Part shown: piece after piece, positions 1 to 64,000 of the stretch
How the letters are laid out: each line of letters starts with the position of its first letter
Numbering within the stretch: position 1 is the stretch's first letter
Source of the DNA: Arthrobacter zhangbolii
GTDB lineage: Bacteria; Actinomycetota; Actinomycetes; Actinomycetales; Micrococcaceae
Length of the DNA: 64,000 bases
Direction: 5' to 3'
Assembly (NCBI RefSeq): GCF_022869865.1
Contig: NZ_CP094984.1
Coordinates: 1,550,001 to 1,614,000, forward strand
Notes under the pieces: model-generated
Seen by the model: only the letters and a program-made list of their open reading frames with translations
What the model was told of the DNA's origin: nothing
Database searches by the model: none
Made by a program: the position numbers and the translations under genes

Positions 1-1043
1 CCAACCACGCCCACCTTGGTGACCGGGCGGGCAAGCTTTTTGTCCGGAGCGCCGGCGGGACGCTTGCCGCGCTTCTGGACCAGGTCCAGGAACGCGTAGA
101 CGGTGGAGCTGAACTGCGGCGTCTGCATCAGTTCGGCCAGGGCGTCGCACTCGGCTTCGCGGGATTCCTCGCGCGTCCAGGTTTTGCCGTTCTCCAGCAG
201 GTCCAGGACCTTGGCCGGCGCCGGTGCGGCGTTGGAGGTCTTGGCCTCCACAAAGGCGCGGCCCTTGGCGACGGCGGCGTCCCATGCCTCGCCCACGGCA
301 GCCGGCTCGACGGCATTGGGCCGCTGTACCTGCTCCTCGCCGGTGATGACGCGGGCGGCCCAGGTGAGGGACTGCTCCAGGAAGTCGGCCGGTTCGAACA
401 GGGCGTCGGCGATGCCCAGGTCATAGGCAGCCTTGCCGTTCAGGGTGCGGTTGTTGCTCAGCGGGTTCTCGATCATCACCTTGACGGCGTTCTCGGGCCC
501 GATCAGGCGCGGCAGCAGGTAAACCCCGCCCCAGCCCGGAACCAGGCCGATGAAGGCCTCGGGCAGGGAGATCGCACCGGCGCCGGTGGACACCGTGCGG
601 TAATCGGACTGCAGGGCAATTTCCAGCCCGCCGCCCAGTGCCACACCGTTGATGAAGGCGAAGCTGGGCACACCCAGGCTGCCCAGCTTGGCGTACACGT
701 CGTGTCCCAGGCGGGCCATGGCGTAGCCGGCTTCGAAGTCGGAGATGCCCTTTACCGCGGACAGGTCGGCACCGGCCACCAGGTAGAACGGTTTGCCGGT
801 GACGCCGACGCCGACAATCTCGCCGGCCTCGGCGCGCACCTTGAGCTCGTCCAGCTTTTCACCGAGTTCGAGCAGGGTGTTCGGGCCCAGCGTGGTGGGG
901 CGGGAGTGGTCGACGTCGTTGTCCAGGGTGATCAGCGCGAAGGTGCCGGCGTTGCCGGGCAGCTGGACGTCCGAGACATACGAGTGGGTGACAACCTCGG
1001 TGGGGAAGAGGCCCGCGAGGCGCTGGTAATCGGGAGCTGACAT
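1..1043 (-). CDS. fadB: 3-hydroxyacyl-CoA dehydrogenase / enoyl-CoA hydratase, FadB/FadJ type (partial, 3' end outside window)
   Basis: Multifunctional beta-oxidation enzyme, expected to hydrate enoyl-CoA and oxidise the 3-hydroxyacyl-CoA with NAD. The visible 347 codons hold an N-terminal crotonase domain, with the oxyanion-hole region VALGGGLEIALQSDY and the downstream SLPEAFIGLVPGWGG stretch. A charged linker follows, and the Rossmann domain begins (KVGVVG) exactly at the window edge. The ATG at 1043 overlaps the TAA of the upstream thiolase by one base (TAATG), so translation is probably coupled. Together with the thiolase it forms a classic fadA-fadB pair acting on long-chain acyl-CoA in the cytosol. 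The C-terminal dehydrogenase part cannot be checked here. Family is secure; chain-length preference is unknown. Confidence 0.93.
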   Translation of the reverse strand, partial: MSAPDYQRLAGLFPTEVVTHSYVSDVQLPGNAGTFALITLDNDVDHSRPTTLGPNTLLELGEKLDELKVRAEAGEIVGVGVTGKPFYLVAGADLSAVKGISDFEAGYAMARLGHDVYAKLGSLGVPSFAFINGVALGGGLEIALQSDYRTVSTGAGAISLPEAFIGLVPGWGGVYLLPRLIGPENAVKVMIENPLSNNRTLNGKAAYDLGIADALFEPADFLEQSLTWAARVITGEEQVQRPNAVEPAAVGEAWDAAVAKGRAFVEAKTSNAAPAPAKVLDLLENGKTWTREESREAECDALAELMQTPQFSSTVYAFLDLVQKRGKRPAGAPDKKLARPVTKVGVV

Positions 1044-2284
1044 TACTTCGTTGCCTCCGTGGAATCGGTGTTGTAGTCGGGGTGGTTCGGGTTTTCCCAG
1101 ATCACGGTGGCACCCATGCCCAGGCCGATGCACATGGTGGTCATGCCGTAGCGGACGCTCGGATCTTCCTCGAACTGGCGGGCCAGCTGGTTCATCAGGC
1201 GCACGCCCGAGGATGCCAGCGGGTGCCCGACGGCGATGGCTCCGCCGTAGCGGTTAACCCGGGGATCATCATCTGCAATGCCGAAGTGGTCCAGGAAGGA
1301 GAGCACCTGGATGGCGAAGGCCTCGTTGATTTCGAACAGGCCGATGTCCTCGATGGACAGGCCGGTCTGCTTCAGCACCTTTTCGGTTGCGGGAACCGGT
1401 CCGTAGCCCATGACCTCGGGCTCGACGCCGGCGAACGCGAAGCCGACCAGGCGCATCTTCACGCCCAGGCCGAGTTCCTCGGCAGCTTCGGCTGAGGCGA
1501 GCAGGGCGGTGGTGGCGCCGTCGTTCAGGCCGGCGGCGTTACCTGCCGTGACGCGGCCGTGGGCGCGGAACGGGGTGCGCAGCTCGGCCAGGTCCTCAAC
1601 TGTGGTGCCCGGGCGCGGCGGCTCGTCCACAGTGTTCAGGGTCCAGCCGGTGCCGGGCTTCTTGGTGGCAACCGGTACCAGGTCAGGCTGGATCTCGTTG
1701 TTGGCGTAGGCCTTGGCGAGCTTCTCCTGGCTGGCGGCGGCGTACGCGTCAGTGCGTTCCTTGGTGATGTTCGGGAACCGGTCGTGCAGGTTTTCTGCGG
1801 TATTGCCCATGTTCAGGGCGGCCGGATCCACCAGCCGCTCGGTCATAAAGCGGGGATTCGGATCGGCGTCCTTGCCCATCGGGTGGTTGCCCATGTGCTC
1901 CACGCCGCCGGCGATGACGACGTCGTAGGCGCCGAAGCCGATGCCCGAGGCAGTGGTGGTTACGGCGGTCATGGCGCCGGCGCACATGCGGTCGATGGCG
2001 AAGCCGGGCACTGTGCGGGGCAGCCCCGCGAGCAGGGCGGCGGTGCGGCCGATGGTCATGCCCTGGTCACCGGACTGGGTGGTGGCGGCAATGGCTACTT
2101 CGTCGATCCGTTCCGCGGGGAGGGAGGGGTTGCGGCGCATCAGTTCGCGGATGCACTTGACCACCAGGTCGTCTGCACGCATTCCGGCGTAGATGCCCTT
2201 TTCACCGGCCTTGCCGAACGGAGTCCGTACTCCGTCTACGAAAACTACGTCCCTGATCTGCCGTGATCGGCTTTGTGGGCTCAC
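1043..2284 (-). CDS. fadA: acetyl-CoA C-acyltransferase (3-ketoacyl-CoA thiolase)
   Basis: Thiolase performing the last step of beta-oxidation (3-ketoacyl-CoA + CoA to acetyl-CoA + shortened acyl-CoA). About 413 residues, the normal length. Visible catalytic elements are the nucleophile Cys in DRMCAGAMTAV, NEAFA, GGAIAVGHPLASSG and the second Cys in CIGLGMG. The frame stays open to 2434, but I chose the GTG at 2284: a strong AGAGGAG ribosome site lies 7 bases upstream and the residues ahead of it are not thiolase-like. First gene of the two-gene fad operon, with a palindromic operator about 50 bases upstream of the start. Confidence 0.95.
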   Translation of the reverse strand: MSPQSRSRQIRDVVFVDGVRTPFGKAGEKGIYAGMRADDLVVKCIRELMRRNPSLPAERIDEVAIAATTQSGDQGMTIGRTAALLAGLPRTVPGFAIDRMCAGAMTAVTTTASGIGFGAYDVVIAGGVEHMGNHPMGKDADPNPRFMTERLVDPAALNMGNTAENLHDRFPNITKERTDAYAAASQEKLAKAYANNEIQPDLVPVATKKPGTGWTLNTVDEPPRPGTTVEDLAELRTPFRAHGRVTAGNAAGLNDGATTALLASAEAAEELGLGVKMRLVGFAFAGVEPEVMGYGPVPATEKVLKQTGLSIEDIGLFEINEAFAIQVLSFLDHFGIADDDPRVNRYGGAIAVGHPLASSGVRLMNQLARQFEEDPSVRYGMTTMCIGLGMGATVIWENPNHPDYNTDSTEATK

Positions 2285-2330
2285 GTACTTACTCCTCTTT
2301 GAGATATGAAACGGAACAACGTCCGACTCG

Positions 2331-2350
2331 ATGTTACTCGTGAGTAACAT
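2331..2350. promoter_or_regulatory. palindromic operator upstream of the fad operon
   Basis: Perfect inverted repeat ATGTTACTC-GT-GAGTAACAT (9-bp arms, 2-base centre), 47 bases upstream of the thiolase start. The shape fits a TetR-type fatty-acid repressor site. The regulator is not in this window, so the assignment is inference. Confidence 0.7.
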
Positions 2351-2480
2351 AGGCCGCAAGGACCGCGGGCGCCACTCAGGGAGCGAATCCGCTATGACGT
2401 GGATCATGCAGGTCCCGCCACCGACCCTACCCACATACCGCCGGAAACCGCAGCAGGATTTCCGCTGCTACCGTGGTCCG

Positions 2481-3507
2481 ATGGATGCCGTTGCCGATCC
2501 CGCGCTGGCGGCGTGGCTGACCGAAGTGCGCGCCGCTCCCGCCATCGCTTGCGCAGATACGCCGACTGCGCGCCCCGCGACCGCGGGAAGCGGGCCCGGG
2601 ACTGTCCGAGGTACGCGGGATCGAAATCCCCGCCCGGGAGGACCCGATCGGCGAACGCCGCGGCGGCGGAACGCGGGCGGGGACCGGAAGTATTACGGAC
2701 CATGTCCCGCTCCGGGCACGGCTGTACCGCTCCGGCCCCGACGCGCTGCCACTGACGGTTTTTGTGCATGGCGGGGGATTTGTCTTTGGTGGCTTGGAGT
2801 CCCACGACCGGCTGTGCCGCAGGCTCGCACTGCTGGCCGGCACCGCGGTTCTGGCAGTGGACTACCGGCTGGCGCCGGAGCATCCTGCTCCCGCCGCGGT
2901 GGACGACGTCATGCGGGCATTGGAATGGGTGGCGTCCCGGCCGAAGGAGCTGGGGCAGCTGCTGCCGGGGACAGGCCTGGCAGGAGACAGCGCCGGCGGG
3001 CTGATTGCCTATCTGGCGGCCTGCGGGCTGGCCGGCACGCCGGCACTGCCTGATGTGTTGTTTCTGGCCTACCCGAATGCCGATCTCAGTCTGAGTCTGC
3101 AGAGCGTCTCTGAGAAGGGGGAAGGCTGGGGGTTGTCCGTGCAGGACCTGGCGTTCTACATTGCCCAATGGGTTCCGGACGCGTCGCTGCTGGGGAAGTT
3201 CAGTCCTGTGGAAGTGGCCCGGGCGCAGCCGTTGCCGGTCCGGACGCTGCTCGCGACCGCCGGACACGATCCCCTGCGGGATGAAGGGAAGCTGCTGGCC
3301 GAAGAACTGGCCCGGGGCGGCACCGACGTCGAGTATCGGCCGCATCCTGACCTGGTGCACGGGTTCCTGACCCTCGACGCCGTCTCGCCTGCTGCCCGCC
3401 ATGCCGGCGACTCCCTGCTCGCTGCCTACGGTTCGCTACTGTCGCACACCGCTATGCTGCGGCGGGACCGGAACGCCCCGCCGGATGCGCCGAACGGCGC
3501 GACGTAA
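2481..3507 (+). pseudogene. alpha/beta hydrolase, hormone-sensitive-lipase family, apparent frameshift
   Basis: Esterase/lipase of the HSL (family IV) type. Signatures are HGGGF (oxyanion hole, around 2767), GDSAGG (nucleophile Ser, about 2990), the acid in AGHDPLRDEG and the His in LVHGF near the C-terminus. The coding continuity is broken. The ATG at 2481 starts MDAVADPALAAWLTEVRAAP in one frame, while from about 2521 the plausible protein (SLAQIRRLRAPRP, then SEVRGIEIPARED, then ITDHVPLRARLYRSGPD) continues in the next frame with no start codon until the GTG of the HGGG motif at 2764. One extra base near 2521-2560 explains this. If the GTG were used, the enzyme would lose its N-terminal cap. 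Could be a real inactivating frameshift or a sequencing error. The last 56 bases overlap the convergent membrane-protein gene. Confidence 0.8.
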
Positions 3508-3856
3508 GCCGTTGATCCACCAATGCACCCACAGCGCTGGCGACCCACAGGATCAGAGCGGATAAAAGCCAGTCGCCAATTCCGGTGACCGTCACACCGC
3601 CCGGGAAAAGGCCCGCTATCAGCAGGGCAAGAAGAGCCGCAATCAGCCCGGTTCCACCCAGGAACGCCGGTGCGTAGCGGTGCGCCGCCTTGGAAACCAG
3701 CGGGGTCAGGACCGCCTGGGCCAGGACAACAACCACCACCGCCACCAGGAAACCGGGCAACTGGATGTCGAAACCGGACACCCACCACAGGCTCAGCAGC
3801 AAGCCTGCGCAGGCAGCCAGAATCTGGATCCCTACGGTGCTCAGGATGTTTTTCAT
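3452..3856 (-). CDS. small four-helix membrane protein (phage holin superfamily IV-like)
   Basis: About 134 residues with four predicted hydrophobic helices: ILAACAGLLLSLWWV, LVAVVVVVLAQAVLTPLV, GLIAALLALLIAGLFPGG and WLLSALILWVASAVGALV. It ends in a polar Arg/Ala tail. The layout resembles the mycobacterial phage-holin-family proteins common in actinobacteria; the function of that family is not established. I took the ATG at 3856 because AGGCGG lies nine bases upstream; a GTG three codons earlier (3865) is possible. Tail-to-tail overlap with the hydrolase. Confidence 0.7.
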   Translation of the reverse strand: MKNILSTVGIQILAACAGLLLSLWWVSGFDIQLPGFLVAVVVVVLAQAVLTPLVSKAAHRYAPAFLGGTGLIAALLALLIAGLFPGGVTVTGIGDWLLSALILWVASAVGALVDQRLTSRRSAHPAGRSGPAAA

Positions 3857-3964
3857 GGTGTTCACCCGCCTGCCGAAAAGGCTGTTTGTGCCATTCCCAC
3901 AAGGCTAGGGCTGCAGGGCGGGTCCGGGACCACCCTCATGGGGTGAGCCGCCGGGCTGCGGAAA

Positions 3965-6553
3965 CTAGGCGACATGGCCGTGCCTGAACGCTGCTTCCAC
4001 TGCGTCATGACGGTTGGTCACACCGAGTTTTGAATACAGGATACGGACATGGGTTTTGACCGTATTGACTGACAGCTGCAGGTCTTCTGCCACTTGTCTG
4101 AGCGAAAGGTGAGAGGGGAGAAGCGTAAGGATTTCCAGTTCACGTGGTGTGAGTGCGCTGATATTCTCCGGCGTCCGCTGCTGCAGCACCGTGCGTACCG
4201 CCGCCGCTTCCGGCCCGTGACCGCCCACCCGCTCCATCAGCAGGGACCTTACCTCCGGTCCCGCCCCCGCCAGGGGCCGCAGGACGTCCAGGTCCACAGC
4301 CTTCCGCAGTGCCAGGGACAGATGCCCGACGGCGCGGGCCCGCTGCCCGTTGCGCAAAGCGGTTAGACACTCCAGCAGGGGAACTTCCACTGCAGTCCAG
4401 GCCAGCAACGCGGGAAGGCTTTCCTCCCGAAGCTGGCGCAGGTGATGCGCCGCTGACTCCGCCCTGCCGGCGGAGTCAGCGGCGGCAGCACGGAGCAGGC
4501 AGAGTTCCGCGGTTCCGCCGAGCGGCCGTTGCGCCCAGTCCAGGACTTCGCCGGCCCGCCGGGGATAGCCGTGGGACAGAGCTGCAGAATGCTCGATAAG
4601 AGCAGTCCAGGCACTCAGTGCACCGGCGAAGGGCGCCTCGGGGTCGAGCATAAGCCGGGCGGCGAGCAGGCCGTCCAGCCCCCGCTGCACCTCACCGAGG
4701 TCAAAAAGGGCGCCCGCTTCCAGCAAGGCGGCAGCAGAACGCATCGCTGCGCCGAGCCCGGCGGGGGTGGGCTCAAGTGCGTCGAGGTTCCCCGCCGCAT
4801 CGACTGCCAGGTTATGGGCTGAGACGGGCTCCAAACGGAGGAGCGCCTGGCCGGCGTACACCAGGCTGACGGCTGCATGCCGGGGACCGGGCTGCCGGAC
4901 GCGGGCCGGGGATCGGGCGCGGGCATCCCGCAGCAGGCCGGCCGCCCTGCGGTTGTTTCCCTGCAGCTGGGCCCCGATGGCCTGATCAAACAGGCTCCTG
5001 CCGGCCAGATAACCGTTGTGGACAGCAGCTGCCTCGGATAAGGCTTTCGCAGCGGACTCCTGGGCAGCGGAATAGCGTCCGCTGCCGAGCAACGCCACAG
5101 CATTCGCCAGTGTCGCCTCGATCCGGATGCCCGGAAGGGCGGCGGCGGAAAGCGCTGCCGGGCGGACCCCGGATCCGGGGAATGGCCGGGACCAGCCGGA
5201 GCTGAATAAGGTGCTCCGCGCCTGTACGAGTTCACGAAGTGCCTCCGACTCGCGAGGCATTGCCGACCGCCAGGCAAGGTCTGCCGCCTGCAGGTACCGG
5301 GAAGCCGCCGTCGGCTCCAACTGCACCGAGTGGGCCAGCGACGCGATCAGGCTGAGTCTGCCATCCGAGGTGACTTCGGCGTCGCCCAGCAGCGACAGTG
5401 CAGCGAGCACGGCATCCGATTCCCCGGAGTGGACCAGATCGGCGCCGTGGTGGGCCAGGACGGCTGCGAGGTGGGGCCCCTCACCGGACGCTGCCGCATG
5501 GCGCAGGCATGCCGCGGCGCTGCCTGCGGTGCTGTGCCAGGATGAGGCTCGGCGGTGTAGCCGGCGAAGCCCGGCGGGATCGGCCCGCCAGAGCATTTGC
5601 AGCAAATGCTGCCGCAGAACCGGACGCAGCACGAACGCCTGCTGCCCGCGGCGCTGAATCAGGCCCTGCGTGGCGAGTCGGCCCAGAATGGTCCCGGCGT
5701 CCGGAACCCCGCAGAGCGCAGCCGCCTGGGCAGGCTCACTCGTGCCGCAAATACACGCAGCCGCGATCACCCGGATTTCCGTCAGCGTCAGCGCGGGCAG
5801 TACCGTCCGGTCCAGGTAGGCAGCAATCGTCCCGCTCCGGTCCTCCACGGCGGGGCGGGCAGGGGATCGGTCGCCTTGCAGGTATCCCAGTGCGAGGGCG
5901 GTGCACGCAGGCCAGCCGCCACAGTCCGAATGGATCTGCCGGACGGTGCGTTGCCCTGCACCGGGAACCGCCAGGGCGGCCAGAGCGGAGGTCTCCGCAG
6001 CGGAGAAGGCAAGGTCCTCGGCCCGCAGGTCCAGGAGGCGGAAGGCAAGGCGGGCATCGGTCGCGTCTATGGCGGTGCTGTCCCGCGTGGCAACAATGAC
6101 TTGGAACGGGACGGGGTCCCGGTTCAGCAGGGCGCGGAACCACGACTCTCTTTCAGCCGCCCTGAAACCCTCAACGGCGTCGAACACCAGGCGGATCCGG
6201 GACCCGGTGAGTTTCCGGGTGAGGAATGCCAGGGCATCATCCAGGCCGCCGGGCGGCTGAAGTGCGCCCGCATTCCCTTCCGGCACAACCCGTGCCGCCT
6301 GCAGGCCGGCCATAATGGCCGGCCACACCGTGCCGCCGTCCCGCGGAACCACCCACACCGGCTGTGGCCTCAGTGTGCCGGACCATTGCCGCAGCAGCGT
6401 GGTTTTGCCGTATCCGGGCGGGGCCGCGATGAGAACCGGACCTGTGGTGCCGCCCAGGCGTTCGAGAAGGTGTGGGCGGGGGATAAGCGCCGGAAGCGTT
6501 CCCCTGGCGGAAGGTGCTGCCGCGGGCTGGGGGTGGGCCGCTGAAGTCTCCAC
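3965..6553 (-). CDS. LuxR-family regulator of the LAL/MalT type (STAND ATPase)
   Basis: 862-residue transcriptional activator. The N-terminus has a P-loop (APPGYGKTT, about residues 43-51) followed by an ATPase module. The middle is a long Ala/Leu-rich helical region of TPR character. The C-terminus (about 800-855) is a LuxR helix-turn-helix (LTPRELEILTLL, then LSLRQVAEDLQLSVNTVKTH). In this family, ligand plus ATP drives oligomerisation and DNA binding. The inducer is not deducible. It stands alone: the gene downstream is a small membrane protein and the one upstream a SHOCT protein. The start ATG is at 6553. Confidence 0.92.
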   Translation of the reverse strand: METSAAHPQPAAAPSARGTLPALIPRPHLLERLGGTTGPVLIAAPPGYGKTTLLRQWSGTLRPQPVWVVPRDGGTVWPAIMAGLQAARVVPEGNAGALQPPGGLDDALAFLTRKLTGSRIRLVFDAVEGFRAAERESWFRALLNRDPVPFQVIVATRDSTAIDATDARLAFRLLDLRAEDLAFSAAETSALAALAVPGAGQRTVRQIHSDCGGWPACTALALGYLQGDRSPARPAVEDRSGTIAAYLDRTVLPALTLTEIRVIAAACICGTSEPAQAAALCGVPDAGTILGRLATQGLIQRRGQQAFVLRPVLRQHLLQMLWRADPAGLRRLHRRASSWHSTAGSAAACLRHAAASGEGPHLAAVLAHHGADLVHSGESDAVLAALSLLGDAEVTSDGRLSLIASLAHSVQLEPTAASRYLQAADLAWRSAMPRESEALRELVQARSTLFSSGWSRPFPGSGVRPAALSAAALPGIRIEATLANAVALLGSGRYSAAQESAAKALSEAAAVHNGYLAGRSLFDQAIGAQLQGNNRRAAGLLRDARARSPARVRQPGPRHAAVSLVYAGQALLRLEPVSAHNLAVDAAGNLDALEPTPAGLGAAMRSAAALLEAGALFDLGEVQRGLDGLLAARLMLDPEAPFAGALSAWTALIEHSAALSHGYPRRAGEVLDWAQRPLGGTAELCLLRAAAADSAGRAESAAHHLRQLREESLPALLAWTAVEVPLLECLTALRNGQRARAVGHLSLALRKAVDLDVLRPLAGAGPEVRSLLMERVGGHGPEAAAVRTVLQQRTPENISALTPRELEILTLLPSHLSLRQVAEDLQLSVNTVKTHVRILYSKLGVTNRHDAVEAAFRHGHVA

Positions 6554-6603
6554 CGTGCGATTCTAGGTCCCTCCGGACCAGTTTGACCCGGCGGACTGCG
6601 ATC

Positions 6604-6648
6604 GGGTGCCGGTACTTCGGGTGCCTGTACTTCGGATGCCGGTACTCA
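6604..6648. repeat. three tandem 15-bp repeats
   Basis: Units GGGTGCCGGTACTTC, GGGTGCCTGTACTTC and GGATGCCGGTACTCA lie end to end between the LuxR-type regulator and the SHOCT gene. The last unit contains the SHOCT stop codon. No function visible. Confidence 0.85.
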
Positions 6649-7023
6649 GGACAAGGCCAGGGATTTCAGCCGCTCGAACTCCGGCTCAGTGATCTGTCCT
6701 TCTTCCAGCAGATCGTGTGCGGACGCAATCTGCTGTGCCGGCGACGTGCTGTCAGCTACCCGCCGGATATAGCTTTCGTTTTGCTCGGTAACTTCCCGGG
6801 CCCTTTGTTCGCTGCGCAGGGCCATGCCCCGGCCCCGGGCGATGATGTAGGCCAGCGCTGTAATAAACGGCGCGAAAAAGAGGAAGAAAACCCATACCGC
6901 CTTCGCGAATCCGCCCAACTCCCTGTCACGGAACAGATCGGAAATGATCTGAAACAACAGGATCAGGTAGGCCACGAAGAGGAACGCAACAACAATGCTC
7001 CAGATCGATTCCCAAAAAGTCAT
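6646..7023 (-). CDS. SHOCT domain membrane protein (PLDc_N-SHOCT)
   Basis: 125 residues. Two hydrophobic helices at the N-terminus (about 8-30 and 40-62, with FFLFFAPFITALAYIIARGRG) match the PLDc_N arrangement. A linker (SEQRAREVTEQNESYIRRV) and a C-terminal SHOCT domain (HDLLEEGQITEPEFERLKSLAL) follow. SHOCT is a short helical domain often attached to membrane or stress proteins; the role is unknown. Ribosome site GGAGAG lies upstream of the ATG. Monocistronic. Confidence 0.85.
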   Translation of the reverse strand: MTFWESIWSIVVAFLFVAYLILLFQIISDLFRDRELGGFAKAVWVFFLFFAPFITALAYIIARGRGMALRSEQRAREVTEQNESYIRRVADSTSPAQQIASAHDLLEEGQITEPEFERLKSLALS

Positions 7024-7332
7024 GGCTCAGCTCTCCTTTAGGTTCACCTATGGCGGGACCGGAGGTGCGGGGGTGGGATGCAGCGGCCGGACAATGCCAC
7101 GGAGGTGATGCTCCATTGTGGAGCCGGTTTACAGGCGGATGAAACGGTTCCGGAAAACCGAAAAGGCAGGCGCGCGGAATTCACCCGGTCCAGGTGAGGC
7201 GTCAGTCCGGAGTCCAAAGCCTGGAAGTCCCGCCCAAGGCTGCCGCCGCAGGCCCGGTAACCGACGTTGACGCTCTTGGCTGAAAGCATGCTTAGCGTTT
7301 AGTCCCCTGCCTCGGTCCTCGCTAACCTGAGA
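7024..7332. other. intergenic region between divergent SHOCT and uvrA-like genes
   Basis: 309 bases with no convincing coding frame. It must hold the divergent promoters. A TTGACG-like hexamer sits near 7267, but I see no well-spaced partner, and no clear operator palindrome. Confidence 0.5.
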
Positions 7333-9855
7333 ATGATGAGCAGCGTGAAATCCAACCCAGTACAGGCATCCACCCGCAACGGCATGGTCAGCGTCCGCGG
7401 AGCGCAGGAGAACAACCTGCGCAACGTCGACGTCGACGTTCCGCGTGACGCGATCGTCGCTTTTACGGGGGTGTCGGGATCCGGGAAATCCTCCCTCGCG
7501 TTCGGCACCATTTACGCCGAAGCCCAGCGGCGCTACTTCGAATCAGTGGCGCCGTACGCGCGCCGGCTGCTCTCCCAGGGGCACAACCCCAAGGTCGAGG
7601 AAATCACCGGGCTGCCCCCGGCCGTTGCCCTGCAGCAGCGCCGCGGCGCACCCAGTTCCCGCTCCACCGTGGGCACCCTGACGACGCTCTCAAACTCCAT
7701 GCGTATGCTCTTCTCCCGCGGCGGCACCTACCCGGCGGACGCGGAACCGGGCAGCCTTGACTCGGATGCCTTCTCCCCGAACACCGCCGCCGGGGCCTGC
7801 CGGGAATGCTCCGGGTTGGGCATTGCCCATACCGTGACCGAGGATTCCCTGGTACCGGATCCGTCACTGACCATCCGTGAGGGTGCCATTGCCGCCTGGC
7901 CCGGGGCATGGCAGGGCAAGAACCTGCGTGACATCCTCATCCAGCTGGGCTACGACGTCGACGTGCCGTGGAAAAAGCTGCCGAAAAAGGATCGCGACTG
8001 GATCCTGTTCACCGACGAACAGCCTGTGGTCATGATTACCCCGCAGCGGGACCGCGTGGCCAAACCGTACAAGGGCCGCTTCTGGAGCGCCAAAAGCTAC
8101 GTGATGCATACCCTGGCTGATTCCGGCAGTGCACAGATGCGCGAGCGGGTCCTGGCCTACATGGTTTCCGGACCGTGCCCGGTCTGCGGCGGCGCGGGCC
8201 TGCGCCCCGAAGCGCTCGCCGTTACCTTCGCCGGCCGGAACATCGCCGAGCTGAACGGTGCAACGCTGGCCGAACTGGCCGAGATCATCCGGCCGACGGC
8301 GGAGCTGAAGTCCGCCGGCACGGCCTCCCGTGCGGCTGCCTCCAATGAAGACACCGAAGTGGCCGTGACCATTACCAGGGACCTGCTGGGCCGGCTGGAA
8401 ATACTGACCGGCCTGGGCCTGGGCTACCTTAGCCTCTCCCGCGCCACCCCCACCCTGTCGCCCGGGGAGATGCAGCGCCTGCGGATTGCCACCCAGCTGC
8501 GCTCCGGGCTTTTCGGCGTCATTTATGTCCTGGACGAACCGTCCGCGGGCCTGCACCCGGCGGACGCGGAACCGCTGCTCACCGTCCTCCAGGAACTGAA
8601 GGACGCGGGTAACTCGGTGTTCGTCGTTGAACACAACATGGACGTAGTGCGCAGCGCGGAGTGGATTGTCGACGTCGGCCCGCAGGCCGGCGACGGCGGC
8701 GGAACGGTCCTGTACAGCGGACCCGTGGAAGGGCTGGCCAAGGTCAGGGACAGCGCCACGCGCCCGTTCCTGTTCGGCGAAGCCCGGGACGTCCGGCCGC
8801 CCCGCCGGGTCCCCGAGCAATGGCTGAGCCTGAAAGGCATTACCCGGCACAACCTGCGCGAGCTGGATGCGGAAATCCCCCTGGGGGTGCTGACGGCGGT
8901 GACCGGTGTCTCCGGCTCGGGTAAGTCCACCCTGGTCAGCCAGGTGCTGGCCGAAACGGTGGGCAGCAAGGTCAACGGTGCCGCGCCGGAGCCCGCTGAC
9001 GGTGAGGAAGCCGAGGACAACGATCCCGGCGCCAAGGTCCGCGGCATCGCCGGCCTGGAGCACCTGGACCGGCTGGTCCGGGTGGACCAGCGGCCCATCG
9101 GCCGCACGCCGCGCTCCAACCTCGCCACCTATACCGGCCTGTTCGACGCGGTACGGAAGCTTTACGCCTCAACGGATGAGGCACGGGCCCGGGGGTACAC
9201 CGCAGGGCGGTTCTCCTTCAACGTGGCCGGCGGCCGCTGCGAGACCTGTCAGGGTGAAGGCTTCCTCGCCGTCGAGCTGCTGTTCCTTCCCGGCACCTAC
9301 GGGCCGTGTCCGGTCTGCCACGGCGCCCGCTACAACGAGGAAACCCTGGAAGTCACCTACCGGGGCAAGTCCATCGCTGATGTGCTGGGCATGCGGGTGG
9401 AATCCGCCGCCGAGTTCCTCGCCGATGTGCCCGCAGCCGCCCGCAGCCTGCGTACCCTGCTCGACGTCGGCCTGGGCTACCTGCGCCTGGGTCAGCCGGC
9501 CACGGAGCTCTCCGGCGGCGAGGCACAGCGCATCAAACTGGCTACCGAGCTGCAGCGCGCCCGGCGCGGACACACTCTCTACCTGTTGGATGAGCCCACT
9601 ACCGGGCTGCATCCGCAGGACGTACAGCTGCTGCTGGCCCAGCTGAACCGGCTCGTGGATGCAGGCAACACCGTGGTGGTGGTGGAGCACTCCATGAATG
9701 TGGTGGCCTCAGCCGACTGGGTGATCGACATGGGCCCGTCCGGCGGCGAGGAAGGCGGCCGGATCATTTGTGCCGGCACCGCTGCGGACGTGGCCGGCTG
9801 CGATGCGAGCCGGACAGCCCCGTACCTTGCCGCGGCGCTGAAGACGCTGGGTTAG
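7333..9855 (+). CDS. uvrA: UvrA-like excinuclease ABC ATPase (short form)
   Basis: 840-residue twin ABC ATPase. Walker A motifs are GVSGSGKSS (about 45-53) and GVSGSGKST (about 527-535). ABC signatures are LSPGEMQRLRIATQL and LSGGEAQRIKLATEL. Paired CxxC zinc motifs appear as CRECSG, CPVCGG, CETCQGEG and CPVCHG. Canonical UvrA is about 950 residues, so this is a shortened paralogue of the UvrA2/drug-resistance type found in actinobacteria. It probably recognises bulky DNA lesions or protects against DNA-binding drugs. No uvrB or uvrC is nearby. The start could be the adjacent ATG at 7336. Its TAG overlaps the end of the convergent zinc-finger gene. Confidence 0.9.
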   Translation: MMSSVKSNPVQASTRNGMVSVRGAQENNLRNVDVDVPRDAIVAFTGVSGSGKSSLAFGTIYAEAQRRYFESVAPYARRLLSQGHNPKVEEITGLPPAVALQQRRGAPSSRSTVGTLTTLSNSMRMLFSRGGTYPADAEPGSLDSDAFSPNTAAGACRECSGLGIAHTVTEDSLVPDPSLTIREGAIAAWPGAWQGKNLRDILIQLGYDVDVPWKKLPKKDRDWILFTDEQPVVMITPQRDRVAKPYKGRFWSAKSYVMHTLADSGSAQMRERVLAYMVSGPCPVCGGAGLRPEALAVTFAGRNIAELNGATLAELAEIIRPTAELKSAGTASRAAASNEDTEVAVTITRDLLGRLEILTGLGLGYLSLSRATPTLSPGEMQRLRIATQLRSGLFGVIYVLDEPSAGLHPADAEPLLTVLQELKDAGNSVFVVEHNMDVVRSAEWIVDVGPQAGDGGGTVLYSGPVEGLAKVRDSATRPFLFGEARDVRPPRRVPEQWLSLKGITRHNLRELDAEIPLGVLTAVTGVSGSGKSTLVSQVLAETVGSKVNGAAPEPADGEEAEDNDPGAKVRGIAGLEHLDRLVRVDQRPIGRTPRSNLATYTGLFDAVRKLYASTDEARARGYTAGRFSFNVAGGRCETCQGEGFLAVELLFLPGTYGPCPVCHGARYNEETLEVTYRGKSIADVLGMRVESAAEFLADVPAAARSLRTLLDVGLGYLRLGQPATELSGGEAQRIKLATELQRARRGHTLYLLDEPTTGLHPQDVQLLLAQLNRLVDAGNTVVVVEHSMNVVASADWVIDMGPSGGEEGGRIICAGTAADVAGCDASRTAPYLAAALKTLG

Positions 9856-10253
9856 GCTCCCGGCCCGCTCCGGAAGCGTTCCCAGGCGGACTGCCGCGAC
9901 ATGCCCAGGGCAGTGCCGATGGCGGCCCAGCTGATGTTGCGCTCCCGGGCCACCGCCACCCAGCGCTGAAGGTGCTGCTCGACCTGGTCCCGGGCCTCGG
10001 CGACCCGGGGCAGGCGTATGAGCAGTTCCTCGTTGTTCAGCGCCTCCCAGGGTGTTCCGGGCAGCGGGTCCGACGCCGAGGTGTGGTGCGCGTCCAGCAT
10101 CCGCAGCGCCTTGGCTGCACAGTCACGGCAGACAGCGGCAGTGGGTGCTGCCGCCAGCACGCCGGTCTCCTCGCGGCCGCGCAGGCAGAATGAACACATA
10201 AACGGCTGGTGCAAAGGCTCGGCGTGGCCCGCTGCGGGCTGCTCGGGAGGCAT
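9852..10253 (-). CDS. small ClpX-type zinc-finger / helix-turn-helix protein
   Basis: 133 residues. The N-terminal half has a CSFC...CRDC tetra-cysteine knuckle (residues about 20-45), as in ClpX-type zinc fingers. The C-terminal half has a helix-turn-helix look (WAAIGTALGMSRQSAWERF). The middle is a predicted helical segment. This suggests a DNA-binding regulator, but I do not recognise a named family. It overlaps the 3' end of the uvrA-like gene by 4 bases and is divergent from an MFS exporter, with a strong palindrome between them. Regulation of that exporter is possible but unproven. Confidence 0.75.
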   Translation of the reverse strand: MPPEQPAAGHAEPLHQPFMCSFCLRGREETGVLAAAPTAAVCRDCAAKALRMLDAHHTSASDPLPGTPWEALNNEELLIRLPRVAEARDQVEQHLQRWVAVARERNISWAAIGTALGMSRQSAWERFRSGPGA

Positions 10254-10299
10254 GCGGCCATCCTATCCAGCCCGATAGCCGGTCGCGTACCTCTTGTGG

Positions 10300-10318
10300 T
10301 GTCAGGTAATACCTGACA
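10300..10318. promoter_or_regulatory. 19-bp palindromic operator candidate
   Basis: TGTCAGGTA-A-TACCTGACA is a perfect inverted repeat with 9-bp arms and a single central base. It lies 50 bases before the MFS start and 47 bases from the start of the divergent zinc-finger/HTH gene, the right place to control both. Confidence 0.7.
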
Positions 10319-10367
10319 GGATGTCCGCAGTTTCGGGAAGTCCCCGGACAGTGCGGGGGGATCTCTG

Positions 10368-11759
10368 ATGGCGGCCAAGGACATTACCGGCACGGCCGGG
10401 CCGGAGGGCACGCAGCGCAGCGCAGCCGTGGCCCAGCAGAAGAGCAGCCGCGGGCTCGGTTTCCTGCTGGCCACTGCCGCGGCCGAGGGGTTCGGGGACG
10501 CTGTCAGCCGTGCAGTGCTTCCCATCCTGGCCGTGTCGGTGCTGGGTCTGGGGGCCGGGTTCGTCGGGGTTCTCAACGCGATCGGGATTGCAGCGTTTGT
10601 GCTCCTCGGCGTACAGGTGGGCGCTGCGGTGGACCGGCGGGGGCAGCCGCACAGCGCCATGGGCGCCGCCTCGCTGCTGCGGTGCCTGGCACTTCTGGGT
10701 CTCGCAGCCGCAGCTGTCGGCGGATGGCTCTCACCCACGATGCTCGCCGCGGCAGCCGTTCTCGTCGGCGTGGCCGACGTCGTGTTCACCACTGCCCAGA
10801 CCGTGCTCATTCCCGCCGTCGCCGGCAGGCGGGGCCTGAAGCATGCATACTCACGCCTGGCCATCACCGGACAGACGGCGTCGGCCACAGCGGCCGCAGC
10901 GGCAGGGGCGTTCCTGGCGCTGCTCGGCATGCCGCTGCTGCTCGCGGCAGCGGCAGTTGCCTACGCCGCCTCACGGCTGTTCCAGCTTGGCCTGCCCAGG
11001 AGCGTGCGCAGCGGCGCGCTTGGCACAGAGCGTCAACCTGCCACAAAGCGTGAACCCGGCGCAGAGCGTGAACCCGGCGCAGACAGGCAACCCGGCAACA
11101 GCGGGCTCGCCGGCACGGGCGCAGACGGCCATCAGCCTCAGGTGAGGCCGCGGCGGGCCGGCAGGGAAGGTTTTGCCATCCTCCGGAAGTCACCAGCCCT
11201 GCGGGCACTGACCCTCAGCGCCTGCCTGACCAACGCGGCGGCCATGGTCGGTAACACGATCCTGCCTGTCTACGTGCTGCGGGATCTTTCCCTGCCGCCA
11301 GCTGCGTACGCCGTGCTTGGCGCGTTTGGTGCGCTGGGGGCGGTCCTGGGTGCTGCTGCGGCGCCGTCCATCAGCAGCAGGCTGGGGTTGCGGGTTTCGC
11401 GTGCGGGTGCGGCGGTGCTTTCCGTCCCTGCCATCCTGCTGGCCGTGGCCTGCACCAGGCTCCCCGGCCCGGAACTGGTGTGGCTCGGCCTGGAGTTCCT
11501 GCTCTGGGCCTTTCTGGTGGCCGTTGCCGGAGTAGCCGGGTCGGAGGTCCTGCCCGGAACAGTGCCGCCTGACCGCCTGGCCACCGTCGGTGCGGCACAG
11601 CGGACGCTGACACTTGGCGTTATGCCCGTCGCCGCCCTCGCAGCCGGTCTGCTTGGGGCAACTGCCGGAACACCGCCCGTCTTCTGGCTGTGGGTCCTGC
11701 TGGCGGCAGCAGCTGCCGTGCCCATTGTGGGTACACGTTCCCTCGACCGTTTCCGCTGA
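10368..11759 (+). CDS. MFS transporter with repeat-bearing central loop
   Basis: 463 residues with about twelve hydrophobic helices in the usual 6+6 arrangement and a conserved DRRG loop after helix 2 (VGAAVDRRGQPHSAM). It probably exports a small molecule or drug across the cytoplasmic membrane. The central cytoplasmic loop (about residues 215-265) is enlarged by six-residue repeats of the type xxREPG, encoded by 18-bp tandem repeats. Substrate unknown. Divergent from the zinc-finger/HTH gene, with a palindromic operator candidate upstream. Confidence 0.88.
   Translation: MAAKDITGTAGPEGTQRSAAVAQQKSSRGLGFLLATAAAEGFGDAVSRAVLPILAVSVLGLGAGFVGVLNAIGIAAFVLLGVQVGAAVDRRGQPHSAMGAASLLRCLALLGLAAAAVGGWLSPTMLAAAAVLVGVADVVFTTAQTVLIPAVAGRRGLKHAYSRLAITGQTASATAAAAAGAFLALLGMPLLLAAAAVAYAASRLFQLGLPRSVRSGALGTERQPATKREPGAEREPGADRQPGNSGLAGTGADGHQPQVRPRRAGREGFAILRKSPALRALTLSACLTNAAAMVGNTILPVYVLRDLSLPPAAYAVLGAFGALGAVLGAAAAPSISSRLGLRVSRAGAAVLSVPAILLAVACTRLPGPELVWLGLEFLLWAFLVAVAGVAGSEVLPGTVPPDRLATVGAAQRTLTLGVMPVAALAAGLLGATAGTPPVFWLWVLLAAAAAVPIVGTRSLDRFR
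11024..11095 (+). repeat. 18-bp tandem repeats inside the MFS gene
   Basis: Four units of 18 bases (for example GCGCAGAGCGTGAACCCG) encode TERQPA, TKREPG, AEREPG and ADRQPG in the central loop. The period keeps the reading frame. Confidence 0.85.
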
Positions 11760-11780
11760 CCCGCGTTGCCGCTGCTGCGG

Positions 11781-12290
11781 CTACTCTGCCGGGGGAGTGG
11801 AGGGATCTGCGGTATCCGGGGGAGGTGCCTGCCGTGAGGCCCGTGGGCCACCGTTCGGGCGGAAACGGATGTAACTGTAAACAATGAGTGCCAGCCCGAT
11901 ACATCCCGAGGCGATCAGGGTTCCGCCGGTGACCCAGCCACCGGGCAGCCACCAGGAATCCCGGAACTGCCACCATTGCGGCACCTGCCGCCAGAGCCCC
12001 CAGACCACGCCTGCGGCCATCACCGCAAAGGCAGCGCACACAGACCCGGCGATCCGGGGCCAGGTCTGCACGCCCTGCGCCGCAGCACGGAAGGCATGAA
12101 TGCGCACCGGGTGCAGCCACCGGTGTGCCCACGCATAACGCAGTGACAAAACGGCCAGGCCGGCCACGATCATCAGCAGGCCCGGCCCGGGGAGCACCAA
12201 TGCGGCCAGTCCCAGGACAACAAGGGTCCAGCCGGCCACCTCAATACCGGTGCGGCGCAGCCAGGCCGGGATCCGTTCCGTGCGCGTCAT
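11781..12290 (-). CDS. TIGR02611-like transmembrane protein (PGPGW motif)
   Basis: 169 residues. The helix pair GWTLVVLGLAALVLPGPGLLMIVAGLAVLSLRY carries the LPGPG signature of the PGPGW/TIGR02611 family. Two further hydrophobic segments (IAGSVCAAFAVMAAGVVWGL and GGTLIASGCIGLALIVYSYI) and a Pro-rich tail follow. Integral membrane protein of unknown function. Convergent with the MFS gene and divergent from the TrmO-like gene. Confidence 0.82.
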   Translation of the reverse strand: MTRTERIPAWLRRTGIEVAGWTLVVLGLAALVLPGPGLLMIVAGLAVLSLRYAWAHRWLHPVRIHAFRAAAQGVQTWPRIAGSVCAAFAVMAAGVVWGLWRQVPQWWQFRDSWWLPGGWVTGGTLIASGCIGLALIVYSYIRFRPNGGPRASRQAPPPDTADPSTPPAE

Positions 12291-12414
12291 CCACCAAGCT
12301 TTGCATACAGCCGGACCTTGATGCAGGCCCGCCGGGACCCGTCACCGATTCCGCAGGCTCCCGTACCGGGTGCCAGAATGCTGCCTAAGAACCGGCGGAC
12401 GGGAAGGCAAAACA

Positions 12415-12876
12415 ATGGAATTGCTTATGGAGGCCATAGGGGCGGTGTCATCCAGCCGGAGCGAGGTGCTCGACGACGACTGGGACAGCGAGAACGCAGT
12501 CATCTCGCTGGACCCGGCCCGGTTCACGAAGGAAGCGCTGTGGGGGCTGGCGGAGTTCAGCCATGCAGAAATCCTGTTCGTCTTCGACCAGGTCCCCGAG
12601 AGCAAGATTGAGCGCGGTGCCCGGCGGCCGCGCGGCAACACAGACTGGCCGCTGGTGGGCATTTTCGCCCAGCGCGGGAAGAACCGGCCAAACCGGATCG
12701 GAAGCACCGTTGTGCGGATCGAATCAGTGGACGGGCTGTCCATGAAGGTTTCCGGACTGGATGCCGTCGACGGCACGCCGGTGTTGGACATCAAGCCCTT
12801 TATGGCTGAATTCGGTCCGCGCGGCGCGGTGATCCAGCCCCGGTGGGCCACGGAGCTTATGCGCGGCTACTGGTAG
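12415..12876 (+). CDS. TrmO/TsaA-like tRNA t6A37 methyltransferase
   Basis: 153 residues of the TsaA (YaeB-like) fold. Markers are GARRPRGNTDWPLVGIFAQRGKNRPNRIG and the closing KPFMAEFGP segment. TrmO methylates t6A at position 37 of certain tRNAs using SAM. This protein lacks the C-terminal domain of E. coli TrmO, as many short bacterial homologues do, so the exact substrate is uncertain. I preferred the ATG at 12415 (GGGAAGG upstream) over starts further 5' that do not look coding. Confidence 0.82.
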   Translation: MELLMEAIGAVSSSRSEVLDDDWDSENAVISLDPARFTKEALWGLAEFSHAEILFVFDQVPESKIERGARRPRGNTDWPLVGIFAQRGKNRPNRIGSTVVRIESVDGLSMKVSGLDAVDGTPVLDIKPFMAEFGPRGAVIQPRWATELMRGYW

Positions 12877-12915
12877 CCTTCCGGGGAACCGGGCCCGCAT
12901 GGGTTAGGTTGGGGC

Positions 12916-13476
12916 GTGCTTACTGAACCGCTTTCCGCGACCACGCTGCTGCACGGCATCCGGATGGAGGTCATGGACGCATCCCACGCCGATGCGCTCG
13001 CAGCGGGCTACCGGCGCAACCGCACCTATCTTGCCCCGTGGGAGCCGTTACGCGAGGAATCCTTTTACAGCTCCGACGGGCAGAAGGCCGTGATTGAGGC
13101 AAAACTCTTGCTGTTCCGGGCCGGTACGGAAGTGCCCTGGGTTCTGGCTGCAGGGGAGCGCATCATCGGTACTGTCACGCTGGCCGGTATTGTCCGTGGT
13201 CCGTTCCAGTCCGCGAATCTGGGCTACTGGATAGACGGAGAATACGCCGGGCGGGGGATCGGAACTGCGGCCGTTGCCGCGGTCCTGGAGGCAGCCCGGG
13301 AACGCCTGGGCCTGCACCGCGTCCAGGCGGCGACGCTGCCGCACAACGTCCCGTCGCAGCGGATTCTGGAACGGCTGGACTTTGAACGTATCGGTCTGGC
13401 TCCGCGGTACCTGAGGATCGCCGGCCAATGGCAGGATCACGTGCTTTTCCAGCGGATCCTGCAGGGTCCGCTGTGA
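12916..13476 (+). CDS. GNAT acetyltransferase, RimJ/RimL type
   Basis: 186 residues with the GNAT acetyl-CoA loop (GYWIDGEYAGRGIGTAAVAAVLE) and the late segment HNVPSQRILERLDFERIG. RimJ/RimL enzymes acetylate protein N-termini, especially ribosomal proteins, but paralogues have diverse substrates. GTG start at 12916. Its stop TGA overlaps the GTG of the next acetyltransferase, so the two are translationally coupled. Confidence 0.88.
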   Translation: MLTEPLSATTLLHGIRMEVMDASHADALAAGYRRNRTYLAPWEPLREESFYSSDGQKAVIEAKLLLFRAGTEVPWVLAAGERIIGTVTLAGIVRGPFQSANLGYWIDGEYAGRGIGTAAVAAVLEAARERLGLHRVQAATLPHNVPSQRILERLDFERIGLAPRYLRIAGQWQDHVLFQRILQGPL

Positions 13477-13997
13477 ACGGGGTACCGCGGGCCGAACTGA
13501 TCGCCACGGAACGCCTGAGGCTGGAACCGCTGTCCGTGCACCATGCCCGGGAAATGGTTCCGGTGCTGGCGGGCACTGCCATCTACCGGCATATCGGGGG
13601 TACAGCACCCACCGCGCAGGAATTGGCTGCCCGGTACGCTGGCCAATCGGTCGGGGCGTCACCGGACGGCAGGGAGGCATGGCTGAACTGGATCATCCGG
13701 GAGCAGGGCGCCGCCGTCGGCTTTGTGCAGGCTACCGTCGCCGTTGGCGCACCGTGCCCGACGGCGTACGTGGCGTGGGTGGTAGGCGAGGACTTCCAAG
13801 GCCGCGGCATTGCCACGGAAGCGGCCCGGGCCCTGCTCGGCTGGCTGCTGCCCCGTACCGGAGGACCGGTTGCTGCTTATATCGCTCCTGGGAATCTGGC
13901 CTCCACCGGCGTCGCACGGAAACTGGGGCTGGCGGGCAGCGGTCAGCTGGACGAGGACGGCGAGGAGCTCTGGCGCAGCGCCACGCCGGCTGGGTAG
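13473..13997 (+). CDS. GNAT acetyltransferase
   Basis: 174 residues. The frame is open from 13428, but the GTG at 13473 sits in a GTGA overlap with the upstream stop and is followed by the family-typical opening ELIATERLRLEPLSVHHA. The GNAT core VGEDFQGRGIATEAARALLGW is present, and the later ASTGVARKLGLAGSGQL segment is conserved in form. Substrate unknown. Its transcription probably ends at the strong hairpin at 14076-14116. Confidence 0.85.
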   Translation: MNGVPRAELIATERLRLEPLSVHHAREMVPVLAGTAIYRHIGGTAPTAQELAARYAGQSVGASPDGREAWLNWIIREQGAAVGFVQATVAVGAPCPTAYVAWVVGEDFQGRGIATEAARALLGWLLPRTGGPVAAYIAPGNLASTGVARKLGLAGSGQLDEDGEELWRSATPAG

Positions 13998-14004
13998 CCC
14001 GGGC

Positions 14005-14074
14005 GTGCCGGTGTAACAGTGCCGGTGTAACAGCGCCGGTGTGGCCCCGCCGGTGTAGCAGTGCCGGCGCAGCA
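14005..14074. repeat. five tandem 14-bp repeats
   Basis: Units GTGCCGGTGTAACA (twice, identical), GCGCCGGTGTGGCC, CCGCCGGTGTAGCA and GTGCCGGCGCAGCA run end to end between the acetyltransferase stop and the terminator. Non-coding. Confidence 0.85.
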
Positions 14075-14075
14075 G

Positions 14076-14116
14076 AAGGGCGGGGATCGGAGCGTCCTGC
14101 TCCGATCCCCGCCCTT
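14076..14116. terminator. bidirectional rho-independent terminator
   Basis: Perfect 18-bp stem (AAGGGCGGGGATCGGAGC and its complement) with a 5-base loop, shared by the convergent acetyltransferase and M6 protease genes. The T run is short (CCCTTT), but the stem is very stable. Confidence 0.85.
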
Positions 14117-14133
14117 TGGGGGTCGAAAAGCTG

Positions 14134-15963
14134 CTACTTGACCTTGACGGTCATCATGCCCTTCGGATTGCTCTGGATAACCTCAATGGTGGTTCCGGTG
14201 CCGGCCACTACTACGCTGCCCTGCGGGTTTGCCGGGTCGTAGTACGCATTCGGGTTGCTGTCGTTGAAGACGGCGATGCCGGGTTTGGAAGGCACATTGA
14301 GCGTTGTCATCCCGGCAGCCGTTTCGCGGTGCAGGAGAATCGGATCGGTGGCTTCCTTGCTGAACGTCGCATCAAAGCTCTGGATGCGGTTCCGTGCCAG
14401 TGCGCCGTCAGTCCAGCGCAGGGCCTGCGGGCGGGCATCCACGGGAAGGACCAGGCCGGCGCCGGGATGCTGGCTGGTGTTGTTGTTGCGCTGCCCTGCG
14501 TTCCAGTACGTCACCAGCAGTCCGTTCTGGTAGGGGAAGTGTTCCACCTTGTCCGGTGCGCTGACGGCCCAGCCGAAGTTGTACGGGCCGGTCTGGAGGG
14601 TGGCATCGTAGCCGGCGTATTGCCGGTTCTCGGCAATGTAATACCTGCCGTTGCCGTTGGCGTCCTTGGGGAGGGTCACCACTACGGCCTGCTGCTTTTT
14701 GGTGGCGTGGTAGGACGGGCCAAGCATGTGCGTGGACTTTACGCCCGCCGTTGCCACGTCATAGTCCAGCCAGCCCATCTGCAGCTTTTCCCAGGCGCCC
14801 ATGTGGTTGGGTGTGGTGCCGATGGAGTCTTCGCCGCGGCCCAGCCAGGAGCCGGAACTCATCAGGGTCCAGAAACCGGTTCCGTTGTCTCCGCCTGCCG
14901 TGTCGTACAGGTCCGGCAGGCCCAGGTCGTGACCGTATTCGTGGGCAAAGACACCGAGTCCGCCGTTCTCCGGTTCGGTGGTGTAGTCGCGGATCCAGAC
15001 CTTGGAATCGCCAATCCGGATACCGCCAAACGGGTTGCTGGCCGGGCCCTCGATTCCGCGTCCGGCCTGGCCCACGGACCAGCGGTGCGACCAGATGGCC
15101 GACGACGCAGCACCGGCTTCCTCGCCCTCGCCGGAATGGATGGCCTGGAAGTGGTCGATGTACCCGTCCGGCTCGTCGAAGTTGCCGTTGTTGTTGTAGT
15201 CATAACGGTCCCACTGGTCGAAACCGGCAAGGTAGGCGTCGATATCCGCGGCACTCTTACCGGCGGCGATCTGCCCGTCGTACCAGGCGTCGGCCGCGTC
15301 CTGTACGAACCGGGTCATATCCGTCTGGGATTCCGTTTCGCCGTAGCTGGCCGAATTATAAGGGACGGTTACCCAGTCGCTCACGTCGCCGTCGACCGTG
15401 TAGCGGCCGCTGGACATTTCCTCATAGAGGGTCTTCAACGATTCGCCCTGCGGGTTAAAGAACATATCCATGTAATGTTCCCGGTCAAACTCGGGGAGCC
15501 AGTATGTGGAGTTGTCCATGCTGCGGTTGGGTGCGGGGATCCGGTTATGTTCCGGACCCGGAGCGGAGCCGGGGAAGCGGGGATCCACCTGGTCCCCGAA
15601 CTCAATCAGGAAGGACAGGATCTGGTCGCTGTCCTCCAGCCCGTATTCTGCCCACTGGCCGGGAGCCACCTGGACAGCCTTGGAGCCGCCGCGGTTCTGG
15701 ACCGGGGCTTCGCCGCGCACTACCTTCTCCACCGCCTGCTGGTTCAGCGTCCGGCGCTCATCAGCGGCGGCGTCGGGGCGGTCGTCGGTTTTCGCGGTGC
15801 TGCCGTTGGCCCCGGGGGCGCCGGAAGCGCCGTTGCTCCCGCCGCCCGGGGGCTGGGGGGACGGGGCGGCGACGGCGGACACGGCCACCACCGGCGAGAG
15901 CAGAAGGGCGCTGCTGAAAGCCAGCACGGCAGCCTTCCGCGCAACGTTGTTTATTGAACTCAA
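14134..15963 (-). CDS. secreted M6-family metalloprotease (immune inhibitor A-like)
   Basis: 609 residues. A Sec signal peptide (KAAVLAFSSALLLSPVVAVSAVAA) is followed by a Pro/Gly/Ser-rich linker. The zinc-protease core has HEYGHDLGLPD (about residues 340-350), with downstream SSGSWLG and MGAWEKLQMGWLDY elements characteristic of M6 immune inhibitor A. It is expected to be a secreted peptidase degrading extracellular proteins. The start is TTG at 15963 with AAGGGG just upstream. Single-gene unit ending at the shared hairpin. Confidence 0.93.
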   Translation of the reverse strand: MSSINNVARKAAVLAFSSALLLSPVVAVSAVAAPSPQPPGGGSNGASGAPGANGSTAKTDDRPDAAADERRTLNQQAVEKVVRGEAPVQNRGGSKAVQVAPGQWAEYGLEDSDQILSFLIEFGDQVDPRFPGSAPGPEHNRIPAPNRSMDNSTYWLPEFDREHYMDMFFNPQGESLKTLYEEMSSGRYTVDGDVSDWVTVPYNSASYGETESQTDMTRFVQDAADAWYDGQIAAGKSAADIDAYLAGFDQWDRYDYNNNGNFDEPDGYIDHFQAIHSGEGEEAGAASSAIWSHRWSVGQAGRGIEGPASNPFGGIRIGDSKVWIRDYTTEPENGGLGVFAHEYGHDLGLPDLYDTAGGDNGTGFWTLMSSGSWLGRGEDSIGTTPNHMGAWEKLQMGWLDYDVATAGVKSTHMLGPSYHATKKQQAVVVTLPKDANGNGRYYIAENRQYAGYDATLQTGPYNFGWAVSAPDKVEHFPYQNGLLVTYWNAGQRNNNTSQHPGAGLVLPVDARPQALRWTDGALARNRIQSFDATFSKEATDPILLHRETAAGMTTLNVPSKPGIAVFNDSNPNAYYDPANPQGSVVVAGTGTTIEVIQSNPKGMMTVKVK

Positions 15964-16156
15964 TTGTTCCCCTTAGAAAGTGCGTGGTGCGTAAGTGAGG
16001 TGGAATCAAGCTACTGGAGCGCCGGTTCCCGGAAGGACCGTAAATCGGATAGGAAATGAATTGGCATCAAAGTGGCACGGGTTTATACGCAGCCTCTTCC
16101 AAAAACGCTTCCTAAGCAGTAAAAGGTCTTCCTAACGTGCGGCTACACTGCGGTTG

Positions 16157-16792
16157 ATGACACACGCTGGGGAACGCATGGGGGAGAACACCGCGGACGG
16201 CACGGGCAAAGGAACTGCACTGCCTGAACCCGAATACCGGATTGATCCGCGAACCCTGCGGGAAATACCACTGGATCCCGGCAGCGCCGAGGCGTGGCTG
16301 GCAACGACGGCGGGTGATGGACGCCCCGCGTCCGCCCGGATCGCCTGGCTGCGGATCCTGGGACGGCTTCCCGAAGCCGAAGCGGCCGCCCGGGAAGCAC
16401 TCAATGCCGTAACCCCTGCGTTCCTGCATGCCGGCGCCCTGCATTCCGGCGCCCGTATCGGTGCCGGCATGCTGTCCGCAGGAGTCCGCCCGGCCATCCG
16501 CCTGGCCCAAGTGCTGCAGTGGAAAGGGCAGCTCAGCGACGCCCTGCGCCTGCTGGCGGCCGTGGACCGGTTCCTGGCCGCGCCCGGCCACGGGAAGCCC
16601 GGTGACGCGCTGGTCAGCCGGGCGTTCCTGCACCAGCATCGCGGCAAGGTACTCCTGGACGCTGGACATCCCGTCTGGGCACTAACTGAGTTCCGGCGGG
16701 CGCTGCATCTTCGCATTGCTGCGGGAGCGCCCGGGGACCAACTGCAATCGGCCGAGATGGCTGTCAGTGAGGCCCTGAGACGCCTGAAATAG
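16157..16792 (+). CDS. TPR-like helical protein of unknown function
   Basis: About 211 residues, Ala/Leu/Arg-rich and nearly all helical. Pairs resembling tetratricopeptide helices are visible (ARIAWLRILGRLPEAEAAAREAL, then LAQVLQWKGQLSDALRLLAAVDRF, then FLHQHRGKVLLDAGHPVWALTEFRRAL). Probably a cytosolic scaffold or accessory protein. I recognise no specific family. A TTG three bases upstream is also possible as a start. Confidence 0.7.
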   Translation: MTHAGERMGENTADGTGKGTALPEPEYRIDPRTLREIPLDPGSAEAWLATTAGDGRPASARIAWLRILGRLPEAEAAAREALNAVTPAFLHAGALHSGARIGAGMLSAGVRPAIRLAQVLQWKGQLSDALRLLAAVDRFLAAPGHGKPGDALVSRAFLHQHRGKVLLDAGHPVWALTEFRRALHLRIAAGAPGDQLQSAEMAVSEALRRLK

Positions 16793-16911
16793 ACAGCAGG
16801 CTTAGGAGACTGGCGGCTTCCAGTCTAGGATTGAAGGCAGAATAGCTCTCCGGAAGCCTGGACAACCGCTTGGACTTCCGTTGTGTACACCGTTACGAAG
16901 GGATCAGGATC

Positions 16912-17184
16912 ATGATCGGATTCATCATCGCAGGGCTAATCATCGGAGCGCTGGCGCGGCTGATCAAGCCCGGCAAGCAGAACCTGGGTATCCTGGCAAC
17001 CCTGCTGCTCGGCCTGGCAGGTTCCGTCATCGGTGGCGTGATCGCCAATCTGCTGGGTACGGGTGACATTTTTGAACTCAATGTCTTCGGCTTCATCATC
17101 GCAGTTGTTGCAGCTGTACTGCTCGTGGGGACCGCTGAAGCTATTGCCGGCCGGAACAAGGGCAACTCCCAGATCCGCCGGTAA
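16912..17184 (+). CDS. GlsB/YeaQ/YmgE-family stress membrane protein
   Basis: 90 residues with three hydrophobic helices (MIGFIIAGLIIGALARLI, ILATLLLGLAGSVIGGVIANLLG, FGFIIAVVAAVLLVGTAEAI). It matches the transglycosylase-associated/GlsB family of small membrane proteins linked to general stress. The ATG at 16912 was chosen because the family begins there and the upstream residues are polar and not conserved-looking. A strong terminator follows the gene. Confidence 0.9.
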   Translation: MIGFIIAGLIIGALARLIKPGKQNLGILATLLLGLAGSVIGGVIANLLGTGDIFELNVFGFIIAVVAAVLLVGTAEAIAGRNKGNSQIRR

Positions 17185-17237
17185 ACCCGGCCGCACCCCG
17201 GGGGACAAACCCCGGAGACCTCAGCCCCAAAAACAAG

Positions 17238-17284
17238 CCGTCCCGGCTCCACCGCATCATGCTGTGGGGCCGGGACGGTTTTTT
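17238..17284 (+). terminator. rho-independent terminator after the GlsB-like gene
   Basis: 15-bp stem (CCGTCCCGGCTCCAC pairing with GTGGGGCCGGGACGG, one G-U) followed by six T residues on the plus strand. Confidence 0.92.
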
Positions 17285-17324
17285 ATCTGACGTTTCTTTC
17301 CAAGTGTGTGCGCCGGCGGCCGGA

Positions 17325-17582
17325 TCAGGCAGGCAGCGATTCCGGAGCCGGGTAACCGCCAGCGGCTTCGGCCGGGGCAGTGCCGGGAGTGATGTCTGCG
17401 GGGCGCATGCTGCGCTCCTCAAGCTCAGCGGAGAGGGAGAGATAGAAGCCGAAGAGGCCCTCGATGAGCGGCCCTTCTTCCAACTGGTTGAACGCCTGGT
17501 CACACAGTGCTTCGAGGCTGCTGGTGTTCATGGCGGCGAAATCGGGAAACAGGTCGACGTGGGTGATCGGGGCATGGGTCAT
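17325..17582 (-). CDS. small acidic hypothetical protein
   Basis: 85 residues, acidic and mostly helical in the middle (TSSLEALCDQAFNQLEEGPLIEGLFGFYLSLSAELEERS) with a Pro/Ala tail. Good ribosome site GAGGAC ahead of the ATG supports it as real. No recognised family. Confidence 0.6.
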   Translation of the reverse strand: MTHAPITHVDLFPDFAAMNTSSLEALCDQAFNQLEEGPLIEGLFGFYLSLSAELEERSMRPADITPGTAPAEAAGGYPAPESLPA

Positions 17583-17727
17583 AAAGTGTCCTCACAAAAG
17601 AACCAATGGTCCACGTCTTAAACCACAGAGGTTTCCACCGTATCGGGTTCCCCGGTTCCTGTAAATGCCGGTCAAAGGGCACGGCGCGTATCCGGCTCCG
17701 GCCGGCATTCGGCGCTAGATTGAGGGC

Positions 17728-18228
17728 ATGCAAACCGATAACCGGGTCGACCCGCCCGAGACAGCCGGGGAACTCGAGACCCTGACCGGATTCCTGGACT
17801 ACTTTCGGGACACCGTGGTGATGAAGGCCTCCGGGCTGACCGACGCGCAGGGCGCAAAGCAGCTGCTGCCCTCCATCACCACCGTCTCCGGGCTGGTCCG
17901 CCATCTTGCCGACGTGGAACGTTTTTGGTTTCAGGGGCGAATCGACGGACAGCCGGACGTACGCACCAGATGGTCCGATGAAGATCCGGACGGCGAATTC
18001 CGGGTCAGCGACGAGGACAGCCTGGCCGGCATTATCGCCGACTACGAATCGGCCTGTGCCGGGTCACGAGCCGTGCTGTTGAACTATGCCCTGGAGGACC
18101 GCTGCCGCGGCGGCGAAGGCCGGCAGACAGTCCGCTGGGTACTGGTCCACATGATCGAGGAAACCGGCCGGCACTGCGGCCATCTGGACATCCTGCGCGA
18201 GTTGCTGGACGGCTCCACCGGAGACTAG
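17728..18228 (+). CDS. DinB/DUF664 family protein
   Basis: 166 residues with DinB-like four-helix features: a histidine in SGLVRHLADVERFWFQ and a C-terminal HMIEETGRHCGHLDILRELLDG. The spaced histidines form the expected metal site. The superfamily includes mycothiol- and bacillithiol-dependent enzymes; actinobacteria use mycothiol, so a thiol-dependent role is plausible but not shown. The last 4 bases overlap the convergent acetyltransferase gene. Confidence 0.88.
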   Translation: MQTDNRVDPPETAGELETLTGFLDYFRDTVVMKASGLTDAQGAKQLLPSITTVSGLVRHLADVERFWFQGRIDGQPDVRTRWSDEDPDGEFRVSDEDSLAGIIADYESACAGSRAVLLNYALEDRCRGGEGRQTVRWVLVHMIEETGRHCGHLDILRELLDGSTGD

Positions 18229-18779
18229 CCGGCGGTGATCCCGCTCCGCGGACCGCCTCCGCGGGACCGCGTCCAGAAGAGCATCTCGACCGGGTGCCTG
18301 CGCTGGGACTGGCGTTCGGTACGGATGGGGCGGAATCCCGCCCGGCGGGCCACGGCTTCACTTTGGACGTTGCCCACGATGGTCCGCAGGACAACGGTCG
18401 GGAAGCCTCCCGCCAGCGCCCAGTCACTAAGTCCCCGGGCCGCTGCCGTGGCGGCTCCGCGCCCCCGCCCGGCCGGCAACAGCGCATACATGATTTCGGG
18501 GGTATCGTGCACAGTGCTGGAAATGCCTGCAGTACCGAGCACCTGGTCGCCGTCGCAGAGGGCGTAGCGTGCCAGCAGGTTCTCCCGGCGGGCTGCCGCT
18601 GCCCGCTCCACCCGCCGTCGGGCGTTATCTGCGCTGAGGTATGCGGGAAACAAAGTCCAGCGGATGACGTCCTCGTCCCGGGACAGCTCCTGCTCCAGGT
18701 GCCAGTCTGACGCCGTGAGGATCCGAAGCGTGAATCGCCCCAGTTGGAGTGAGTCCGGCGTCGCCGTAATTAGGGGCAT
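18225..18779 (-). CDS. GNAT acetyltransferase
   Basis: 184 residues with the GNAT core (YALLPAGRGRGAATAAARGLSDWAL) and the later VGNVQSEAVARRAGFR segment. RimJ-like architecture; substrate unknown. Its start ATG at 18779 is 56 bases beyond the end of the SRPBCC gene on the same strand. The stop overlaps the convergent DinB gene. Confidence 0.85.
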   Translation of the reverse strand: MPLITATPDSLQLGRFTLRILTASDWHLEQELSRDEDVIRWTLFPAYLSADNARRRVERAAAARRENLLARYALCDGDQVLGTAGISSTVHDTPEIMYALLPAGRGRGAATAAARGLSDWALAGGFPTVVLRTIVGNVQSEAVARRAGFRPIRTERQSQRRHPVEMLFWTRSRGGGPRSGITAG

Positions 18780-18835
18780 CCGCCATTATTGCGCCGTCCT
18801 CAGCGGCTCCCCAACCCCTCACCGGTTCAGCGGTG

Positions 18836-19261
18836 TCACGCCACCGGAAATGATTCCAGCATGGCCTTCAACCCGGCATAAATCCCCGGGGTGTCGTGGT
18901 CAACCGAGATGGCCGACGCCCCGTAGAGCCCGGTGATTCGGACGGTGAGTTCGCAGCCTTCTCCGGCATGTTCCAAGGTGTATTCCAGGACACCCGGGGA
19001 CTCGGTGGCCACTGTACCGTTCCACTGCGGATTGAAGGTCAGGGCCAGCCGGACCGGTTGCTCCACCGCCAGAACGGTGCCACTGATCAGGTCCTCACCG
19101 TCGTAGGCCATGGTGTACGTGCTGCCCTCCGACAAGGGTCCGGAGAGCGTTGAGTCCCACATCCAGGGGCGGGGAACCCCGGTTGCAGTGAGCTCTGCCC
19201 ACACCCGCTCGGATGGACAGGCAATGAGGGTCCGGTAAAGAGTCTCCGATATGTTGCCCAT
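18836..19261 (-). CDS. SRPBCC (START/AHSA1-like) domain protein
   Basis: 141 residues with the SRPBCC pattern: an opening strand with ACPSERVWAEL, a WMWDSTLSGPLSEGSTYTM turn, LAVEQPVRLALTF and a closing amphipathic helix (IYAGLKAMLESF). Such proteins bind hydrophobic ligands or, as AHSA1 relatives, assist chaperones. No partner is visible. Could be co-transcribed with the downstream acetyltransferase. Confidence 0.83.
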   Translation of the reverse strand: MGNISETLYRTLIACPSERVWAELTATGVPRPWMWDSTLSGPLSEGSTYTMAYDGEDLISGTVLAVEQPVRLALTFNPQWNGTVATESPGVLEYTLEHAGEGCELTVRITGLYGASAISVDHDTPGIYAGLKAMLESFPVA

Positions 19262-19318
19262 GGCCTGCCTCCTGTGCCGGTGCCGCGCGTCTACAGCATG
19301 TCTGCGGCGACGATAAAC

Positions 19319-19356
19319 CAGGCAGCACCTGGACCGCTATCCCGAGGTGCTGCCTG
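19319..19356 (-). terminator. terminator hairpin downstream of RNase D
   Basis: 12-bp perfect stem (CAGGCAGCACCT / AGGTGCTGCCTG) with a 14-base loop. On the minus strand it is followed by GGTTTATC. It lies about 150 bases beyond the RNase D stop; the intervening stretch has no convincing gene. Confidence 0.7.
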
Positions 19357-19508
19357 TGGATAGCACTCAGTTCCCTCTGCTGGGCGGATCCACCGGATGC
19401 AGTTCGGTACGGACGGCGTCCAAGTACCGCACCGGCGCAACCAATTAGATGACCGCGACGCCGATCCCGGCAAGCGCTGCCCGCCTAGTCAACGGATAGG
19501 CTGCCGGC

Positions 19509-20840
19509 TTACCGCTGCCGTGCGGAAGTACGGGCTCCGGCCGCGGATTTCTCCTCGGACGGCTTCTCCACCAGGGGATCAGGGTCCAGGAAGGCGACGG
19601 TCAGTACCGCAGCGGTCTCCCGGATCTGCCACTCCCTGGCACCCAGCCCGCGCAGCGCGGCGCTGATGGTGTCCAGGTTGATCTCCGCCGGCGGACGCCA
19701 GGCCAGCCGGCGCAGGTGATCCGGGGTAAGCAGGTTTTCCAGCGGCAGATTCAGTTTTTCCGCCAGTGCGGTCAGCCGCGGCTTGGCGGTCTGCAGCCGG
19801 GCAGCGGCCGCCGGGTCGTTTTTCGCCCAGACGCGCGGGGGTGGCGGGGCGTGGGTAGGGATGTGCAGCGGGGGAAGGTCGGTGGTGGAGCGGGCAGCGG
19901 AAATGCAGCGCAGCCAGCGCGGGGCTTCCTTCTGCGCTGCACGGCCGTGGAATCCCGGGGTCTTCAGCAGCTGGGGGACCGTGGCGGGCATGGCGCGGGC
20001 GGCGGCCACAATAGCCGAGTCCGGTATCAGCCGGCCCGGCGCGGTGTCGCGCAGTTCGGCCAGGTGTTCGCGCTCGGTCCACAGTTCGCGGACGGCGGCG
20101 AGCTGGCGGCGGTCCCGGAGCTGGTGCATGCCGGAGGTGCGGCGCCAGGGATCGACCCGGGGCGGGGCCGGCGGAGCGGTGCGGATGGCTTCAAACTCTT
20201 CCTCGGCCAGTTCGAGCTTGCCTGCCTCGTCCAGCACACGGATCAGTTCCACCCGCAGCTCTGCGAGGACTTCGACGTCGAGCGCCGCGTAACGCAGCCA
20301 CGGCTCGGGCAGGGGCCGGGTGGACCAGTCAGCAGCGGAGTGCTCCTTGGCCAGGGAGAAGCCCAGAAGGGTTTCGATCACTGCGGCCAGGCCCACACGG
20401 GGCAGTCCGGCCAGCCGGGCGGCAAGTTCGGTGTCGAAGAGCTTGTCCGGCCACATGCCCAGCGCAGACAGGCAGGGCAGGTCTTGGGTGGCGGCGTGCA
20501 GTATCCACTCCACCCCGCTCAGGGCCTCGTTGATAATCCGCAGGTCCCCGAAGGCTTCGGGGTCGATCAGCCAGGTTCCGGCGCCTTCACGGCGGATCTG
20601 GACGAGAAAGGCGCGCTGTCCGTAGCGGAACCCGGAAGCCCGTTCGGCATCCACACCGGCGGGGCCGGTGCCGGCGGCCAGGGCTGCCGCAGCCCGTTCC
20701 AATCCGCGGGGAGAGTCGATGACCAGCGGCACACCGTCCCGGGGGGTTTCAAGTACCGGAAGCGGCTCCGGCGGTTCCCCGGCCTCGGCTGGTGCGGAGC
20801 TGGACGGGTCTGCGGCCTTGCCGGATATATGCGCGGTCAT
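19509..20840 (-). CDS. rnd: ribonuclease D (DEDD exonuclease with HRDC domain)
   Basis: 443 residues. The N-terminal 3'-5' exonuclease has the acidic motifs in GVDAERASGFRYGQRAFLVQ, HAATQDLPCLSALG (exo II) and YAALDVEVLAELRVEL (exo III). The C-terminal half carries HRDC-type helices (about residues 240-310). It matures tRNA and other stable RNA 3' ends. Arg/Pro-rich linkers are typical of actinobacterial versions. DUF3000 lies just upstream on the same strand (51-base gap), a common pairing in the order. Confidence 0.93.
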   Translation of the reverse strand: MTAHISGKAADPSSSAPAEAGEPPEPLPVLETPRDGVPLVIDSPRGLERAAAALAAGTGPAGVDAERASGFRYGQRAFLVQIRREGAGTWLIDPEAFGDLRIINEALSGVEWILHAATQDLPCLSALGMWPDKLFDTELAARLAGLPRVGLAAVIETLLGFSLAKEHSAADWSTRPLPEPWLRYAALDVEVLAELRVELIRVLDEAGKLELAEEEFEAIRTAPPAPPRVDPWRRTSGMHQLRDRRQLAAVRELWTEREHLAELRDTAPGRLIPDSAIVAAARAMPATVPQLLKTPGFHGRAAQKEAPRWLRCISAARSTTDLPPLHIPTHAPPPPRVWAKNDPAAAARLQTAKPRLTALAEKLNLPLENLLTPDHLRRLAWRPPAEINLDTISAALRGLGAREWQIRETAAVLTVAFLDPDPLVEKPSEEKSAAGARTSARQR

Positions 20841-20891
20841 AAGGATTCCATTCTACCGACGAAGCCGGGGGCAGCGGACAGGACGGCGGCC

Positions 20892-21524
20892 CTAGCTGCG
20901 CCGGCGGCCCGGAAGGGGAGTGACGCCGTCGGGCAGCGGGGGCAGCCCGGCGAAGGTGCAAACCATGTCCGACCACGCTTCCAGATGGGACTGCACATCG
21001 GCACCAGCCGGCGTCCAGGACGCCCGCAGCTCAATATCGATCGAGTCGTCCCTGCCCTCGAGGGTGCCGTAGCTTTCCGAAAGCACCCGGGTGGCTGTGC
21101 CGCCGGCCAGTGAATAGGGCGCTCCGTGTTCCTCCAGCGCTTCCACCAGCCAGGTCCAGGCCACCGAGCCCAGCAGCTGGTCATTGCCCATGTCCGGCTC
21201 CAGTTCGGCGCGGATGTAGGTCACAATCCGGAAGGTTCCGTTCCAGACGGGTGAGCCGGCCGGATCATGGAGCAGGATGAACCGCCCCGTGGCCAGCTCC
21301 AGCTGTTCGGGGATCTGCAGGGCGGCCGGGCCATGCAGGCTGGTGGGCCCGGCGGGACCCGGCGCCAGCACCTCTGCGCCCAGCGAAACAGCGTACGGGG
21401 CCAGGCGCGTGGGGGCGGGGATTTCCTCGAGTTTCAGTTCCGCCCGGCAGGTGGCCCGGCGCAGCGCGCCGAGGGCCGTCAGGAAATCCGGGGGCACCTG
21501 GGAAAGGTCACCTATTGCACTCAC
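20892..21524 (-). CDS. DUF3000 domain protein
   Basis: 210 residues. Recognised from the opening (PPDFLTALGALRRATCRAELKLEEIPAPTRLAPYA) and the genomic position next to RNase D, both typical of DUF3000 in actinobacteria. Function unknown; the conservation of the pair hints at an RNA-related or heme/DXS-neighbourhood role, which is speculation. GTG start at 21524. Confidence 0.87.
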   Translation of the reverse strand: MSAIGDLSQVPPDFLTALGALRRATCRAELKLEEIPAPTRLAPYAVSLGAEVLAPGPAGPTSLHGPAALQIPEQLELATGRFILLHDPAGSPVWNGTFRIVTYIRAELEPDMGNDQLLGSVAWTWLVEALEEHGAPYSLAGGTATRVLSESYGTLEGRDDSIDIELRASWTPAGADVQSHLEAWSDMVCTFAGLPPLPDGVTPLPGRRRS

Positions 21525-21590
21525 CTCCGCAGACTATGGCCTGCGGAACATTGCCGCCGACGCAGGCTCGCCGGTGTGGCCGTTTCGTTA

Positions 21591-21627
21591 CCTGCCGTCC
21601 GCGGCGCAAATGCGGACGGACGGCAGG
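21591..21627 (-). terminator. possible terminator after threonine aldolase
   Basis: 10-bp perfect stem (CCTGCCGTCC / GGACGGCAGG) 12 bases beyond the aldolase stop. There is no T run, so it may act only as a transcript-end stabiliser. Confidence 0.5.
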
Positions 21628-21638
21628 CTGAAGCGGAT

Positions 21639-22721
21639 TTAGTGCGTGCCCAGCGGTGCCGGATCGGCGGCAACTTCACGGGCGATGGCTTCGGCAAAGG
21701 CATCGATATCGTCCTCGGAAGTATCGAAGGTGCACATCCAGCGCACCTCGCCGGTGGACTGGTCCCAGTCATAGAACCGGAAGTCGCTGCGCAGCCGGTC
21801 GGCGACGCCGGCGGGCAGCTTGGCGAACACGGCATTGGACTGCGTGGCCTGGGTGATCTCCACGCCGTCGATCTTCTCCACCGCGGCACGCAGGCGCTGC
21901 GCCATGGCGTTGGCGTGCGACGCCGAGCGGTGCCACAGATCCGTGCCGTACAGGGTGACGAACTGGGCGGAGATGAAGCGCATCTTAGAGGCCAGCTGCA
22001 TGTTCATCTTGCGCAGGTAGTCCAGGCCCGGGGAGGCCTCCGGGTCGAAGGTGATGATGCATTCGCCGTACATCATGCCGTTCTTGGTGCCGCCCAGGGA
22101 CAGGATGTCCACACCGGCGTCGGCCGTCATTTCCTTGAAGGAGACCCCAAGGCTGGCTGCGGCGTTGCCCAGGCGGGCGCCGTCCATGTGCAGCTTCATG
22201 CCGCGGGCGTGGATGTGCTCGGCAATGGCGGTGATTTCCTCCACGGTGTAGAGGGTGCCAAGCTCGGTGGACTGGGTGATGGACACGGCCAGCGGCTGGG
22301 CGCGGTGCTCATCGCCCCAGCCCCAGGCCTCGCGGTCGATCAGTTCGGGGGTGAGCTTGCCGTCATCGGTGGGGATGCCCAGCAGCTTCATCCCGCCGAT
22401 GCGTTCGGGGGCGCCGTTTTCATCCACGTTGATGTGCGCCGTCGTCGGGCAGATCACCGCGCCCCAGCGGGGCAGCAGGGACTGCAGCGCGGTCACGTTG
22501 GCGCCGGTGCCGTTGAAGACGGGGAAGGCACGGATGCGGCTGCCGAACTGGTCCGTCATGACCTCGCGGAGTTTGGCCGTGTAGACGTCTTCGCCGTAGG
22601 CCACCTGGTGGCCCTGGTTGGCGGCAGTCAGTGCTGCCAGGATTTCCGGATGGACACCGGAGTAGTTGTCGGAGGCGAAGGCCCGGATGGTGGTGTCGTG
22701 CAGGGGGAGAATGTCAGTCAC
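21639..22721 (-). CDS. ltaE: low-specificity L-threonine aldolase
   Basis: 360 residues, PLP fold-type I. The Schiff-base Lys is in LSLGGTKNGMMYGE and the MDGARLGNAAASLG strand precedes it. Cleaves threonine/allo-threonine to glycine and acetaldehyde. Family-normal length. Monocistronic on the minus strand, with the SDR gene 45 bases upstream of its start. Confidence 0.93.
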   Translation of the reverse strand: MTDILPLHDTTIRAFASDNYSGVHPEILAALTAANQGHQVAYGEDVYTAKLREVMTDQFGSRIRAFPVFNGTGANVTALQSLLPRWGAVICPTTAHINVDENGAPERIGGMKLLGIPTDDGKLTPELIDREAWGWGDEHRAQPLAVSITQSTELGTLYTVEEITAIAEHIHARGMKLHMDGARLGNAAASLGVSFKEMTADAGVDILSLGGTKNGMMYGECIITFDPEASPGLDYLRKMNMQLASKMRFISAQFVTLYGTDLWHRSASHANAMAQRLRAAVEKIDGVEITQATQSNAVFAKLPAGVADRLRSDFRFYDWDQSTGEVRWMCTFDTSEDDIDAFAEAIAREVAADPAPLGTH

Positions 22722-22766
22722 GGTTCCTAGTATCTCTTACGTTGGTGTTGCGCAGGTTACTTTTTC

Positions 22767-23534
22767 CTAGCCGGTGAGGTAGATCCGCTGTCCGTTGATG
22801 TCGCCGGCTTCCTGACCAAAGAGCCGGACGACGGCGCCGGCCAGGTCTGCGACGTCGGTGGCGCCTTTGAAGGTCCGTTCCGGGGAGGACCGCCGCTGCC
22901 CGTCATCCACCAGCGATTTCACCACAAACACCACGGCGGCGGAACGCTGGGGTTCGGGGTTTTCCCTGCGCCCCGACTGGGCCCGCCGGAACCCGGCGGC
23001 AATGGCCCGCACCCAGGCATCCGCTGCTGCCTTGGCCGCGGCATAGCCGGCACCGCCGGCGGTGGGGGTGTCCACCGCGGTGGCTGACACGATGGCCAGC
23101 CGGCCGTTCGGGGAAGCGGCCAGCTGGTCATAAAAGCTGCGGCTGACGTTGCGCAGGGTGCCCAGGATGTTCGTTTCCAGGAAATCCCAGTCCTCCTCGG
23201 ACTGCGTGGTGATCCCCGCGCCGGCACGCCAGCCGCCCACCAGGTGGATCAGGCCGTCGATCCCGCCGTAGCTCTCCTGCATGTCCGAGGCCAGGGCCGC
23301 GACCTCCCCGGCGTCGGCGAGGTCGCAGGTGCGCAGATCGGCGTTGTTGAGCCCGAACAGCGTGTTTTCCAGCCGGGCCGCGTCGCGGCCAACGGCCACC
23401 ACCTTGGCACCGGCGGCGTCGAGCGCCTGGCACACCGCGGTGCCGGAGGCACTCCCGGCACCGGCCACGAGGACGGTCAGGCCCTTCGCGGACGCGGTGT
23501 CCCGGCCTGGCGCGGTGCCCCGTTCGGAGCTCAT
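22767..23534 (-). CDS. short-chain dehydrogenase/reductase
   Basis: 255 residues of the classical SDR type. The nucleotide-binding region is VAGAGSASGTAVCQAL. The catalytic Ser is in IVSATAVDTPTAGGAGYAAAKAA, which also holds the Tyr-x-x-x-Lys pair. NAD(P)-dependent oxidoreductase, substrate unknown. Its ATG overlaps the stop of the DUF6421 gene (ATGA), so the two are translationally coupled and probably act together. Confidence 0.88.
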   Translation of the reverse strand: MSSERGTAPGRDTASAKGLTVLVAGAGSASGTAVCQALDAAGAKVVAVGRDAARLENTLFGLNNADLRTCDLADAGEVAALASDMQESYGGIDGLIHLVGGWRAGAGITTQSEEDWDFLETNILGTLRNVSRSFYDQLAASPNGRLAIVSATAVDTPTAGGAGYAAAKAAADAWVRAIAAGFRRAQSGRRENPEPQRSAAVVFVVKSLVDDGQRRSSPERTFKGATDVADLAGAVVRLFGQEAGDINGQRIYLTG

Positions 23535-24961
23535 GCGGTGTGCTCTCCTGCGGGTGCGCCGGACGGGGTGGCCGTGGCTCCGGTGATCCCGGAGGTGGAC
23601 TCGATAACCGGAGCCATTTTCTTGGACAGGGCCTCATAGAACATGGACAGCGGGAACTCGTCATCGAGCACCTGGTCGGTGAGGCCGCGCGGCGGTCCGT
23701 CCAGCGGCAGCGCCTGCGGACCCTGTGCCCAGACGGACGCCGGGTGCGGCGTCAGGGTTGCCGACACCAGGTCGTAGGCCGCGAGCCAGTGCGCGGTCTT
23801 GGGGCGGTCGATGGAACGCCAGTAGAGTTCCTCGATCCGGGCGCCAAGCCGGACAACGACGTCGGCGGCATCTTCCCAGTCGATGCTCAGTTTGCCGTCG
23901 GTCCAGTGCAGTACATGGTTCTGGTGCATCCAGGCGAAGAGCAGCTGGCCGCCGAGGCCGTCATAGTTGCGCACCCGGCTGCCGGTGATGGCGAAGCGGA
24001 AGATGCGGTCGAAGATCACTGCGTACTGGACCAGGCGGGCGTGCCGGCGGGTCTCCGCGGGTGCCTCCTCGTCGCGCTGGATTTTTACCGCTTCACGGAA
24101 CGCGGTCAGGTCGCAGCGCAGTTCCTCCAGCGAGTACAGGAAGTAGGGCATGCGCTGCTTGATCATGAACGGGTCAAAGGGAAGGTCGCCGCGCATGTGG
24201 GTGCGGTCGTGGATGAGGTCCCACATGATGAAGGTTTCCTCGGTCAGCTTCTGGTCCTCCAGAAGTTCCGCGGCTTCGGCCGGCAGCTGCAGGGAGGTGA
24301 TGTCCGCTGCCGCGGCAAGGACGCGGCGGAAACGGGCGGCTTCCCGGTCCGCGAAGATGGCGCCCCAGGTGAAGGACGGGGTTTCCCGCACTGCTACGGT
24401 TTCCGGGAACAGGACAGCGGAATTGGTGTCATAGCCCGGGGTGAAGTCCAGGAACCGAATCGGGACGAAGAGTCCGTTGGAGTACTCACCGGCCTCGAGT
24501 TCGGCCACGAACTCCGGCCAGATGACCTCGATCAGCACAGCCTCCACGAGGCGGTTGGAGCTGCCGTTCTGCGTGTACATGGGAAAGACCACCAGGTGCG
24601 CCAGGCCGTCAACACGCTCGCGCTGCGGCTGGAAGGCCATCAGCGAGTCCAGGAAATCCGGCTCGGTCTCCAGGCCGGCAGCAACCCAGCGTTCGAAGTC
24701 GGCGACAACGAGGCGGAGGTACTCCTCATCATGCGGGAAGGCGGGGGCCAGGGCGGTGATGGCTGCGCAGATGGTGCCGATCAGCTCCACGGCCCGGTCA
24801 TGGTGCGGGGCGTCCACGGAACCGTTTTTGTTCTGCAGCGGCTGCAGATCGGTGGCAGCCTGTTTCAGGGTCAGCCAGGCGTCGGTTCCGGCGGGGGCGG
24901 TGCCCGCCGGAACTGCGTCGATGTCGGGGCGGTTGAGCGCGGAAAATGCTGGGGAGGACAT
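23531..24961 (-). CDS. DUF6421 family protein
   Basis: 476 residues from the ATG at 24961, which has GGAAGG nine bases upstream; the frame is open to 25039 but that part looks non-coding. No transmembrane segment or classical catalytic motif. Recurrent features are ADFERWVAAGLETEPDFLDSL, LVVFPMYTQNGSSNRLVEAVLIEVIWPEF, MWDLIHDRTHMRGDLPFDPFM and FAWMHQNHVLHW. These His/Asp-rich segments (HDRTHMRGD) could form a metal site. I take it as DUF6421 from memory of the family. It is coupled to an SDR, suggesting a joint metabolic role. Confidence 0.75.
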   Translation of the reverse strand: MSSPAFSALNRPDIDAVPAGTAPAGTDAWLTLKQAATDLQPLQNKNGSVDAPHHDRAVELIGTICAAITALAPAFPHDEEYLRLVVADFERWVAAGLETEPDFLDSLMAFQPQRERVDGLAHLVVFPMYTQNGSSNRLVEAVLIEVIWPEFVAELEAGEYSNGLFVPIRFLDFTPGYDTNSAVLFPETVAVRETPSFTWGAIFADREAARFRRVLAAAADITSLQLPAEAAELLEDQKLTEETFIMWDLIHDRTHMRGDLPFDPFMIKQRMPYFLYSLEELRCDLTAFREAVKIQRDEEAPAETRRHARLVQYAVIFDRIFRFAITGSRVRNYDGLGGQLLFAWMHQNHVLHWTDGKLSIDWEDAADVVVRLGARIEELYWRSIDRPKTAHWLAAYDLVSATLTPHPASVWAQGPQALPLDGPPRGLTDQVLDDEFPLSMFYEALSKKMAPVIESTSGITGATATPSGAPAGEHTA

Positions 24962-25066
24962 GGCTGTGACCTTCCGGGGGAGGGGCCGTCCCGTGGGGGT
25001 GGGGTGGCAGCTGGACTGATTAGCCGCCAGCATACTCACGTATTCCTAACGCTTACCGAAGAACAG

Positions 25067-25129
25067 CCCACACGTAAGTACCTCTTATGCTCGTGTGGTG
25101 CCCGTCACGCCAAAGCTTTAGTACCTCTT
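25067..25129. promoter_or_regulatory. repeat-bearing leader upstream of the DUF6421-SDR operon
   Basis: Inverted repeat CCACACG (25068-25074) / CGTGTGG (25092-25098), plus a direct repeat AGTACCTCTT at 25077-25086 and 25120-25129, spaced 43 bases. The block lies between the RF3 stop and the DUF6421 start, so it may be the promoter-operator of that operon or the RF3 trailer. Confidence 0.45.
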
Positions 25130-25142
25130 CGCCTGCAGACGG

Positions 25143-26771
25143 CTAGTAGCCGCGGCTGTTCGGGGATTCGGTGCCGATGACGGTCAGCGAAACCTCGGGG
25201 TGGTTCTTCTCCACCCGGCGCAGCGCCCATACGTCATTGAAAACGGCCACGTACGCGCCGTCGGTCCGCTCCAGCACCTCGGCGCCGTGCACGTTGGAGA
25301 GAATCTCCGCAGCATCGGGCGTGGTGAGCCGGGCCAGTGAGTAGGAAAGCTGCTCGTAGCGCATGGGGGCGTTGAAGTCCTGCGTCATGCGGTCCTCCAC
25401 CACCTCGAACTGCATGGGGCCGACGGCGGCAAGCACCGGCGCCTGGTCGCCGCGGCGGTCCGAGCGCAGCACCTGGATGATGCCCTCGTGCTCGAGCTGG
25501 TCGATGCCCCGGCGGAACTGCTTGTAACGGCTGGGATCCTGGGAACGGGCCACGCGGAAGTGCTCGGGGGAGAAGAACGGGATGGGCGGGTATTCCACCG
25601 GTTCCTCCACGTACAGGCTGTCGCCCACCCGCAGTGCGGAGGCGTTGACCAGCCCGACGACGTCGCCCGGGTAGGCCTGGTCGATCACTTCGCGTTCGCG
25701 GCCAAAGAGGTGCTGGGCGTACTTGGTGGCGAAGGTCTTGCCGGTGTTGGAATGCGTGACCACCATGCCGCGCTCGAAGATGCCGGAGCAGACCCGGATG
25801 AAAGCCACGTGGTCACGGTGCGCGCGGTTCATGCCGGCCTGGACCTTGAAGACGAACCCGGAGAAGGGTGCGTCCACGGGGCGAAGTCCGCCGTCCTTGT
25901 CCTCGCGGGCGGAGGCCGAGGGGGCCAGGTCCACCAGGGTGTCCAGGATCTGCTTGACGCCGAAGTTCAGGGCAGCCGAGGAGAAGAGGATGGGGGTGGC
26001 CTTGGCGTTCAGGAAAGCGTCACGGTCGAAGTCGCGGCCGTCGATGACCAGTTCGGCCTCGTCCAGCGAATCGGTCCACACATCGCCTTCACGCTCGAGC
26101 GCCTGTTCCGGGGTGAAGTGTTCTTCCTTGGCCAGGGAGGCACCGGAGTTCTGCCGTTCAAAGTGGACGTATTCGTCCTTCTGCAGGTCCCAGACACCGC
26201 GGAAATCGCCGGCGATGCCCACGGCCCAGGTCAGGGGCATGGGGGCCAGGCCGGTGCGTTCGGTGATTTCATCCATCAGGGCCAGCGGATCCAGTCCGGG
26301 GCGGTCCCACTTGTTGATCACGGTGATGATGGGCAGGTTCCGGGCGCGGCAGACTTCGAACAGCTTCATGGTCTGGGTTTCCAGGCCCTTGGCGGCGTCC
26401 ACGAGCATTACGGCGCAGTCCACGGCGGCGAGGACGCGGTAGGTGTCCTCGGAGAAGTCGGCGTGGCCGGGGGTGTCCAGCAGGTTGATCACGGTGTCGC
26501 GGTAGGCGAACTGCAGGGCCGTGGAGCTGATGGAGATGCCGCGGTCCTTTTCCATCTGCATCCAGTCGGAGACCGTCTCGCGGCGGTTTTCCTTGCCGTT
26601 GGTGGCGCCGGCGGTGCCGATCACCCGGGCGTGCAGGGCCAGCGCCTCGGTGAGCGTGGACTTACCGGCGTCGGGGTGCGAGATGACGGCAAAGGTGCGC
26701 CGCCGGGCGGACTCCCGAACGATCTCTTTGGTGGCGGTGGCGCTGACGGTGGTGGAAACCTGTTGTGACAC
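25143..26771 (-). CDS. prfC: peptide chain release factor 3
   Basis: 542 residues, usual for RF3. G1 motif SHPDAGKST; translational GTPase G3 DTPGHADFSEDTYR; G4 NKWDRPG; RF3-specific C-terminal domains. Recycles RF1/RF2 from the ribosome after termination by GTP hydrolysis. The frame is open far upstream, but the family begins near the GTG at 26771; no good ribosome site is seen there, so initiation may be leaderless or differ slightly. Divergent from the thiolase across a 285-base gap. Confidence 0.92.
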   Translation of the reverse strand: MSQQVSTTVSATATKEIVRESARRRTFAVISHPDAGKSTLTEALALHARVIGTAGATNGKENRRETVSDWMQMEKDRGISISSTALQFAYRDTVINLLDTPGHADFSEDTYRVLAAVDCAVMLVDAAKGLETQTMKLFEVCRARNLPIITVINKWDRPGLDPLALMDEITERTGLAPMPLTWAVGIAGDFRGVWDLQKDEYVHFERQNSGASLAKEEHFTPEQALEREGDVWTDSLDEAELVIDGRDFDRDAFLNAKATPILFSSAALNFGVKQILDTLVDLAPSASAREDKDGGLRPVDAPFSGFVFKVQAGMNRAHRDHVAFIRVCSGIFERGMVVTHSNTGKTFATKYAQHLFGREREVIDQAYPGDVVGLVNASALRVGDSLYVEEPVEYPPIPFFSPEHFRVARSQDPSRYKQFRRGIDQLEHEGIIQVLRSDRRGDQAPVLAAVGPMQFEVVEDRMTQDFNAPMRYEQLSYSLARLTTPDAAEILSNVHGAEVLERTDGAYVAVFNDVWALRRVEKNHPEVSLTVIGTESPNSRGY

Positions 26772-27056
26772 TCCGCTGCTTTCAGACTCTGTGGGTTGGA
26801 ACTGCTGGGGGACTGCATGTTGTCCGCGCCCGGCAGCCGGCTGCTCAGAACACAGCTTTCTCATTCTACCTGCTGGCTTCCTGCCGCCCGGACAGGGCAG
26901 GGATCCTGCCCGGCGGCTGTCCCACACGGACACCGGTGCGCTGGGCCGCGGAGGCATACCGGTGGTCGGGTGCCCGAACCCGCGGTATCGCCTACTGTGG
27001 TGCTCAGCACACACCTGGCAACCATCTGCCTTACAACGACGAAAGGCCCTCCCATC

Positions 27057-28223
27057 ATGGCTGAAGCGTTCATTATCGACGCCGTCCGCACACCCGTTGG
27101 CAAGCGCAAGGGGGGACTGAGCAGCATCCACCCCGCTGATCTTGCCGCCCATGTCATCGCCGAGACGGTCCGCCGCAGCGGCGTCGATTCCGAGGAATAT
27201 GACGAGGTGATCCTCGGCGCCATTGACCAGGTCGGTCCTCAGGCCATGGATATTGCCCGCACCTCCTGGCTGGCTGCCGGCCTGTCGGAGCGTGTTCCCG
27301 GGACCACCGTGGAGCGGCAGTGCGGCTCCGGCCAGCAGGCGGTTTCCTATGCCGCGCAGGCCGTGATGAGCGGCACCAGCGACCTGGTGATTGCCGGCGG
27401 TGTGCAGAGCATGTCCTCCGTGCCCATCGGTTACGCGAATACCGCTGCCAGGGAGCTGGGTTTCCCGGATCCGTTTGCGGGCTCGGTTGGGTGGGAAAAG
27501 CGCTACGGCGGTCAGCAGGTTTCACAGTTCATCGGTGCGGAGATGATGGTGAAGCAGTGGGGGCTCAGCCGTGAAGAGATGGAGGACTTCGCCGTCGAGT
27601 CCCATGTCCGGGCCATCGCCGCCCAGACAGCGGGACGCTTTGACCGGGAAATCCTCCCGATGAACGGCGTGAGCGCCGATGAAGGGCCGCGGGATCCGGA
27701 CCGGGCCAAGATCGCCACCCTTGCCCCGCTGGCCGAGGGCGGCTCCCTGACTGCCGCCACGTCGTCGCAGATTTCCGACGCCGCAGCGGTCCTGCTGGTC
27801 GCCTCGGAAGACGCGGTGCGGCGGTACGGGCTGAAGCCCCGAGCCCGGATCCACTCAATCTCCGCCCGCGGCGATGATCCGATCATGATGCTGAGTGCGC
27901 CCATCGAGGCCACCCGCCATGCCCTGAAGCGCACCGGCATGAGCGTGGAGGACATCGATCTGTTCGAGATCAACGAGGCCTTCGCTTCCGTGGTCCTGGC
28001 CTGGCAGCGGGAGATTGGCGTGGATATGGCCAAGGTCAACGTCAACGGCGGCGGCATTTCCCTGGGCCACCCCATCGGGGCCACCGGTGCGAGGATCATG
28101 ACCACGCTGCTGCACGAACTCGAGCGGACCGGCGGACGCTTCGGGCTGCAGACCATGTGCGAGGGCGGCGGCCAGGCCAATGTCACCATCATTGAACGTC
28201 TGGACGAGGGCTTCCGGCTCTAA
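27057..28223 (+). CDS. acetyl-CoA acetyltransferase / thiolase family protein
   Basis: 388 residues. The nucleophile Cys is in ERQCGSGQQAVSYAAQAV. NEAFASVV, GGGISLGHPIGATGARIM and the second Cys in MCEGGGQANVTI complete the site. The ATG at 27057 with GAAAGG upstream is the start; the frame upstream is open but not thiolase. A second thiolase in the window, distinct from the fadA copy, and standing alone, so its substrate (acetoacetyl-CoA or other 3-ketoacyl-CoA) cannot be told. Confidence 0.93.
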   Translation: MAEAFIIDAVRTPVGKRKGGLSSIHPADLAAHVIAETVRRSGVDSEEYDEVILGAIDQVGPQAMDIARTSWLAAGLSERVPGTTVERQCGSGQQAVSYAAQAVMSGTSDLVIAGGVQSMSSVPIGYANTAARELGFPDPFAGSVGWEKRYGGQQVSQFIGAEMMVKQWGLSREEMEDFAVESHVRAIAAQTAGRFDREILPMNGVSADEGPRDPDRAKIATLAPLAEGGSLTAATSSQISDAAAVLLVASEDAVRRYGLKPRARIHSISARGDDPIMMLSAPIEATRHALKRTGMSVEDIDLFEINEAFASVVLAWQREIGVDMAKVNVNGGGISLGHPIGATGARIMTTLLHELERTGGRFGLQTMCEGGGQANVTIIERLDEGFRL

Positions 28224-28230
28224 CCGGGTT

Positions 28231-28530
28231 TCAGCTGTAGAGCCGGGCCGGGTCGCCGGCCAGGGCCGCCTTGACGAACCGCGCCGGGTCATCCGCGAGG
28301 ACTTCGATCATGCCGGATTCCACGCCCGCGAGGCTTGCTCTCGCTACGTCGTCCGGGTGGATCATGGGCCCGTCGGCACCGGCCATCATGTCCGTGTCGG
28401 CTGCGCCGAGGTGTACCCCCTGTACCAGGATGTTCCGGCCCGCCAGCTCGACCCGCACAGCCAGCTGTTCGGCTCCTCCTTCCCGGCCACATTGGACGAA
28501 GCCGTCAATATGCAGGGCGCCCCGGCCGCC
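28231..28530 (-). pseudogene. C-terminal remnant of a short-chain dehydrogenase
   Basis: About 100 codons resembling the end of an SDR: AEQLAVRVELAGRNILVQGVHLG, ADTDMMAG, PDDVARASLAGVESGMIEVLADDPARFVKAAL. The Rossmann part with the nucleotide-binding Gly motif is missing, and the Tyr-x-x-x-Lys region is replaced by unrelated-looking sequence (HIDGFVQCGREGG). No start of its own is plausible. Ends 7 bases from the convergent thiolase stop. Confidence 0.65.
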
Positions 28531-28580
28531 TAGGCAGCCTACCGGGGCCAGGGTGTCCTGTCCTCGTAACTTTGCGGCTG

Positions 28581-29006
28581 TCACTTCCCACCGGATTGCG
28601 CCCGGCGGGACAGCCCGTGCCCGGCCGTCCGCGCAATCAGCTCGTCGGCCAGGCACGCAGCCCCAGCGCCGGCCAGATATGCGGGCAGGTCCCAGGCATT
28701 GAAGGTGGTGCCCAGCACCAGCCGCAACGGCGGCCAGGATTCGCCGAGCCGGGCGGGGTACGGGGTGAGCTGGAACAACTCGATCAGCAAACACAGTGCG
28801 ACGGCGGCAGCCGCCATCCTCAATCGCTTCGCCCCGGGCAGGGCAAAGGCCAGCAGCAGGTAGATCAGGGCGGCGTACAGGAAGCCCCCGGCGGCGTCGC
28901 CCGGGACTCCCGGCAGCCCTGTCCGGACGAACAGGCCCAGCATCAGGACAACGACGGCGGCGCCGGCCAGCGCGGCGCGGCGGCGGGCCGTCCGGCGGGA
29001 TGGCAC
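28581..29006 (-). CDS. DUF2809 membrane protein
   Basis: About 141 residues with four hydrophobic helices (ALAGAAVVVLMLGLFVRTGL, GFLYAALIYLLLAFALPG, MAAAAVALCLLIELFQLTPYP, LPAYLAGAGAACLADELI). The motif GTTFNAWDLPAYLAG near the end is characteristic of DUF2809. Function unknown. The start is uncertain: the GTG at 29006 gives a family-sized protein; no strong ribosome site is visible. Confidence 0.7.
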   Translation of the reverse strand: MPSRRTARRRAALAGAAVVVLMLGLFVRTGLPGVPGDAAGGFLYAALIYLLLAFALPGAKRLRMAAAAVALCLLIELFQLTPYPARLGESWPPLRLVLGTTFNAWDLPAYLAGAGAACLADELIARTAGHGLSRRAQSGGK

Positions 29007-29490
29007 GCCAGGGCCTGACCTGGTGCTGCGCGGGACGGCGGGAATCCGGTTGTTCTCCGAGCGGGGCTGTGAAGTATCGATGCGGTCACTGTAGCCCGCC
29101 GGGAACCAGGCAGGATCCCGGCGGGGAGTGTCCGGGCAGTCGGGATGGGAAGCAGGCGGGAGCTCGGCTGGGAGTGTCCGGGAAGTCCGCGCAGGAGCAC
29201 CGGCTCCAATCGAGAAGGCACAAATTACCGATTTTTCGGCGGATAACGGTAATTTGTGCCTTTTCGATCCCGCCAACGGTAATTTGTGCCTTCTCGATCC
29301 GGGCCGATCCGGGCCAGGCAATTGCACCTCACCTCGGACCGGGCAGCGGTACCCCGACGGCCGGGCCGGTGTCGACTCTGCACTAGTTACGGGTTTTCGG
29401 CCGCGAACGGTAAGAACTGCGGACTCGATGCCTCCCACGGGCTCCACATCTCCGCACCGTCACATCTCCCTGCCCCACATCTCCGCACCG
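29007..29490. other. non-coding, repeat-rich spacer between DUF2809 and V-ATPase subunit D
   Basis: 484 bases without a convincing gene. It holds the AATTTGTGCC inverted/direct repeat element (29208-29300) and a 23-bp direct repeat (29444-29497). AT-rich patches stand out against the GC-rich surroundings. Confidence 0.7.
29208..29300. repeat. REP-like repeat element, three copies of a 22-24 bp motif
   Basis: The motif CGGTAATTTGTGCCTTCTCG occurs inverted at 29208-29230 and direct at 29247-29270 (one base changed) and 29277-29300. The first two form a hairpin with a 16-base loop; copies two and three are spaced 30 bases. Resembles bacterial repetitive extragenic palindromes. Confidence 0.8.
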
Positions 29491-29497
29491 TCACATC
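29444..29497. repeat. 23-bp direct repeat at the 3' end of the V-ATPase operon
   Basis: CCACATCTCCGCACCGTCAC plus three bases occurs at 29444-29466 and 29475-29497. The second copy spans the stop codon of the subunit D gene, so the repeat duplicates its 3' end. Confidence 0.85.
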
Positions 29498-30090
29498 AGC
29501 CCGGCAGCCCAGCGCAACCGCAGGCTTTCCTCCAGCTCCTGCTCCGCTATGCGCTGCTCGATCGCCTTCAGCTGGTCCTCGAGCAGCGGAATCCACCGGT
29601 TCTCCACGGCCCGCTGCCGGGTCCGGGTAGTTGCCAGTTCCTCCGAGACCAGCAGCAGTGCCCGCTGGACGGCCGCAGCGGAGACTGCCGCCTCCAGCGC
29701 TTCCCGGTGGGCTGCGGCTGCATATGCCAGGGCCGAACTGCCCCCGGCCGGCGGCGCAGACGGGACGGTACACGTGGCTTCCTCGGGATAGGAGATGCCC
29801 ATGGCCCCGCCCCACAGCACGCTGACCCGGGCGTCCTGCAGCGGGGCCGCAGCCAGCAGGCGGTCCGCGCCGTCCAGTGCCGTGGTCCGCCGCAGCCACA
29901 CAGATGCTTCACGGGCCGCTGCTTCCCAGGCCAGCCGTGCGGCGTCGGCCCGCTCAGCCATCCCCTCGATGGAGCGCTGCAGGATCCGCTGCTTGCGGTC
30001 CAGCAATTCGGCCCCGCGCCGGGCGGTCGCGAGCCGTCGCTGCACCTCGGACCGTTCGGCCCGGCTGCCTCCGGAGCGGAACCCGCTCAC
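29491..30090 (-). CDS. ntpD: V/A-type ATPase subunit D (central stalk)
   Basis: 199 residues from the GTG at 30090 (13 bases after the subunit B stop). A long helical coiled-coil protein: N-terminal RSEVQRRLATARRGAELLDRKQRILQ and C-terminal VENRWIPLLEDQLKAIEQRIAEQELEESLR are the two rotor-shaft helices typical of subunit D, with a short beta segment in the middle. With F it forms the rotating axle inside the A3B3 head. Last gene of the nine-gene operon. Confidence 0.88.
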   Translation of the reverse strand: MSGFRSGGSRAERSEVQRRLATARRGAELLDRKQRILQRSIEGMAERADAARLAWEAAAREASVWLRRTTALDGADRLLAAAPLQDARVSVLWGGAMGISYPEEATCTVPSAPPAGGSSALAYAAAAHREALEAAVSAAAVQRALLLVSEELATTRTRQRAVENRWIPLLEDQLKAIEQRIAEQELEESLRLRWAAGLM

Positions 30091-30103
30091 CGCGCCGGTC
30101 CCG

Positions 30104-31516
30104 TCACAGCCGCGCCCCGCCCTCAGGCCCGGGCAGGTACCGGTCAAGGAACTCCGCCGAAAGCATGGTCAGCTCCCGGCGTGGCAGCAGCGACAGTGCC
30201 TGCCACGCCAGGTCCAGGGTCTGCTGCAGGGTGCGCAGCTCGTCCCGGCCCTGGTTGAGCAGCTCCCGTTCCACCACGGTCCGGAACTCGATGTAGGCCT
30301 TGTCGGTTTCGCTGAGCGCCGCAGCTCCCACCAGTTCGGCCAGTTCGGAGGCGGAGCGCGCGCGGGACATGGCGGAGAGGATCTGGGCGGCGACGTCGAG
30401 GTGGTCCTCACGGGTACGCCCCTTCCCGGCACCGCTGCGCATCAGCCGGGACAGGGAGGACAGGACATCCACGGGCGGGTAAATACCGCGGGCGTCAATG
30501 TCGCCGTCGAGCACTACCTGCCCCTCGGTGATGTAACCGGTGAGGTCCGGCACCGGATGGGTGATGTCCCCGGCGGGCATGGTCAGCACCGGCACAATGG
30601 TGACCGAGCCTTCGCGGCCCTTAACCCGCCCGCAGCGTTCGTACAGGGTGGCCAGGTCACTGTAGAGGTAGCCGGGGTAGCCGCGGCGGGCCGGTATTTC
30701 CCGCCGCGCGGCGGAGACCTCGCGGACTGCCTCCGCGTAGCTGGTCATGTCCGACATCACCACCAGCACATCCGAGCCGTGGTCATAGGCCAGGGACTCC
30801 GCGACCGTCAGCGCGATCCGCGGGGTGAGAATGCGTTCAATCACCGGATCATCAGCGGCGTTGAGCAGCAGCACCAGCTCTCCTGCGGCGGAGCGTTCCT
30901 CCAGCCGGTCGCGGATGTAGGCAATGTCCGCATGGGTCATGCCCATGGCCGCGAACACCACCCGGAAGGCCCGCCCCGAGGAGGTGGCGGCCTGGGCGGC
31001 GATCTGCGTAGCCAGGGTCAGGTGCGGCAGGCCCGGGATGGAGAAGATCGGCAGTTTCTGTCCGCGGACCAGGGTGGTCAGGGCATCCACCACGGAAATG
31101 CCGGTGATGACCGGATCCTGCGGCGGTTCCCGGAAAACGGGGTTCAGCGGCCAGCCGCCCACTGGAGCGGTTTCCTCGGCTGTAACGGGAGGGCCGCCGT
31201 CGAGCGGTTCCCCCCGGCCGTTGCAGACCCTGCCGAGCCACCCGTCTCCCACGGGCACGGAAAGCGGGCGGCCCTGGAAGCGCACTTCCACCCCGCCCAG
31301 CGCCATGCCCTCGGTGCCTTCGAACACCTGCAGGGTGGTTTCATCCCCGTCGATCTCCAGTACCAGGCCGTGCCGCTGCGCCCCGCCGTCCACCGAGACG
31401 GTGGCAAACTCGTCCCAGCCCACGCCGTCGGTGTCGCCCAGGACCAGCAGCGGGCCCCGGAGCTCGCGTACGTCGCTGTGTCCCACCCGGGCCGTGGGGC
31501 CGGTGTTGTTAGCCAT
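30104..31516 (-). CDS. ntpB: V/A-type ATPase subunit B (non-catalytic)
   Basis: 470 residues. It has the subunit B nucleotide-binding fold with a degenerate P-loop (FSIPGLPHLTLATQIAAQA) and the conserved FAAMGMTHADIAYIRDRLEE and VLVVMSDMTSYAEAVREVSAARREIPARRGYPGYLYSDLA regions. It alternates with A in the hexameric head. The ATG at 31516 (GGGAG upstream) overlaps the end of subunit A by 8 bases, indicating coupled translation. Confidence 0.95.
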   Translation of the reverse strand: MANNTGPTARVGHSDVRELRGPLLVLGDTDGVGWDEFATVSVDGGAQRHGLVLEIDGDETTLQVFEGTEGMALGGVEVRFQGRPLSVPVGDGWLGRVCNGRGEPLDGGPPVTAEETAPVGGWPLNPVFREPPQDPVITGISVVDALTTLVRGQKLPIFSIPGLPHLTLATQIAAQAATSSGRAFRVVFAAMGMTHADIAYIRDRLEERSAAGELVLLLNAADDPVIERILTPRIALTVAESLAYDHGSDVLVVMSDMTSYAEAVREVSAARREIPARRGYPGYLYSDLATLYERCGRVKGREGSVTIVPVLTMPAGDITHPVPDLTGYITEGQVVLDGDIDARGIYPPVDVLSSLSRLMRSGAGKGRTREDHLDVAAQILSAMSRARSASELAELVGAAALSETDKAYIEFRTVVERELLNQGRDELRTLQQTLDLAWQALSLLPRRELTMLSAEFLDRYLPGPEGGARL

Positions 31517-33428
31517 GGGCTGCTCCCGCCGCTGGTTGCACTGTGGATGGCTGGTCAAGATCCGCTGTTAGCCGGCGCAGGAACTCCCGGGCGCGCTGCC
31601 GGACTCCCTCGGCGTCGGTGGGGCCCGTGTCCTCGCGCAGGCGGAGGATGGGGGAGAAATCGTAGCGCTCGACGTCGGCCGGCGGCACTCCGCGTCCCAC
31701 CATGGCCTGGCAGGTATCCACCACATCCAGCACCGTCTGCAGCAGGGCGGCACCCTTGTCCGCGGAGCTGTACCCGTCATTGGGACTGAGCGCATTCTGC
31801 AGCAGCACCCCGTCGCGCAGCAGGCGCCCGCCCAGCAGGACCATCTGCTCATGGCCGGGCAGCGAGGAGGCGCCGATGATTTCCGCGAGCGCGGTCAACC
31901 GGTCCGCCTCGGCCAGCAACAGCGAGGCCCGGGCCCGCCGCGCGGTCCACTGCGGGTCTCCGTGGGCGGAGTACCAGCGGCCCAGCGACTCGGCGTCCCG
32001 GGAGAAGGAACCGCGCCAGGAGACGGCGGGGTAGTGCCGTGAGTAGGCCAGGTCCCGGTCCAGCAGCCAGAGGGTACGGACAAAACGCTGGGTACCGGTG
32101 GTCACCGGTTCGCTCATGTCCCCGCCGGGAGGGGAGACGGCGCCAATCACGGTAACCGACGCCGTCGCCCCGCCCAGGGTCCGAACCCGGGCGGCCCGCT
32201 CGTAGAATGCCGCCAGTTCGCTGGCCAGGGAGGCGGGATAGCCCTCCTCGGCGGGCAGGTCCCCGTTGCGGTTGGCGAATTCGCGCAGGGCTTCCGCCCA
32301 GCGGGAGGTGGAATCGGCAATCACCACGGCGTCGTAGCCCATGTCGCGGAAGAACTCGGCAACGGTAACCCCGGAGGCAATGGACGCCTCCCGGGCCATC
32401 ATCGGCATGTTGGACGTATTGGCAATGATGACCGTACGGTCAATGAGCTTGCCGCCGGTACGCGGATCATCCAGACCCGAGAGCCCGTCCAGCACGTCCG
32501 CCATCTCATTGCCGCGCTCGCCGCAGCCCACGTAGACAATCACGTCCGCGTCCGACCATTTGGCAATCTGCTGCAGCGTCAGCGTTTTGCCGGTACCGAA
32601 TCCGCCGGGGACGGCTGCCGCCGCACCGCGCGGAACCGGGAAGAGCAGATCCAGCACACGCTGTCCGGTCTGCAGTGGGACGAGATCGGTAATGCGCTCG
32701 CCGAAGGGGCGGGGCCGGTGCACCGGCCAGCGCTGGGCCAGGGTAACCTCCACTCCGCCCACCCGGGCCACCGGGTCCAACGGTCGGACTTTTCCCTGCG
32801 CCAGCCAGGTGATTTCCCCGGAGACCGACGGCGGCGCCATCACCCGGAATTCAACTGTGCCTGCCGTGGGGACAATACCCAGGACCTGCCCTGCCCGGAC
32901 CGTGTCCCCGACCGCCACGGAGGGGGTGAAGTCCCATTCGGTTTCCAGCACCGTCGGATCTTCAGTGGAACTCTGCCGCTGCTGGGTGAGCCAGAGCGGG
33001 GCGGACGAGAGCGGGCGGAGCAGCCCGTCAAAAACGGTGCCGAGCAGTCCGGGCCCCAGCAGGCCCGCAAGCTGGTGCCCGGTCCGTTCCACCGGGTCAC
33101 CGTTTTTCAGCCCGCCGGTGTACTCATACGCCTGGACAGTGGCAGTATCCCCGTTGATGGACACCGCCTGGGCGGCAATACCTTCGGGACCCACATTGAC
33201 CACTTCAAGCATGGTCAGGCCGGGCAGGCCGCGGATTTCAACCAGCGGTCCGCTGACCCGTGTGACCACACCCGTTTCGCCCCGTGCCTGCCCGGCTGCC
33301 GCTCCTCCCGCCGCCGACGCCCCGGTCCCCGCCCCCGCCGCCGCCCCCGCCGACGTCGCCCCGGTCCCGGCAATGTCCCTGGCCGTACCGGCGCTGCCGG
33401 TACCCGGTGTCCTCACACGTCTTCCCAT
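31509..33428 (-). CDS. ntpA: V/A-type ATPase catalytic subunit A
   Basis: 639 residues. Walker A GGFGTGKTLTLQQIAKWSDAD, then VYVGCGERGNEMADVL, catalytic-subunit bulge domain, and Walker B region DAVVIADSTSRWAEALREFA. Hydrolyses or synthesises ATP in the V/A-type rotary machine. Starts with an unusual Gly/Ala/Thr-rich stretch of about 50 residues (GTGASAAGGAAAGQARGE) before the conserved GVVTRVSGPLVEIRGL beta-barrel, which is longer than usual. Its ATG overlaps the preceding subunit gene by 16 bases. Confidence 0.95.
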   Translation of the reverse strand: MGRRVRTPGTGSAGTARDIAGTGATSAGAAAGAGTGASAAGGAAAGQARGETGVVTRVSGPLVEIRGLPGLTMLEVVNVGPEGIAAQAVSINGDTATVQAYEYTGGLKNGDPVERTGHQLAGLLGPGLLGTVFDGLLRPLSSAPLWLTQQRQSSTEDPTVLETEWDFTPSVAVGDTVRAGQVLGIVPTAGTVEFRVMAPPSVSGEITWLAQGKVRPLDPVARVGGVEVTLAQRWPVHRPRPFGERITDLVPLQTGQRVLDLLFPVPRGAAAAVPGGFGTGKTLTLQQIAKWSDADVIVYVGCGERGNEMADVLDGLSGLDDPRTGGKLIDRTVIIANTSNMPMMAREASIASGVTVAEFFRDMGYDAVVIADSTSRWAEALREFANRNGDLPAEEGYPASLASELAAFYERAARVRTLGGATASVTVIGAVSPPGGDMSEPVTTGTQRFVRTLWLLDRDLAYSRHYPAVSWRGSFSRDAESLGRWYSAHGDPQWTARRARASLLLAEADRLTALAEIIGASSLPGHEQMVLLGGRLLRDGVLLQNALSPNDGYSSADKGAALLQTVLDVVDTCQAMVGRGVPPADVERYDFSPILRLREDTGPTDAEGVRQRAREFLRRLTADLDQPSTVQPAAGAAHG

Positions 33429-33936
33429 AGTCTGCGCACCTCCCGCGCGTTTTCTTCCAGGGCCTGTTCGGCCAGGGAGGGCAATGACAGGTCAATCCGG
33501 CGTGATCCGGCCGTGCCGGTGACGCCGCCCCTGGGGCTTTCCGTCACCGAAGCCATCGGCCCCAGCAACCGGTCCGCCTGTGCCGTCAGCCGCCGCAGGA
33601 TCTGCGGATAGCGCGGGTCCCGGCGAATTTCGCGGGCCTGCTGCATCACTTCGGCAGTGAGTAGGGAGTGCAGGTGCTCCTGCTCGGCCAGGACGCTCCG
33701 CCGTGCTGCCCGGCGGGCCCGGGCCGAGGACGCCACGGCATCCGCCCGCGCCGCCTCGGCGCCCTCGCGCGAGGCAGTGGCCCGGATGTCCGCGGCTTCG
33801 GCGCGGGCGGCGGCGAGGATCTCCTCCGCCTGCCTCCGTGCTTCTGCCTCTGTGCGGGCGGCGTTTTGTGCGGCCTCACGGTCCAGCGCCCGGCGAACCG
33901 GTTCCAGTGCGGTTTCGGCGCCGCGCGGCAGCCGGG

Positions 33937-33940
<4 letters not shown>
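33413..33940 (-). CDS. V/A-type ATPase subunit E-like (peripheral stalk)
   Basis: 175 residues from the ATG at 33940, which overlaps the stop of the upstream F gene (ATGA). Highly charged Ala/Arg/Glu helix (ALDREAAQNAARTEAEARRQAEEILAAARAEAADIRATA) in the first half, then a small C-terminal domain. This matches subunit E in layout and operon position (between F and A), although sequence conservation of stalk subunits is low. Expected to pair with G/H as stator. Confidence 0.78.
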
Positions 33941-35927
<1,987 letters not shown>

Positions 35928-35941
<14 letters not shown>

Positions 35942-36923
35942 CGAGCACCTCGCTTCCGCCACCGCCGGAGCCCGCCGCAGCCAAGGCGGCCCGCACCCGC
36001 CAGGCATCAGCGGCAAGCACTGCCGCCGCGCCCAGCACCACTCCGGGTCCGGGGAGACCGGCGCGCAGCAGGGAGAAGCCGTCCGTTTCCACGCGGCCTG
36101 CCAGGGCAGCTTCGGCCCGCCATAATTCCCGGGGATCCTGAACTCCCGCCAATGCCTGCCCGGCCGCCGGGCTGAGGGCCAGGAGAAGTTCCGGCAGGGA
36201 GGACGCTTCCGCCCACCCGGTGCCGATCAGCGGACGCAGCAGGGATACCTGGCGCTCGGTTGGCCGGCCACCGTCCACCAGCAGCAGCCGGGCCGCCAGC
36301 AGGACGGCAGCGGCAACTGCCCACGGCCGCGCCGCCGGGGCAGCGGAGGCCACCCGGCGCAGCCACACTGCCGCCAGGGTGTCCGGCAGGGTCACGCTCA
36401 GGCTGTCGGCCGGTCCCGGACTGCCCCAGGGTGAGGCGGCGAGCATGGGTTGGAGGGTATCCAGGGATTCGGCGGTCCTAAGCCGTGGCCAGGCCGTGGC
36501 GAGGCCGCCAAGGTCAAAAGGGGTAGAGGCGCTGGTGCCGGAATGCCCGGAATGCCCGGAAGGTCCGGGCGTCCGGTCCGGTGCCTCGTCCGGCGGGGTG
36601 CCTGCGGAGAGCGCGGCGGCAAGGGCCACGATGTTATCCGCTTCGAACCGCGCTGCGACGGCGCGGACAAGCGGGGTGCCGCTGGCCGGCAGCCAGCCCG
36701 CCAGCACACGCAGCTGCCACAGCACGGTACGCCGGGTAGCCAGCTGGGCCTCCTGCAGGGTCCGGGCGGCAGCCAGCTCCCCGGCGTAGACGGACCCGGC
36801 GAGGGCCTCCACTGCAGCGGGCAGGTTCGGCAGGGTGGACAGGCTGCGGCAGGCACCGGCGCCGAGCCGGCGCTGTGCCATGGACCGTCCCCGGACCGTC
36901 GCCGCCACCCAGTCCGCCTGCAT
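35928..36923 (-). CDS. ntpC: V/A-type ATPase subunit C/d (AC39-like)
   Basis: 331 residues, mostly helical. Opening WVAATVRGRSMAQRRLGAGACRSL and later repeated helical pairs (LPAAVEALAGSVYAGELAAARTLQEAQLATRRTVLWQLRVLAGWLPASG) are consistent with the funnel-shaped AC39/C subunit that couples the rotor to the K ring. Assigned by composition and place between G/H and I; the sequence is diverged. The start ATG overlaps the G/H stop by one base (TGATG). Confidence 0.78.
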
Positions 36924-37366
36924 CAGCCGCTGTCCGTTCCGCGTCCCAGCAGGACCTGAACCAGGTCCGCCACGATGGCGGAAGCGAGTTCGGGCACCCT
37001 GGATTCACCCCTGCGCCGCAACTCGGCGGCTTCCTGCCTCGCCTCGGAAAGCAGAGCCTCGTCCTGCCGGGACACCTCGGCCGAGACCTGGGCAGCGGCC
37101 TCGGCACGGGCCGCGGCACTGTCCATCCGTGCCTGTTCCAGAAGGGCGGCGGCCTGGCGGCGGGCCGCAGCGACGCTCTCGCGTGCCTGTTCGGCCGCGT
37201 TCCCGGCGGTAGCCTGCGCTGCCTCAATCTGCGGGTCGAGGGCTTCGAAGACGGGAATCAGTTCAGCGGCCGGACCCTCGTCATCCTGGGCCGGAACACC
37301 GGCAGGGCCGGCGGGCCCCGGTGCCCCGACGGGCCGGAAGCGGTCCAGCAGGCTGTTGCGTGCCAT
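36923..37366 (-). CDS. V/A-type ATPase subunit G/H-like (peripheral stalk)
   Basis: 147 residues. A Pro/Gly-rich N-terminus is followed by a long coiled-coil (ELIPVFEALDPQIEAAQATAGNAAEQARESVAAARRQAAALLEQARMDSAAARAEAAAQVSAEV) and a short C-terminal helix. Fits the G/H stalk helix that pairs with E. First gene of the operon, with GGGAGG 7 bases before its ATG. An EncFtn-like gene ends 88 bases upstream on the same strand. Confidence 0.78.
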   Translation of the reverse strand: MARNSLLDRFRPVGAPGPAGPAGVPAQDDEGPAAELIPVFEALDPQIEAAQATAGNAAEQARESVAAARRQAAALLEQARMDSAAARAEAAAQVSAEVSRQDEALLSEARQEAAELRRRGESRVPELASAIVADLVQVLLGRGTDSG

Positions 37367-37454
37367 GCGGTACCTCCCTGTTGTAAAGGAGTGACTTGTA
37401 CAGGAATGGACGTGTGCAGGATCCGATTTATGCAGCAGCGGACGGGTACAGGAC

Positions 37455-37775
37455 TCAGTCCCCGGTGGCCCGGGCCTCGGAATCCTCGCCGTGCTGCACT
37501 ATGTCCCCGTCGGTGAACAGAATGCCCCGCGCAATTTCCCGCCAGAGCGGGGTGCGGCGCAGCAGGAATTCCAGTTCCATGCTGAAGTGCTTGAATTCCT
37601 CGCCGAGGGAATCGTGCATGATGGCGCGCGACTCGGCGTCGGGTTCCACGGCCATCCGCTGTACGTACCAGCCAATGGCTTCGGCTTCCTCGCTGAGGCT
37701 GGCGCACATGCGTGCGAAGGTTCGGGTTTCGGCGGGAAGTTCGGACGGTGGCTCGTGGTACTGCTCGGTGCCCAT
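37455..37775 (-). CDS. encapsulated-ferritin-like (EncFtn) protein
   Basis: 106 residues. ATG at 37775 with AGGAG six bases upstream; the frame is open further but the extra N-terminus is not supported. The core matches the encapsulated ferritin family as I remember the Rhodospirillum rubrum protein: EEAEAIGWYVQR (residues 29-40), DSLGEEFKHFSMELEFLLRR (55-74) and W...LFTDGDI. Glu30, Glu60 and His63 correspond to the ferroxidase residues Glu32, Glu62, His65, and Trp36 to Trp38. Expected to oxidise Fe(II) as an antiparallel dimer and normally sits inside an encapsulin shell. Neither a shell gene nor an obvious C-terminal targeting peptide is seen (the tail is QHGEDSEARATGD). Confidence 0.82.
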   Translation of the reverse strand: MGTEQYHEPPSELPAETRTFARMCASLSEEAEAIGWYVQRMAVEPDAESRAIMHDSLGEEFKHFSMELEFLLRRTPLWREIARGILFTDGDIVQHGEDSEARATGD

Positions 37776-37819
37776 ACGTGTCTCCTGACGGACCGGTGGT
37801 TCCGCAGCCGCTGAGGGCC

Positions 37820-37839
37820 GGAACGGTTTTCCCCGTTCC
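37820..37839. promoter_or_regulatory. inverted repeat upstream of the EncFtn-like gene
   Basis: GGAACGG (37820-37826) and CCGTTCC (37833-37839) with a 6-base TTTTCC centre, 45 bases before the EncFtn start. Could be a regulator site or the map terminator (on the minus strand it lacks a T run). Confidence 0.45.
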
Positions 37840-37924
37840 TCGAGGTTACGTTTGGGCCGGGAGCGGCACAATGGTCCCCGGACCCAACGGCGCCGGGAGG
37901 GCTGAGCTCTTTGGGGGAGCGGTA

Positions 37925-38695
37925 CTAGCGGCGGGGCAGGGTCAGGATCTCGGCGCCGTCGTCGGTGATGGCAATGGTGTGCTCGCTGTGCGCGGTCCGG
38001 CTGCCGGTGGCGCTGCGCAGGGTCCAGCCGTCAGGATCCATGGCCAGTTCCGCGGTGTCGGCCATAATCCACGGTTCAAGGGCGAGGAGCAGCCCGGGGC
38101 GCAGCTTGTATCCTCGACCGGCGCGGCCGGTGTTGGGGATGTGCGGGTCCTGGTGCATGGTGGAGCCGATACCGTGTCCGCCGAAGTCGGTGTTGACCGG
38201 GTAGCCGGCAGCGCTCAGGCTGGCGCCGATGGCATGGGAAATGTCGCCGATCCTGGCACCCGGACCGGCGGCTGCGATGCCGGCTTGGAGCGCCTGTTCG
38301 GTAGCGCGGATCATGGCGGTACTCGCCGGATCCGGTGTTCCGACCACAAAGCTGATGGCCGAATCCGCGGCGATGCCGTTTTTGATGACGGCCAGATCCA
38401 GGCTCACCAGGTCGCCGTCGTCCAGCGCATAGTCGTGCGGGAGGCCGTGCAGGACGGCGTCGTTGACGGAGGTGCAGATGTAGTGGCCGAAGGGCCCGCG
38501 CCCGAAGGACGGTGCGTAGTCCACATAGCAGGACTGCGCTCCGGCGTCCCGGATCATTTCCGCCACCCAGCGGTCAATCTCGAGCAGGTTCGTGCCCACC
38601 GTGCTGCGCTGCTTCATGGTCTGCAGGATCTCGGCCACCAGTGCTCCGGTAACCCTGGCTCGCGCGATTTCGTCCGGGGTCAGAATCTCGATCAT
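37925..38695 (-). CDS. map: type I methionine aminopeptidase
   Basis: 256 residues. The metal ligands of the pita-bread fold are recognisable: VSLDLAVIKNGIAADSAISF (two Asp), GHGIGSTMHQDPHIPN (His), LALEPWIM (Glu) and SEHTIAITDDG. Removes N-terminal Met after deformylation, and so complements the def and fmt genes at 53-55 kb. Probably its own transcript or linked to the downstream EncFtn gene (149-base gap). Confidence 0.95.
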   Translation of the reverse strand: MIEILTPDEIARARVTGALVAEILQTMKQRSTVGTNLLEIDRWVAEMIRDAGAQSCYVDYAPSFGRGPFGHYICTSVNDAVLHGLPHDYALDDGDLVSLDLAVIKNGIAADSAISFVVGTPDPASTAMIRATEQALQAGIAAAGPGARIGDISHAIGASLSAAGYPVNTDFGGHGIGSTMHQDPHIPNTGRAGRGYKLRPGLLLALEPWIMADTAELAMDPDGWTLRSATGSRTAHSEHTIAITDDGAEILTLPRR

Positions 38696-38717
38696 GGTGC
38701 CTTCCTACCGCAGTTGT

Positions 38718-39266
38718 TCAACGGGCCAGCCTCCCGTACGCCGAGGCAAAGTGGATCAGGGGGTCCGATTCGTCGTCGGCGGAAGCCCGGCGTCCCATCG
38801 ACACTACCTCTCCGACGATCAGTTCATGCGTAGCCGCCGTGGTTACCGAGGTGGTACGGACCTCAAACCAGGCGATGGCGCCGTCAATAACGGCAGCACC
38901 TGTTTCCGGGCCCCTGCCGTAGTCCACCTGGTTCAGTAGTCCCTCCAGGGGCGAGCCGGGGCTTGCCAGCCAGTTCGCGGTGCCGCGCAGCCGCGCCGGC
39001 AGCAGGCTCAGCGCCCAGCTGCCGGCGTCGAGCACCGCCTCCGCGATGCGTGCCTCGGCGTACAGGCTGACCAGGAGGGTGGGCGGATCATAGGAGACGG
39101 AGAGGAAACCGCTGACCGTGGCCGCGTAGTCACGCCCGCGCAGCCGGGTGGAGACCACGCCGACGCCGGAGGCAATGTCCGCGCTCAGCTCGCGGTAGCG
39201 GTCAACCACCTCGTCCGGGACGTCCGGTCCTTCGACGGCGTCTCCCGGGAATACCCCGTGCTCCAA
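38718..39266 (-). CDS. flavin reductase family protein
   Basis: 182 residues with the flavin-reductase-like split barrel: GVGVVSTRLRGRDYAATVSGFLSVSYDPPTLLVSLYAEARIAEAV and a closing VGEVVSMGRR. Binds FMN and supplies reduced flavin to a partner monooxygenase, or acts alone. The start is TTG at 39266, only 9 bases after the MsrB stop and in the same frame, so it is probably translated from the msrB transcript. Confidence 0.85.
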   Translation of the reverse strand: MEHGVFPGDAVEGPDVPDEVVDRYRELSADIASGVGVVSTRLRGRDYAATVSGFLSVSYDPPTLLVSLYAEARIAEAVLDAGSWALSLLPARLRGTANWLASPGSPLEGLLNQVDYGRGPETGAAVIDGAIAWFEVRTTSVTTAATHELIVGEVVSMGRRASADDESDPLIHFASAYGRLAR

Positions 39267-39275
39267 GGGGATCCG

Positions 39276-39722
39276 TTATTCCGCAGCGGCGCCGGCGGTT
39301 TCGCCGGGAACCAGCTTCACGGAAATGGAGTTGATGCAGAACCGCTGGTCGGTAGGGGTGTCGAAACCCTCGCCCTCGAACAGGTGTCCCATATGCGAAT
39401 CACAGTTGGCGCAGCGGACCTCAATGCGGTCCATGCCCATGCTGCGGTCGTGCAGGTAACGCACCTTTCCCTCGGCCAGCGGCGCAAAGAAGGACGGCCA
39501 GCCGCAATGCGAGTCGAACTTCTCGTTGCTGGTGAACAGCTCGCTGCCGCAGGCGCGGCACTGGTAGACGCCGGCGGTCTTGGTGTCCCAGTATTCACCG
39601 GTGTACGGGCGTTCGGTGCCGGCCTGGCGCAGCACGGCGAACTCCTGCGGTGTCAGTTCTTCACGCCACTGCTCATCGGACTTCTGGACAGGGATGGTTC
39701 CGGCATTCTCTTCGGTAGTCAT
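39276..39722 (-). CDS. msrB: peptide-methionine (R)-S-oxide reductase
   Basis: 148 residues. Two zinc CxxC pairs (CRAC and CANC), the GWPSFFAP signature and the catalytic Cys in DQRFCINSISV. Reduces the R-epimer of methionine sulfoxide in oxidised proteins. In a minus-strand run USP-like, msrB, flavin reductase with very short gaps (14 and 9 bases), suggesting a redox-stress operon. Confidence 0.95.
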   Translation of the reverse strand: MTTEENAGTIPVQKSDEQWREELTPQEFAVLRQAGTERPYTGEYWDTKTAGVYQCRACGSELFTSNEKFDSHCGWPSFFAPLAEGKVRYLHDRSMGMDRIEVRCANCDSHMGHLFEGEGFDTPTDQRFCINSISVKLVPGETAGAAAE

Positions 39723-39736
39723 ATCCGCCTCAACGC

Positions 39737-40228
39737 TTAAGAGCCGCCAATAAATCCCGAGCCGCTGTACAGGTGCAGCACCGGCACACCGAGCCGGTCC
39801 TGCGCCTCATTGGCCCAGTCGGTGCGGAACGTATCCTCGATGGCGTGCGGAGTGGTGATGACCACCACCTGGCTGGCACCGGTGCGCTTGGCGGTTTCGA
39901 CGACGGCGGCCACCGGGTCCTCGCCGGTCACGCTGCCGGTGGCTTCCAGCCCGGCTGCCTGCAGTGCTTCCAGGGATTCGGCGAGCTCGGTGACGGCTTC
40001 CTTCACGCCTTCGGCCTTGGTCTGCCGTCCGCCCGTCAGGTCCTTGAAGGCCGCGGAAAAGTCCAGCAGGCTCAGGTTGTCCAGCACGTCCACCAGCAGG
40101 TTCCGGCCGGTGTCTGCCGGCACCAGGATGTCAAAGCGGGTGGGCTCCTCACCCATCAGTGCCCGCAGGTTCTCCACGTCGCCGCTGCCCAGCGATTCTT
40201 CCGTCAGCACCACAATTGTCGAAGTCAT
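39737..40228 (-). CDS. universal-stress-protein-like (HUP fold) protein
   Basis: 163 residues from the ATG at 40228. The C-terminal half shows the USP-type pattern (VTGEDPVAAVVETAKRTGASQVVVITTPHAIEDTFRTDWANEAQDRLGVPVLHLY). The N-terminal part is a Rossmann-like start (STIVVLTEESLGSGDVENLRALM) with Asp/Leu-rich middle. Nucleotide binding is possible but no Gly-rich ATP motif is seen. Head of the USP-msrB-flavin reductase operon, divergent from the alpha/beta hydrolase at 40326. Confidence 0.72.
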   Translation of the reverse strand: MTSTIVVLTEESLGSGDVENLRALMGEEPTRFDILVPADTGRNLLVDVLDNLSLLDFSAAFKDLTGGRQTKAEGVKEAVTELAESLEALQAAGLEATGSVTGEDPVAAVVETAKRTGASQVVVITTPHAIEDTFRTDWANEAQDRLGVPVLHLYSGSGFIGGS

Positions 40229-40325
40229 GTGTCCCAGCCTAATATGTCTGCCGTCACGGTGCCGATCGGCGCGGCGCGGACGGCCGGTGCCCGGGGCACG
40301 CGCCTGCGTCGGTAAGAATGGTCTT

Positions 40326-41588
40326 ATGGCTATTTCCGTTCCCACCGACGTTTCCACCGGTTCCACTGCAGTCCGTTCCGCCGCTCCCTGGGTCCGCTGG
40401 ACCGCGTTCGGGGCCGGCATAGGCGCGGCGGCGTCCACCGCGGTAGTGGCTGCGGCATCGGGACTGGGCATTTACTTTGCCCGGCAGGTGGTGACCCCGG
40501 TACGCACCCGGGATGAAAACCTGGAAATCCTGGCAGTGACTGAGAGCGAGTTCGGGCGCCAGGTGATCCTCCCGGCAAACGCGGACACCACGGTGGACGG
40601 GACCTACAGCCTGTACTTCGACGACGGCGCAGGCCACGCCCGGATCGGAGCGATCCGCTCCTATGTGCCGCGTGAAGGCACGGTGCAGCGGGACGTGGAA
40701 GAGGTGTACAGCGGAGACCTGGGCAAGGCGCTGCGTGGCTGGTGGAGCGGCTCCATCTATCCCACTCCCGCCGCCGTCGGCATGCCCCAGGAAGACGTGG
40801 AGATTCCGGTGGAGAACGGAACCGCCCCTGCCTGGCTGGTGCGTACCCCCGGCGCGGAAACCTGGGCCATCATGGTTCACGGCCGCGGTGCACGGCGCAC
40901 CGAATGCCTGCGCGCGGTGCGCACGGCGCGCGAGGCCGGACTGACCAGCCTCCTCATTTCCTACCGGAACGACGGCGAGGCTCCCTACGCGTCCGACGGC
41001 CGCTACGGGCTGGGACTGACGGAGTGGCAGGACGTCGAGGCAGCCATTCGTTTTGCGCTCGAGAACGGTGCCAAGGACGTAGTGCTGTTCGGCTGGTCCA
41101 TGGGCGGAGCCATCAGCCTGCAGACAGCGGACCGCTCTCCGCTGCGCCGCTACATCCGTGCCATGGTGCTGGACGGTCCGGTGATCGACTGGGTGAACGT
41201 GCTTTCCCACCACGCCAAGGTGAACCGGATTCCCGCGCAGGCGGGCCGGCTGGGTCAGTGGTTGATTTCCAACGCGGCCGGGCGTGCACTGACCGGGCTG
41301 GCCGCACCACTGGACCTGAAGAGCATGGACTGGGTGACCCGTGCCGAGGAGATCCGTATTCCCACGCTGATTCTGCACAGCAAGGATGATGACTTTGTGC
41401 CCTACGGTCCGTCAGCGGAGCTGGCGGATAAAAACCCGGACGTCATCACCTTCGAGCCGTTTACCGAGGCAGGGCACACGAAGGAATACAACGTGGATCC
41501 CGAACGCTGGGAGCGTGTGGTGCTGAACTGGCTCGGTAACGCTCTGGGACGCACACGGCACCCCTCGGAGCACCGTACCGGGGAATAG
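40326..41588 (+). CDS. membrane-anchored alpha/beta hydrolase
   Basis: 420 residues. A hydrophobic N-terminal segment (about 22-48, GAGIGAAASTAVVAAASGLGIYFARQVV) probably anchors it. The C-terminal hydrolase domain has MVHGRGARRTECLRAV, the nucleophile Ser in LFGWSMGGAISL, Asp in LILHSKDDDFVPY and His in EAGHTKEYN. Likely an envelope-facing esterase or peptidase; substrate unknown. ATG at 40326, with the annotated-looking upstream extension rejected as antisense to the USP gene. Confidence 0.9.
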   Translation: MAISVPTDVSTGSTAVRSAAPWVRWTAFGAGIGAAASTAVVAAASGLGIYFARQVVTPVRTRDENLEILAVTESEFGRQVILPANADTTVDGTYSLYFDDGAGHARIGAIRSYVPREGTVQRDVEEVYSGDLGKALRGWWSGSIYPTPAAVGMPQEDVEIPVENGTAPAWLVRTPGAETWAIMVHGRGARRTECLRAVRTAREAGLTSLLISYRNDGEAPYASDGRYGLGLTEWQDVEAAIRFALENGAKDVVLFGWSMGGAISLQTADRSPLRRYIRAMVLDGPVIDWVNVLSHHAKVNRIPAQAGRLGQWLISNAAGRALTGLAAPLDLKSMDWVTRAEEIRIPTLILHSKDDDFVPYGPSAELADKNPDVITFEPFTEAGHTKEYNVDPERWERVVLNWLGNALGRTRHPSEHRTGE

Positions 41589-41589
41589 C

Positions 41590-42108
41590 TCAGCCAAGGG
41601 CCGCCCGGTACCGGACTTCGGTCAGCGGAAACCCGTCGAGCGTTTCGGTTTTCGCTGCCCCGTCCAGGGTCAACCCCATCCGTTCGTAGAACGCCCGTCC
41701 CCGTTGGTTGGTGTCCAGCACCCAGACGCTCACCTCGGTGTGGCCGCTGCGCTCCAGCTGGTCCAGAGCAGCCTCCCACAGGCGGCGTCCGAGCCCTGTG
41801 CCTACGTGCTGTTCCCGCAGGTAGAGCGCGGTGACCTCACCGACCTGCGCACCGGCGTCGTCGTCGCGGCTGGTGCCGGCGTGTGAAAACCCGACCACGT
41901 CCGCGCCCGCCACAGCCACGTGCGGTGCCGGAACAGTCCCTTCCCGCACCATGCGGGTCCAGCCGTCGGCCCGCCGGCCGGCGTCCATCGTGTCCAGCAC
42001 GGTGTCCGGCATCTGCCCGCGGTATGCCCACTGCCAGGCGGCCACATGCACCCGCCCGAGAGCCGGCATGTCCTTTTCGGTGGCGCGGCGTATGTCAACG
42101 GTAGGCAT
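41590..42108 (-). CDS. GNAT acetyltransferase
   Basis: About 172 residues. GNAT motif GEVTALYLREQHVGTGLGRRLWEAALDQL and the C-terminal VLDTNQRGRAFYERMGLT are diagnostic. Substrate unknown. I took the ATG at 42108, which opens the family-like MPTVDIRRATEKDMPALGRVH; a GTG at 42123 is possible. Ends one base after the convergent hydrolase stop. Confidence 0.87.
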   Translation of the reverse strand: MPTVDIRRATEKDMPALGRVHVAAWQWAYRGQMPDTVLDTMDAGRRADGWTRMVREGTVPAPHVAVAGADVVGFSHAGTSRDDDAGAQVGEVTALYLREQHVGTGLGRRLWEAALDQLERSGHTEVSVWVLDTNQRGRAFYERMGLTLDGAAKTETLDGFPLTEVRYRAALG

Positions 42109-42146
42109 GGGCGTAGTCAACACGGGAGCACGGATCCGCGCCAGAG

Positions 42147-42713
42147 CTATGCCTGCGAGTGGCGGGGCTGGCCGGGCTGGCCCGGCTGACTCTCCGGATG
42201 CACGGCCAGGAAGATCGAATACCTGGTGCTGTCCGCTTCCTCATCCGTTTCCTCTGCCTTGATCTCCTCCAGGATGCCCATCACCCGTTCCAGGAACCGG
42301 TCGTGTCCTTCCTTAGTCAGCTGCACCGCCAGGCGGGAGATCAGGACCTCGTCCGAGGCCGGGACCTGCCCCATTTCATCGACAAAGGCACCGATCACGG
42401 CTTGGCGGACATCCAGGTCATGCCCGTCCTGTTCCAGCCGCCATGATTTTTCGGTGGCCAGATAGGGGACCTCGTAGGCTCCGCTGGGGCCGGACCGGGC
42501 TTCCTGCGCCTCAAGGAAACCGGTGGAGACGAGTTTGCGGACGTGGTAGAGCACCGTGGCGGGGTTGGCCCCCAGCCGGGTGGCGATCTCCTTGTTGGTG
42601 AGCTGCTCCTTGAAACAAAGCCGAAGGATCCGGAGGCGGATTGCGGAGGCGAGGGCCTTGGCTTCCTCCTCCGTGGGCGCCCGCCGCGGGGCCGGGCGGC
42701 TCTCTTGCGTCAT
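42147..42713 (-). CDS. ArsR-like winged-helix transcriptional regulator
   Basis: 188 residues. The winged helix at residues 15-85 reads EEAKALASAIRLRILRLCFKE, then LTNKEIATRLGANPATVLYHVRKLVSTGFLE. A C-terminal effector-like domain of about 100 residues (LISRLAVQLTKEGHDRFLERVMGILEEIKA) follows. Divergent from an MFS transporter with 77 bases between the starts, which contain a 34-bp symmetric operator. This is the standard layout of a local repressor of an exporter. The tail (PESQPGQPGQPRHSQA) is Gln/Pro-rich and low in complexity. Confidence 0.88.
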   Translation of the reverse strand: MTQESRPAPRRAPTEEEAKALASAIRLRILRLCFKEQLTNKEIATRLGANPATVLYHVRKLVSTGFLEAQEARSGPSGAYEVPYLATEKSWRLEQDGHDLDVRQAVIGAFVDEMGQVPASDEVLISRLAVQLTKEGHDRFLERVMGILEEIKAEETDEEADSTRYSIFLAVHPESQPGQPGQPRHSQA

Positions 42714-42736
42714 GAGTGGCAGAATACCAGAGGCCC

Positions 42737-42770
42737 ATTGACAAAACTCAATCGATTGTTCAAAGTCAAT
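42737..42770. promoter_or_regulatory. symmetric operator between the ArsR-like and MFS genes
   Basis: Outer arms ATTGAC (42737-42742) / GTCAAT (42765-42770) and a central CAATCGATTG palindrome (42749-42758) share exactly the same axis at 42753.5. TTGACA within the left arm looks like a -35 box for the MFS gene, so bound regulator would block it. Confidence 0.75.
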
Positions 42771-42790
42771 CGCATGACGACGGACACGGC

Positions 42791-44170
42791 ATGACATCGG
42801 GTGGGGCTGCGGCAAATACGAATACGGGTAGCCCGGAAAAGCCAAGCCGCGGGGTGCTGCGGGAGCACGATTTCCGCAACCTCTTTTACTCCACGGCACT
42901 GAGCAGATTCGGGCAGGAGGTCTCCGGCCTTGCCCTTCCGCTGGTGGCCGTGCTCTCGCTGAACGCCGGCGAACTGGAAGTGGGACTGCTGGCTGCCATG
43001 AGCAGCGTGGCGTTCCTGCTGGTCGGCCTGCCGGCCGGTGTCTGGGTGGACCGGCTGAGGTACCGGCATGTCCTGGTTCTCTCCGACGTCATCCGGGCAG
43101 TGGTCCTGCTGACGATTCCACTGGCCTGGTGGCTGGGAGCGCTGTCCATCTGGCAGCTCTACGCGGTGGCGCTGGTCACCGGCATCTTCAGCGTGTTCTT
43201 CGACGTGGCGTACCAGAGCTGCCTTCCGCACCTCATCGGCCGCAGCCGGCTGGTGGACGGCAATGCCAGCCTGGAAACCGTGCGGTCCGTAGCCCAGCTG
43301 GGCGGCCCCGCCGTGGCCGGCCAGCTCATTGCCTGGCTCACCGCGCCCATCGCCCTGGTTCTGGATGCCCTGGCCATGGGCCTGTCAGCACTTTTCGTCT
43401 TCCGGATCCGGAAATCGCAGGCCCAACCTGAGCGGGAACCCGGGTCGAAGCTTTTCGCGGACGTCGCCGAGGGCCTGCGATTTGTCCTGGCCAACCCCCT
43501 GCTGCGCGCCATCGTCGGGTCCAGCGGCCTCTTTAACCTGGCATTCTCCGCCTACATGGCGATGCTGATCTTTTTTCTTCCCCGCGACCTTGGGCTCGGA
43601 TCGGGGCAGATGGGGGTCGTCTTTTCCGTGCTGGGAATCGGCGGGCTGCTGGGGGCCCTGGCCGCGAAGCGGATAACCGCGTGGTTGGGTGAGGGTCCGG
43701 CCATCTGGATCACAGTGGCGGCAACGGCGCCTTTCGCCCTGCTCTGGCCCGCGGCTACGAACGGCTGGTTGGTCTGGCTTGGGGCGGCAGGCCTGGGGGT
43801 CGCCAGTTTCGGTGTCGTGATCTACAACATCGCGCAGGTCAGCTTCCGGCAGCGGGTGACCCCCGACAGGCTGCTCGGGCGGATGAATGCCACCATGCGG
43901 TTCCTGGTCTGGGGCACCCAGCCTGTCGGCGCGGTCCTCGGCGGAGTGCTGGGGCAGGCCTACGGAGCACGGGCTGCGCTCTGGATTGCCGGCGCCCTGG
44001 CCTGCCTGGCCTTCCTTCCGGTGCTCCTGTCACCGCTGCGCGGGATGCGGCACCTCCCGGACGGTGAGCCCGCCGGGCCGGTATCGGCCAAGGAACCGGT
44101 TTCCCCCGATGAACCGGTATCTTCGGTGAAGCAAAGCCGTACCAATGGGGGAACCAATGCTGACGAGTAA
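42791..44170 (+). CDS. MFS transporter
   Basis: 459 residues, about 12 helices, with the A-motif-like GLPAGVWVDRLRYRHVLVLSD after helix 2. Resembles enterobactin/macrolide-type exporters (MFS family of EntS/MefA style), hence probable efflux of an antibiotic or siderophore, but the substrate is inferred only. ATG at 42791 is the family-like start; the frame is open to 42716. The C-terminal tail repeats PVSxxEPVS. Controlled by the adjacent regulator, and followed 3 bases later by a methyltransferase gene. Confidence 0.88.
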   Translation: MTSGGAAANTNTGSPEKPSRGVLREHDFRNLFYSTALSRFGQEVSGLALPLVAVLSLNAGELEVGLLAAMSSVAFLLVGLPAGVWVDRLRYRHVLVLSDVIRAVVLLTIPLAWWLGALSIWQLYAVALVTGIFSVFFDVAYQSCLPHLIGRSRLVDGNASLETVRSVAQLGGPAVAGQLIAWLTAPIALVLDALAMGLSALFVFRIRKSQAQPEREPGSKLFADVAEGLRFVLANPLLRAIVGSSGLFNLAFSAYMAMLIFFLPRDLGLGSGQMGVVFSVLGIGGLLGALAAKRITAWLGEGPAIWITVAATAPFALLWPAATNGWLVWLGAAGLGVASFGVVIYNIAQVSFRQRVTPDRLLGRMNATMRFLVWGTQPVGAVLGGVLGQAYGARAALWIAGALACLAFLPVLLSPLRGMRHLPDGEPAGPVSAKEPVSPDEPVSSVKQSRTNGGTNADE

Positions 44171-44173
44171 CCG

Positions 44174-44885
44174 ATGCTGAACCATGACCAGGCCGGAATG
44201 CCGGCAGACTTCTTCCGCGCCTGGAACCAGGGGCTGCACCCGGACCTGTATGAGATCGAGAACCCTGCCCTGGACCGTGAAGGGCTGGTGTGGGCTGCCC
44301 TTGCCCGGCTGGCTCCGTGGGCCGGCCGCGTCATTCTGGACCTGGGCTGCGGCACCGGGTTCTGGCTGCCGCGCTATGCGGAGCTGGCGGCCTCGGTGAT
44401 CGGCGTTGAACCGGATCCCGAACTGCTGGCCGCAGCACGGGCCCGCCCCGGCGGCGCCTCCGTGCTGCAGGGCTCCGCGGAGCACATTCCGCTGCCGGAT
44501 CATTCGGTGGACCTGGTGCACGCCAGATTCGCGTACTTCTTTCCGTCGCCGCAGAACGACTGCTCCGCCGGACTGGCCGAGGTCCAGCGGGTTCTGCGCC
44601 CCGGCGGATCCCTGGTGGTGATCGATAATGACCAGCACGACGGCGAGTTCGCGGAGCTGCTCGAGGCTGCCAACGCGTCGGCAGGCCAGGGCGATGGCGG
44701 TGGAAGGCCCGCGGTGCATCAACGAACACGTGATGAGCAGCTGGACCTTCGACAGCGCACAGGACCTGGCCGACGTCGTGCGGATGGAATTCCCCAACGG
44801 TGCCGCGGAGGCCTGGCTGGCCGCCGGCCCGGAACGCGTCCGGCTCAGCTACGGCTACGCGCTGCACCATCTGAGGAAGCCCTGA
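44174..44885 (+). pseudogene. SAM-dependent methyltransferase, apparent frameshift
   Basis: Class I methyltransferase. Motif I VILDLGCGTGFWLPRYAEL, then VIGVEPDPELLAAARARPG, then SVDLVHARFAYFFP are in one frame. After about 44670 the sensible continuation (CINEHVMSSWTFDSAQDLADVV, FPNGAAEAWLAAGPERV, and the end RLSYGYALHHLRKP with a TGA) lies in the next frame. One extra base near 44670-44700 explains it. If unrepaired, the protein reads out of frame to 44959. It follows the MFS gene by 3 bases, probably the same operon, so it could have been a resistance or modification gene. Sequencing error is an equally good explanation. Confidence 0.8.
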
Positions 44886-44927
44886 ACGTGCCTGGCGGGT
44901 GGTACCGGACGTTCGTGAAGCCGGGCT

Positions 44928-45437
44928 CTAGGCCGGCACCGCTGCAATCGGTGCCGTGACAGCGTGCGTCAGCCGGATCAGGTCAAAGGGCGACAAGCCG
45001 ATCTGCAGTCCCCGCCGCCCACCGGACACGTAGACGGTGTCCAGCAGTTCCACCCGGTTGTCGATGCCGGCCGGTGAGGAATGTTTCTGGCCGAGCGGCG
45101 AAATCCCGCCCACCACGTAGCCGGTGCGTTTTTCCGCCTCGTGCCGGTCCGCCATCACGGCCTTGCGGGCACCCATCAGGGCGGCGAACTTCTTCAGATC
45201 CAGGTTCAGGGCCACGGGCACCATGGCTACGGCCAGATGCCCGCCCAGATCCACCATCAGCGTTTTATAGACCGCTTCCGGCGGAAGCTCCAGCTTTTCT
45301 GCCGCCTCCAGCCCGTAGGAGGGAGCGCCGGCGTCGTGCTCGTAGTGCCGCACGGTATAGCGGACCTTGTGCTGATCCAGCAGCCGCGTGGCCGGCGTCG
45401 CGCCCCTGCCCGCATGCTTGTCCCGGTTCCCTGCCAT
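44928..45437 (-). CDS. ybaK: YbaK/EbsC family aminoacyl-tRNA deacylase
   Basis: 169 residues. Typical elements are RYTVRHYEHDAGAPSYGLEAAEKL, LEPPEAVYKTL (with the catalytic Lys), LDLKKFAALMGARKAVMADRHEAEKRTGYVVGGISPLG and a closing GGRRGLQIGLSPFDL. Hydrolyses Cys-tRNA(Pro) and related mischarged tRNAs. Last of the minus-strand trio sseA-sufE-ybaK (gaps of 30 and 26 bases). Confidence 0.92.
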   Translation of the reverse strand: MAGNRDKHAGRGATPATRLLDQHKVRYTVRHYEHDAGAPSYGLEAAEKLELPPEAVYKTLMVDLGGHLAVAMVPVALNLDLKKFAALMGARKAVMADRHEAEKRTGYVVGGISPLGQKHSSPAGIDNRVELLDTVYVSGGRRGLQIGLSPFDLIRLTHAVTAPIAAVPA

Positions 45438-45463
45438 CGCTGGAGCCTTCCGCCTTGGTGCGT

Positions 45464-45928
45464 CTACGCCTGGCGAAGCTTCTCGTGCTCGGCCAGGCGG
45501 CGTTTGATACGTCCCAGCATGGCGGACATCCCGCGCATGCGCAGCGGGGTGATGGCACGGGTGAGGCCCAAACGGTCAGGAACATCGGCGGGGACGGCGA
45601 GGATCTGCTCCGCCGGCAGACCGTTCAGTCCCTCGTAGAGCACGCCGGCGAAACCGCGGGTGGTGGGGGCCTCTTTGGGTGCCTTGAAGAACAGGGTCAC
45701 GAGGTGCTCGGGGGAGTCATCCACATCCAGGCTGAGGAACACCGGTGACTGGCACTCCACCACCTGCTCGAGCAGTTCGGGCCGGTCCGCTATTTCGGCC
45801 GGGAGGTCAGGCAGGTCGCGGGAAAATTCCAGCAGCAGTTCAAGCCGCTCGGCTTCCTCCAGTGCCTGGAAGTCGTCGACAATCTCGGCCAGGGAGTCCG
45901 GGACGGCGGTTTCGGGGGTGGCAGTCAT
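45464..45928 (-). CDS. sufE: SufE family sulfur acceptor
   Basis: 154 residues. The persulfide-accepting Cys is in VVECQSPVFLSLDVDD, and the fold pattern includes ELLLEFSRDLPDLP and a C-terminal LGLTRAITPLRMRGMSAMLGRIKRRL. Takes sulfur from a cysteine desulfurase and hands it on for Fe-S cluster assembly. Neighbouring sulfurtransferase supports a sulfur-relay operon. Confidence 0.92.
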   Translation of the reverse strand: MTATPETAVPDSLAEIVDDFQALEEAERLELLLEFSRDLPDLPAEIADRPELLEQVVECQSPVFLSLDVDDSPEHLVTLFFKAPKEAPTTRGFAGVLYEGLNGLPAEQILAVPADVPDRLGLTRAITPLRMRGMSAMLGRIKRRLAEHEKLRQA

Positions 45929-45958
45929 CAGGGAATTCTTTCGTTATGCAGTGGTGGA

Positions 45959-46870
45959 TCAGCGGGGTGCGTTGCCGGGCTCTTCGCCGCGCGCAATGGG
46001 AACGCGCACCGCGTTGCCCCACTCAGTCCAGGATCCGTCATAGTTGCGGACGGAATCGAAGCCCAGCAGGTGCTTGAGCACAAACCATGTGTGGCTGGAA
46101 CGTTCGCCGATGCGGCAGTAGGCAACGACGTCGTCGCCCTCCTGCAGTCCGGCGCCGTCCTTGTAGAGGGCCTCGAGTTCCTCGCGGCTGCGGAAGGTGC
46201 CGTCTTCCGCGGCAGCCTTGCCCCAGGGCACCGACTTGGCGGTGGGGATATGCCCGCCCTTCATGGCGCCCTCGTCCATGTAGTCCGGCATGTGGGTGCG
46301 TTCACCAGTGTATTCGGCGGGGGAGCGGACATCGATCAGCGGTCCCTTGCCCAGGTGGCCGACGACGTCGGGCAGGAACGCACGGATCTTCTCGTCGTTG
46401 CGCTCCACTACCGGGTAATCGGTGGCCTCCACGGTGACCTTGTCCGTGGTCATGGGGCGGCCCTCGGCAACCCACTTGTCCCGGCCGCCGTCGAGCAGGC
46501 GGACGTCCTCGTGGCCGAAGAGGGTGAAAACCCACAGGGCGTAGGCAGCCCACCAGTTGGACTTATCGCCGTACAGCACCACGGTGGAGTCGCGGGTAAT
46601 GCCCTTGCGGGACATCAGCTGCGCGAAGGCTTCGCCGTCCACGAAATCGCGGGTATCGGCATCGTTCAGGTCCGTGTGCCAGTCAATCTTGCGGGCGCCG
46701 GGGATGTGGCCCGTTTCGTACAGCAGGATGTCCTCGTTGGATTCCAGGACCACCAGATTGTTCTCCGGGTTCCCGGTTTCGAGCTGATCGGCCAGCCATT
46801 GAGTGGAGACCAGACGTTCCGGGTGGGCATAGGCGGCGAACTTGGGGTTGCTGTCAGCGGCGATCGACAT
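45959..46870 (-). CDS. sseA: thiosulfate/3-mercaptopyruvate sulfurtransferase (two rhodanese domains)
   Basis: 303 residues with tandem rhodanese domains. The active-site loop is [16 protein letters not shown] with the catalytic Cys near residue 240; the N-terminal domain is inactive but has the [27 protein letters not shown] region. Transfers sulfur to thiol acceptors such as cyanide or mercaptopyruvate-derived persulfide. Head of the sulfur operon. Confidence 0.93.
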
Positions 46871-46971
46871 ACGCGAAACTTCTTTCCTCGGCTTTTTGCT
46901 TGCGGGCTTCTACTAAGCCTAACGACGCCGGGAGGTGAAAACTTCCTGCGGGGTAATCCGCGGTGGCGGGC

Positions 46972-47412
46972 TCAGTCCGAAGTCCACGTTCCGTCCACTT
47001 GGGTTGCATACGAGGCCTTGGCCTCATCGGTGTCTGCGGCAGCGTTGTCGTATTCGAGCACAATCCAGTCGGACTGGTACCCGTTGCGCCCCAGCGAGCG
47101 GGCAAAAGCTGCCGCGTCCTCCTTCTTAGCGAAGCCGTACACCGTGAGTTCGTCCGCCTGGACGGCTTCCTCGCAGCCAACGTCGTCACCGCCGTCACCG
47201 CACCGTTCGGAGGTGACATCCCGGGGATTTGTGGCGGGCAGGTCCGGAGTGGCTGCGAAGCCCTCGATTACCTGCCGGGGTGTCAGGCCCGACCTCGGGT
47301 CACATCCGGCCAGCGCGGGGGCCGCAACGGCGGCCAGGCAGAGCAGTCCTGCGGTAATCATGGCTCGCCGGATGGGCGGAGCGCCCCGGCCTGGTCTGTC
47401 CGTACCTGCCAT
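46972..47412 (-). CDS. lipoprotein of unknown function
   Basis: 146 residues. Type II signal peptide with the lipobox LAGC (AMITAGLLCLAAVAAPALAGC, Cys about residue 36) and an Asp/Glu-rich mature part with four further Cys that could form disulfides. Anchored at the outer face of the membrane. I recognise no named family. The start is either the ATG at 47412 or a second ATG at about 47361, which would give a tighter signal peptide. Confidence 0.78.
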   Translation of the reverse strand: MAGTDRPGRGAPPIRRAMITAGLLCLAAVAAPALAGCDPRSGLTPRQVIEGFAATPDLPATNPRDVTSERCGDGGDDVGCEEAVQADELTVYGFAKKEDAAAFARSLGRNGYQSDWIVLEYDNAAADTDEAKASYATQVDGTWTSD

Positions 47413-47511
47413 GGGTCAACTCCGTCCATAAGGTCCGCGCGGGGAGATACATGCTTCCACAGGACACAATCACAGAGAACGCAGCGCATGACCGTCTCGG
47501 GGCAGCGAGAT

Positions 47512-48009
47512 TTATCGTGTCGCCGGGGATTCAGGGTCGGGGAAGCCGGAGTCGGGGGAGCGGGGGTCGGGGAAGCAGGGATCCGGAGATTGGGGCTCGG
47601 GGAAGCGGGGGAGGCGCAGGGCCAGCACCACGACGGCGGCACCGACGCCGGCGAACATCGCCTCCAGCGGCTGGAACTCGACAAAAGCGACTTCCCACGC
47701 CTCGAGACCGATCAATGCCGTGCCGGCCGCAACGGCAACCGGGCGTGCGGCACGGTGCCTGCCCAGGGTCAGCACGCCGGCTGCCAGGAATCCGCCGCCG
47801 CAGCCCGCGGCCAGGAGAAGACCGGGCACCCGCCAGTTCGTGAACGGGGTGCGCTGCAGCACGTGCGGATCCGCGTGCAGGAAAGCACCGTCGGGACGAA
47901 GGGCCAGCAGGATCCCGCCGCCAAGGGCTGAGGCGGCAGTGCCGAATTCCAGCCCGAGCAGGGTCCGTTCCGTGCGGGTGCGCCGCGCCCTTGCTACATG
48001 CCGTGCCAT
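47512..48009 (-). CDS. hypothetical membrane protein with proline-rich tail repeats
   Basis: 165 residues from the ATG at 48009. Four hydrophobic segments (TAASALGGGILLALRPD, GLLLAAGCGGGFLAAGVLTL, AVAAGTALIGLEAWEVAFVEF, MFAGVGAAVVVLALRLP) and a C-terminal repeat tail of the type PxSPDPxFPDP (PQSPDPCFPDPRSPDSGFP). Function unknown. Divergent from zapE. Confidence 0.7.
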   Translation of the reverse strand: MARHVARARRTRTERTLLGLEFGTAASALGGGILLALRPDGAFLHADPHVLQRTPFTNWRVPGLLLAAGCGGGFLAAGVLTLGRHRAARPVAVAAGTALIGLEAWEVAFVEFQPLEAMFAGVGAAVVVLALRLPRFPEPQSPDPCFPDPRSPDSGFPDPESPATR

Positions 48010-48237
48010 GTCCCCGAGTATTCGCGGTGCCGGTACGTCCGTCCAGAGCCGCGATGTGTTTAGCGGCGTGTTTCGCGGCGGGAACCGTGCAGTGCCGGTT
48101 GGCGGGCGGGTTGGCGTATCGTTTGCAGGGCGGCAAAATGCCGCAGCAAGCAGCAAAGCAACAGGCAGTAAAGAAACAGCATCAGAGCCCGGCAGGTCCC
48201 TGCCGGCCGCAGGCATGGAACGGACGGACAGCGCGCA

Positions 48238-49275
48238 GTGGCACAACTGGAGCACCTGACAGAACGGACTCCCCAGGTATCCGTGGACGAACTGCTGCAG
48301 GGATTCTTTCCCTCGCCCCGCTTCGGCAGCGTGTCCTTTGATTCCTACCGTCCAGACCCGCAGCAGCCCTCCCAGGCGCAGGCTGTGGAAGCGATGCGCG
48401 GATTCGCAGCCAGCGTGGATACGCCGGAACCGAGCGGACTGCGGAAGCTTTTCGGCGGGAAAAAGCCCCAGGGCAAGGCGGGGTTCTATCTGGACGGCGG
48501 CTTCGGCGTCGGTAAGACCCACCTGCTTGCCTCGCTCTGGCATGCCGTGGAGGGCCCCAAGGCTTTCGGCACGTTCGTGGAGTACACCAACCTGGTTGGA
48601 GCCATGTCCTTCCGCAAGACGGTGGACGCCCTGAGCACCTACAAACTGGTCTGCATTGATGAATTCGAGCTCGACGATCCGGGGGACACCGTGCTGATGT
48701 CCCGGTTGATGCGCGAACTGGCCGACGCCGGCGTCAAGCTCGCTGCCACGTCCAACACCCTGCCGGGATCCCTGGGCGAGGGCCGCTTTGCCGCCGTCGA
48801 CTTCCAGCGCGAAATCCAGGTTCTGGCGGACCAGTTCGACGTCGTGCGGATCGACGGCGAGGACTACCGTCACCGCGGGCTGCCCGAATCCCCGGCACCG
48901 CTGGAGGACGACGAGCTGGAATCCCGGATGGAAGCGGAGTTCAGCGGCAAGACGGTTGCTGCCGATGACTTCTCCGAGCTGATTGCCCATCTGTCCAGCG
49001 TCCACCCCAGCCGTTACCGGCAGCTCATTGACGGTGTGGATGCCGTGGTCTGGCACAACGTGCAGACGATTACCGAGCAGTCGGTCGCGCTGCGGTTCGT
49101 AGTCCTGGCTGACCGGCTCTATGACAAGGACGTGCCGATCCTGGCCAGCGGCGTGCCGTTCGACCAGCTGTTCACCAAGGAAATGATGGGCGGCGGTTAC
49201 ATGAAGAAGTATTTCCGCGCCGTCTCGCGCCTGACTGCCCTGGCCCGTGAAGGCCAGACCGGCGAGGAATCCTAG
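48238..49275 (+). CDS. zapE: cell division protein ZapE (AFG1-like ATPase)
   Basis: 345 residues. Walker A GGFGVGKTHLLASLWHA, Walker B LVCIDEFELDDPGDTVLMSRLM, and the AFG1/ZapE ending VPFDQLFTKEMMGGGYMKKYFRAVSRL. P-loop ATPase implicated in Z-ring dynamics. GTG start at 48238; no strong ribosome site is seen. A shared terminator follows. Confidence 0.9.
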   Translation: MAQLEHLTERTPQVSVDELLQGFFPSPRFGSVSFDSYRPDPQQPSQAQAVEAMRGFAASVDTPEPSGLRKLFGGKKPQGKAGFYLDGGFGVGKTHLLASLWHAVEGPKAFGTFVEYTNLVGAMSFRKTVDALSTYKLVCIDEFELDDPGDTVLMSRLMRELADAGVKLAATSNTLPGSLGEGRFAAVDFQREIQVLADQFDVVRIDGEDYRHRGLPESPAPLEDDELESRMEAEFSGKTVAADDFSELIAHLSSVHPSRYRQLIDGVDAVVWHNVQTITEQSVALRFVVLADRLYDKDVPILASGVPFDQLFTKEMMGGGYMKKYFRAVSRLTALAREGQTGEES

Positions 49276-49323
49276 TTTCCTGACTACCAGCCCGGCACAT
49301 AAACACGAGCGCTTAAACGACGA

Positions 49324-49359
49324 AAGCGCCGGTGCCGCCTCTCGGCGGGACCGGCGCTT
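49324..49359. terminator. bidirectional terminator between zapE and the antitoxin-like gene
   Basis: 16-bp stem with one mismatch (AAGCGCCGGTGCCGCC / GGCGGGACCGGCGCTT) and TCTC loop. The outer ACGAC/GTCGT extends the stem. Confidence 0.85.
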
Positions 49360-49378
49360 CTTGTCGTGCCCGGCAGGC

Positions 49379-49636
49379 TTACTGGGCCGGAGGGGTCTGC
49401 CCGGGACCGTCACCGGTTCCGGGTTCCTTGCCGCGGTTGGTCTTATCCACCGCTTCGGAAACCTTGTTCTGGAGGCCATCAATCTTGCTGGAGTACTTGT
49501 GGCCCGTCTTCTGGTCCACGAAGTTGCCGGCCTGATCGATTCCGCCCTTGATCTTGTCGGCGTTCTCGCCCACAAATCCGGCGGCCTTGTCCTTCAGCTC
49601 TCCGGCCCTGCCCTTGAGCTCGTCAAATACAGACAC
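49379..49636 (-). CDS. MT0933-like antitoxin / CsbD-like small protein
   Basis: 85 residues, charged and helical (MSVFDELKGRAGELKDKAAGFVGENADKIKGGIDQAGNFVDQKTGHKYSSKIDGLQNKVSEAVDK). This matches the MT0933/Rv0909 antitoxin family; no toxin gene adjoins, so it may be a general stress protein. GTG start with an unusually complete ribosome site (AAAGGAGGTGATCC) immediately upstream, suggesting high expression. Confidence 0.85.
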   Translation of the reverse strand: MSVFDELKGRAGELKDKAAGFVGENADKIKGGIDQAGNFVDQKTGHKYSSKIDGLQNKVSEAVDKTNRGKEPGTGDGPGQTPPAQ

Positions 49637-49757
49637 GGATCACCTCCTTTCACAGGGGAAACCCGCTCGTTTCCCGTTCGCGTCCATCCTAGATCCGGCA
49701 AGGGGGCGGAGGAAAGGACTTTTCTCTTATGGCATATCCCGGCTTTCGTTGGGATAC

Positions 49758-50902
49758 TCAGTCCTCTGCCCCGTCGTCGAGGACACCGTAATCGGCGTGC
49801 CCGCCATATCCGCCGCCATGTCCGCCGCGGTGATGGTGGCCGCGGCAGTTGTTGTCCAGATCGATCCGGATGATGCTGCTGGTTTCCGGTGCTGGTTCCG
49901 GTTCCGGTTCCGCCGGAGGTTCCGGGGCCGGCGGCTGCTGTGGGCCCGCTTGCCGTGCACCCGGCTCAACTGGTGCTCCACCGGCCAGGGCATCCACCGC
50001 TACGTACAAACCGTCCCCGCGCAGTTCAACCGCAGCAGGCTGGTTGGCCTCCAGGAACAGCTCGGGGGTATCTGACCCGGATGGCACCACGGAAACCCGG
50101 TTGCCGAAGAGTTCCGCTACGAAGATGTCCCCTTTCCTGTTCAGCGCCAGTCCCGTGGCCCCGACGAATCCCGAGGCCACCAGCTCCGGCACGCCCGTCA
50201 CCGGATTGATTCGGTAGACCGATCCGGGGACTCCGGCGTCAAAGAATCCCGGCAGCGAAGTCACATACAGGGCGCCGTCAGGTCCGCGTTCGACGTCGGT
50301 CGGGACACCTTCGGCCCGGTAGGTGAGTCCGACAATGCAGTCGGGGTACCCGGCGCCGGCCGGGAAGGTAAACGGGATCGCCGGCAACACGCCCAGACTG
50401 ACTCGATGGCTGCCCCGACAGCCACCGCAGCGGGCTACTGTCGCCAGAAACGCGCCGCCGCCCCATCGAAGCCAGCCGGGTGAACGTTCCACAAAGGTGA
50501 CACTGCCTGCCGGTGCCTTCGACGCCACGCCCTTCCCCCTCTTCGTTTCCGAGCGGTGCTCGTTAGCCCGCGGCAGCAGGACACACGGGATCCGGCTGGC
50601 CACGGTGGAAACACTCCCGTTGTAGCGTGCCAGCACCAGGGCGTTCATCCCGGCGTCGGCGACCACTATCCCGTTCCGGCCCGGCACGGAGGCCACCGGG
50701 TTGGAATCGGGCAGTCCGGTGTACGGAGCCGGAGCGATGCCTTCCGGCAATTGCGCCGCGCATTCAGCCGGGAGCGCTTCCTCAAAGCCGTAGGTGTTGA
50801 TGCCGTCCGGGTTGGCAGCGTATTCATAGCCGGCAATGTCGGCGACGGTTTCCACGTTGCCGTTCCGGTCAACTGACTTGAGCAGCCCAATGTTGGTCGC
50901 TG
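49758..50902 (-). pseudogene. ScyD/ScyE-like beta-propeller, 5'-truncated and carrying an insertion
   Basis: Codes a C-terminal ScyD/ScyE-type propeller ([51 protein letters not shown]) and a His/Gly tail ([20 protein letters not shown]). The N-terminal part, including the signal peptide these secreted proteins need, is absent: homology runs back only to [20 protein letters not shown] around 50900, with no start until a GTG at 50855. Between VSTVA and [12 protein letters not shown] an extra block of about 69 residues (Arg/Cys-rich, 50389-50595) interrupts a stretch the family usually joins directly. Probably non-functional. Confidence 0.65.
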
Positions 50903-51244
50903 TACATAACCGCTGCTGCCTTGTTGCTGGCGGCTGTCTGGTGGTGCTTCCTCGTACGGATTACCGTCGAGGTGGACGGGCAGGAGATTATCCTCAGGGG
51001 ACCGCTGTGGAAGCGCTCCGTCCAGCAGGGAAGCGTGCACAACGTCGCTGTGGCCAAAGACACCGGGTTGAACACCGGGCTGGTCAACTGGCCGGTGACC
51101 CGGCACGAACGCGGTTCGCTGACGAGGCTGAACATGGGTGGTGGAGGCGCCGTGACATTTTCGGACGCGCACGGTCACCGCTACCAGGTGGTGCTGGCCG
51201 ACCTTCCCTCCGCTGAACAGATGGCACAGGCCATCGAAAGCTAG
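50894..51244 (+). pseudogene. PH-like membrane protein, 5'-truncated
   Basis: The open frame reads through a hydrophobic segment ([22 protein letters not shown]) and a beta-rich domain (TVEVDGQEIILRGPLWKRSV, NTGLVNWPVTRHERGSLTRLNMGGGGAVTFSD, GHRYQVVLADLPSAEQMAQAIES), like small bacterial PH-domain membrane proteins. The first available start (TTG 50921) lies inside the helix, and the expected upstream helix is missing because the ScyD/E fragment begins there on the other strand. Could still make a short anchored protein from the TTG. Confidence 0.6.
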
Positions 51245-51324
51245 CCGGCGGTGCGGTCGGCCATCAAAGCGATCAGCCCCGCGCCATTGGTCCGGGCCAA
51301 AACAAAAGGCAGCTTAAACAAAAG

Positions 51325-51350
51325 AAGGAACAGGCGAGAACCTGTTCCTT
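51325..51350 (-). terminator. terminator of the tRNA operon
   Basis: 10-bp perfect stem (AAGGAACAGG / CCTGTTCCTT) with a 6-base loop. The minus-strand side runs into CTTCTTTTGTTT, the expected T-rich tail. Confidence 0.88.
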
Positions 51351-51378
51351 CCTTTTCCGGCCGAATGGACCGGGGGAG

Positions 51379-51452
51379 AGCGGACGACGGGATTCGAACC
51401 CGCGACATCCACCTTGGCAAGGTGGTGCTCTAGCCAGCTGAGCTACGTCCGC
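51379..51452 (-). tRNA. tRNA-Gly (GCC), copy 1
   Basis: 74-base cloverleaf. 7-bp acceptor (GCGGACG), anticodon stem CCACC/GGTGG around TTGCCAA giving GCC, TTCGAAT T-loop, discriminator U. CCA not encoded. Sequence identical to the copies at 51606 and 51962. Confidence 0.97.
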
Positions 51453-51477
51453 AAATGTAAACAGCCGAAACTGTTCG

Positions 51478-51549
51478 TGCGCGATACTGGGATCGAACCA
51501 GTGACCTCTTCCGTGTCAGGGAAGCGCGCTACCGCTGCGCCAATCGCGC
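51478..51549 (-). tRNA. tRNA-Val (GAC), copy 1
   Basis: 72-base cloverleaf. Acceptor GCGCGAT/ATCGCGC, anticodon loop CTGACAC giving GAC, TTCGATC T-loop, discriminator A. CCA not encoded. Identical to the copy at 51708. Confidence 0.97.
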
Positions 51550-51605
51550 CCTATACTGCCCGGCCCGTTCAGGATTACTCCTGGAAAACCATAAGCAGCA
51601 GGGAG

Positions 51606-51679
51606 AGCGGACGACGGGATTCGAACCCGCGACATCCACCTTGGCAAGGTGGTGCTCTAGCCAGCTGAGCTACGTCCGC
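51606..51679 (-). tRNA. tRNA-Gly (GCC), copy 2
   Basis: Base-for-base the same as the copy at 51379. Its upstream partner Val copy (51708) repeats the Gly-Val order, so the pair was probably duplicated in tandem. Confidence 0.97.
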
Positions 51680-51707
51680 AAGAAAGCACCGAAAAACAGT
51701 ACTGTCG

Positions 51708-51779
51708 TGCGCGATACTGGGATCGAACCAGTGACCTCTTCCGTGTCAGGGAAGCGCGCTACCGCTGCGCCAATCGCGC
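51708..51779 (-). tRNA. tRNA-Val (GAC), copy 2
   Basis: Base-for-base the same as the copy at 51478, including the flanking CGTGCG end. Confidence 0.97.
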
Positions 51780-51816
51780 CCATAAATGGGTCTTGGTGTT
51801 GCTTTACATATCACCG

Positions 51817-51890
51817 TGGAGGTGGGGACGGGATTCGAACCCGCGTATACGGCTTTGCAGGCCGCTGCCTCGCCTCTCGGCCACCCCACC
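51817..51890 (-). tRNA. tRNA-Cys (GCA)
   Basis: Acceptor GGTGGGG/CCCCACC, anticodon loop CTGCAAA giving GCA, discriminator U (51820) and an encoded CCA (51817-51819), unlike its Gly and Val neighbours. Confidence 0.96.
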
Positions 51891-51961
51891 GTAACCGCAG
51901 CATAAGCTTTGGCTGGCCGATCCATGAAACATCCAGGGAACAGCTTGTACAGTGACTTGCG

Positions 51962-52035
51962 AGCGGACGACGGGATTCGAACCCGCGACATCCACCTTGG
52001 CAAGGTGGTGCTCTAGCCAGCTGAGCTACGTCCGC
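51962..52035 (-). tRNA. tRNA-Gly (GCC), copy 3
   Basis: First gene of the minus-strand run Gly-Cys-Val-Gly-Val-Gly. Same sequence as copies 1 and 2; CCA not encoded. Promoter must lie in the 223-base gap to the divergent Val-CAC gene. Confidence 0.97.
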
Positions 52036-52258
52036 ATGTTGAAGAACTTAGGGGTTATTTGCCTCGGAATGCTTGCGCTTTCCGCGGCGAACCCCCGCTT
52101 TCCAACGAAGAAAAACTCTATAGGACGTTTGCGGGTTCGTCCAATCGGCCCGGGTTGCGACGCCGTTGACCTGCCGGTTTGGACTCCCGCCGGATCTGGG
52201 CTAGCATCTTTACTCGTTGGAGTGCTTCCGGGCACACCGGCTGGCAACAGCAAAAGCT

Positions 52259-52333
52259 GGGCGATTGGCGCAGTGGTAGCGCGCTTCGTTCACACCGAAG
52301 AGGTCACTGGTTCGAACCCAGTATCGCCCACCA
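52259..52333 (+). tRNA. tRNA-Val (CAC)
   Basis: Acceptor GGGCGAT/ATCGCCC, anticodon loop TTCACAC giving CAC, TTCGAAC T-loop, discriminator A and encoded CCA. Divergent from the main cluster and followed at once by its own terminator. Confidence 0.97.
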
Positions 52334-52336
52334 GCT

Positions 52337-52380
52337 AAAAGGCCGTTACTTTCCCCTTCGGGAAGGTGGCGGCCTTTTTT
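52337..52380 (+). terminator. terminator of tRNA-Val (CAC)
   Basis: Stem AAAAGGCCG / CGGCCTTTTTT with an inner TTCCCCTTCGGGAA hairpin (UUCG-type loop) and a six-T tail. Confidence 0.93.
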
Positions 52381-52476
52381 GTGCCCGGAGCGCTTGCACT
52401 TCCGGCGTCCTGCTGCCTGCACCGGCCCGGGCAGGTCAGCACGCGGACTGTCACCGCCGGGTGGCAGACTGGAGAC

Positions 52477-53391
52477 ATGACTGAACCAGCATTGGCACAC
52501 GCTACCGAATATGGACGGATGTACTCGCGGTCGCTTTCCGAACCGCCCACGGTGCCCTCCATAACTACGGTGATTGCCCAGGGCTCCACGTCCCTGGACG
52601 GCTGGCACAGCTACATGGCAGCCACCGCCGTCGTGAAGGATCCCAAGCTGAGCGCCGCCCTGGGAAACCCGTCCGCGCTGCGCAGCGTCGTAAAGGACGC
52701 ATCGTCGGCGTCCGAACGCTACCGCGACGCCGCCGCGGAACGGGGAACGCGCGTCCACTTCTATGCGGAGCAGGTGGCACTGCGCGCACTGGACCGGCCG
52801 CATGAACTCGAACGTGCCCGCGAGGACCTGGCTGCCCGCGGTGAACACCAGTTCGCGGACCGGTTCGATGAATGGTGGAAGCTCTACGAAGTCCAGCCCA
52901 TTGCCCCGGAGATCACCGTCTGGAATGCCGAGGTCGGTTACGCCGGCACCCTGGACCTGGTGGCCCGGATTGGCGGCCGGCTGTGCCTGATCGACTACAA
53001 AACCAAAAAAACGGACCGCGACGGACAGGTGAAGCCGCTCGATGACAAAGTGGTCATGCAGCTGGTTGCCGGGATGAAGGCCCAGGAATCCCTGGTCGAC
53101 GCAGGTGCCGGGACCTGGGAACCGTGGGCCTACGGGCAGGAGCCGCTGCTGCTCGGCGTCGCCGTCGGGCAGACCGAGGTACGGCCCATGCGCGCCAACC
53201 CTGCTGTCCTGCCGCAGCACTGGTACAAGTTCTGCGCCCTGCGCCGGGTCTGGCAGACCAGCATGGACGCAGTGTCTGCGGGCCGGGCACTGCTGCCCGT
53301 GCCGCCGCCTCCGGTGGGTGCCCATGCCGCTCCGGGATCTGAGACCCCCATCCAGCCGCCAGCCGTCCCGGTGAGCGGCGGAGCCAACTAG
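52477..53391 (+). CDS. RecB-like PD-(D/E)XK nuclease family protein
   Basis: 304 residues. The nuclease core is recognisable: AERGTRVHFYAEQVA (His), ITVWNAEVGYAGTLDLVARIGGRLCLIDYKTKK (the D...D-Y-K motif) and later QLVAGMKAQESLV. It probably cuts or trims DNA, but could be an inactive scaffold. Low-complexity Pro-rich C-terminus. ATG at 52477 with GGAG upstream; an earlier in-frame start is antisense-like. Followed 44 bases later by def. Confidence 0.82.
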   Translation: MTEPALAHATEYGRMYSRSLSEPPTVPSITTVIAQGSTSLDGWHSYMAATAVVKDPKLSAALGNPSALRSVVKDASSASERYRDAAAERGTRVHFYAEQVALRALDRPHELERAREDLAARGEHQFADRFDEWWKLYEVQPIAPEITVWNAEVGYAGTLDLVARIGGRLCLIDYKTKKTDRDGQVKPLDDKVVMQLVAGMKAQESLVDAGAGTWEPWAYGQEPLLLGVAVGQTEVRPMRANPAVLPQHWYKFCALRRVWQTSMDAVSAGRALLPVPPPPVGAHAAPGSETPIQPPAVPVSGGAN

Positions 53392-53435
53392 ACTGGATTC
53401 GATCCCAAGCAGCAACAGTAAGGAACGAACACCCG

Positions 53436-54029
53436 ATGGCCATCCTCACTATCCGCACCCTCGGCGACCCGGTTCTGCGGACCCGGGCCGAAGACGTCAC
53501 CGAGTTCGGGCCCGAACTGGCCAAGCTGGTAGCGGACATGGAGGAGACCATGGAGGACGTCGACGGCGCCGGGCTGGCGGCCCCGCAGGTCGGCGTCAGC
53601 CTCCGGGTTTTCACCTATCGGATTGACGGTCAGTCCGGCCACGTGGTGAACCCGGTGCTGGAACTAAGCGAGGACCGCCAGGAGGACCACCTCGAGGGCT
53701 GCCTGTCCATCCCCGGACTCGGCTACACGACACCGCGCTTCCGCTGGGCCCGCGTCACGGGGGTAGACCTGCACGGCAACCCGATCAGCATTGAGGGCGA
53801 AGGCATGCTCGCGCGCTGTTTCCAGCATGAAACCGACCACCTGAACGGTTCGCTCTATATTGACCGGCTCGAAGGCGAGGACCGCAAGGCCGCGCTGCGT
53901 GCCATCCGCCAACGCGAGTATGACGCGGTTGCCGCCCGCACCGTCAGCGAGCGGGCGCAGAGCGTGGGCTCCAGCTTCGGCTCGTTCGGCGGCGGTTCCT
54001 TCGGCGCCCGCAACAAGGCAGGGGCCTAG
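53436..54029 (+). CDS. def: peptide deformylase
   Basis: 197 residues. Three motifs: GAGLAAPQVGVS, EGCLSIPG (metal Cys) and QHETDHLNG (the HExxH variant). Removes the formyl group from nascent proteins. Extended C-terminus (about 35 residues, Gly/Ser/Phe-rich SSFGSFGGGSFGARNK) goes beyond the minimal enzyme. Directly followed by fmt, the enzyme that adds the formyl group. Confidence 0.96.
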   Translation: MAILTIRTLGDPVLRTRAEDVTEFGPELAKLVADMEETMEDVDGAGLAAPQVGVSLRVFTYRIDGQSGHVVNPVLELSEDRQEDHLEGCLSIPGLGYTTPRFRWARVTGVDLHGNPISIEGEGMLARCFQHETDHLNGSLYIDRLEGEDRKAALRAIRQREYDAVAARTVSERAQSVGSSFGSFGGGSFGARNKAGA

Positions 54030-54034
54030 TCCGC

Positions 54035-54970
54035 GTGGCGCTTCGAGTTCTTTTTGCCGGTACCCCCTCGGTTGCCGTTCCGTCCCTGGACGCCCTCGTT
54101 CGCGCCGGGTTCGACGTCGTCGGCGTCCTGACCCGTCCCGATGCTCCGCTGGGCCGGAAGAAGGTCTTAACCCCGTCACCGGTGGCGGCCCGCGCCGAGG
54201 AACTGGGATTTCCCGTGATCCGAGCAGCCAAAGTCGACGATGAAGCCATTACCGCCATCGCCGCCCTGGCGCCCGACGTCGCCGCGATCGTGGCGTACGG
54301 CGCACTGGTTCCGGCCCGTGCCCTCACCGTCCCGAAGCACGGCTGGATCAACCTGCACTTCTCCCTGCTGCCCGCCTGGCGAGGTGCAGCTCCGGTGCAG
54401 CATGCGGTCATTGCCGGCGACGATGTCACCGGTGCCTCCACATTCCTGCTGGAGGCGGGGCTGGATACCGGTCCCGTCTACGGCACGCTGACCGAAACCG
54501 TACAGCCCGATGACACCAGCGGGGACCTGCTGGAACGGCTCTCGCATTCCGGTGCCGTGCTGCTGACCCAGACGCTCAGCGCCGTGGAATCCGGTGCCGC
54601 GGTGGCCGTACCCCAGCAGGGCGAGGTGTCTCTGGCCCCCAAGCTCACCATCGAGGATGCCCGGGTGGACTGGACCCAGCCCGCCCTGGCCATCCGCCGC
54701 CGTATCAACGGGGTCACCCCCGAGCCCGGTGCCTGGACCTCATGGGACGGCGCCCGGTTCAAGATCGGCGCCGCAGCCCTGCGCCCGGACATCACCGACC
54801 TGCGCCCCGGCCAGGTCCGCTTCAGCGGAGGCGGCAGCGCAGCCGCACTGGTGGGCACCGGCTCCCATGCCCTGGAACTGCTGCGCGTGCAGCCTGCCGG
54901 CAAGAAAATGATGCCGGGGGCCGACTGGGCCCGCGGCCTCGCCAACCGTGAGGACGTGGTCTTCGAATGA
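54035..54970 (+). CDS. fmt: methionyl-tRNA formyltransferase
   Basis: 311 residues. The formyl transferase site is INLHFSLLPAWRGAAPVQHAVIAGDDVTG; the opening LRVLFAGTPSVAVPSLDAL and a C-terminal OB-like domain (LAIRRRINGVTPEPGAWT) are typical. Formylates initiator Met-tRNA from 10-formyl-THF. GTG start at 54035, 5 bases after def. Its stop overlaps the next start (ATGA). Confidence 0.96.
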   Translation: MALRVLFAGTPSVAVPSLDALVRAGFDVVGVLTRPDAPLGRKKVLTPSPVAARAEELGFPVIRAAKVDDEAITAIAALAPDVAAIVAYGALVPARALTVPKHGWINLHFSLLPAWRGAAPVQHAVIAGDDVTGASTFLLEAGLDTGPVYGTLTETVQPDDTSGDLLERLSHSGAVLLTQTLSAVESGAAVAVPQQGEVSLAPKLTIEDARVDWTQPALAIRRRINGVTPEPGAWTSWDGARFKIGAAALRPDITDLRPGQVRFSGGGSAAALVGTGSHALELLRVQPAGKKMMPGADWARGLANREDVVFE

Positions 54971-56460
54971 CCTCCCAGCCCGAAAAGAAACGCAACGAAA
55001 AGGGCCACGAACGCCGCCGCGCCGCCGTGAAAACCCGCACCGCCGTTGCTCCCGGCCAGCGCACCCGCGCGGCCGATCCCGCCCGCCTGGTGGCGTTCGA
55101 GGTGCTCCGCGCCGTCTCCGGCGAGGACGCGTACGCCAACCTGGTGCTGCCCAAGAGCATCCGCAAACACCGGCTGGATAAGCGCGACGCCGGCTTCGCC
55201 ACGGAACTGGCCTACGGTGCGCTGCGCGGCCAGGGCACCTATGACGCCATCCTGGCCAAGTGCGTGGACCGTCCCCTGGAGCGTCTGGACCCGGCGGTGC
55301 TGGATGCGCTGCGGATCGGTGCGCACCAGCTGCTGGCCATGCGCGTGCCCGCCCACGCGGCCCTGGACCAGACCGTGGGCCTGGCCCGCGCCGTCATCGG
55401 GGCCGGACCCTCGGCGCTGATCAATGCAGTGCTGCGCAAGGTTTCGGCCCGCAGCCTGGAGGACTGGGTGGAGATCCTCACCGCCGGGGAAACCGATGCG
55501 GTTAAGCGTGCCGCCATTGAGCACAGCCATCCCGAATGGATTGTCCGCGCACTGCGGCAGTCCCTGGTGGCCCACGGCCGCAGTGTCGAGGAAATCACCG
55601 ACCTGCTCCGCGCCGACAACGACGCACCCGTGGTGAACCTGGTGGCGCTGCCCGGTCTGGGTGATCTGGACGAAGCCAGGAAAGCCGGTGCAACCGACGG
55701 TGAACTGGTGAAGGATTCCGCACTGTTCGCGGCCGGCGACGTCGGCCGGCTGGACTCCGTGCGCGCCGGCACCACCCGGGTGCAGGACGCCGGTTCGCAG
55801 CTGGTGGCCCGTGCCCTGGCTGAAGTGGAGCTGGACGGGTCCTCCATCGATGAGGACGGCGTGGAAAAGTGGCTGGACATGTGCGCCGGTCCCGGCGGGA
55901 AGGCCACGCTGCTGGCCGCACTGGCCCATGAGCAGGGCGCCGTGCTGCTGGCCAACGAGCCGGCTCCGCACCGGGCCCAGCTGGTCCGCCAAGCCCTGGA
56001 CGCGGTCCCCGGGGAAACCTGGAACGTTCGCACCGGCGACGGACGCACCATTGCCGAGGACTATCCGGAGACCTTTGACCGGATCCTCGTGGACGCCCCC
56101 TGTACCGGCCTTGGCGCCCTGCGCCGCCGCCCCGAATCGCGCTGGCGCCGCCAGCCCGGCGACGTCGGCGATCTGGGCATCCTGCAGCGCGAACTGCTGA
56201 CCACCGCCGTTGACGCCGTAAAGCCCGGCGGCGTGGTGGCGTACGTGACGTGCTCGCCGCACCCTGCCGAGACCACCGCCGTCGTCGCCGACGTGCTGCG
56301 CAAGCGCAACGACCTGGAGCTGCTGGATGCCGGTGCGGCACTGGATGCGGCCAGCCTGCCCGGTGCGCTGGAGGCCGGACACGAGTCCACCGCCCAGCTG
56401 TGGCCGCACATCCACTCCACCGACGCCATGTTCCTGGCGCTCATCCGCCGCAAGATCTGA
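54967..56460 (+). CDS. rsmB: RsmB/NOP-family rRNA methyltransferase
   Basis: 497 residues. An N-terminal NusB-like helical domain (AFEVLRAVSGEDAYANLVLPK...DRPLERLDPAVLDALRIGAHQLLAMRVPAHAALDQTV) precedes a SAM domain (LDMCAGPGGKATLLAALA), DAPCTGLGALRRRPESRW and the catalytic Cys in VAYVTCSPHPAETTAV. Makes m5C967-type modification in 16S rRNA. Opens with a lysine/arginine-rich tail. Coupled to fmt. Confidence 0.93.
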   Translation: MTSQPEKKRNEKGHERRRAAVKTRTAVAPGQRTRAADPARLVAFEVLRAVSGEDAYANLVLPKSIRKHRLDKRDAGFATELAYGALRGQGTYDAILAKCVDRPLERLDPAVLDALRIGAHQLLAMRVPAHAALDQTVGLARAVIGAGPSALINAVLRKVSARSLEDWVEILTAGETDAVKRAAIEHSHPEWIVRALRQSLVAHGRSVEEITDLLRADNDAPVVNLVALPGLGDLDEARKAGATDGELVKDSALFAAGDVGRLDSVRAGTTRVQDAGSQLVARALAEVELDGSSIDEDGVEKWLDMCAGPGGKATLLAALAHEQGAVLLANEPAPHRAQLVRQALDAVPGETWNVRTGDGRTIAEDYPETFDRILVDAPCTGLGALRRRPESRWRRQPGDVGDLGILQRELLTTAVDAVKPGGVVAYVTCSPHPAETTAVVADVLRKRNDLELLDAGAALDAASLPGALEAGHESTAQLWPHIHSTDAMFLALIRRKI

Positions 56461-56484
56461 TCCGCCCAACCCACGGAGACCCAA

Positions 56485-57153
56485 GTGAGCAAGTGCTGCA
56501 TCAACCCGAGCATCCTCTCGGCAGATTTCGTCAACCTTGAAGCCGAACTGGAGCGGATCAGCGCTGCCGACGCGGTGCACGTAGACGTTATGGACAACCA
56601 CTTTGTGCCCAACCTGACCATCGGGCTGCCCGTAGTGGAGCGGATCCAGCAGGTCTCCAAGCTGCCGCTGGATGCGCACCTGATGATTTCCGACGCCGAC
56701 CGGTGGGCTCCGCTCTACGCCGAGGCGGGCCTGGCTTCGGTCACCTTCCATGTGGAGGCCGCGACGGCGCCGATCAAGCTGGCGCGTGACCTGCGGGACC
56801 GCGGTGCCAAGGCCGGTATGGCGCTGCGCCCGGCCACTCCGGTGGAGCCGTACCTGGACATGCTCTCCGAGCTGGACATGCTGCTGATCATGACGGTGGA
56901 GCCGGGCTTCGGCGGACAGAAGTTCCTGGACGTGACGCTGCCCAAGATCCGCCGGGCCGCCGAAGCGGTCCGCGGGTCCGGGCTGCCGCTGGCGATCCAG
57001 GTGGACGGCGGAATTTCTGCCGAGACCATTGAACGGGCCGCGGAAGCCGGCGCGAACGTCTTTGTGGCCGGGTCCGCGGTTTACGGATCGGGTGATCCTA
57101 ATGACGCTATACGTAAACTCCGCGCGTCCGCGGAAGCGGCTGTGCAAGAATAG
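56485..57153 (+). CDS. rpe: ribulose-phosphate 3-epimerase
   Basis: 222 residues. TIM-barrel markers: [64 protein letters not shown] and [29 protein letters not shown]. Interconverts ribulose- and xylulose-5-phosphate, the source of the ribulose-5-P used by RibB downstream. GTG start. Its end precedes the FMN riboswitch by 10 bases. Confidence 0.96.
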
Positions 57154-57163
57154 TTCCTAACAA

Positions 57164-57307
57164 ACGTGCTCCGGGGTCGGTGTAATTCCGAACCGGCGGT
57201 TATAGTCCGCGACCCGCACTGCTGATCCGAGAACCTCGGGGAAGCGGTTCGGTTGAATCGGTGAAATTCCGATACCGACAGTTAAAGTCTGGATGGGAGA
57301 AGCACGT
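57164..57307 (+). promoter_or_regulatory. FMN riboswitch (RFN element)
   Basis: Closing stem ACGTGCT (57164-57170) / AGCACGT (57301-57307). Conserved blocks include GGTCGGTGTAATTCC, CGGCGGTTATAGTCCGCGACCC, AATCGGTGAAATTCCGATACCGACAGTTAAAGTC and TGGATGGGAGA, which are diagnostic of the RFN fold. Binds FMN and controls the downstream ribM-rib operon. An imperfect hairpin (GGGTCCCTTAAC 57346-57357 with GTTAAGGACCC 57387-57397) lies in the expression platform. It has no T run, so control by ribosome-site masking or Rho is more likely than simple termination. Confidence 0.95.
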
Positions 57308-57476
57308 GCAGTTTGTTGTTCCGCCGGCTTTGCCAACCCTGCCGCGGGTCCCTTAACCGGGAATCCGCCGGGGTTTCACCGGGTCCGTTAAGGACCCCTG
57401 GCTGCCGGCGACGCACCCACTGCCGTACGCCTGTCGTACCCCGCCCCGGAGCAGCAGCTTAGGGATAAAGGACGAC

Positions 57477-58160
57477 ATGGATTTTCTGCGGTGGCTCTTT
57501 GACGCACAGCTACCGGTGGGCTCAAGCTCGCTGCTGGTGCGCGAACTTCTCGGCAACATCTTCGGACTGCTCAGCGCCCTCGGCGGTATGCGCCGCAAGG
57601 TCTGGGCCTGGCCTGTGGGCATCCTGGGCAACTTGCTTTTGCTGACCGTTTTCCTCGGGTCCATCTTCGGCTCGGCCGACACTGCCACCCTGCTGGGCCA
57701 GGCCGGACGCCAGATCATGTTCATTGCAGTGTCCATCTACGGCTGGCGGCGCTGGCAGCAGAGCAAAACCAACGGCGACGCCGCCGTGACACCGCAGTGG
57801 GCGACCGGCCGGCAGCGGATCGGCCTGGTCACGGTGATGCTGCTGGGCACCGTGGCACTGACCCCGGTCTTCGCCCGGCTGGGGTCCTACGAACCCGTGT
57901 GGGCCGACGCCTGGACCTTCGTTGGCTCGCTGCTTGCCACGTACGGCATGGCCAAGGGCTGGGTGGAATTCTGGCTGATCTGGGTGGCCGTGGACATTGT
58001 CGGCGTCCCGCTGCTCTTCAGCGCCGGCTACTACGCCACCGCCTTTATGTACCTCTTCTACGGCTGCTTCACCCTCGCCGGGTTCTTTGTCTGGTGGAAG
58101 GCGAAGAAGAATGAAAAACCGCAGGTGGAAGTCCTAATGCCGGACATCCGGACCCGCTGA
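57477..58160 (+). CDS. ribM: riboflavin transporter of the RibM/PnuX (PnuC-like) type
   Basis: 227 residues with about seven to eight helices and the PnuC family look (LLGNIFGLLSALGGMRRKVWAWPVGILGNLLLL, QIMFIAVSIYGWRRW, TYGMAKGWVEFWLIWVAVDIVGVPLLF). PnuC proteins import nicotinamide mononucleoside/riboside; this one lies directly behind an FMN riboswitch and ahead of ribD, so riboflavin uptake is the sensible substrate, as for actinobacterial RibM/PnuX. AAAGGAC before the ATG. 2-base gap to ribD. Confidence 0.9.
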   Translation: MDFLRWLFDAQLPVGSSSLLVRELLGNIFGLLSALGGMRRKVWAWPVGILGNLLLLTVFLGSIFGSADTATLLGQAGRQIMFIAVSIYGWRRWQQSKTNGDAAVTPQWATGRQRIGLVTVMLLGTVALTPVFARLGSYEPVWADAWTFVGSLLATYGMAKGWVEFWLIWVAVDIVGVPLLFSAGYYATAFMYLFYGCFTLAGFFVWWKAKKNEKPQVEVLMPDIRTR

Positions 58161-58162
58161 CC

Positions 58163-59239
58163 ATGCCTGCTGATCCCTTCACCCCGGGTGAAGTCTCCGC
58201 GATGGACAGGGCACTTGACCTGGCCGCCAGAGGAGTGCGGGGCGCGAACCCGCTGGTCGGCGCGGTGATTCTCGACGCCGACGGCGCGACCCTCGCCACC
58301 GGGTACCACCGCGGCGCCGGCACACCGCATGCCGAAGCCGATGCCCTGGCCAACGCCCGCGCAGCCGGCGCGGACGTCACCGGCGCCACCATGGTGGTGA
58401 CCCTGGAACCGTGCAACCACACCGGCCGTACCGGACCCTGCTCCCAGGCGATCATCAACGCCGGGCTGGGCCGGGTGGTGTTTGCCGTAGGAGATCCCAA
58501 CGATGCCGCTGCCGGGGGAGCCGCGGCCCTGCGGGCCGCAGGAATCGACGTAGCCTCGGGGCTGGGTGCCGGGCCGGCAGCGGAGCTGAACGCCCGCTGG
58601 ACCGCGGCCACCGCGGAACGCCGCCCCTTCATCACGCTGAAGCTGGCCTCCAGCCTGGACGGCCGGATTGCCGCGGAGGACGGCAGCAGCCAATGGATCA
58701 CCGGCCCCGAGGCGCGCCGGGACGGGCAGCGGCTCCGCGCCCGGGTGGACGCCATCCTGGCAGGCACCGGCACGGTCATCGCAGACAACCCGCGTCTGAC
58801 CGCCCGGGACGCAGACGGCGGTGAGTCCCGGCGACAGCCGCTGCGCGTCGTCGTCGGACGCCGCCAGATTCCTGAGGATGCTGCGGTACGCGGCAGCGAC
58901 GGACGGTTCCTGCAGCTGGCCGGGCATGATCCGGCCGGTGTCGCCGCCGACCTGTACGGCCGCGGCGTGCGGCACGTGCTGGTGGAAGGCGGCGCCACCG
59001 TGGCCGGCGCTTTCCTGCAGGCCGGGCTGGTGGACGAACTGGTGGTGTACACCGCTCCGCTGCTACTCGGTGCGGGCACCGGCTCCGTGACCGGCCTCGG
59101 TGTCCACACACTGGCTGACGCTTCACGCTGGCGGTGGGATCACGCCGCAGGCGGTGCCACCGCAATGGTCGGGGATGACCTGCGGCTGCGGCTGGAACCG
59201 GAACCTGCTTTGATACGAAACAACGCAAAGGACGCATGA
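58163..59239 (+). CDS. ribD: bifunctional pyrimidine deaminase/reductase
   Basis: 358 residues. The N-terminal deaminase has HAEADALANARAAG, and PCNHTGRTGPC provides the zinc ligands. The C-terminal reductase domain has LKLASSLDGRIAAEDGSSQWITGPEARRD and VLVEGGATVAGAFLQAGLVDELVVY. Catalyses two consecutive steps from the GTP cyclohydrolase II product to the ribitylamino-uracil. Followed immediately (0 bases) by ribE. Confidence 0.96.
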   Translation: MPADPFTPGEVSAMDRALDLAARGVRGANPLVGAVILDADGATLATGYHRGAGTPHAEADALANARAAGADVTGATMVVTLEPCNHTGRTGPCSQAIINAGLGRVVFAVGDPNDAAAGGAAALRAAGIDVASGLGAGPAAELNARWTAATAERRPFITLKLASSLDGRIAAEDGSSQWITGPEARRDGQRLRARVDAILAGTGTVIADNPRLTARDADGGESRRQPLRVVVGRRQIPEDAAVRGSDGRFLQLAGHDPAGVAADLYGRGVRHVLVEGGATVAGAFLQAGLVDELVVYTAPLLLGAGTGSVTGLGVHTLADASRWRWDHAAGGATAMVGDDLRLRLEPEPALIRNNAKDA

Positions 59240-59911
59240 ATGTTTACCGGCATAGTTGCTGAACAGGGCAGCGTGGTTTCCCTGGCACCGAACACTGACG
59301 GCGACGGTGCCGTCCTGGTGATTACCGCCCCCGAAACCGGCAGGGGCCTGGAGCCGGGCGGCTCGATTGCCGTCAACGGAGTCTGCCTCACCGCCACCGA
59401 CATCCGCGACGGAGCGGTCAGCGTGGACGTTATGGGTGAAACCCTCACCCGCACCACCACCGGCGACCTGGCGCCCGGTGCCACGGTCAACCTGGAACGC
59501 TGTGTCCCTGCCGGCGGGCGCCTGGACGGTCATGTGGTCCAGGGCCATGTGGATGGTGTCGGCCGGTTGCTCGAACGCGAAAACCTGGGCAGCTGGGACC
59601 GGCTGCGGTTCAGTGTCCCTGCCGACCTGGCGAAGTACATTGCCGAGAAAGGGTCCATCGCCGTGGACGGCGTGTCCCTGACCGTCACCGCTGTCAGTCC
59701 CGCCGGCGCGGAGGAGCAGTGGTTCGAGGTGGGCCTGATTCCCACCACACTGGCCGAAACGGGTTTGGGGAAACTGCGGGCCGGGGGACGGGTGAACCTG
59801 GAAGTGGATGTGTTGGCCAAGTACGCCGAACGCCTGCTGTCCTTCGCAAATCCCCGCAAACCGGCGCACTCTGCCGCTGAAACCGGGCACGGCATGCAGG
59901 AGACGTCATGA
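59240..59911 (+). CDS. ribE: riboflavin synthase, alpha subunit
   Basis: 223 residues. [15 protein letters not shown] opening, two internally repeated barrel domains, with [22 protein letters not shown] in the first, [17 protein letters not shown] between them and [10 protein letters not shown] in the second. Dismutates two lumazines to riboflavin. ATGA overlap with ribB. Confidence 0.96.
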
Positions 59912-60549
59912 GCGCACCCGCCACGCACATTGTGCTGAACCCCGTGACTGAGGCCGTGGAAGCCATCGCTGCCGGCCGCGCCGTCGTGGTGGTGGACGAT
60001 GCCGACCGCGAGAACGAAGGAGACATCATCTTCGCCGCGCAGCACGCCACTCCCGAACTGATGGGCTGGACCGTTAGGTACAGTTCCGGCGTCGTGTGCG
60101 TGCCGCTGCCCGGCAGCTATGCGGACCGGCTGGACCTGCCGCCCATGACGGTGGTGAACCAGGATGCAAAGGGCACCGCCTACACAGTCTCCTGCGATGC
60201 CGCCGAGGGCACCACTACCGGCATCAGCGCCTCCGACCGTGCCCGCACCGCCCGGGTGCTCTCGGACCCCGCCGCAACGCCCGCCCAGCTGCACCGGCCC
60301 GGACACATTTTTCCGCTGCGTGCCGCCGACGGCGGTGTGCGCGAACGCCGCGGGCATACCGAAGCTGCCGTGGAACTCGCGGAGCTGGCGGGATGCACTC
60401 CGGTGGGCGTGATTGCCGAACTGGTGCACGACGACGGCGACATGATGCGCCTGCCGGCGCTGCGGGACTTCGCGGATGCCCACCGAATCCCGCTGATCTC
60501 AATTGAGGACCTGGTGCAGTACGTCCAGCTGAGGAGGGCCGGAGCATGA
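59908..60549 (+). CDS. ribB: 3,4-dihydroxy-2-butanone-4-phosphate synthase
   Basis: 213 residues. The acidic active-site region [45 protein letters not shown] and a [15 protein letters not shown] tail. Converts ribulose-5-P to the 4-carbon precursor of lumazine. In most actinobacteria the domain is fused to GTP cyclohydrolase II as RibBA; here it is a separate protein whose stop overlaps the ribA start (ATGA), as if the fusion had been split. Confidence 0.94.
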
Positions 60550-61205
60550 GTGAAGCCGTAGCCAGTCCGCCCGTCCTGCCCGGCCCCGAGGTCCATCTGC
60601 CCACCGCGTTCGGGGACTTCACCGCCACCGCGTGGACGGACACGCGTACCGGCGTCGAGCACATGACCCTCTCCGCACCCGGGACCGAAACTGAACGCGC
60701 CGGCACTCTGGGCGAGGGTGCACCGCTGGTCCGGCTGCATTCGGAATGCCTCACCGGAGACGTCTTTGGCTCCTACCGTTGCGACTGTGGTGAACAGCTG
60801 GAACAGGCCATGGAACTGATTGCACTGTACGGCGGAACCATCGTGTACCTGCGCGGCCAGGAAGGCCGCGGAATCGGCCTGGCCAACAAGCTGCGGGCCT
60901 ACGCCTTGCAGGAAGCCGGTGCGGACACGGTAGAGGCGAACGAGCAGCTCGGCCTGCCGGTGGATGCCCGCGACTACCAGGCCGCCGCTGACATCCTGCA
61001 CCAGCTGGGCCTGCACCGGATCCGGCTGCTGACCAACAACCCGGCCAAACAGGACTGGATGCGTCGCTTTGATATTGAGGTGGAGGCCATGGTGCCTTCC
61101 GAAGTGCCCATCCGTGCCGAGAACGAGCGGTACCTGCAGACCAAGCGGGACCGGATGGACCATCACCTGACCCTGCTGCGCACCAAGCCGGTGCAGCAAA
61201 GCTGA
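60546..61205 (+). CDS. ribA: GTP cyclohydrolase II
   Basis: 219 residues. Zinc Cys cluster in [55 protein letters not shown] and the closing [13 protein letters not shown]. Opens the imidazole ring of GTP in the first committed step. The N-terminal 30 residues ([18 protein letters not shown]) replace the RibB half of a fused RibBA. Confidence 0.95.
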
Positions 61206-61236
61206 ACCACTTTCCCTAACTAAGGAGCATCATCAC

Positions 61237-61719
61237 ATGAGCGGACACGGCGCACCTGCCACTGACCTCAGCGGTATCCGGCTGGCCGGAGTACCGGTGA
61301 AGCTGGCCATTGTGGCTGCCAGCTGGCATACCGAAATCATGGACGGGCTTATTGCCGGCGCCCTGCGTGCTGCCGAGGAGGCCGGGTTGCGGCCGAAGCT
61401 GATCCGGGTTCCCGGCAGCTTCGAGCTTCCGGTTGCCGCTGCCCGGCTGGCACCGCACTATGATGCTGTGGTGGCTCTCGGCGTCGTCATCCGGGGCGGG
61501 ACCCCGCACTTTGATTACGTCTGCTCGGCGGCGACCACCGGCCTGACCGATGTCAGCGTGTCTACCGGAACGCCTGTAGGTTTTGGAGTGCTGACTTGCG
61601 ACACGGAGCAGCAGGGTTTGGACCGTGCCGGGCTGCCGGGCTCGTCCGAGGACAAGGGCTATGAGGCAACGGCGGCTGCGGTGCTGACCGTGGCCGAGCT
61701 GCGCGGCGCCGGGGTGTAA
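61237..61719 (+). CDS. ribH: 6,7-dimethyl-8-ribityllumazine synthase
   Basis: 160 residues. [58 protein letters not shown] and [14 protein letters not shown] are the family hallmarks. Joins the RibB and RibD products to form lumazine, self-assembling into pentamers or icosahedra. Last rib gene, 31 bases after ribA. Confidence 0.96.
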
Positions 61720-61722
61720 ACC

Positions 61723-62418
61723 ATGAGCGGGATTACCGTCCGGCCGTTGGCTGGCAGCGATGTGGCTGACGCGCTGGAGATTCTTGTGGACGTTTTTGTA
61801 GCCGATCCCAGCTGGCAGCGTGTGTTCCGTGGCCGACGGATCCGTCCGGCGCTGACGCGCTACTACCGGCGCTGTCTCCAGGACCTGGTTCCGGCTGGCA
61901 ACGCCGACGGCGCCTGGGATGCCAGGCGGTTGGTGGGAGTGGCGTTGTGGTATCCGCCGGGGCAGCGTCCCGGCGGGCTGATCGGCCGGATCACCCGGTT
62001 GTTTTCCCGTCGTCAGCGGGAGCATCTTCGTGGATGGCTTCTGGAAGGTATTGCGGTGGCTCCGGACGGGCGGGGACAGGGAACCGGAGGAAAACTGCTC
62101 ACGCACCGGTTGGCCGGTTGCACTGATGTGGTCCATCTTGAGGCGACTACCGAGGCCAGTGCCCGGCTGTATGCCCGGTTCGGTTTTGTTGCCGAGCCGG
62201 GGCAAGGCGAAGGGGATCGCGAAGGGGATCGGGTGCGGGACCGCGTGCGGGATCGCGTGGGTGACCGGGTGCGGGACCGCGGACGGGATCGCGTGGGTGA
62301 CCGGGTGCGGGACCGCGGACGGGATCGCGTGGGTGACCGCGGCGCAGAGCATGGGGGAGCGCCCGGGGCAGAACACACGGGGGACCTCTGGATGACGCGG
62401 CTTCCTGCGGCACCGTAA
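61723..62418 (+). CDS. GNAT acetyltransferase with Arg/Asp repeat tail
   Basis: 231 residues. The GNAT part (residues 1-165) has GIAVAPDGRGQGTGGKLLTHRLAG and SARLYARFGFVAEPGQ. From about residue 165 the chain turns into a highly charged repeat (RDRVRDRVGDRV, then RDRGRDRVGDRV twice) encoded by 36-bp tandem repeats, then a short normal-looking end. Three bases after ribH, so possibly co-transcribed, but the function is unrelated as far as I can tell. Confidence 0.85.
   Translation: MSGITVRPLAGSDVADALEILVDVFVADPSWQRVFRGRRIRPALTRYYRRCLQDLVPAGNADGAWDARRLVGVALWYPPGQRPGGLIGRITRLFSRRQREHLRGWLLEGIAVAPDGRGQGTGGKLLTHRLAGCTDVVHLEATTEASARLYARFGFVAEPGQGEGDREGDRVRDRVRDRVGDRVRDRGRDRVGDRVRDRGRDRVGDRGAEHGGAPGAEHTGDLWMTRLPAAP
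62251..62342 (+). repeat. 36-bp tandem repeats encoding an Arg/Asp tail
   Basis: Two full 36-base units start at 62251 and 62287 (each GATCGCGTGGGTGACCGGGT plus 16 more bases) and a partial third at 62323-62342. The period is twelve codons, so the frame is kept. Confidence 0.9.
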
Positions 62419-62475
62419 CGGCGGGCGAGGCTGCGACCTCTGGATGACGCGGCTTCCTCCGGCACCGTAACGGCG
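62383..62475. repeat. 41-bp direct repeat duplicating the 3' end of the acetyltransferase gene
   Basis: The 41 bases beginning GACCTCTGGATGACGCGGCT occur at 62383-62423, which includes the gene's TAA, and again at 62435-62475 with one base changed. Confidence 0.9.
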
Positions 62476-62644
62476 CACCTGCGAGACTGGTCCTTCACGC
62501 ATCACGTCTTCTCCAGGCATCACAAGGTTGGAGCGCTCCGGAGCTATGCGGACCCGTTGCTGTCGGGCTGCGGAGCCGAGCCGCTCCGTGGAAGCCGTGG
62601 GTCGGGATGCCGTGCATCAGGAAAGGGGAAATACCATCGGCGCA

Positions 62645-63742
62645 ATGGATGACATGCTCGGGCCTAAAGAGGTTACGGAGCTGTACAACGTACTGAGTGC
62701 TGCAGCTGCGGGTAATGTGCCGGGGGCCGACCTTGGCTCTGTCCTTGCAACGCGTGACCGGTTGGATCCCTTATCGCTTCGCGGCCGGACTGACCTGGTT
62801 GCCGGAGCCCTGGTCCGGGCCCTGGGTTCATATTCGGCGGCTGCTTCAGTATTTCGTGCGGCTCTGGCCGACCCGGCGTTTAAGGGGTGGGCGCTCTGGC
62901 CGGTTACTGAGGCTGCTGTGTCTTTAGCGCTGGAATCCGGCGGTGAGGCTGAGTTTGATGACGCTCTGGCCCTGCTGGCGGAGCTGACACCTCGGCTGAC
63001 CAGCGAATTCGCTATTCGGCGCCTGCTCCAGGCCAGGCCGGACCGCGCGCTGGCGATCATCCAGGAGTGGACCTGGCATCCGGATCAGCACGTTCGAAGG
63101 TTGGCGAGTGAGGGGACCAGGCCATATCTGCCCTGGGCCGTTCGGGTGCCGCAGCTAATGGGCCGGCCGGAAGCTACGCTGCCGATTCTTGATGCCTTGC
63201 ACAATGACCCCGAGGACTACGTTCGCCGCTCGGTGGCCAACCATGCCAACGATCTGGCGCGGCATGCTCCCGACATGGTGCTTGCGATGGCAGGGCAGTG
63301 GCAGCAGACCGGTACTTCGGAAAGCACATGGGTGGTACGACATGCTCTGCGGACGCTGGTGAAAAAGGGCAATCCCGGGGCACTGGCGCTGATGGGTTTC
63401 GCTCCGGCGCAGGTCAGCGTCACGGACCTGCATGCCGAGGGCGGGATGCTCACGCTTCCTGCGAAGCTGGCGTTCGGATTCCTTCTCACCAATATGGGAG
63501 ATGCTCCGGTGAAGTTGGCGGTGGATTATGCCGTGCACTTTGTGAAGGCTCGGGGGTCCACTGCGGAGAAAGTCTTTAAGCTGGCCACCGTGGAACTGGC
63601 ACCGGGGGAGTCGCGGAAACTCTCCGGCAGGCACGCCTTCCGGCAGATGACCACGAGGCGGCACTATGCGGGGTTGCATGCTTTGGAGTTGCAGATCAAC
63701 GGTGTCCGGCACGGGCGCCTGGAGTTTGAGGTCCGTGTCTAA
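62645..63742 (+). CDS. DNA alkylation repair-like (AlkC/AlkD HEAT-repeat) protein
   Basis: 365 residues from the ATG at 62645. HEAT-like helical repeats, including ATLPILDALHNDPEDYVRRSVANHANDLARHAPDMV, with a C-terminal Ig-like segment (LPAKLAFGFLLTNMGDAPVKLAVDYAVHFVKARG). This combination resembles the AlkC subgroup of alkylpurine DNA glycosylases; the catalytic residues were not verified. The third codon positions look less GC-rich than in neighbours, a possible sign of transfer. Open frame extends upstream to 62528 but without protein-like character. Confidence 0.78.
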   Translation: MDDMLGPKEVTELYNVLSAAAAGNVPGADLGSVLATRDRLDPLSLRGRTDLVAGALVRALGSYSAAASVFRAALADPAFKGWALWPVTEAAVSLALESGGEAEFDDALALLAELTPRLTSEFAIRRLLQARPDRALAIIQEWTWHPDQHVRRLASEGTRPYLPWAVRVPQLMGRPEATLPILDALHNDPEDYVRRSVANHANDLARHAPDMVLAMAGQWQQTGTSESTWVVRHALRTLVKKGNPGALALMGFAPAQVSVTDLHAEGGMLTLPAKLAFGFLLTNMGDAPVKLAVDYAVHFVKARGSTAEKVFKLATVELAPGESRKLSGRHAFRQMTTRRHYAGLHALELQINGVRHGRLEFEVRV

Positions 63743-63754
63743 AGCCCGAGGCGA

Positions 63755-64000
63755 ATGAGAGGGCGGGGTCTCTTGCAGGGAACAGCGTTATTGGAACGAG
63801 CCGCAGCACGGACCGAGGAGTTGCCGGGTGCCGGACTGGTGCATCCCTTCGGGCCGGACTGGGAAGTGTTTAAGGTTCGGGGAAAGGTCTTTATGCTGCT
63901 TACGGAAACCACCGGAACCCCGATGGTGATCCTGAAAGCGGCGCCCGATGATGGGCGGACACTCCAAGAGGCCTATGAGCACGTCACGCCCGGCTACCAC
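63755..64000 (+). CDS. MmcQ/YjbR-family protein (partial, 3' end outside window)
   Basis: The first 82 codons are visible: LLERAAARTEELPGAGLVHPFGPDWEVFKVRGKVFMLLTE and then a PMVILKAAPDDGRTLQEAYEHVTPGYH stretch, typical of YjbR-type DNA-binding-fold proteins. The cyt-c-like fold function is not established. Starts 12 bases after the alkylation-repair stop and could be co-transcribed with it. Confidence 0.82.
   Translation, partial: MRGRGLLQGTALLERAAARTEELPGAGLVHPFGPDWEVFKVRGKVFMLLTETTGTPMVILKAAPDDGRTLQEAYEHVTPGYH

What the first reader, a model, noticed from the sequence alone, without database searches (positions are those of the whole stretch)
37455..37775. EncFtn-like ferritin next to a V-type ATPase operon, without a visible encapsulin
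The ferroxidase residues Glu30, Glu60, His63 and Trp36 match the family, yet no shell gene is near and the C-terminus lacks an obvious targeting peptide. Same strand as the V-ATPase genes, 88 bases upstream. A stand-alone EncFtn, or one tied to an ion-pumping ATPase, would be new to me.
Basis: partly seen in the sequence, partly recalled or inferred. Interest (0 to 1): 0.72.

Follow-up and report, generated by a model that had tools for sequence, protein, structure and literature searches.

The report
Shell-less EncFtn ferritin in Arthrobacter
A small iron-oxidising ferritin of the kind normally packed inside a protein shell is here encoded without any recognisable shell or packing tag, as it is in many other actinobacteria that lack the shell, and its neighbouring ion-pump genes are a local arrangement of one genus.

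Summary
Window 37455-37775 (-) encodes a 106-aa EncFtn-family protein (PF22277, 69.4 bits) with all ferroxidase ligands, 88 bases upstream of a nine-gene V-ATPase operon. The one-contig genome has no family-1 encapsulin, no SrpI-like match and no second EncFtn.

New result: targeting tail and shell go together. Of 80 related loci (best 80 of 111), 44 are tailed, all in genomes with encapsulin. Of 33 tailless ones in searched genomes, 28 have none, and 4 of the other 5 carry a second, tailed EncFtn beside the shell. In a phylum sample, 14 of 14 readable EncFtns from encapsulin-less genomes are tailless and 9 of 9 from encapsulin genomes tailed, 3 of these 9 already in the first set. Selection is strongly purifying.

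The V-ATPase link is no functional evidence: one genus only (24 of 29 genomes), and one is present without the other in 5 of 29. A shared conserved promoter suggests co-transcription.

Best reading: a soluble, shell-free ferroxidase ring, the 's-FLP' class named in a 2024 review that left encapsulation open.

The parts
37455..37775 (-). shell-less EncFtn (s-FLP type), 106 aa, ferroxidase ligands E30, E60, H63 with W36/Y37, no targeting peptide
37843..37871 (-). sigma70-type promoter TTGTGC-N17-TAACCT, 96 nt before the EncFtn ATG; found in 15 of 15 genus loci examined (window and 14 loci) and in 3 of 3 genus genomes without intact EncFtn
   Evidence: hexamer consensus recalled; chance 0.0017 per 160 nt in single-base shuffles
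37820..37839 (-). dyad GGAACGG-N6-CCGTTCC just after the -10 box, candidate operator; AACG-N6-9-CGTT at the same place in 8 of 15 genus loci
36923..37366 (-). putative V-ATPase stator subunit (G/H- or B-like coiled coil), first gene of the V-ATPase operon
   Evidence: sub-threshold PF06188/PF00430/PF16999; position
35928..36923 (-). V-ATPase subunit C (AC39-like)
   Evidence: PF01992 22.0 bits, below cut-off 29
34619..36016 (-). V-ATPase subunit I
   Evidence: PF01496 60.5 bits
34167..34622 (-). V-ATPase subunit K (rotor ring)
   Evidence: PF00137 59.9 bits
33937..34170 (-). putative V-ATPase subunit F
   Evidence: PF01990 16.5 bits, below cut-off
33413..34054 (-). putative V-ATPase subunit E
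   Evidence: PF01991 14.8 bits, below cut-off; position
31509..33428 (-). V-ATPase subunit A
   Evidence: NF003220 638.6 bits
30104..31558 (-). V-ATPase subunit B
   Evidence: NF003235 599.7 bits
29491..30147 (-). V-ATPase subunit D
   Evidence: PF01813 96.7 bits

Best explanation
The gene encodes a shell-free EncFtn. Shown: the EncFtn family and predicted fold, all ferroxidase ligands, no targeting peptide, no recognisable encapsulin in the genome, strong purifying selection. Inferred: like its structural relatives it forms dimers and a D5 decamer ring on binding iron, oxidises Fe(II) at the dimer interface, and works free in the cytosol. As it has no enclosed cavity and no shell, it cannot keep a mineral core itself, so it most likely lowers reactive Fe(II) (and perhaps O2 or H2O2) and passes Fe(III) on, possibly to the one PF00210 ferritin of this genome (Dps-like by my reading). 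It is probably transcribed from its own sigma70-type promoter as first gene of a unit that reads on into the V-ATPase genes in this genus. That shared transcript is an accident of gene order and not a shared pathway.
For: Family, ligands, fold. No encapsulin match over cut-off and a single EncFtn in a 3.46-Mb contig. Tail/shell rule: 44 of 44 tailed loci in encapsulin genomes, 28 of 33 tailless in genomes without. Phylum sample: 14 of 14 and 9 of 9 (6 of the 9 new). Genus: 26 of 26 EncFtns without tag, 0 of 29 genomes with PF04454. dN/dS 0.004-0.091 for the window against 13 genus loci. One PF00210 protein over cut-off. Shell-less EncFtns of deep lineages lie beside rubrerythrin, superoxide-reductase and ferritin ORFs. 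V-ATPase and EncFtn occur apart in 5 of 29 genus genomes.
Against: No activity, oligomer state or expression was measured. Five tailless EncFtns lie in genomes that do have an encapsulin or a fragment of one, where packing by mixed assembly cannot be excluded. A shell of a family not covered by PF04454 or PF19307 would be missed; the PF19307 control reached its cut-off in none of 14 control genomes, so that negative is weak. The 14 encapsulin-less phylum genomes are 77-97% complete, so a shell could be missing from single assemblies. On the tree only 4 supported independent tail changes exist; none goes against the shell, but p = 0.125. One gene copy of the genus (L154, the same as L013) is frameshifted. 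Hand-over to Dps is inference only.
Confidence: 0.72

Rival explanations
1. EncFtn serves the V-ATPase: it is a dedicated partner, for example iron handling coupled to membrane acidification or ion pumping.
For: Same strand, 88-bp gap, D subunit 7.5-8.2 kb away in 24 of 24 genus genomes that have both; promoter shared and still there in 3 of 3 genus genomes without intact EncFtn.
Against: Only one genus; 2 genomes have EncFtn without V-ATPase and 3 have V-ATPase without intact EncFtn (one with a 29-codon remnant); of 10 V-ATPase genomes outside the genus 9 have no EncFtn and one has it on another contig; no association across the rest of the family (Fisher p 0.53).
Confidence: 0.05
2. It is cargo of a shell after all: a cryptic targeting sequence in the short C-terminus (as suggested for s-FLPs, 'LFTD..') binds an encapsulin or another capsid-fold protein.
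For: PMC11202242 (section 3 and Table 2 passage read) leaves this open and lists a putative s-FLP peptide.
Against: No family-1 encapsulin in this genome or in any of 29 of the genus; no SrpI-like match here (weak control). The stretch in question (window 86-97, LFTDGDIVQHGE) has its counterpart in tailed EncFtns that carry a separate SLGIGSLK tag, so it belongs to the common domain.
Confidence: 0.08
3. A degenerating leftover of a lost encapsulin system without function.
For: Shell and tail are absent; 3 genus genomes lack an intact gene and one further copy is frameshifted (L154).
Against: dN/dS 0.004-0.091; ferroxidase ligands invariant in the in-register tailless rows; found in 26 of 29 genus genomes.
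Confidence: 0.06
4. The EncFtn fold was re-used for something other than iron oxidation, for example metal or H2O2 sensing, or as an iron donor.
For: EncFtn alone oxidises but does not store iron (PMC5012862, passages read), so a free one may have another job; whether O2 or H2O2 is the preferred substrate is unknown (PMC7762939, passages read).
Against: Ligand set, entry-site glutamates and Tyr37 conserved.
Confidence: 0.09

Closest known systems
s-FLP / NE0167 of Nitrosomonas europaea (PDB 3k6c), 'short FLPs' of PMC11202242
   Same: About 95-106 aa, EncFtn fold, same ferroxidase motif, no targeting peptide
   Different: Other phylum, 39% identity in the structural alignment; whether NE0167's genome has a shell was not tested here
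EncFtn of Rhodospirillum rubrum Rru_A0973 (5da5) and Haliangium ochraceum (5n5f), encapsulin cargo
   Same: Fold and ferroxidase centre; TM 0.88-0.92 by target length
   Different: Those carry a C-terminal SLGIGSLK-type peptide (Table 2 of PMC11202242); this one has neither peptide nor recognisable shell in its genome
Tailed EncFtn + encapsulin pairs of other Micrococcaceae and Microbacteriaceae (e.g. L052, L045, L030)
   Same: 74-80% identical in the matched stretch
   Different: Tail with the tag, 132-143 aa in all; encapsulin gene directly downstream
V-ATPase operons of other Micrococcaceae (L123-L129)
   Same: Same subunit set and order
   Different: No EncFtn in the 7 stretches read, one of which (L127) begins 133 bases before the first subunit gene; no TTGT..-N16-18-TA...T promoter in the 200 nt before the match start in the 6 tested

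Membership tests
EncFtn-like family (PF22277) | Profile match over the curated cut-off | tested here: met
   69.4 bits, cut-off 27
EncFtn-like family (PF22277) | Ferroxidase ligands E32, E62, H65 with W38/Y39 (Rru numbering) | tested here: met
   E30, E60, H63, W36, Y37
EncFtn-like family (PF22277) | Two long antiparallel helices plus short C-terminal helix | tested here: met
   predicted helices 15-43, 47-74, 76-85, 92-104; Foldseek to 5da5, 5n5f, 3k6c
EncFtn-like family (PF22277) | Metal-dependent D5 decamer and ferroxidase activity | not testable with these tools
   needs protein
Encapsulated ferritin (encapsulin cargo; TIGR04535) | C-terminal targeting peptide of LxIGSL type | tested here: not met
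   absent; 74.2 bits to TIGR04535, cut-off 125
Encapsulated ferritin (encapsulin cargo; TIGR04535) | Encapsulin in the same genome | tested here: not met
   PF04454 best 13 bits, under its cut-off; PF19307 none at E <= 1, weak control
s-FLP (short EncFtn of PMC11202242) | EncFtn domain of about 95-110 aa without long disordered tail or targeting peptide | tested here: met
s-FLP (short EncFtn of PMC11202242) | Decamer in crystal (3k6c) | not testable with these tools
   only a monomer was modelled
V-ATPase accessory protein | Conserved neighbour of V-ATPase genes across relatives | tested here: not met
   one genus only

The most novel reading that the evidence does not exclude
Shell-free EncFtn is a recurrent, independently functioning iron-oxidation system. 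In several actinobacterial lineages the ferroxidase ring and the encapsulin shell have parted, the tag being absent in every shell-less genome read here, and the naked ring works in the cytosol in iron/oxygen defence, feeding Fe(III) to Dps or ferritin or to an unknown acceptor. 'Encapsulated ferritin' would then be one lifestyle of a family that also lives free.
Probability: 0.5. Interest if true: 0.62.

Novelty: new member of a known kind. Interest (0 to 1): 0.48.

Why it matters
[quoted passage not shown] The tail/shell rule found here says that in Actinomycetota they mostly cannot be: of the tailless ones read, most are in genomes with no recognisable shell. That makes an open question directly testable (what does a ferroxidase ring do without a cage?) and names strains of Arthrobacter, Leifsonia poae, Subtercola lobariae and Cryobacterium in which to test it by one gene deletion. 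Genomes that hold both a tailed and a tailless copy (L045/L038, L050/L053) allow an internal comparison.

Tried and rejected
Rejected: a V-ATPase partner; a hidden tag in another frame or downstream (window scanned in six frames, none); a second EncFtn elsewhere in the genome; a DtxR/IdeR box in the 300 nt upstream (best 10 of 19 positions, shuffles mean 10); a conserved neighbour of tailless EncFtn outside the genus (20 loci; apart from ORFs overlapping the gene itself, no listed neighbour cluster holds more than 3 of them; clusters under 3 tailless and 8 tailed loci were not listed, and several loci are cut by contig ends).

Inconclusive: single or multiple origin of the tailless state. AU tests did not reject one clade for 34 tailless rows (p 0.091) or for 32 of them without L059 and L080 (p 0.34). 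A wider tree needs 8 changes, 4 forced by supported branches, with few columns and an unsettled bootstrap. Independent-pair test: 4 pairs on supported branches, p 0.125. Residue contrasts between tailless and tailed rows (strongest at positions 3, 28, 38, 67, 88) were not interpreted; two rows in that count (L082, L067) start late and are out of register, which gives the single odd letters at ligand positions.

Rows dropped or missing: one search kept the best 80 of 111 confirmed relatives. L040 (cut by contig end) and L076 (frame runs over unknown bases into the encapsulin) are unclassified in the tail count; the tail pattern was written after seeing the proteins. Ten loci (L040, L048, L051, L055, L061, L064, L067, L068, L073, L079) were left out of the whole-genome encapsulin search; the nine tailed ones have encapsulin in the locus. 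L047's genome was not held. Of 52 phylum genomes with a PF22277 match, only the 25 over 40 bits were taken (own genome and 24 fetched); 27 weaker ones (26-38 bits) were not read, and two of them (G731, G806) have their match beside an encapsulin by coordinates. L187 gave no hit with my profile. L193, L194 and L195 are, by contig number and length, the same loci as L071, L062 and L077. L013 and L040 were left out of the trees; L184, L185 (short) and L193-L195 (repeats) out. In one search further dN/dS values against six loci outside the genus were 0.059-0.200 for four and not computable for two.

Papers: of PMC11202242 section 3, part 2 of the reference list and search passages were read; of PMC5012862, PMC8346489 and PMC7762939 passages only; other hits were seen as search listings with abstract beginnings. 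Giessen and Silver 2017 and He 2019 are not held, so an earlier genome survey of shell-less EncFtn there cannot be excluded.

Full report
What is there. The minus strand at 37455-37775 encodes a 106-aa protein that is a clear member of the EncFtn-like family PF22277 (69.4 bits, cut-off 27). phmmer against the PDB gives Rru_A0973 (E 1.9e-13), Haliangium EncFtn and NE0167 of Nitrosomonas. The AlphaFold model from a 29-row alignment has pLDDT 92, and Foldseek places it on Rru_A0973, 5n5f and 3k6c with TM 0.88-0.92 by target length and 34-41% identity in the rows shown. Among the 29 aligned sequences, window included, tailed and tailless, E29, E30, W36, Y37, E60 and H63 are invariant and E32 nearly so.

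No shell. The genome is one contig of 3.46 Mb. Its best PF04454 encapsulin match is 13 bits (cut-off 24.3), there is no SrpI-like PF19307 match (weak control, over its cut-off in none of 14), and there is one EncFtn only. One further protein passes the PF00210 ferritin cut-off, 165 aa. I take it for Dps from its length and motif, read by eye from the DNA; no call tests that label. No targeting-peptide core occurs in the six frames of the window.

Tail and shell go together. A scan of genome contigs gave 111 relatives, of which the best 80 were kept, at 65-98% identity. By a targeting-peptide pattern, 44 are tailed, 34 tailless and 2 unclassifiable. Encapsulin sits in the locus with 43 of 44 tailed and 0 of 34 tailless copies; the one other hit is the unclassified L076. 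The 44th tailed genome (L033) has one elsewhere. Whole-genome searches covered the genomes of 33 of the 34 tailless copies: 28 have no encapsulin and 5 have one (L032, L038, L044, L053, L078). In 4 of those 5 a second, tailed EncFtn lies beside the shell gene (L157, L045, L050, L161; for L032 and L078 the genome was matched by contig numbers, lengths and coordinates). In the fifth (L044) the encapsulin hit is a fragment at a contig end and only one EncFtn was found.

Second sample. I then drew 366 genomes from the phylum. 52, own genome included, match PF22277, 25 of them over 40 bits; encapsulin status came from the same 366. Of the 24 fetched, 23 gave a readable protein. All 14 from encapsulin-less genomes are 60-106 aa as read, without a tag. 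All 9 from encapsulin-bearing genomes have a tail with a tag, 5 by pattern and 4 by eye (SLNIGAL, SLRIGSL, SLGIGDL, SLGIGG). Three of the 9 (L193-L195) repeat loci of the first set, so 6 tailed and 14 tailless are new. Both states occur in two deep EncFtn branches that are separated with full support. The tail needs 8 changes on the best tree and at least 4 over supported branches. A formal pair test has only 4 pairs: on average 3.8 go with the shell, none against, p 0.125. The strength therefore lies in the two samples and not in the tree. AU tests do not reject a single tailless clade within the closer set (p 0.091).

Reversal. L074 (Microbacterium sp. STN6) is tailed and beside an encapsulin although nested among tailless rows with support. 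The tag can therefore probably be regained, or the domain exchanged.

Function is kept. Window against 13 genus loci: dN/dS 0.004-0.091 with dS 0.52-1.84. 26 of 29 genus genomes hold the gene, and none of the 26 carries a tag; one copy is frameshifted (L154), which may be an assembly error. Several have a longer C-terminus without a tag (up to 126 aa, L131).

The V-ATPase. In 395 family genomes, EncFtn is in 52, encapsulin in 37 and V-ATPase subunit D in 37. In the window's genus (29 genomes) the numbers are 26, 0 and 27, with both EncFtn and V-ATPase in 24, always 7.5-8.2 kb apart. Outside the genus (366 genomes), 26 have EncFtn, 25 of them with encapsulin; 10 have V-ATPase; one has both, on different contigs. 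Three have the V-ATPase but no EncFtn or a 29-codon remnant (L118, L120, L119). Seven V-ATPase stretches read outside the genus show no EncFtn, though one of them (L127) starts only 133 bases before the first gene. So there is no sign of a functional tie.

Promoter. A TTGTNN-N17/18-TANNNT promoter lies 95-161 nt before EncFtn in 15 of 15 genus loci (14, L004; L013's start was inferred). Chance is 0.0017 per 160 nt in single-base shuffles, though the loci are related. The same promoter is present in 3 of 3 genus genomes without intact EncFtn, facing the V-ATPase genes, and was not found before 6 V-ATPase operons of other genera. The simplest reading is one promoter for both. This is inference; no transcript was seen.

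Clues to the role. Around shell-less EncFtn of deep lineages (about 3 kb on each side, 14 loci, some cut) there is a rubrerythrin-type ORF in 4 (L173, L176, L177, L178), a desulfoferrodoxin-type ORF in 6 (those 4 plus L175, L179) and a ferritin-type ORF in 3 (L173, L176, L178). These are BLAST clusters; Pfam confirmed L173's three ORFs and L179's desulfoferrodoxin. The first four loci share further neighbours and are related, so they are not independent. In the window's genus msrB is the nearest to third-nearest recognised gene upstream in the window and 14 of 14 loci. Of 11 shell-less genomes searched, 10 have a PF00210 match over the cut-off, but all 14 control genomes do too, and in G743 the match is the rubrerythrin by its place. 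These point to iron/oxygen defence without proving it.

What is known. PMC11202242 names the short form s-FLP, notes that Giessen and Silver (2017, not held) first classed them as non-encapsulated, and leaves their encapsulation unclear, with a putative peptide LFTD(E/N)KPIAHE. In alignment A1 the corresponding stretch (window 86-97) is shared by tailed proteins that have a separate tag, so it is part of the common fold. My searches listed no paper that by title or abstract reports the tail/shell rule or an EncFtn/V-ATPase pair; most of the listed papers were not opened.

Verdict. Observation confirmed. Stand-alone reading supported and extended, ATPase reading not supported. A member of a known but little-characterised class, with new genomic evidence that the class is mostly shell-free in Actinomycetota.

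Noticed in passing
window 37820-37839: Perfect dyad GGAACGG-N6-CCGTTCC three bases after the -10 box; AACG-N6-9-CGTT at the same offset in 8 of 15 genus loci and in 0 of 3 genus genomes without intact EncFtn (chance 0.0014 per 40 nt in shuffles). Candidate operator of EncFtn.
   Followed up: partly
L173, L176, L177, L178, L175, L179: Shell-less EncFtn of deep actinobacterial families beside rubrerythrin, desulfoferrodoxin and ferritin ORFs.
   Followed up: partly
L074:10001-11221: Microbacterium sp. STN6: EncFtn of the tailless clade carrying a SLGIGSLR tail and an encapsulin match 63 bases after it; possible regain of tag and shell or domain exchange.
   Followed up: partly
window 38718-39266: Flavin-reductase-like gene (PF01613) near EncFtn in the window and matched in 7 of 14 genus loci (L003-L007, L009, L013), not in the others; a conceivable reductant partner for iron release.
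   Followed up: partly
window 37925-38695: M24 metallopeptidase (methionine-aminopeptidase type) between the flavin reductase and EncFtn; no tblastn match in the 80 loci.
   Followed up: no
window 37366-37455: Three imperfect copies of TCCTGYACNNGTC in the gap between EncFtn and the V-ATPase genes, seen by eye; not looked for in relatives.
   Followed up: no
L118 and L120 between msrB and the V-ATPase genes; similar in L010, L019: Long inverted repeat GCCCGCCGTACGCT...AGCGTACGGCGGGC followed by T's, overlapping the promoter; looks like the msrB terminator (seen by eye).
   Followed up: no
G496 (L186): Shell-less EncFtn genome with no PF00210 ferritin at E <= 1e-5 (94% complete assembly).
   Followed up: no
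window 29491-37366: V-ATPase subunit D is rare in this family sample (37 of 395 genomes) but nearly universal in this genus (27 of 29); the subunit I gene is short, 465 aa.
   Followed up: partly
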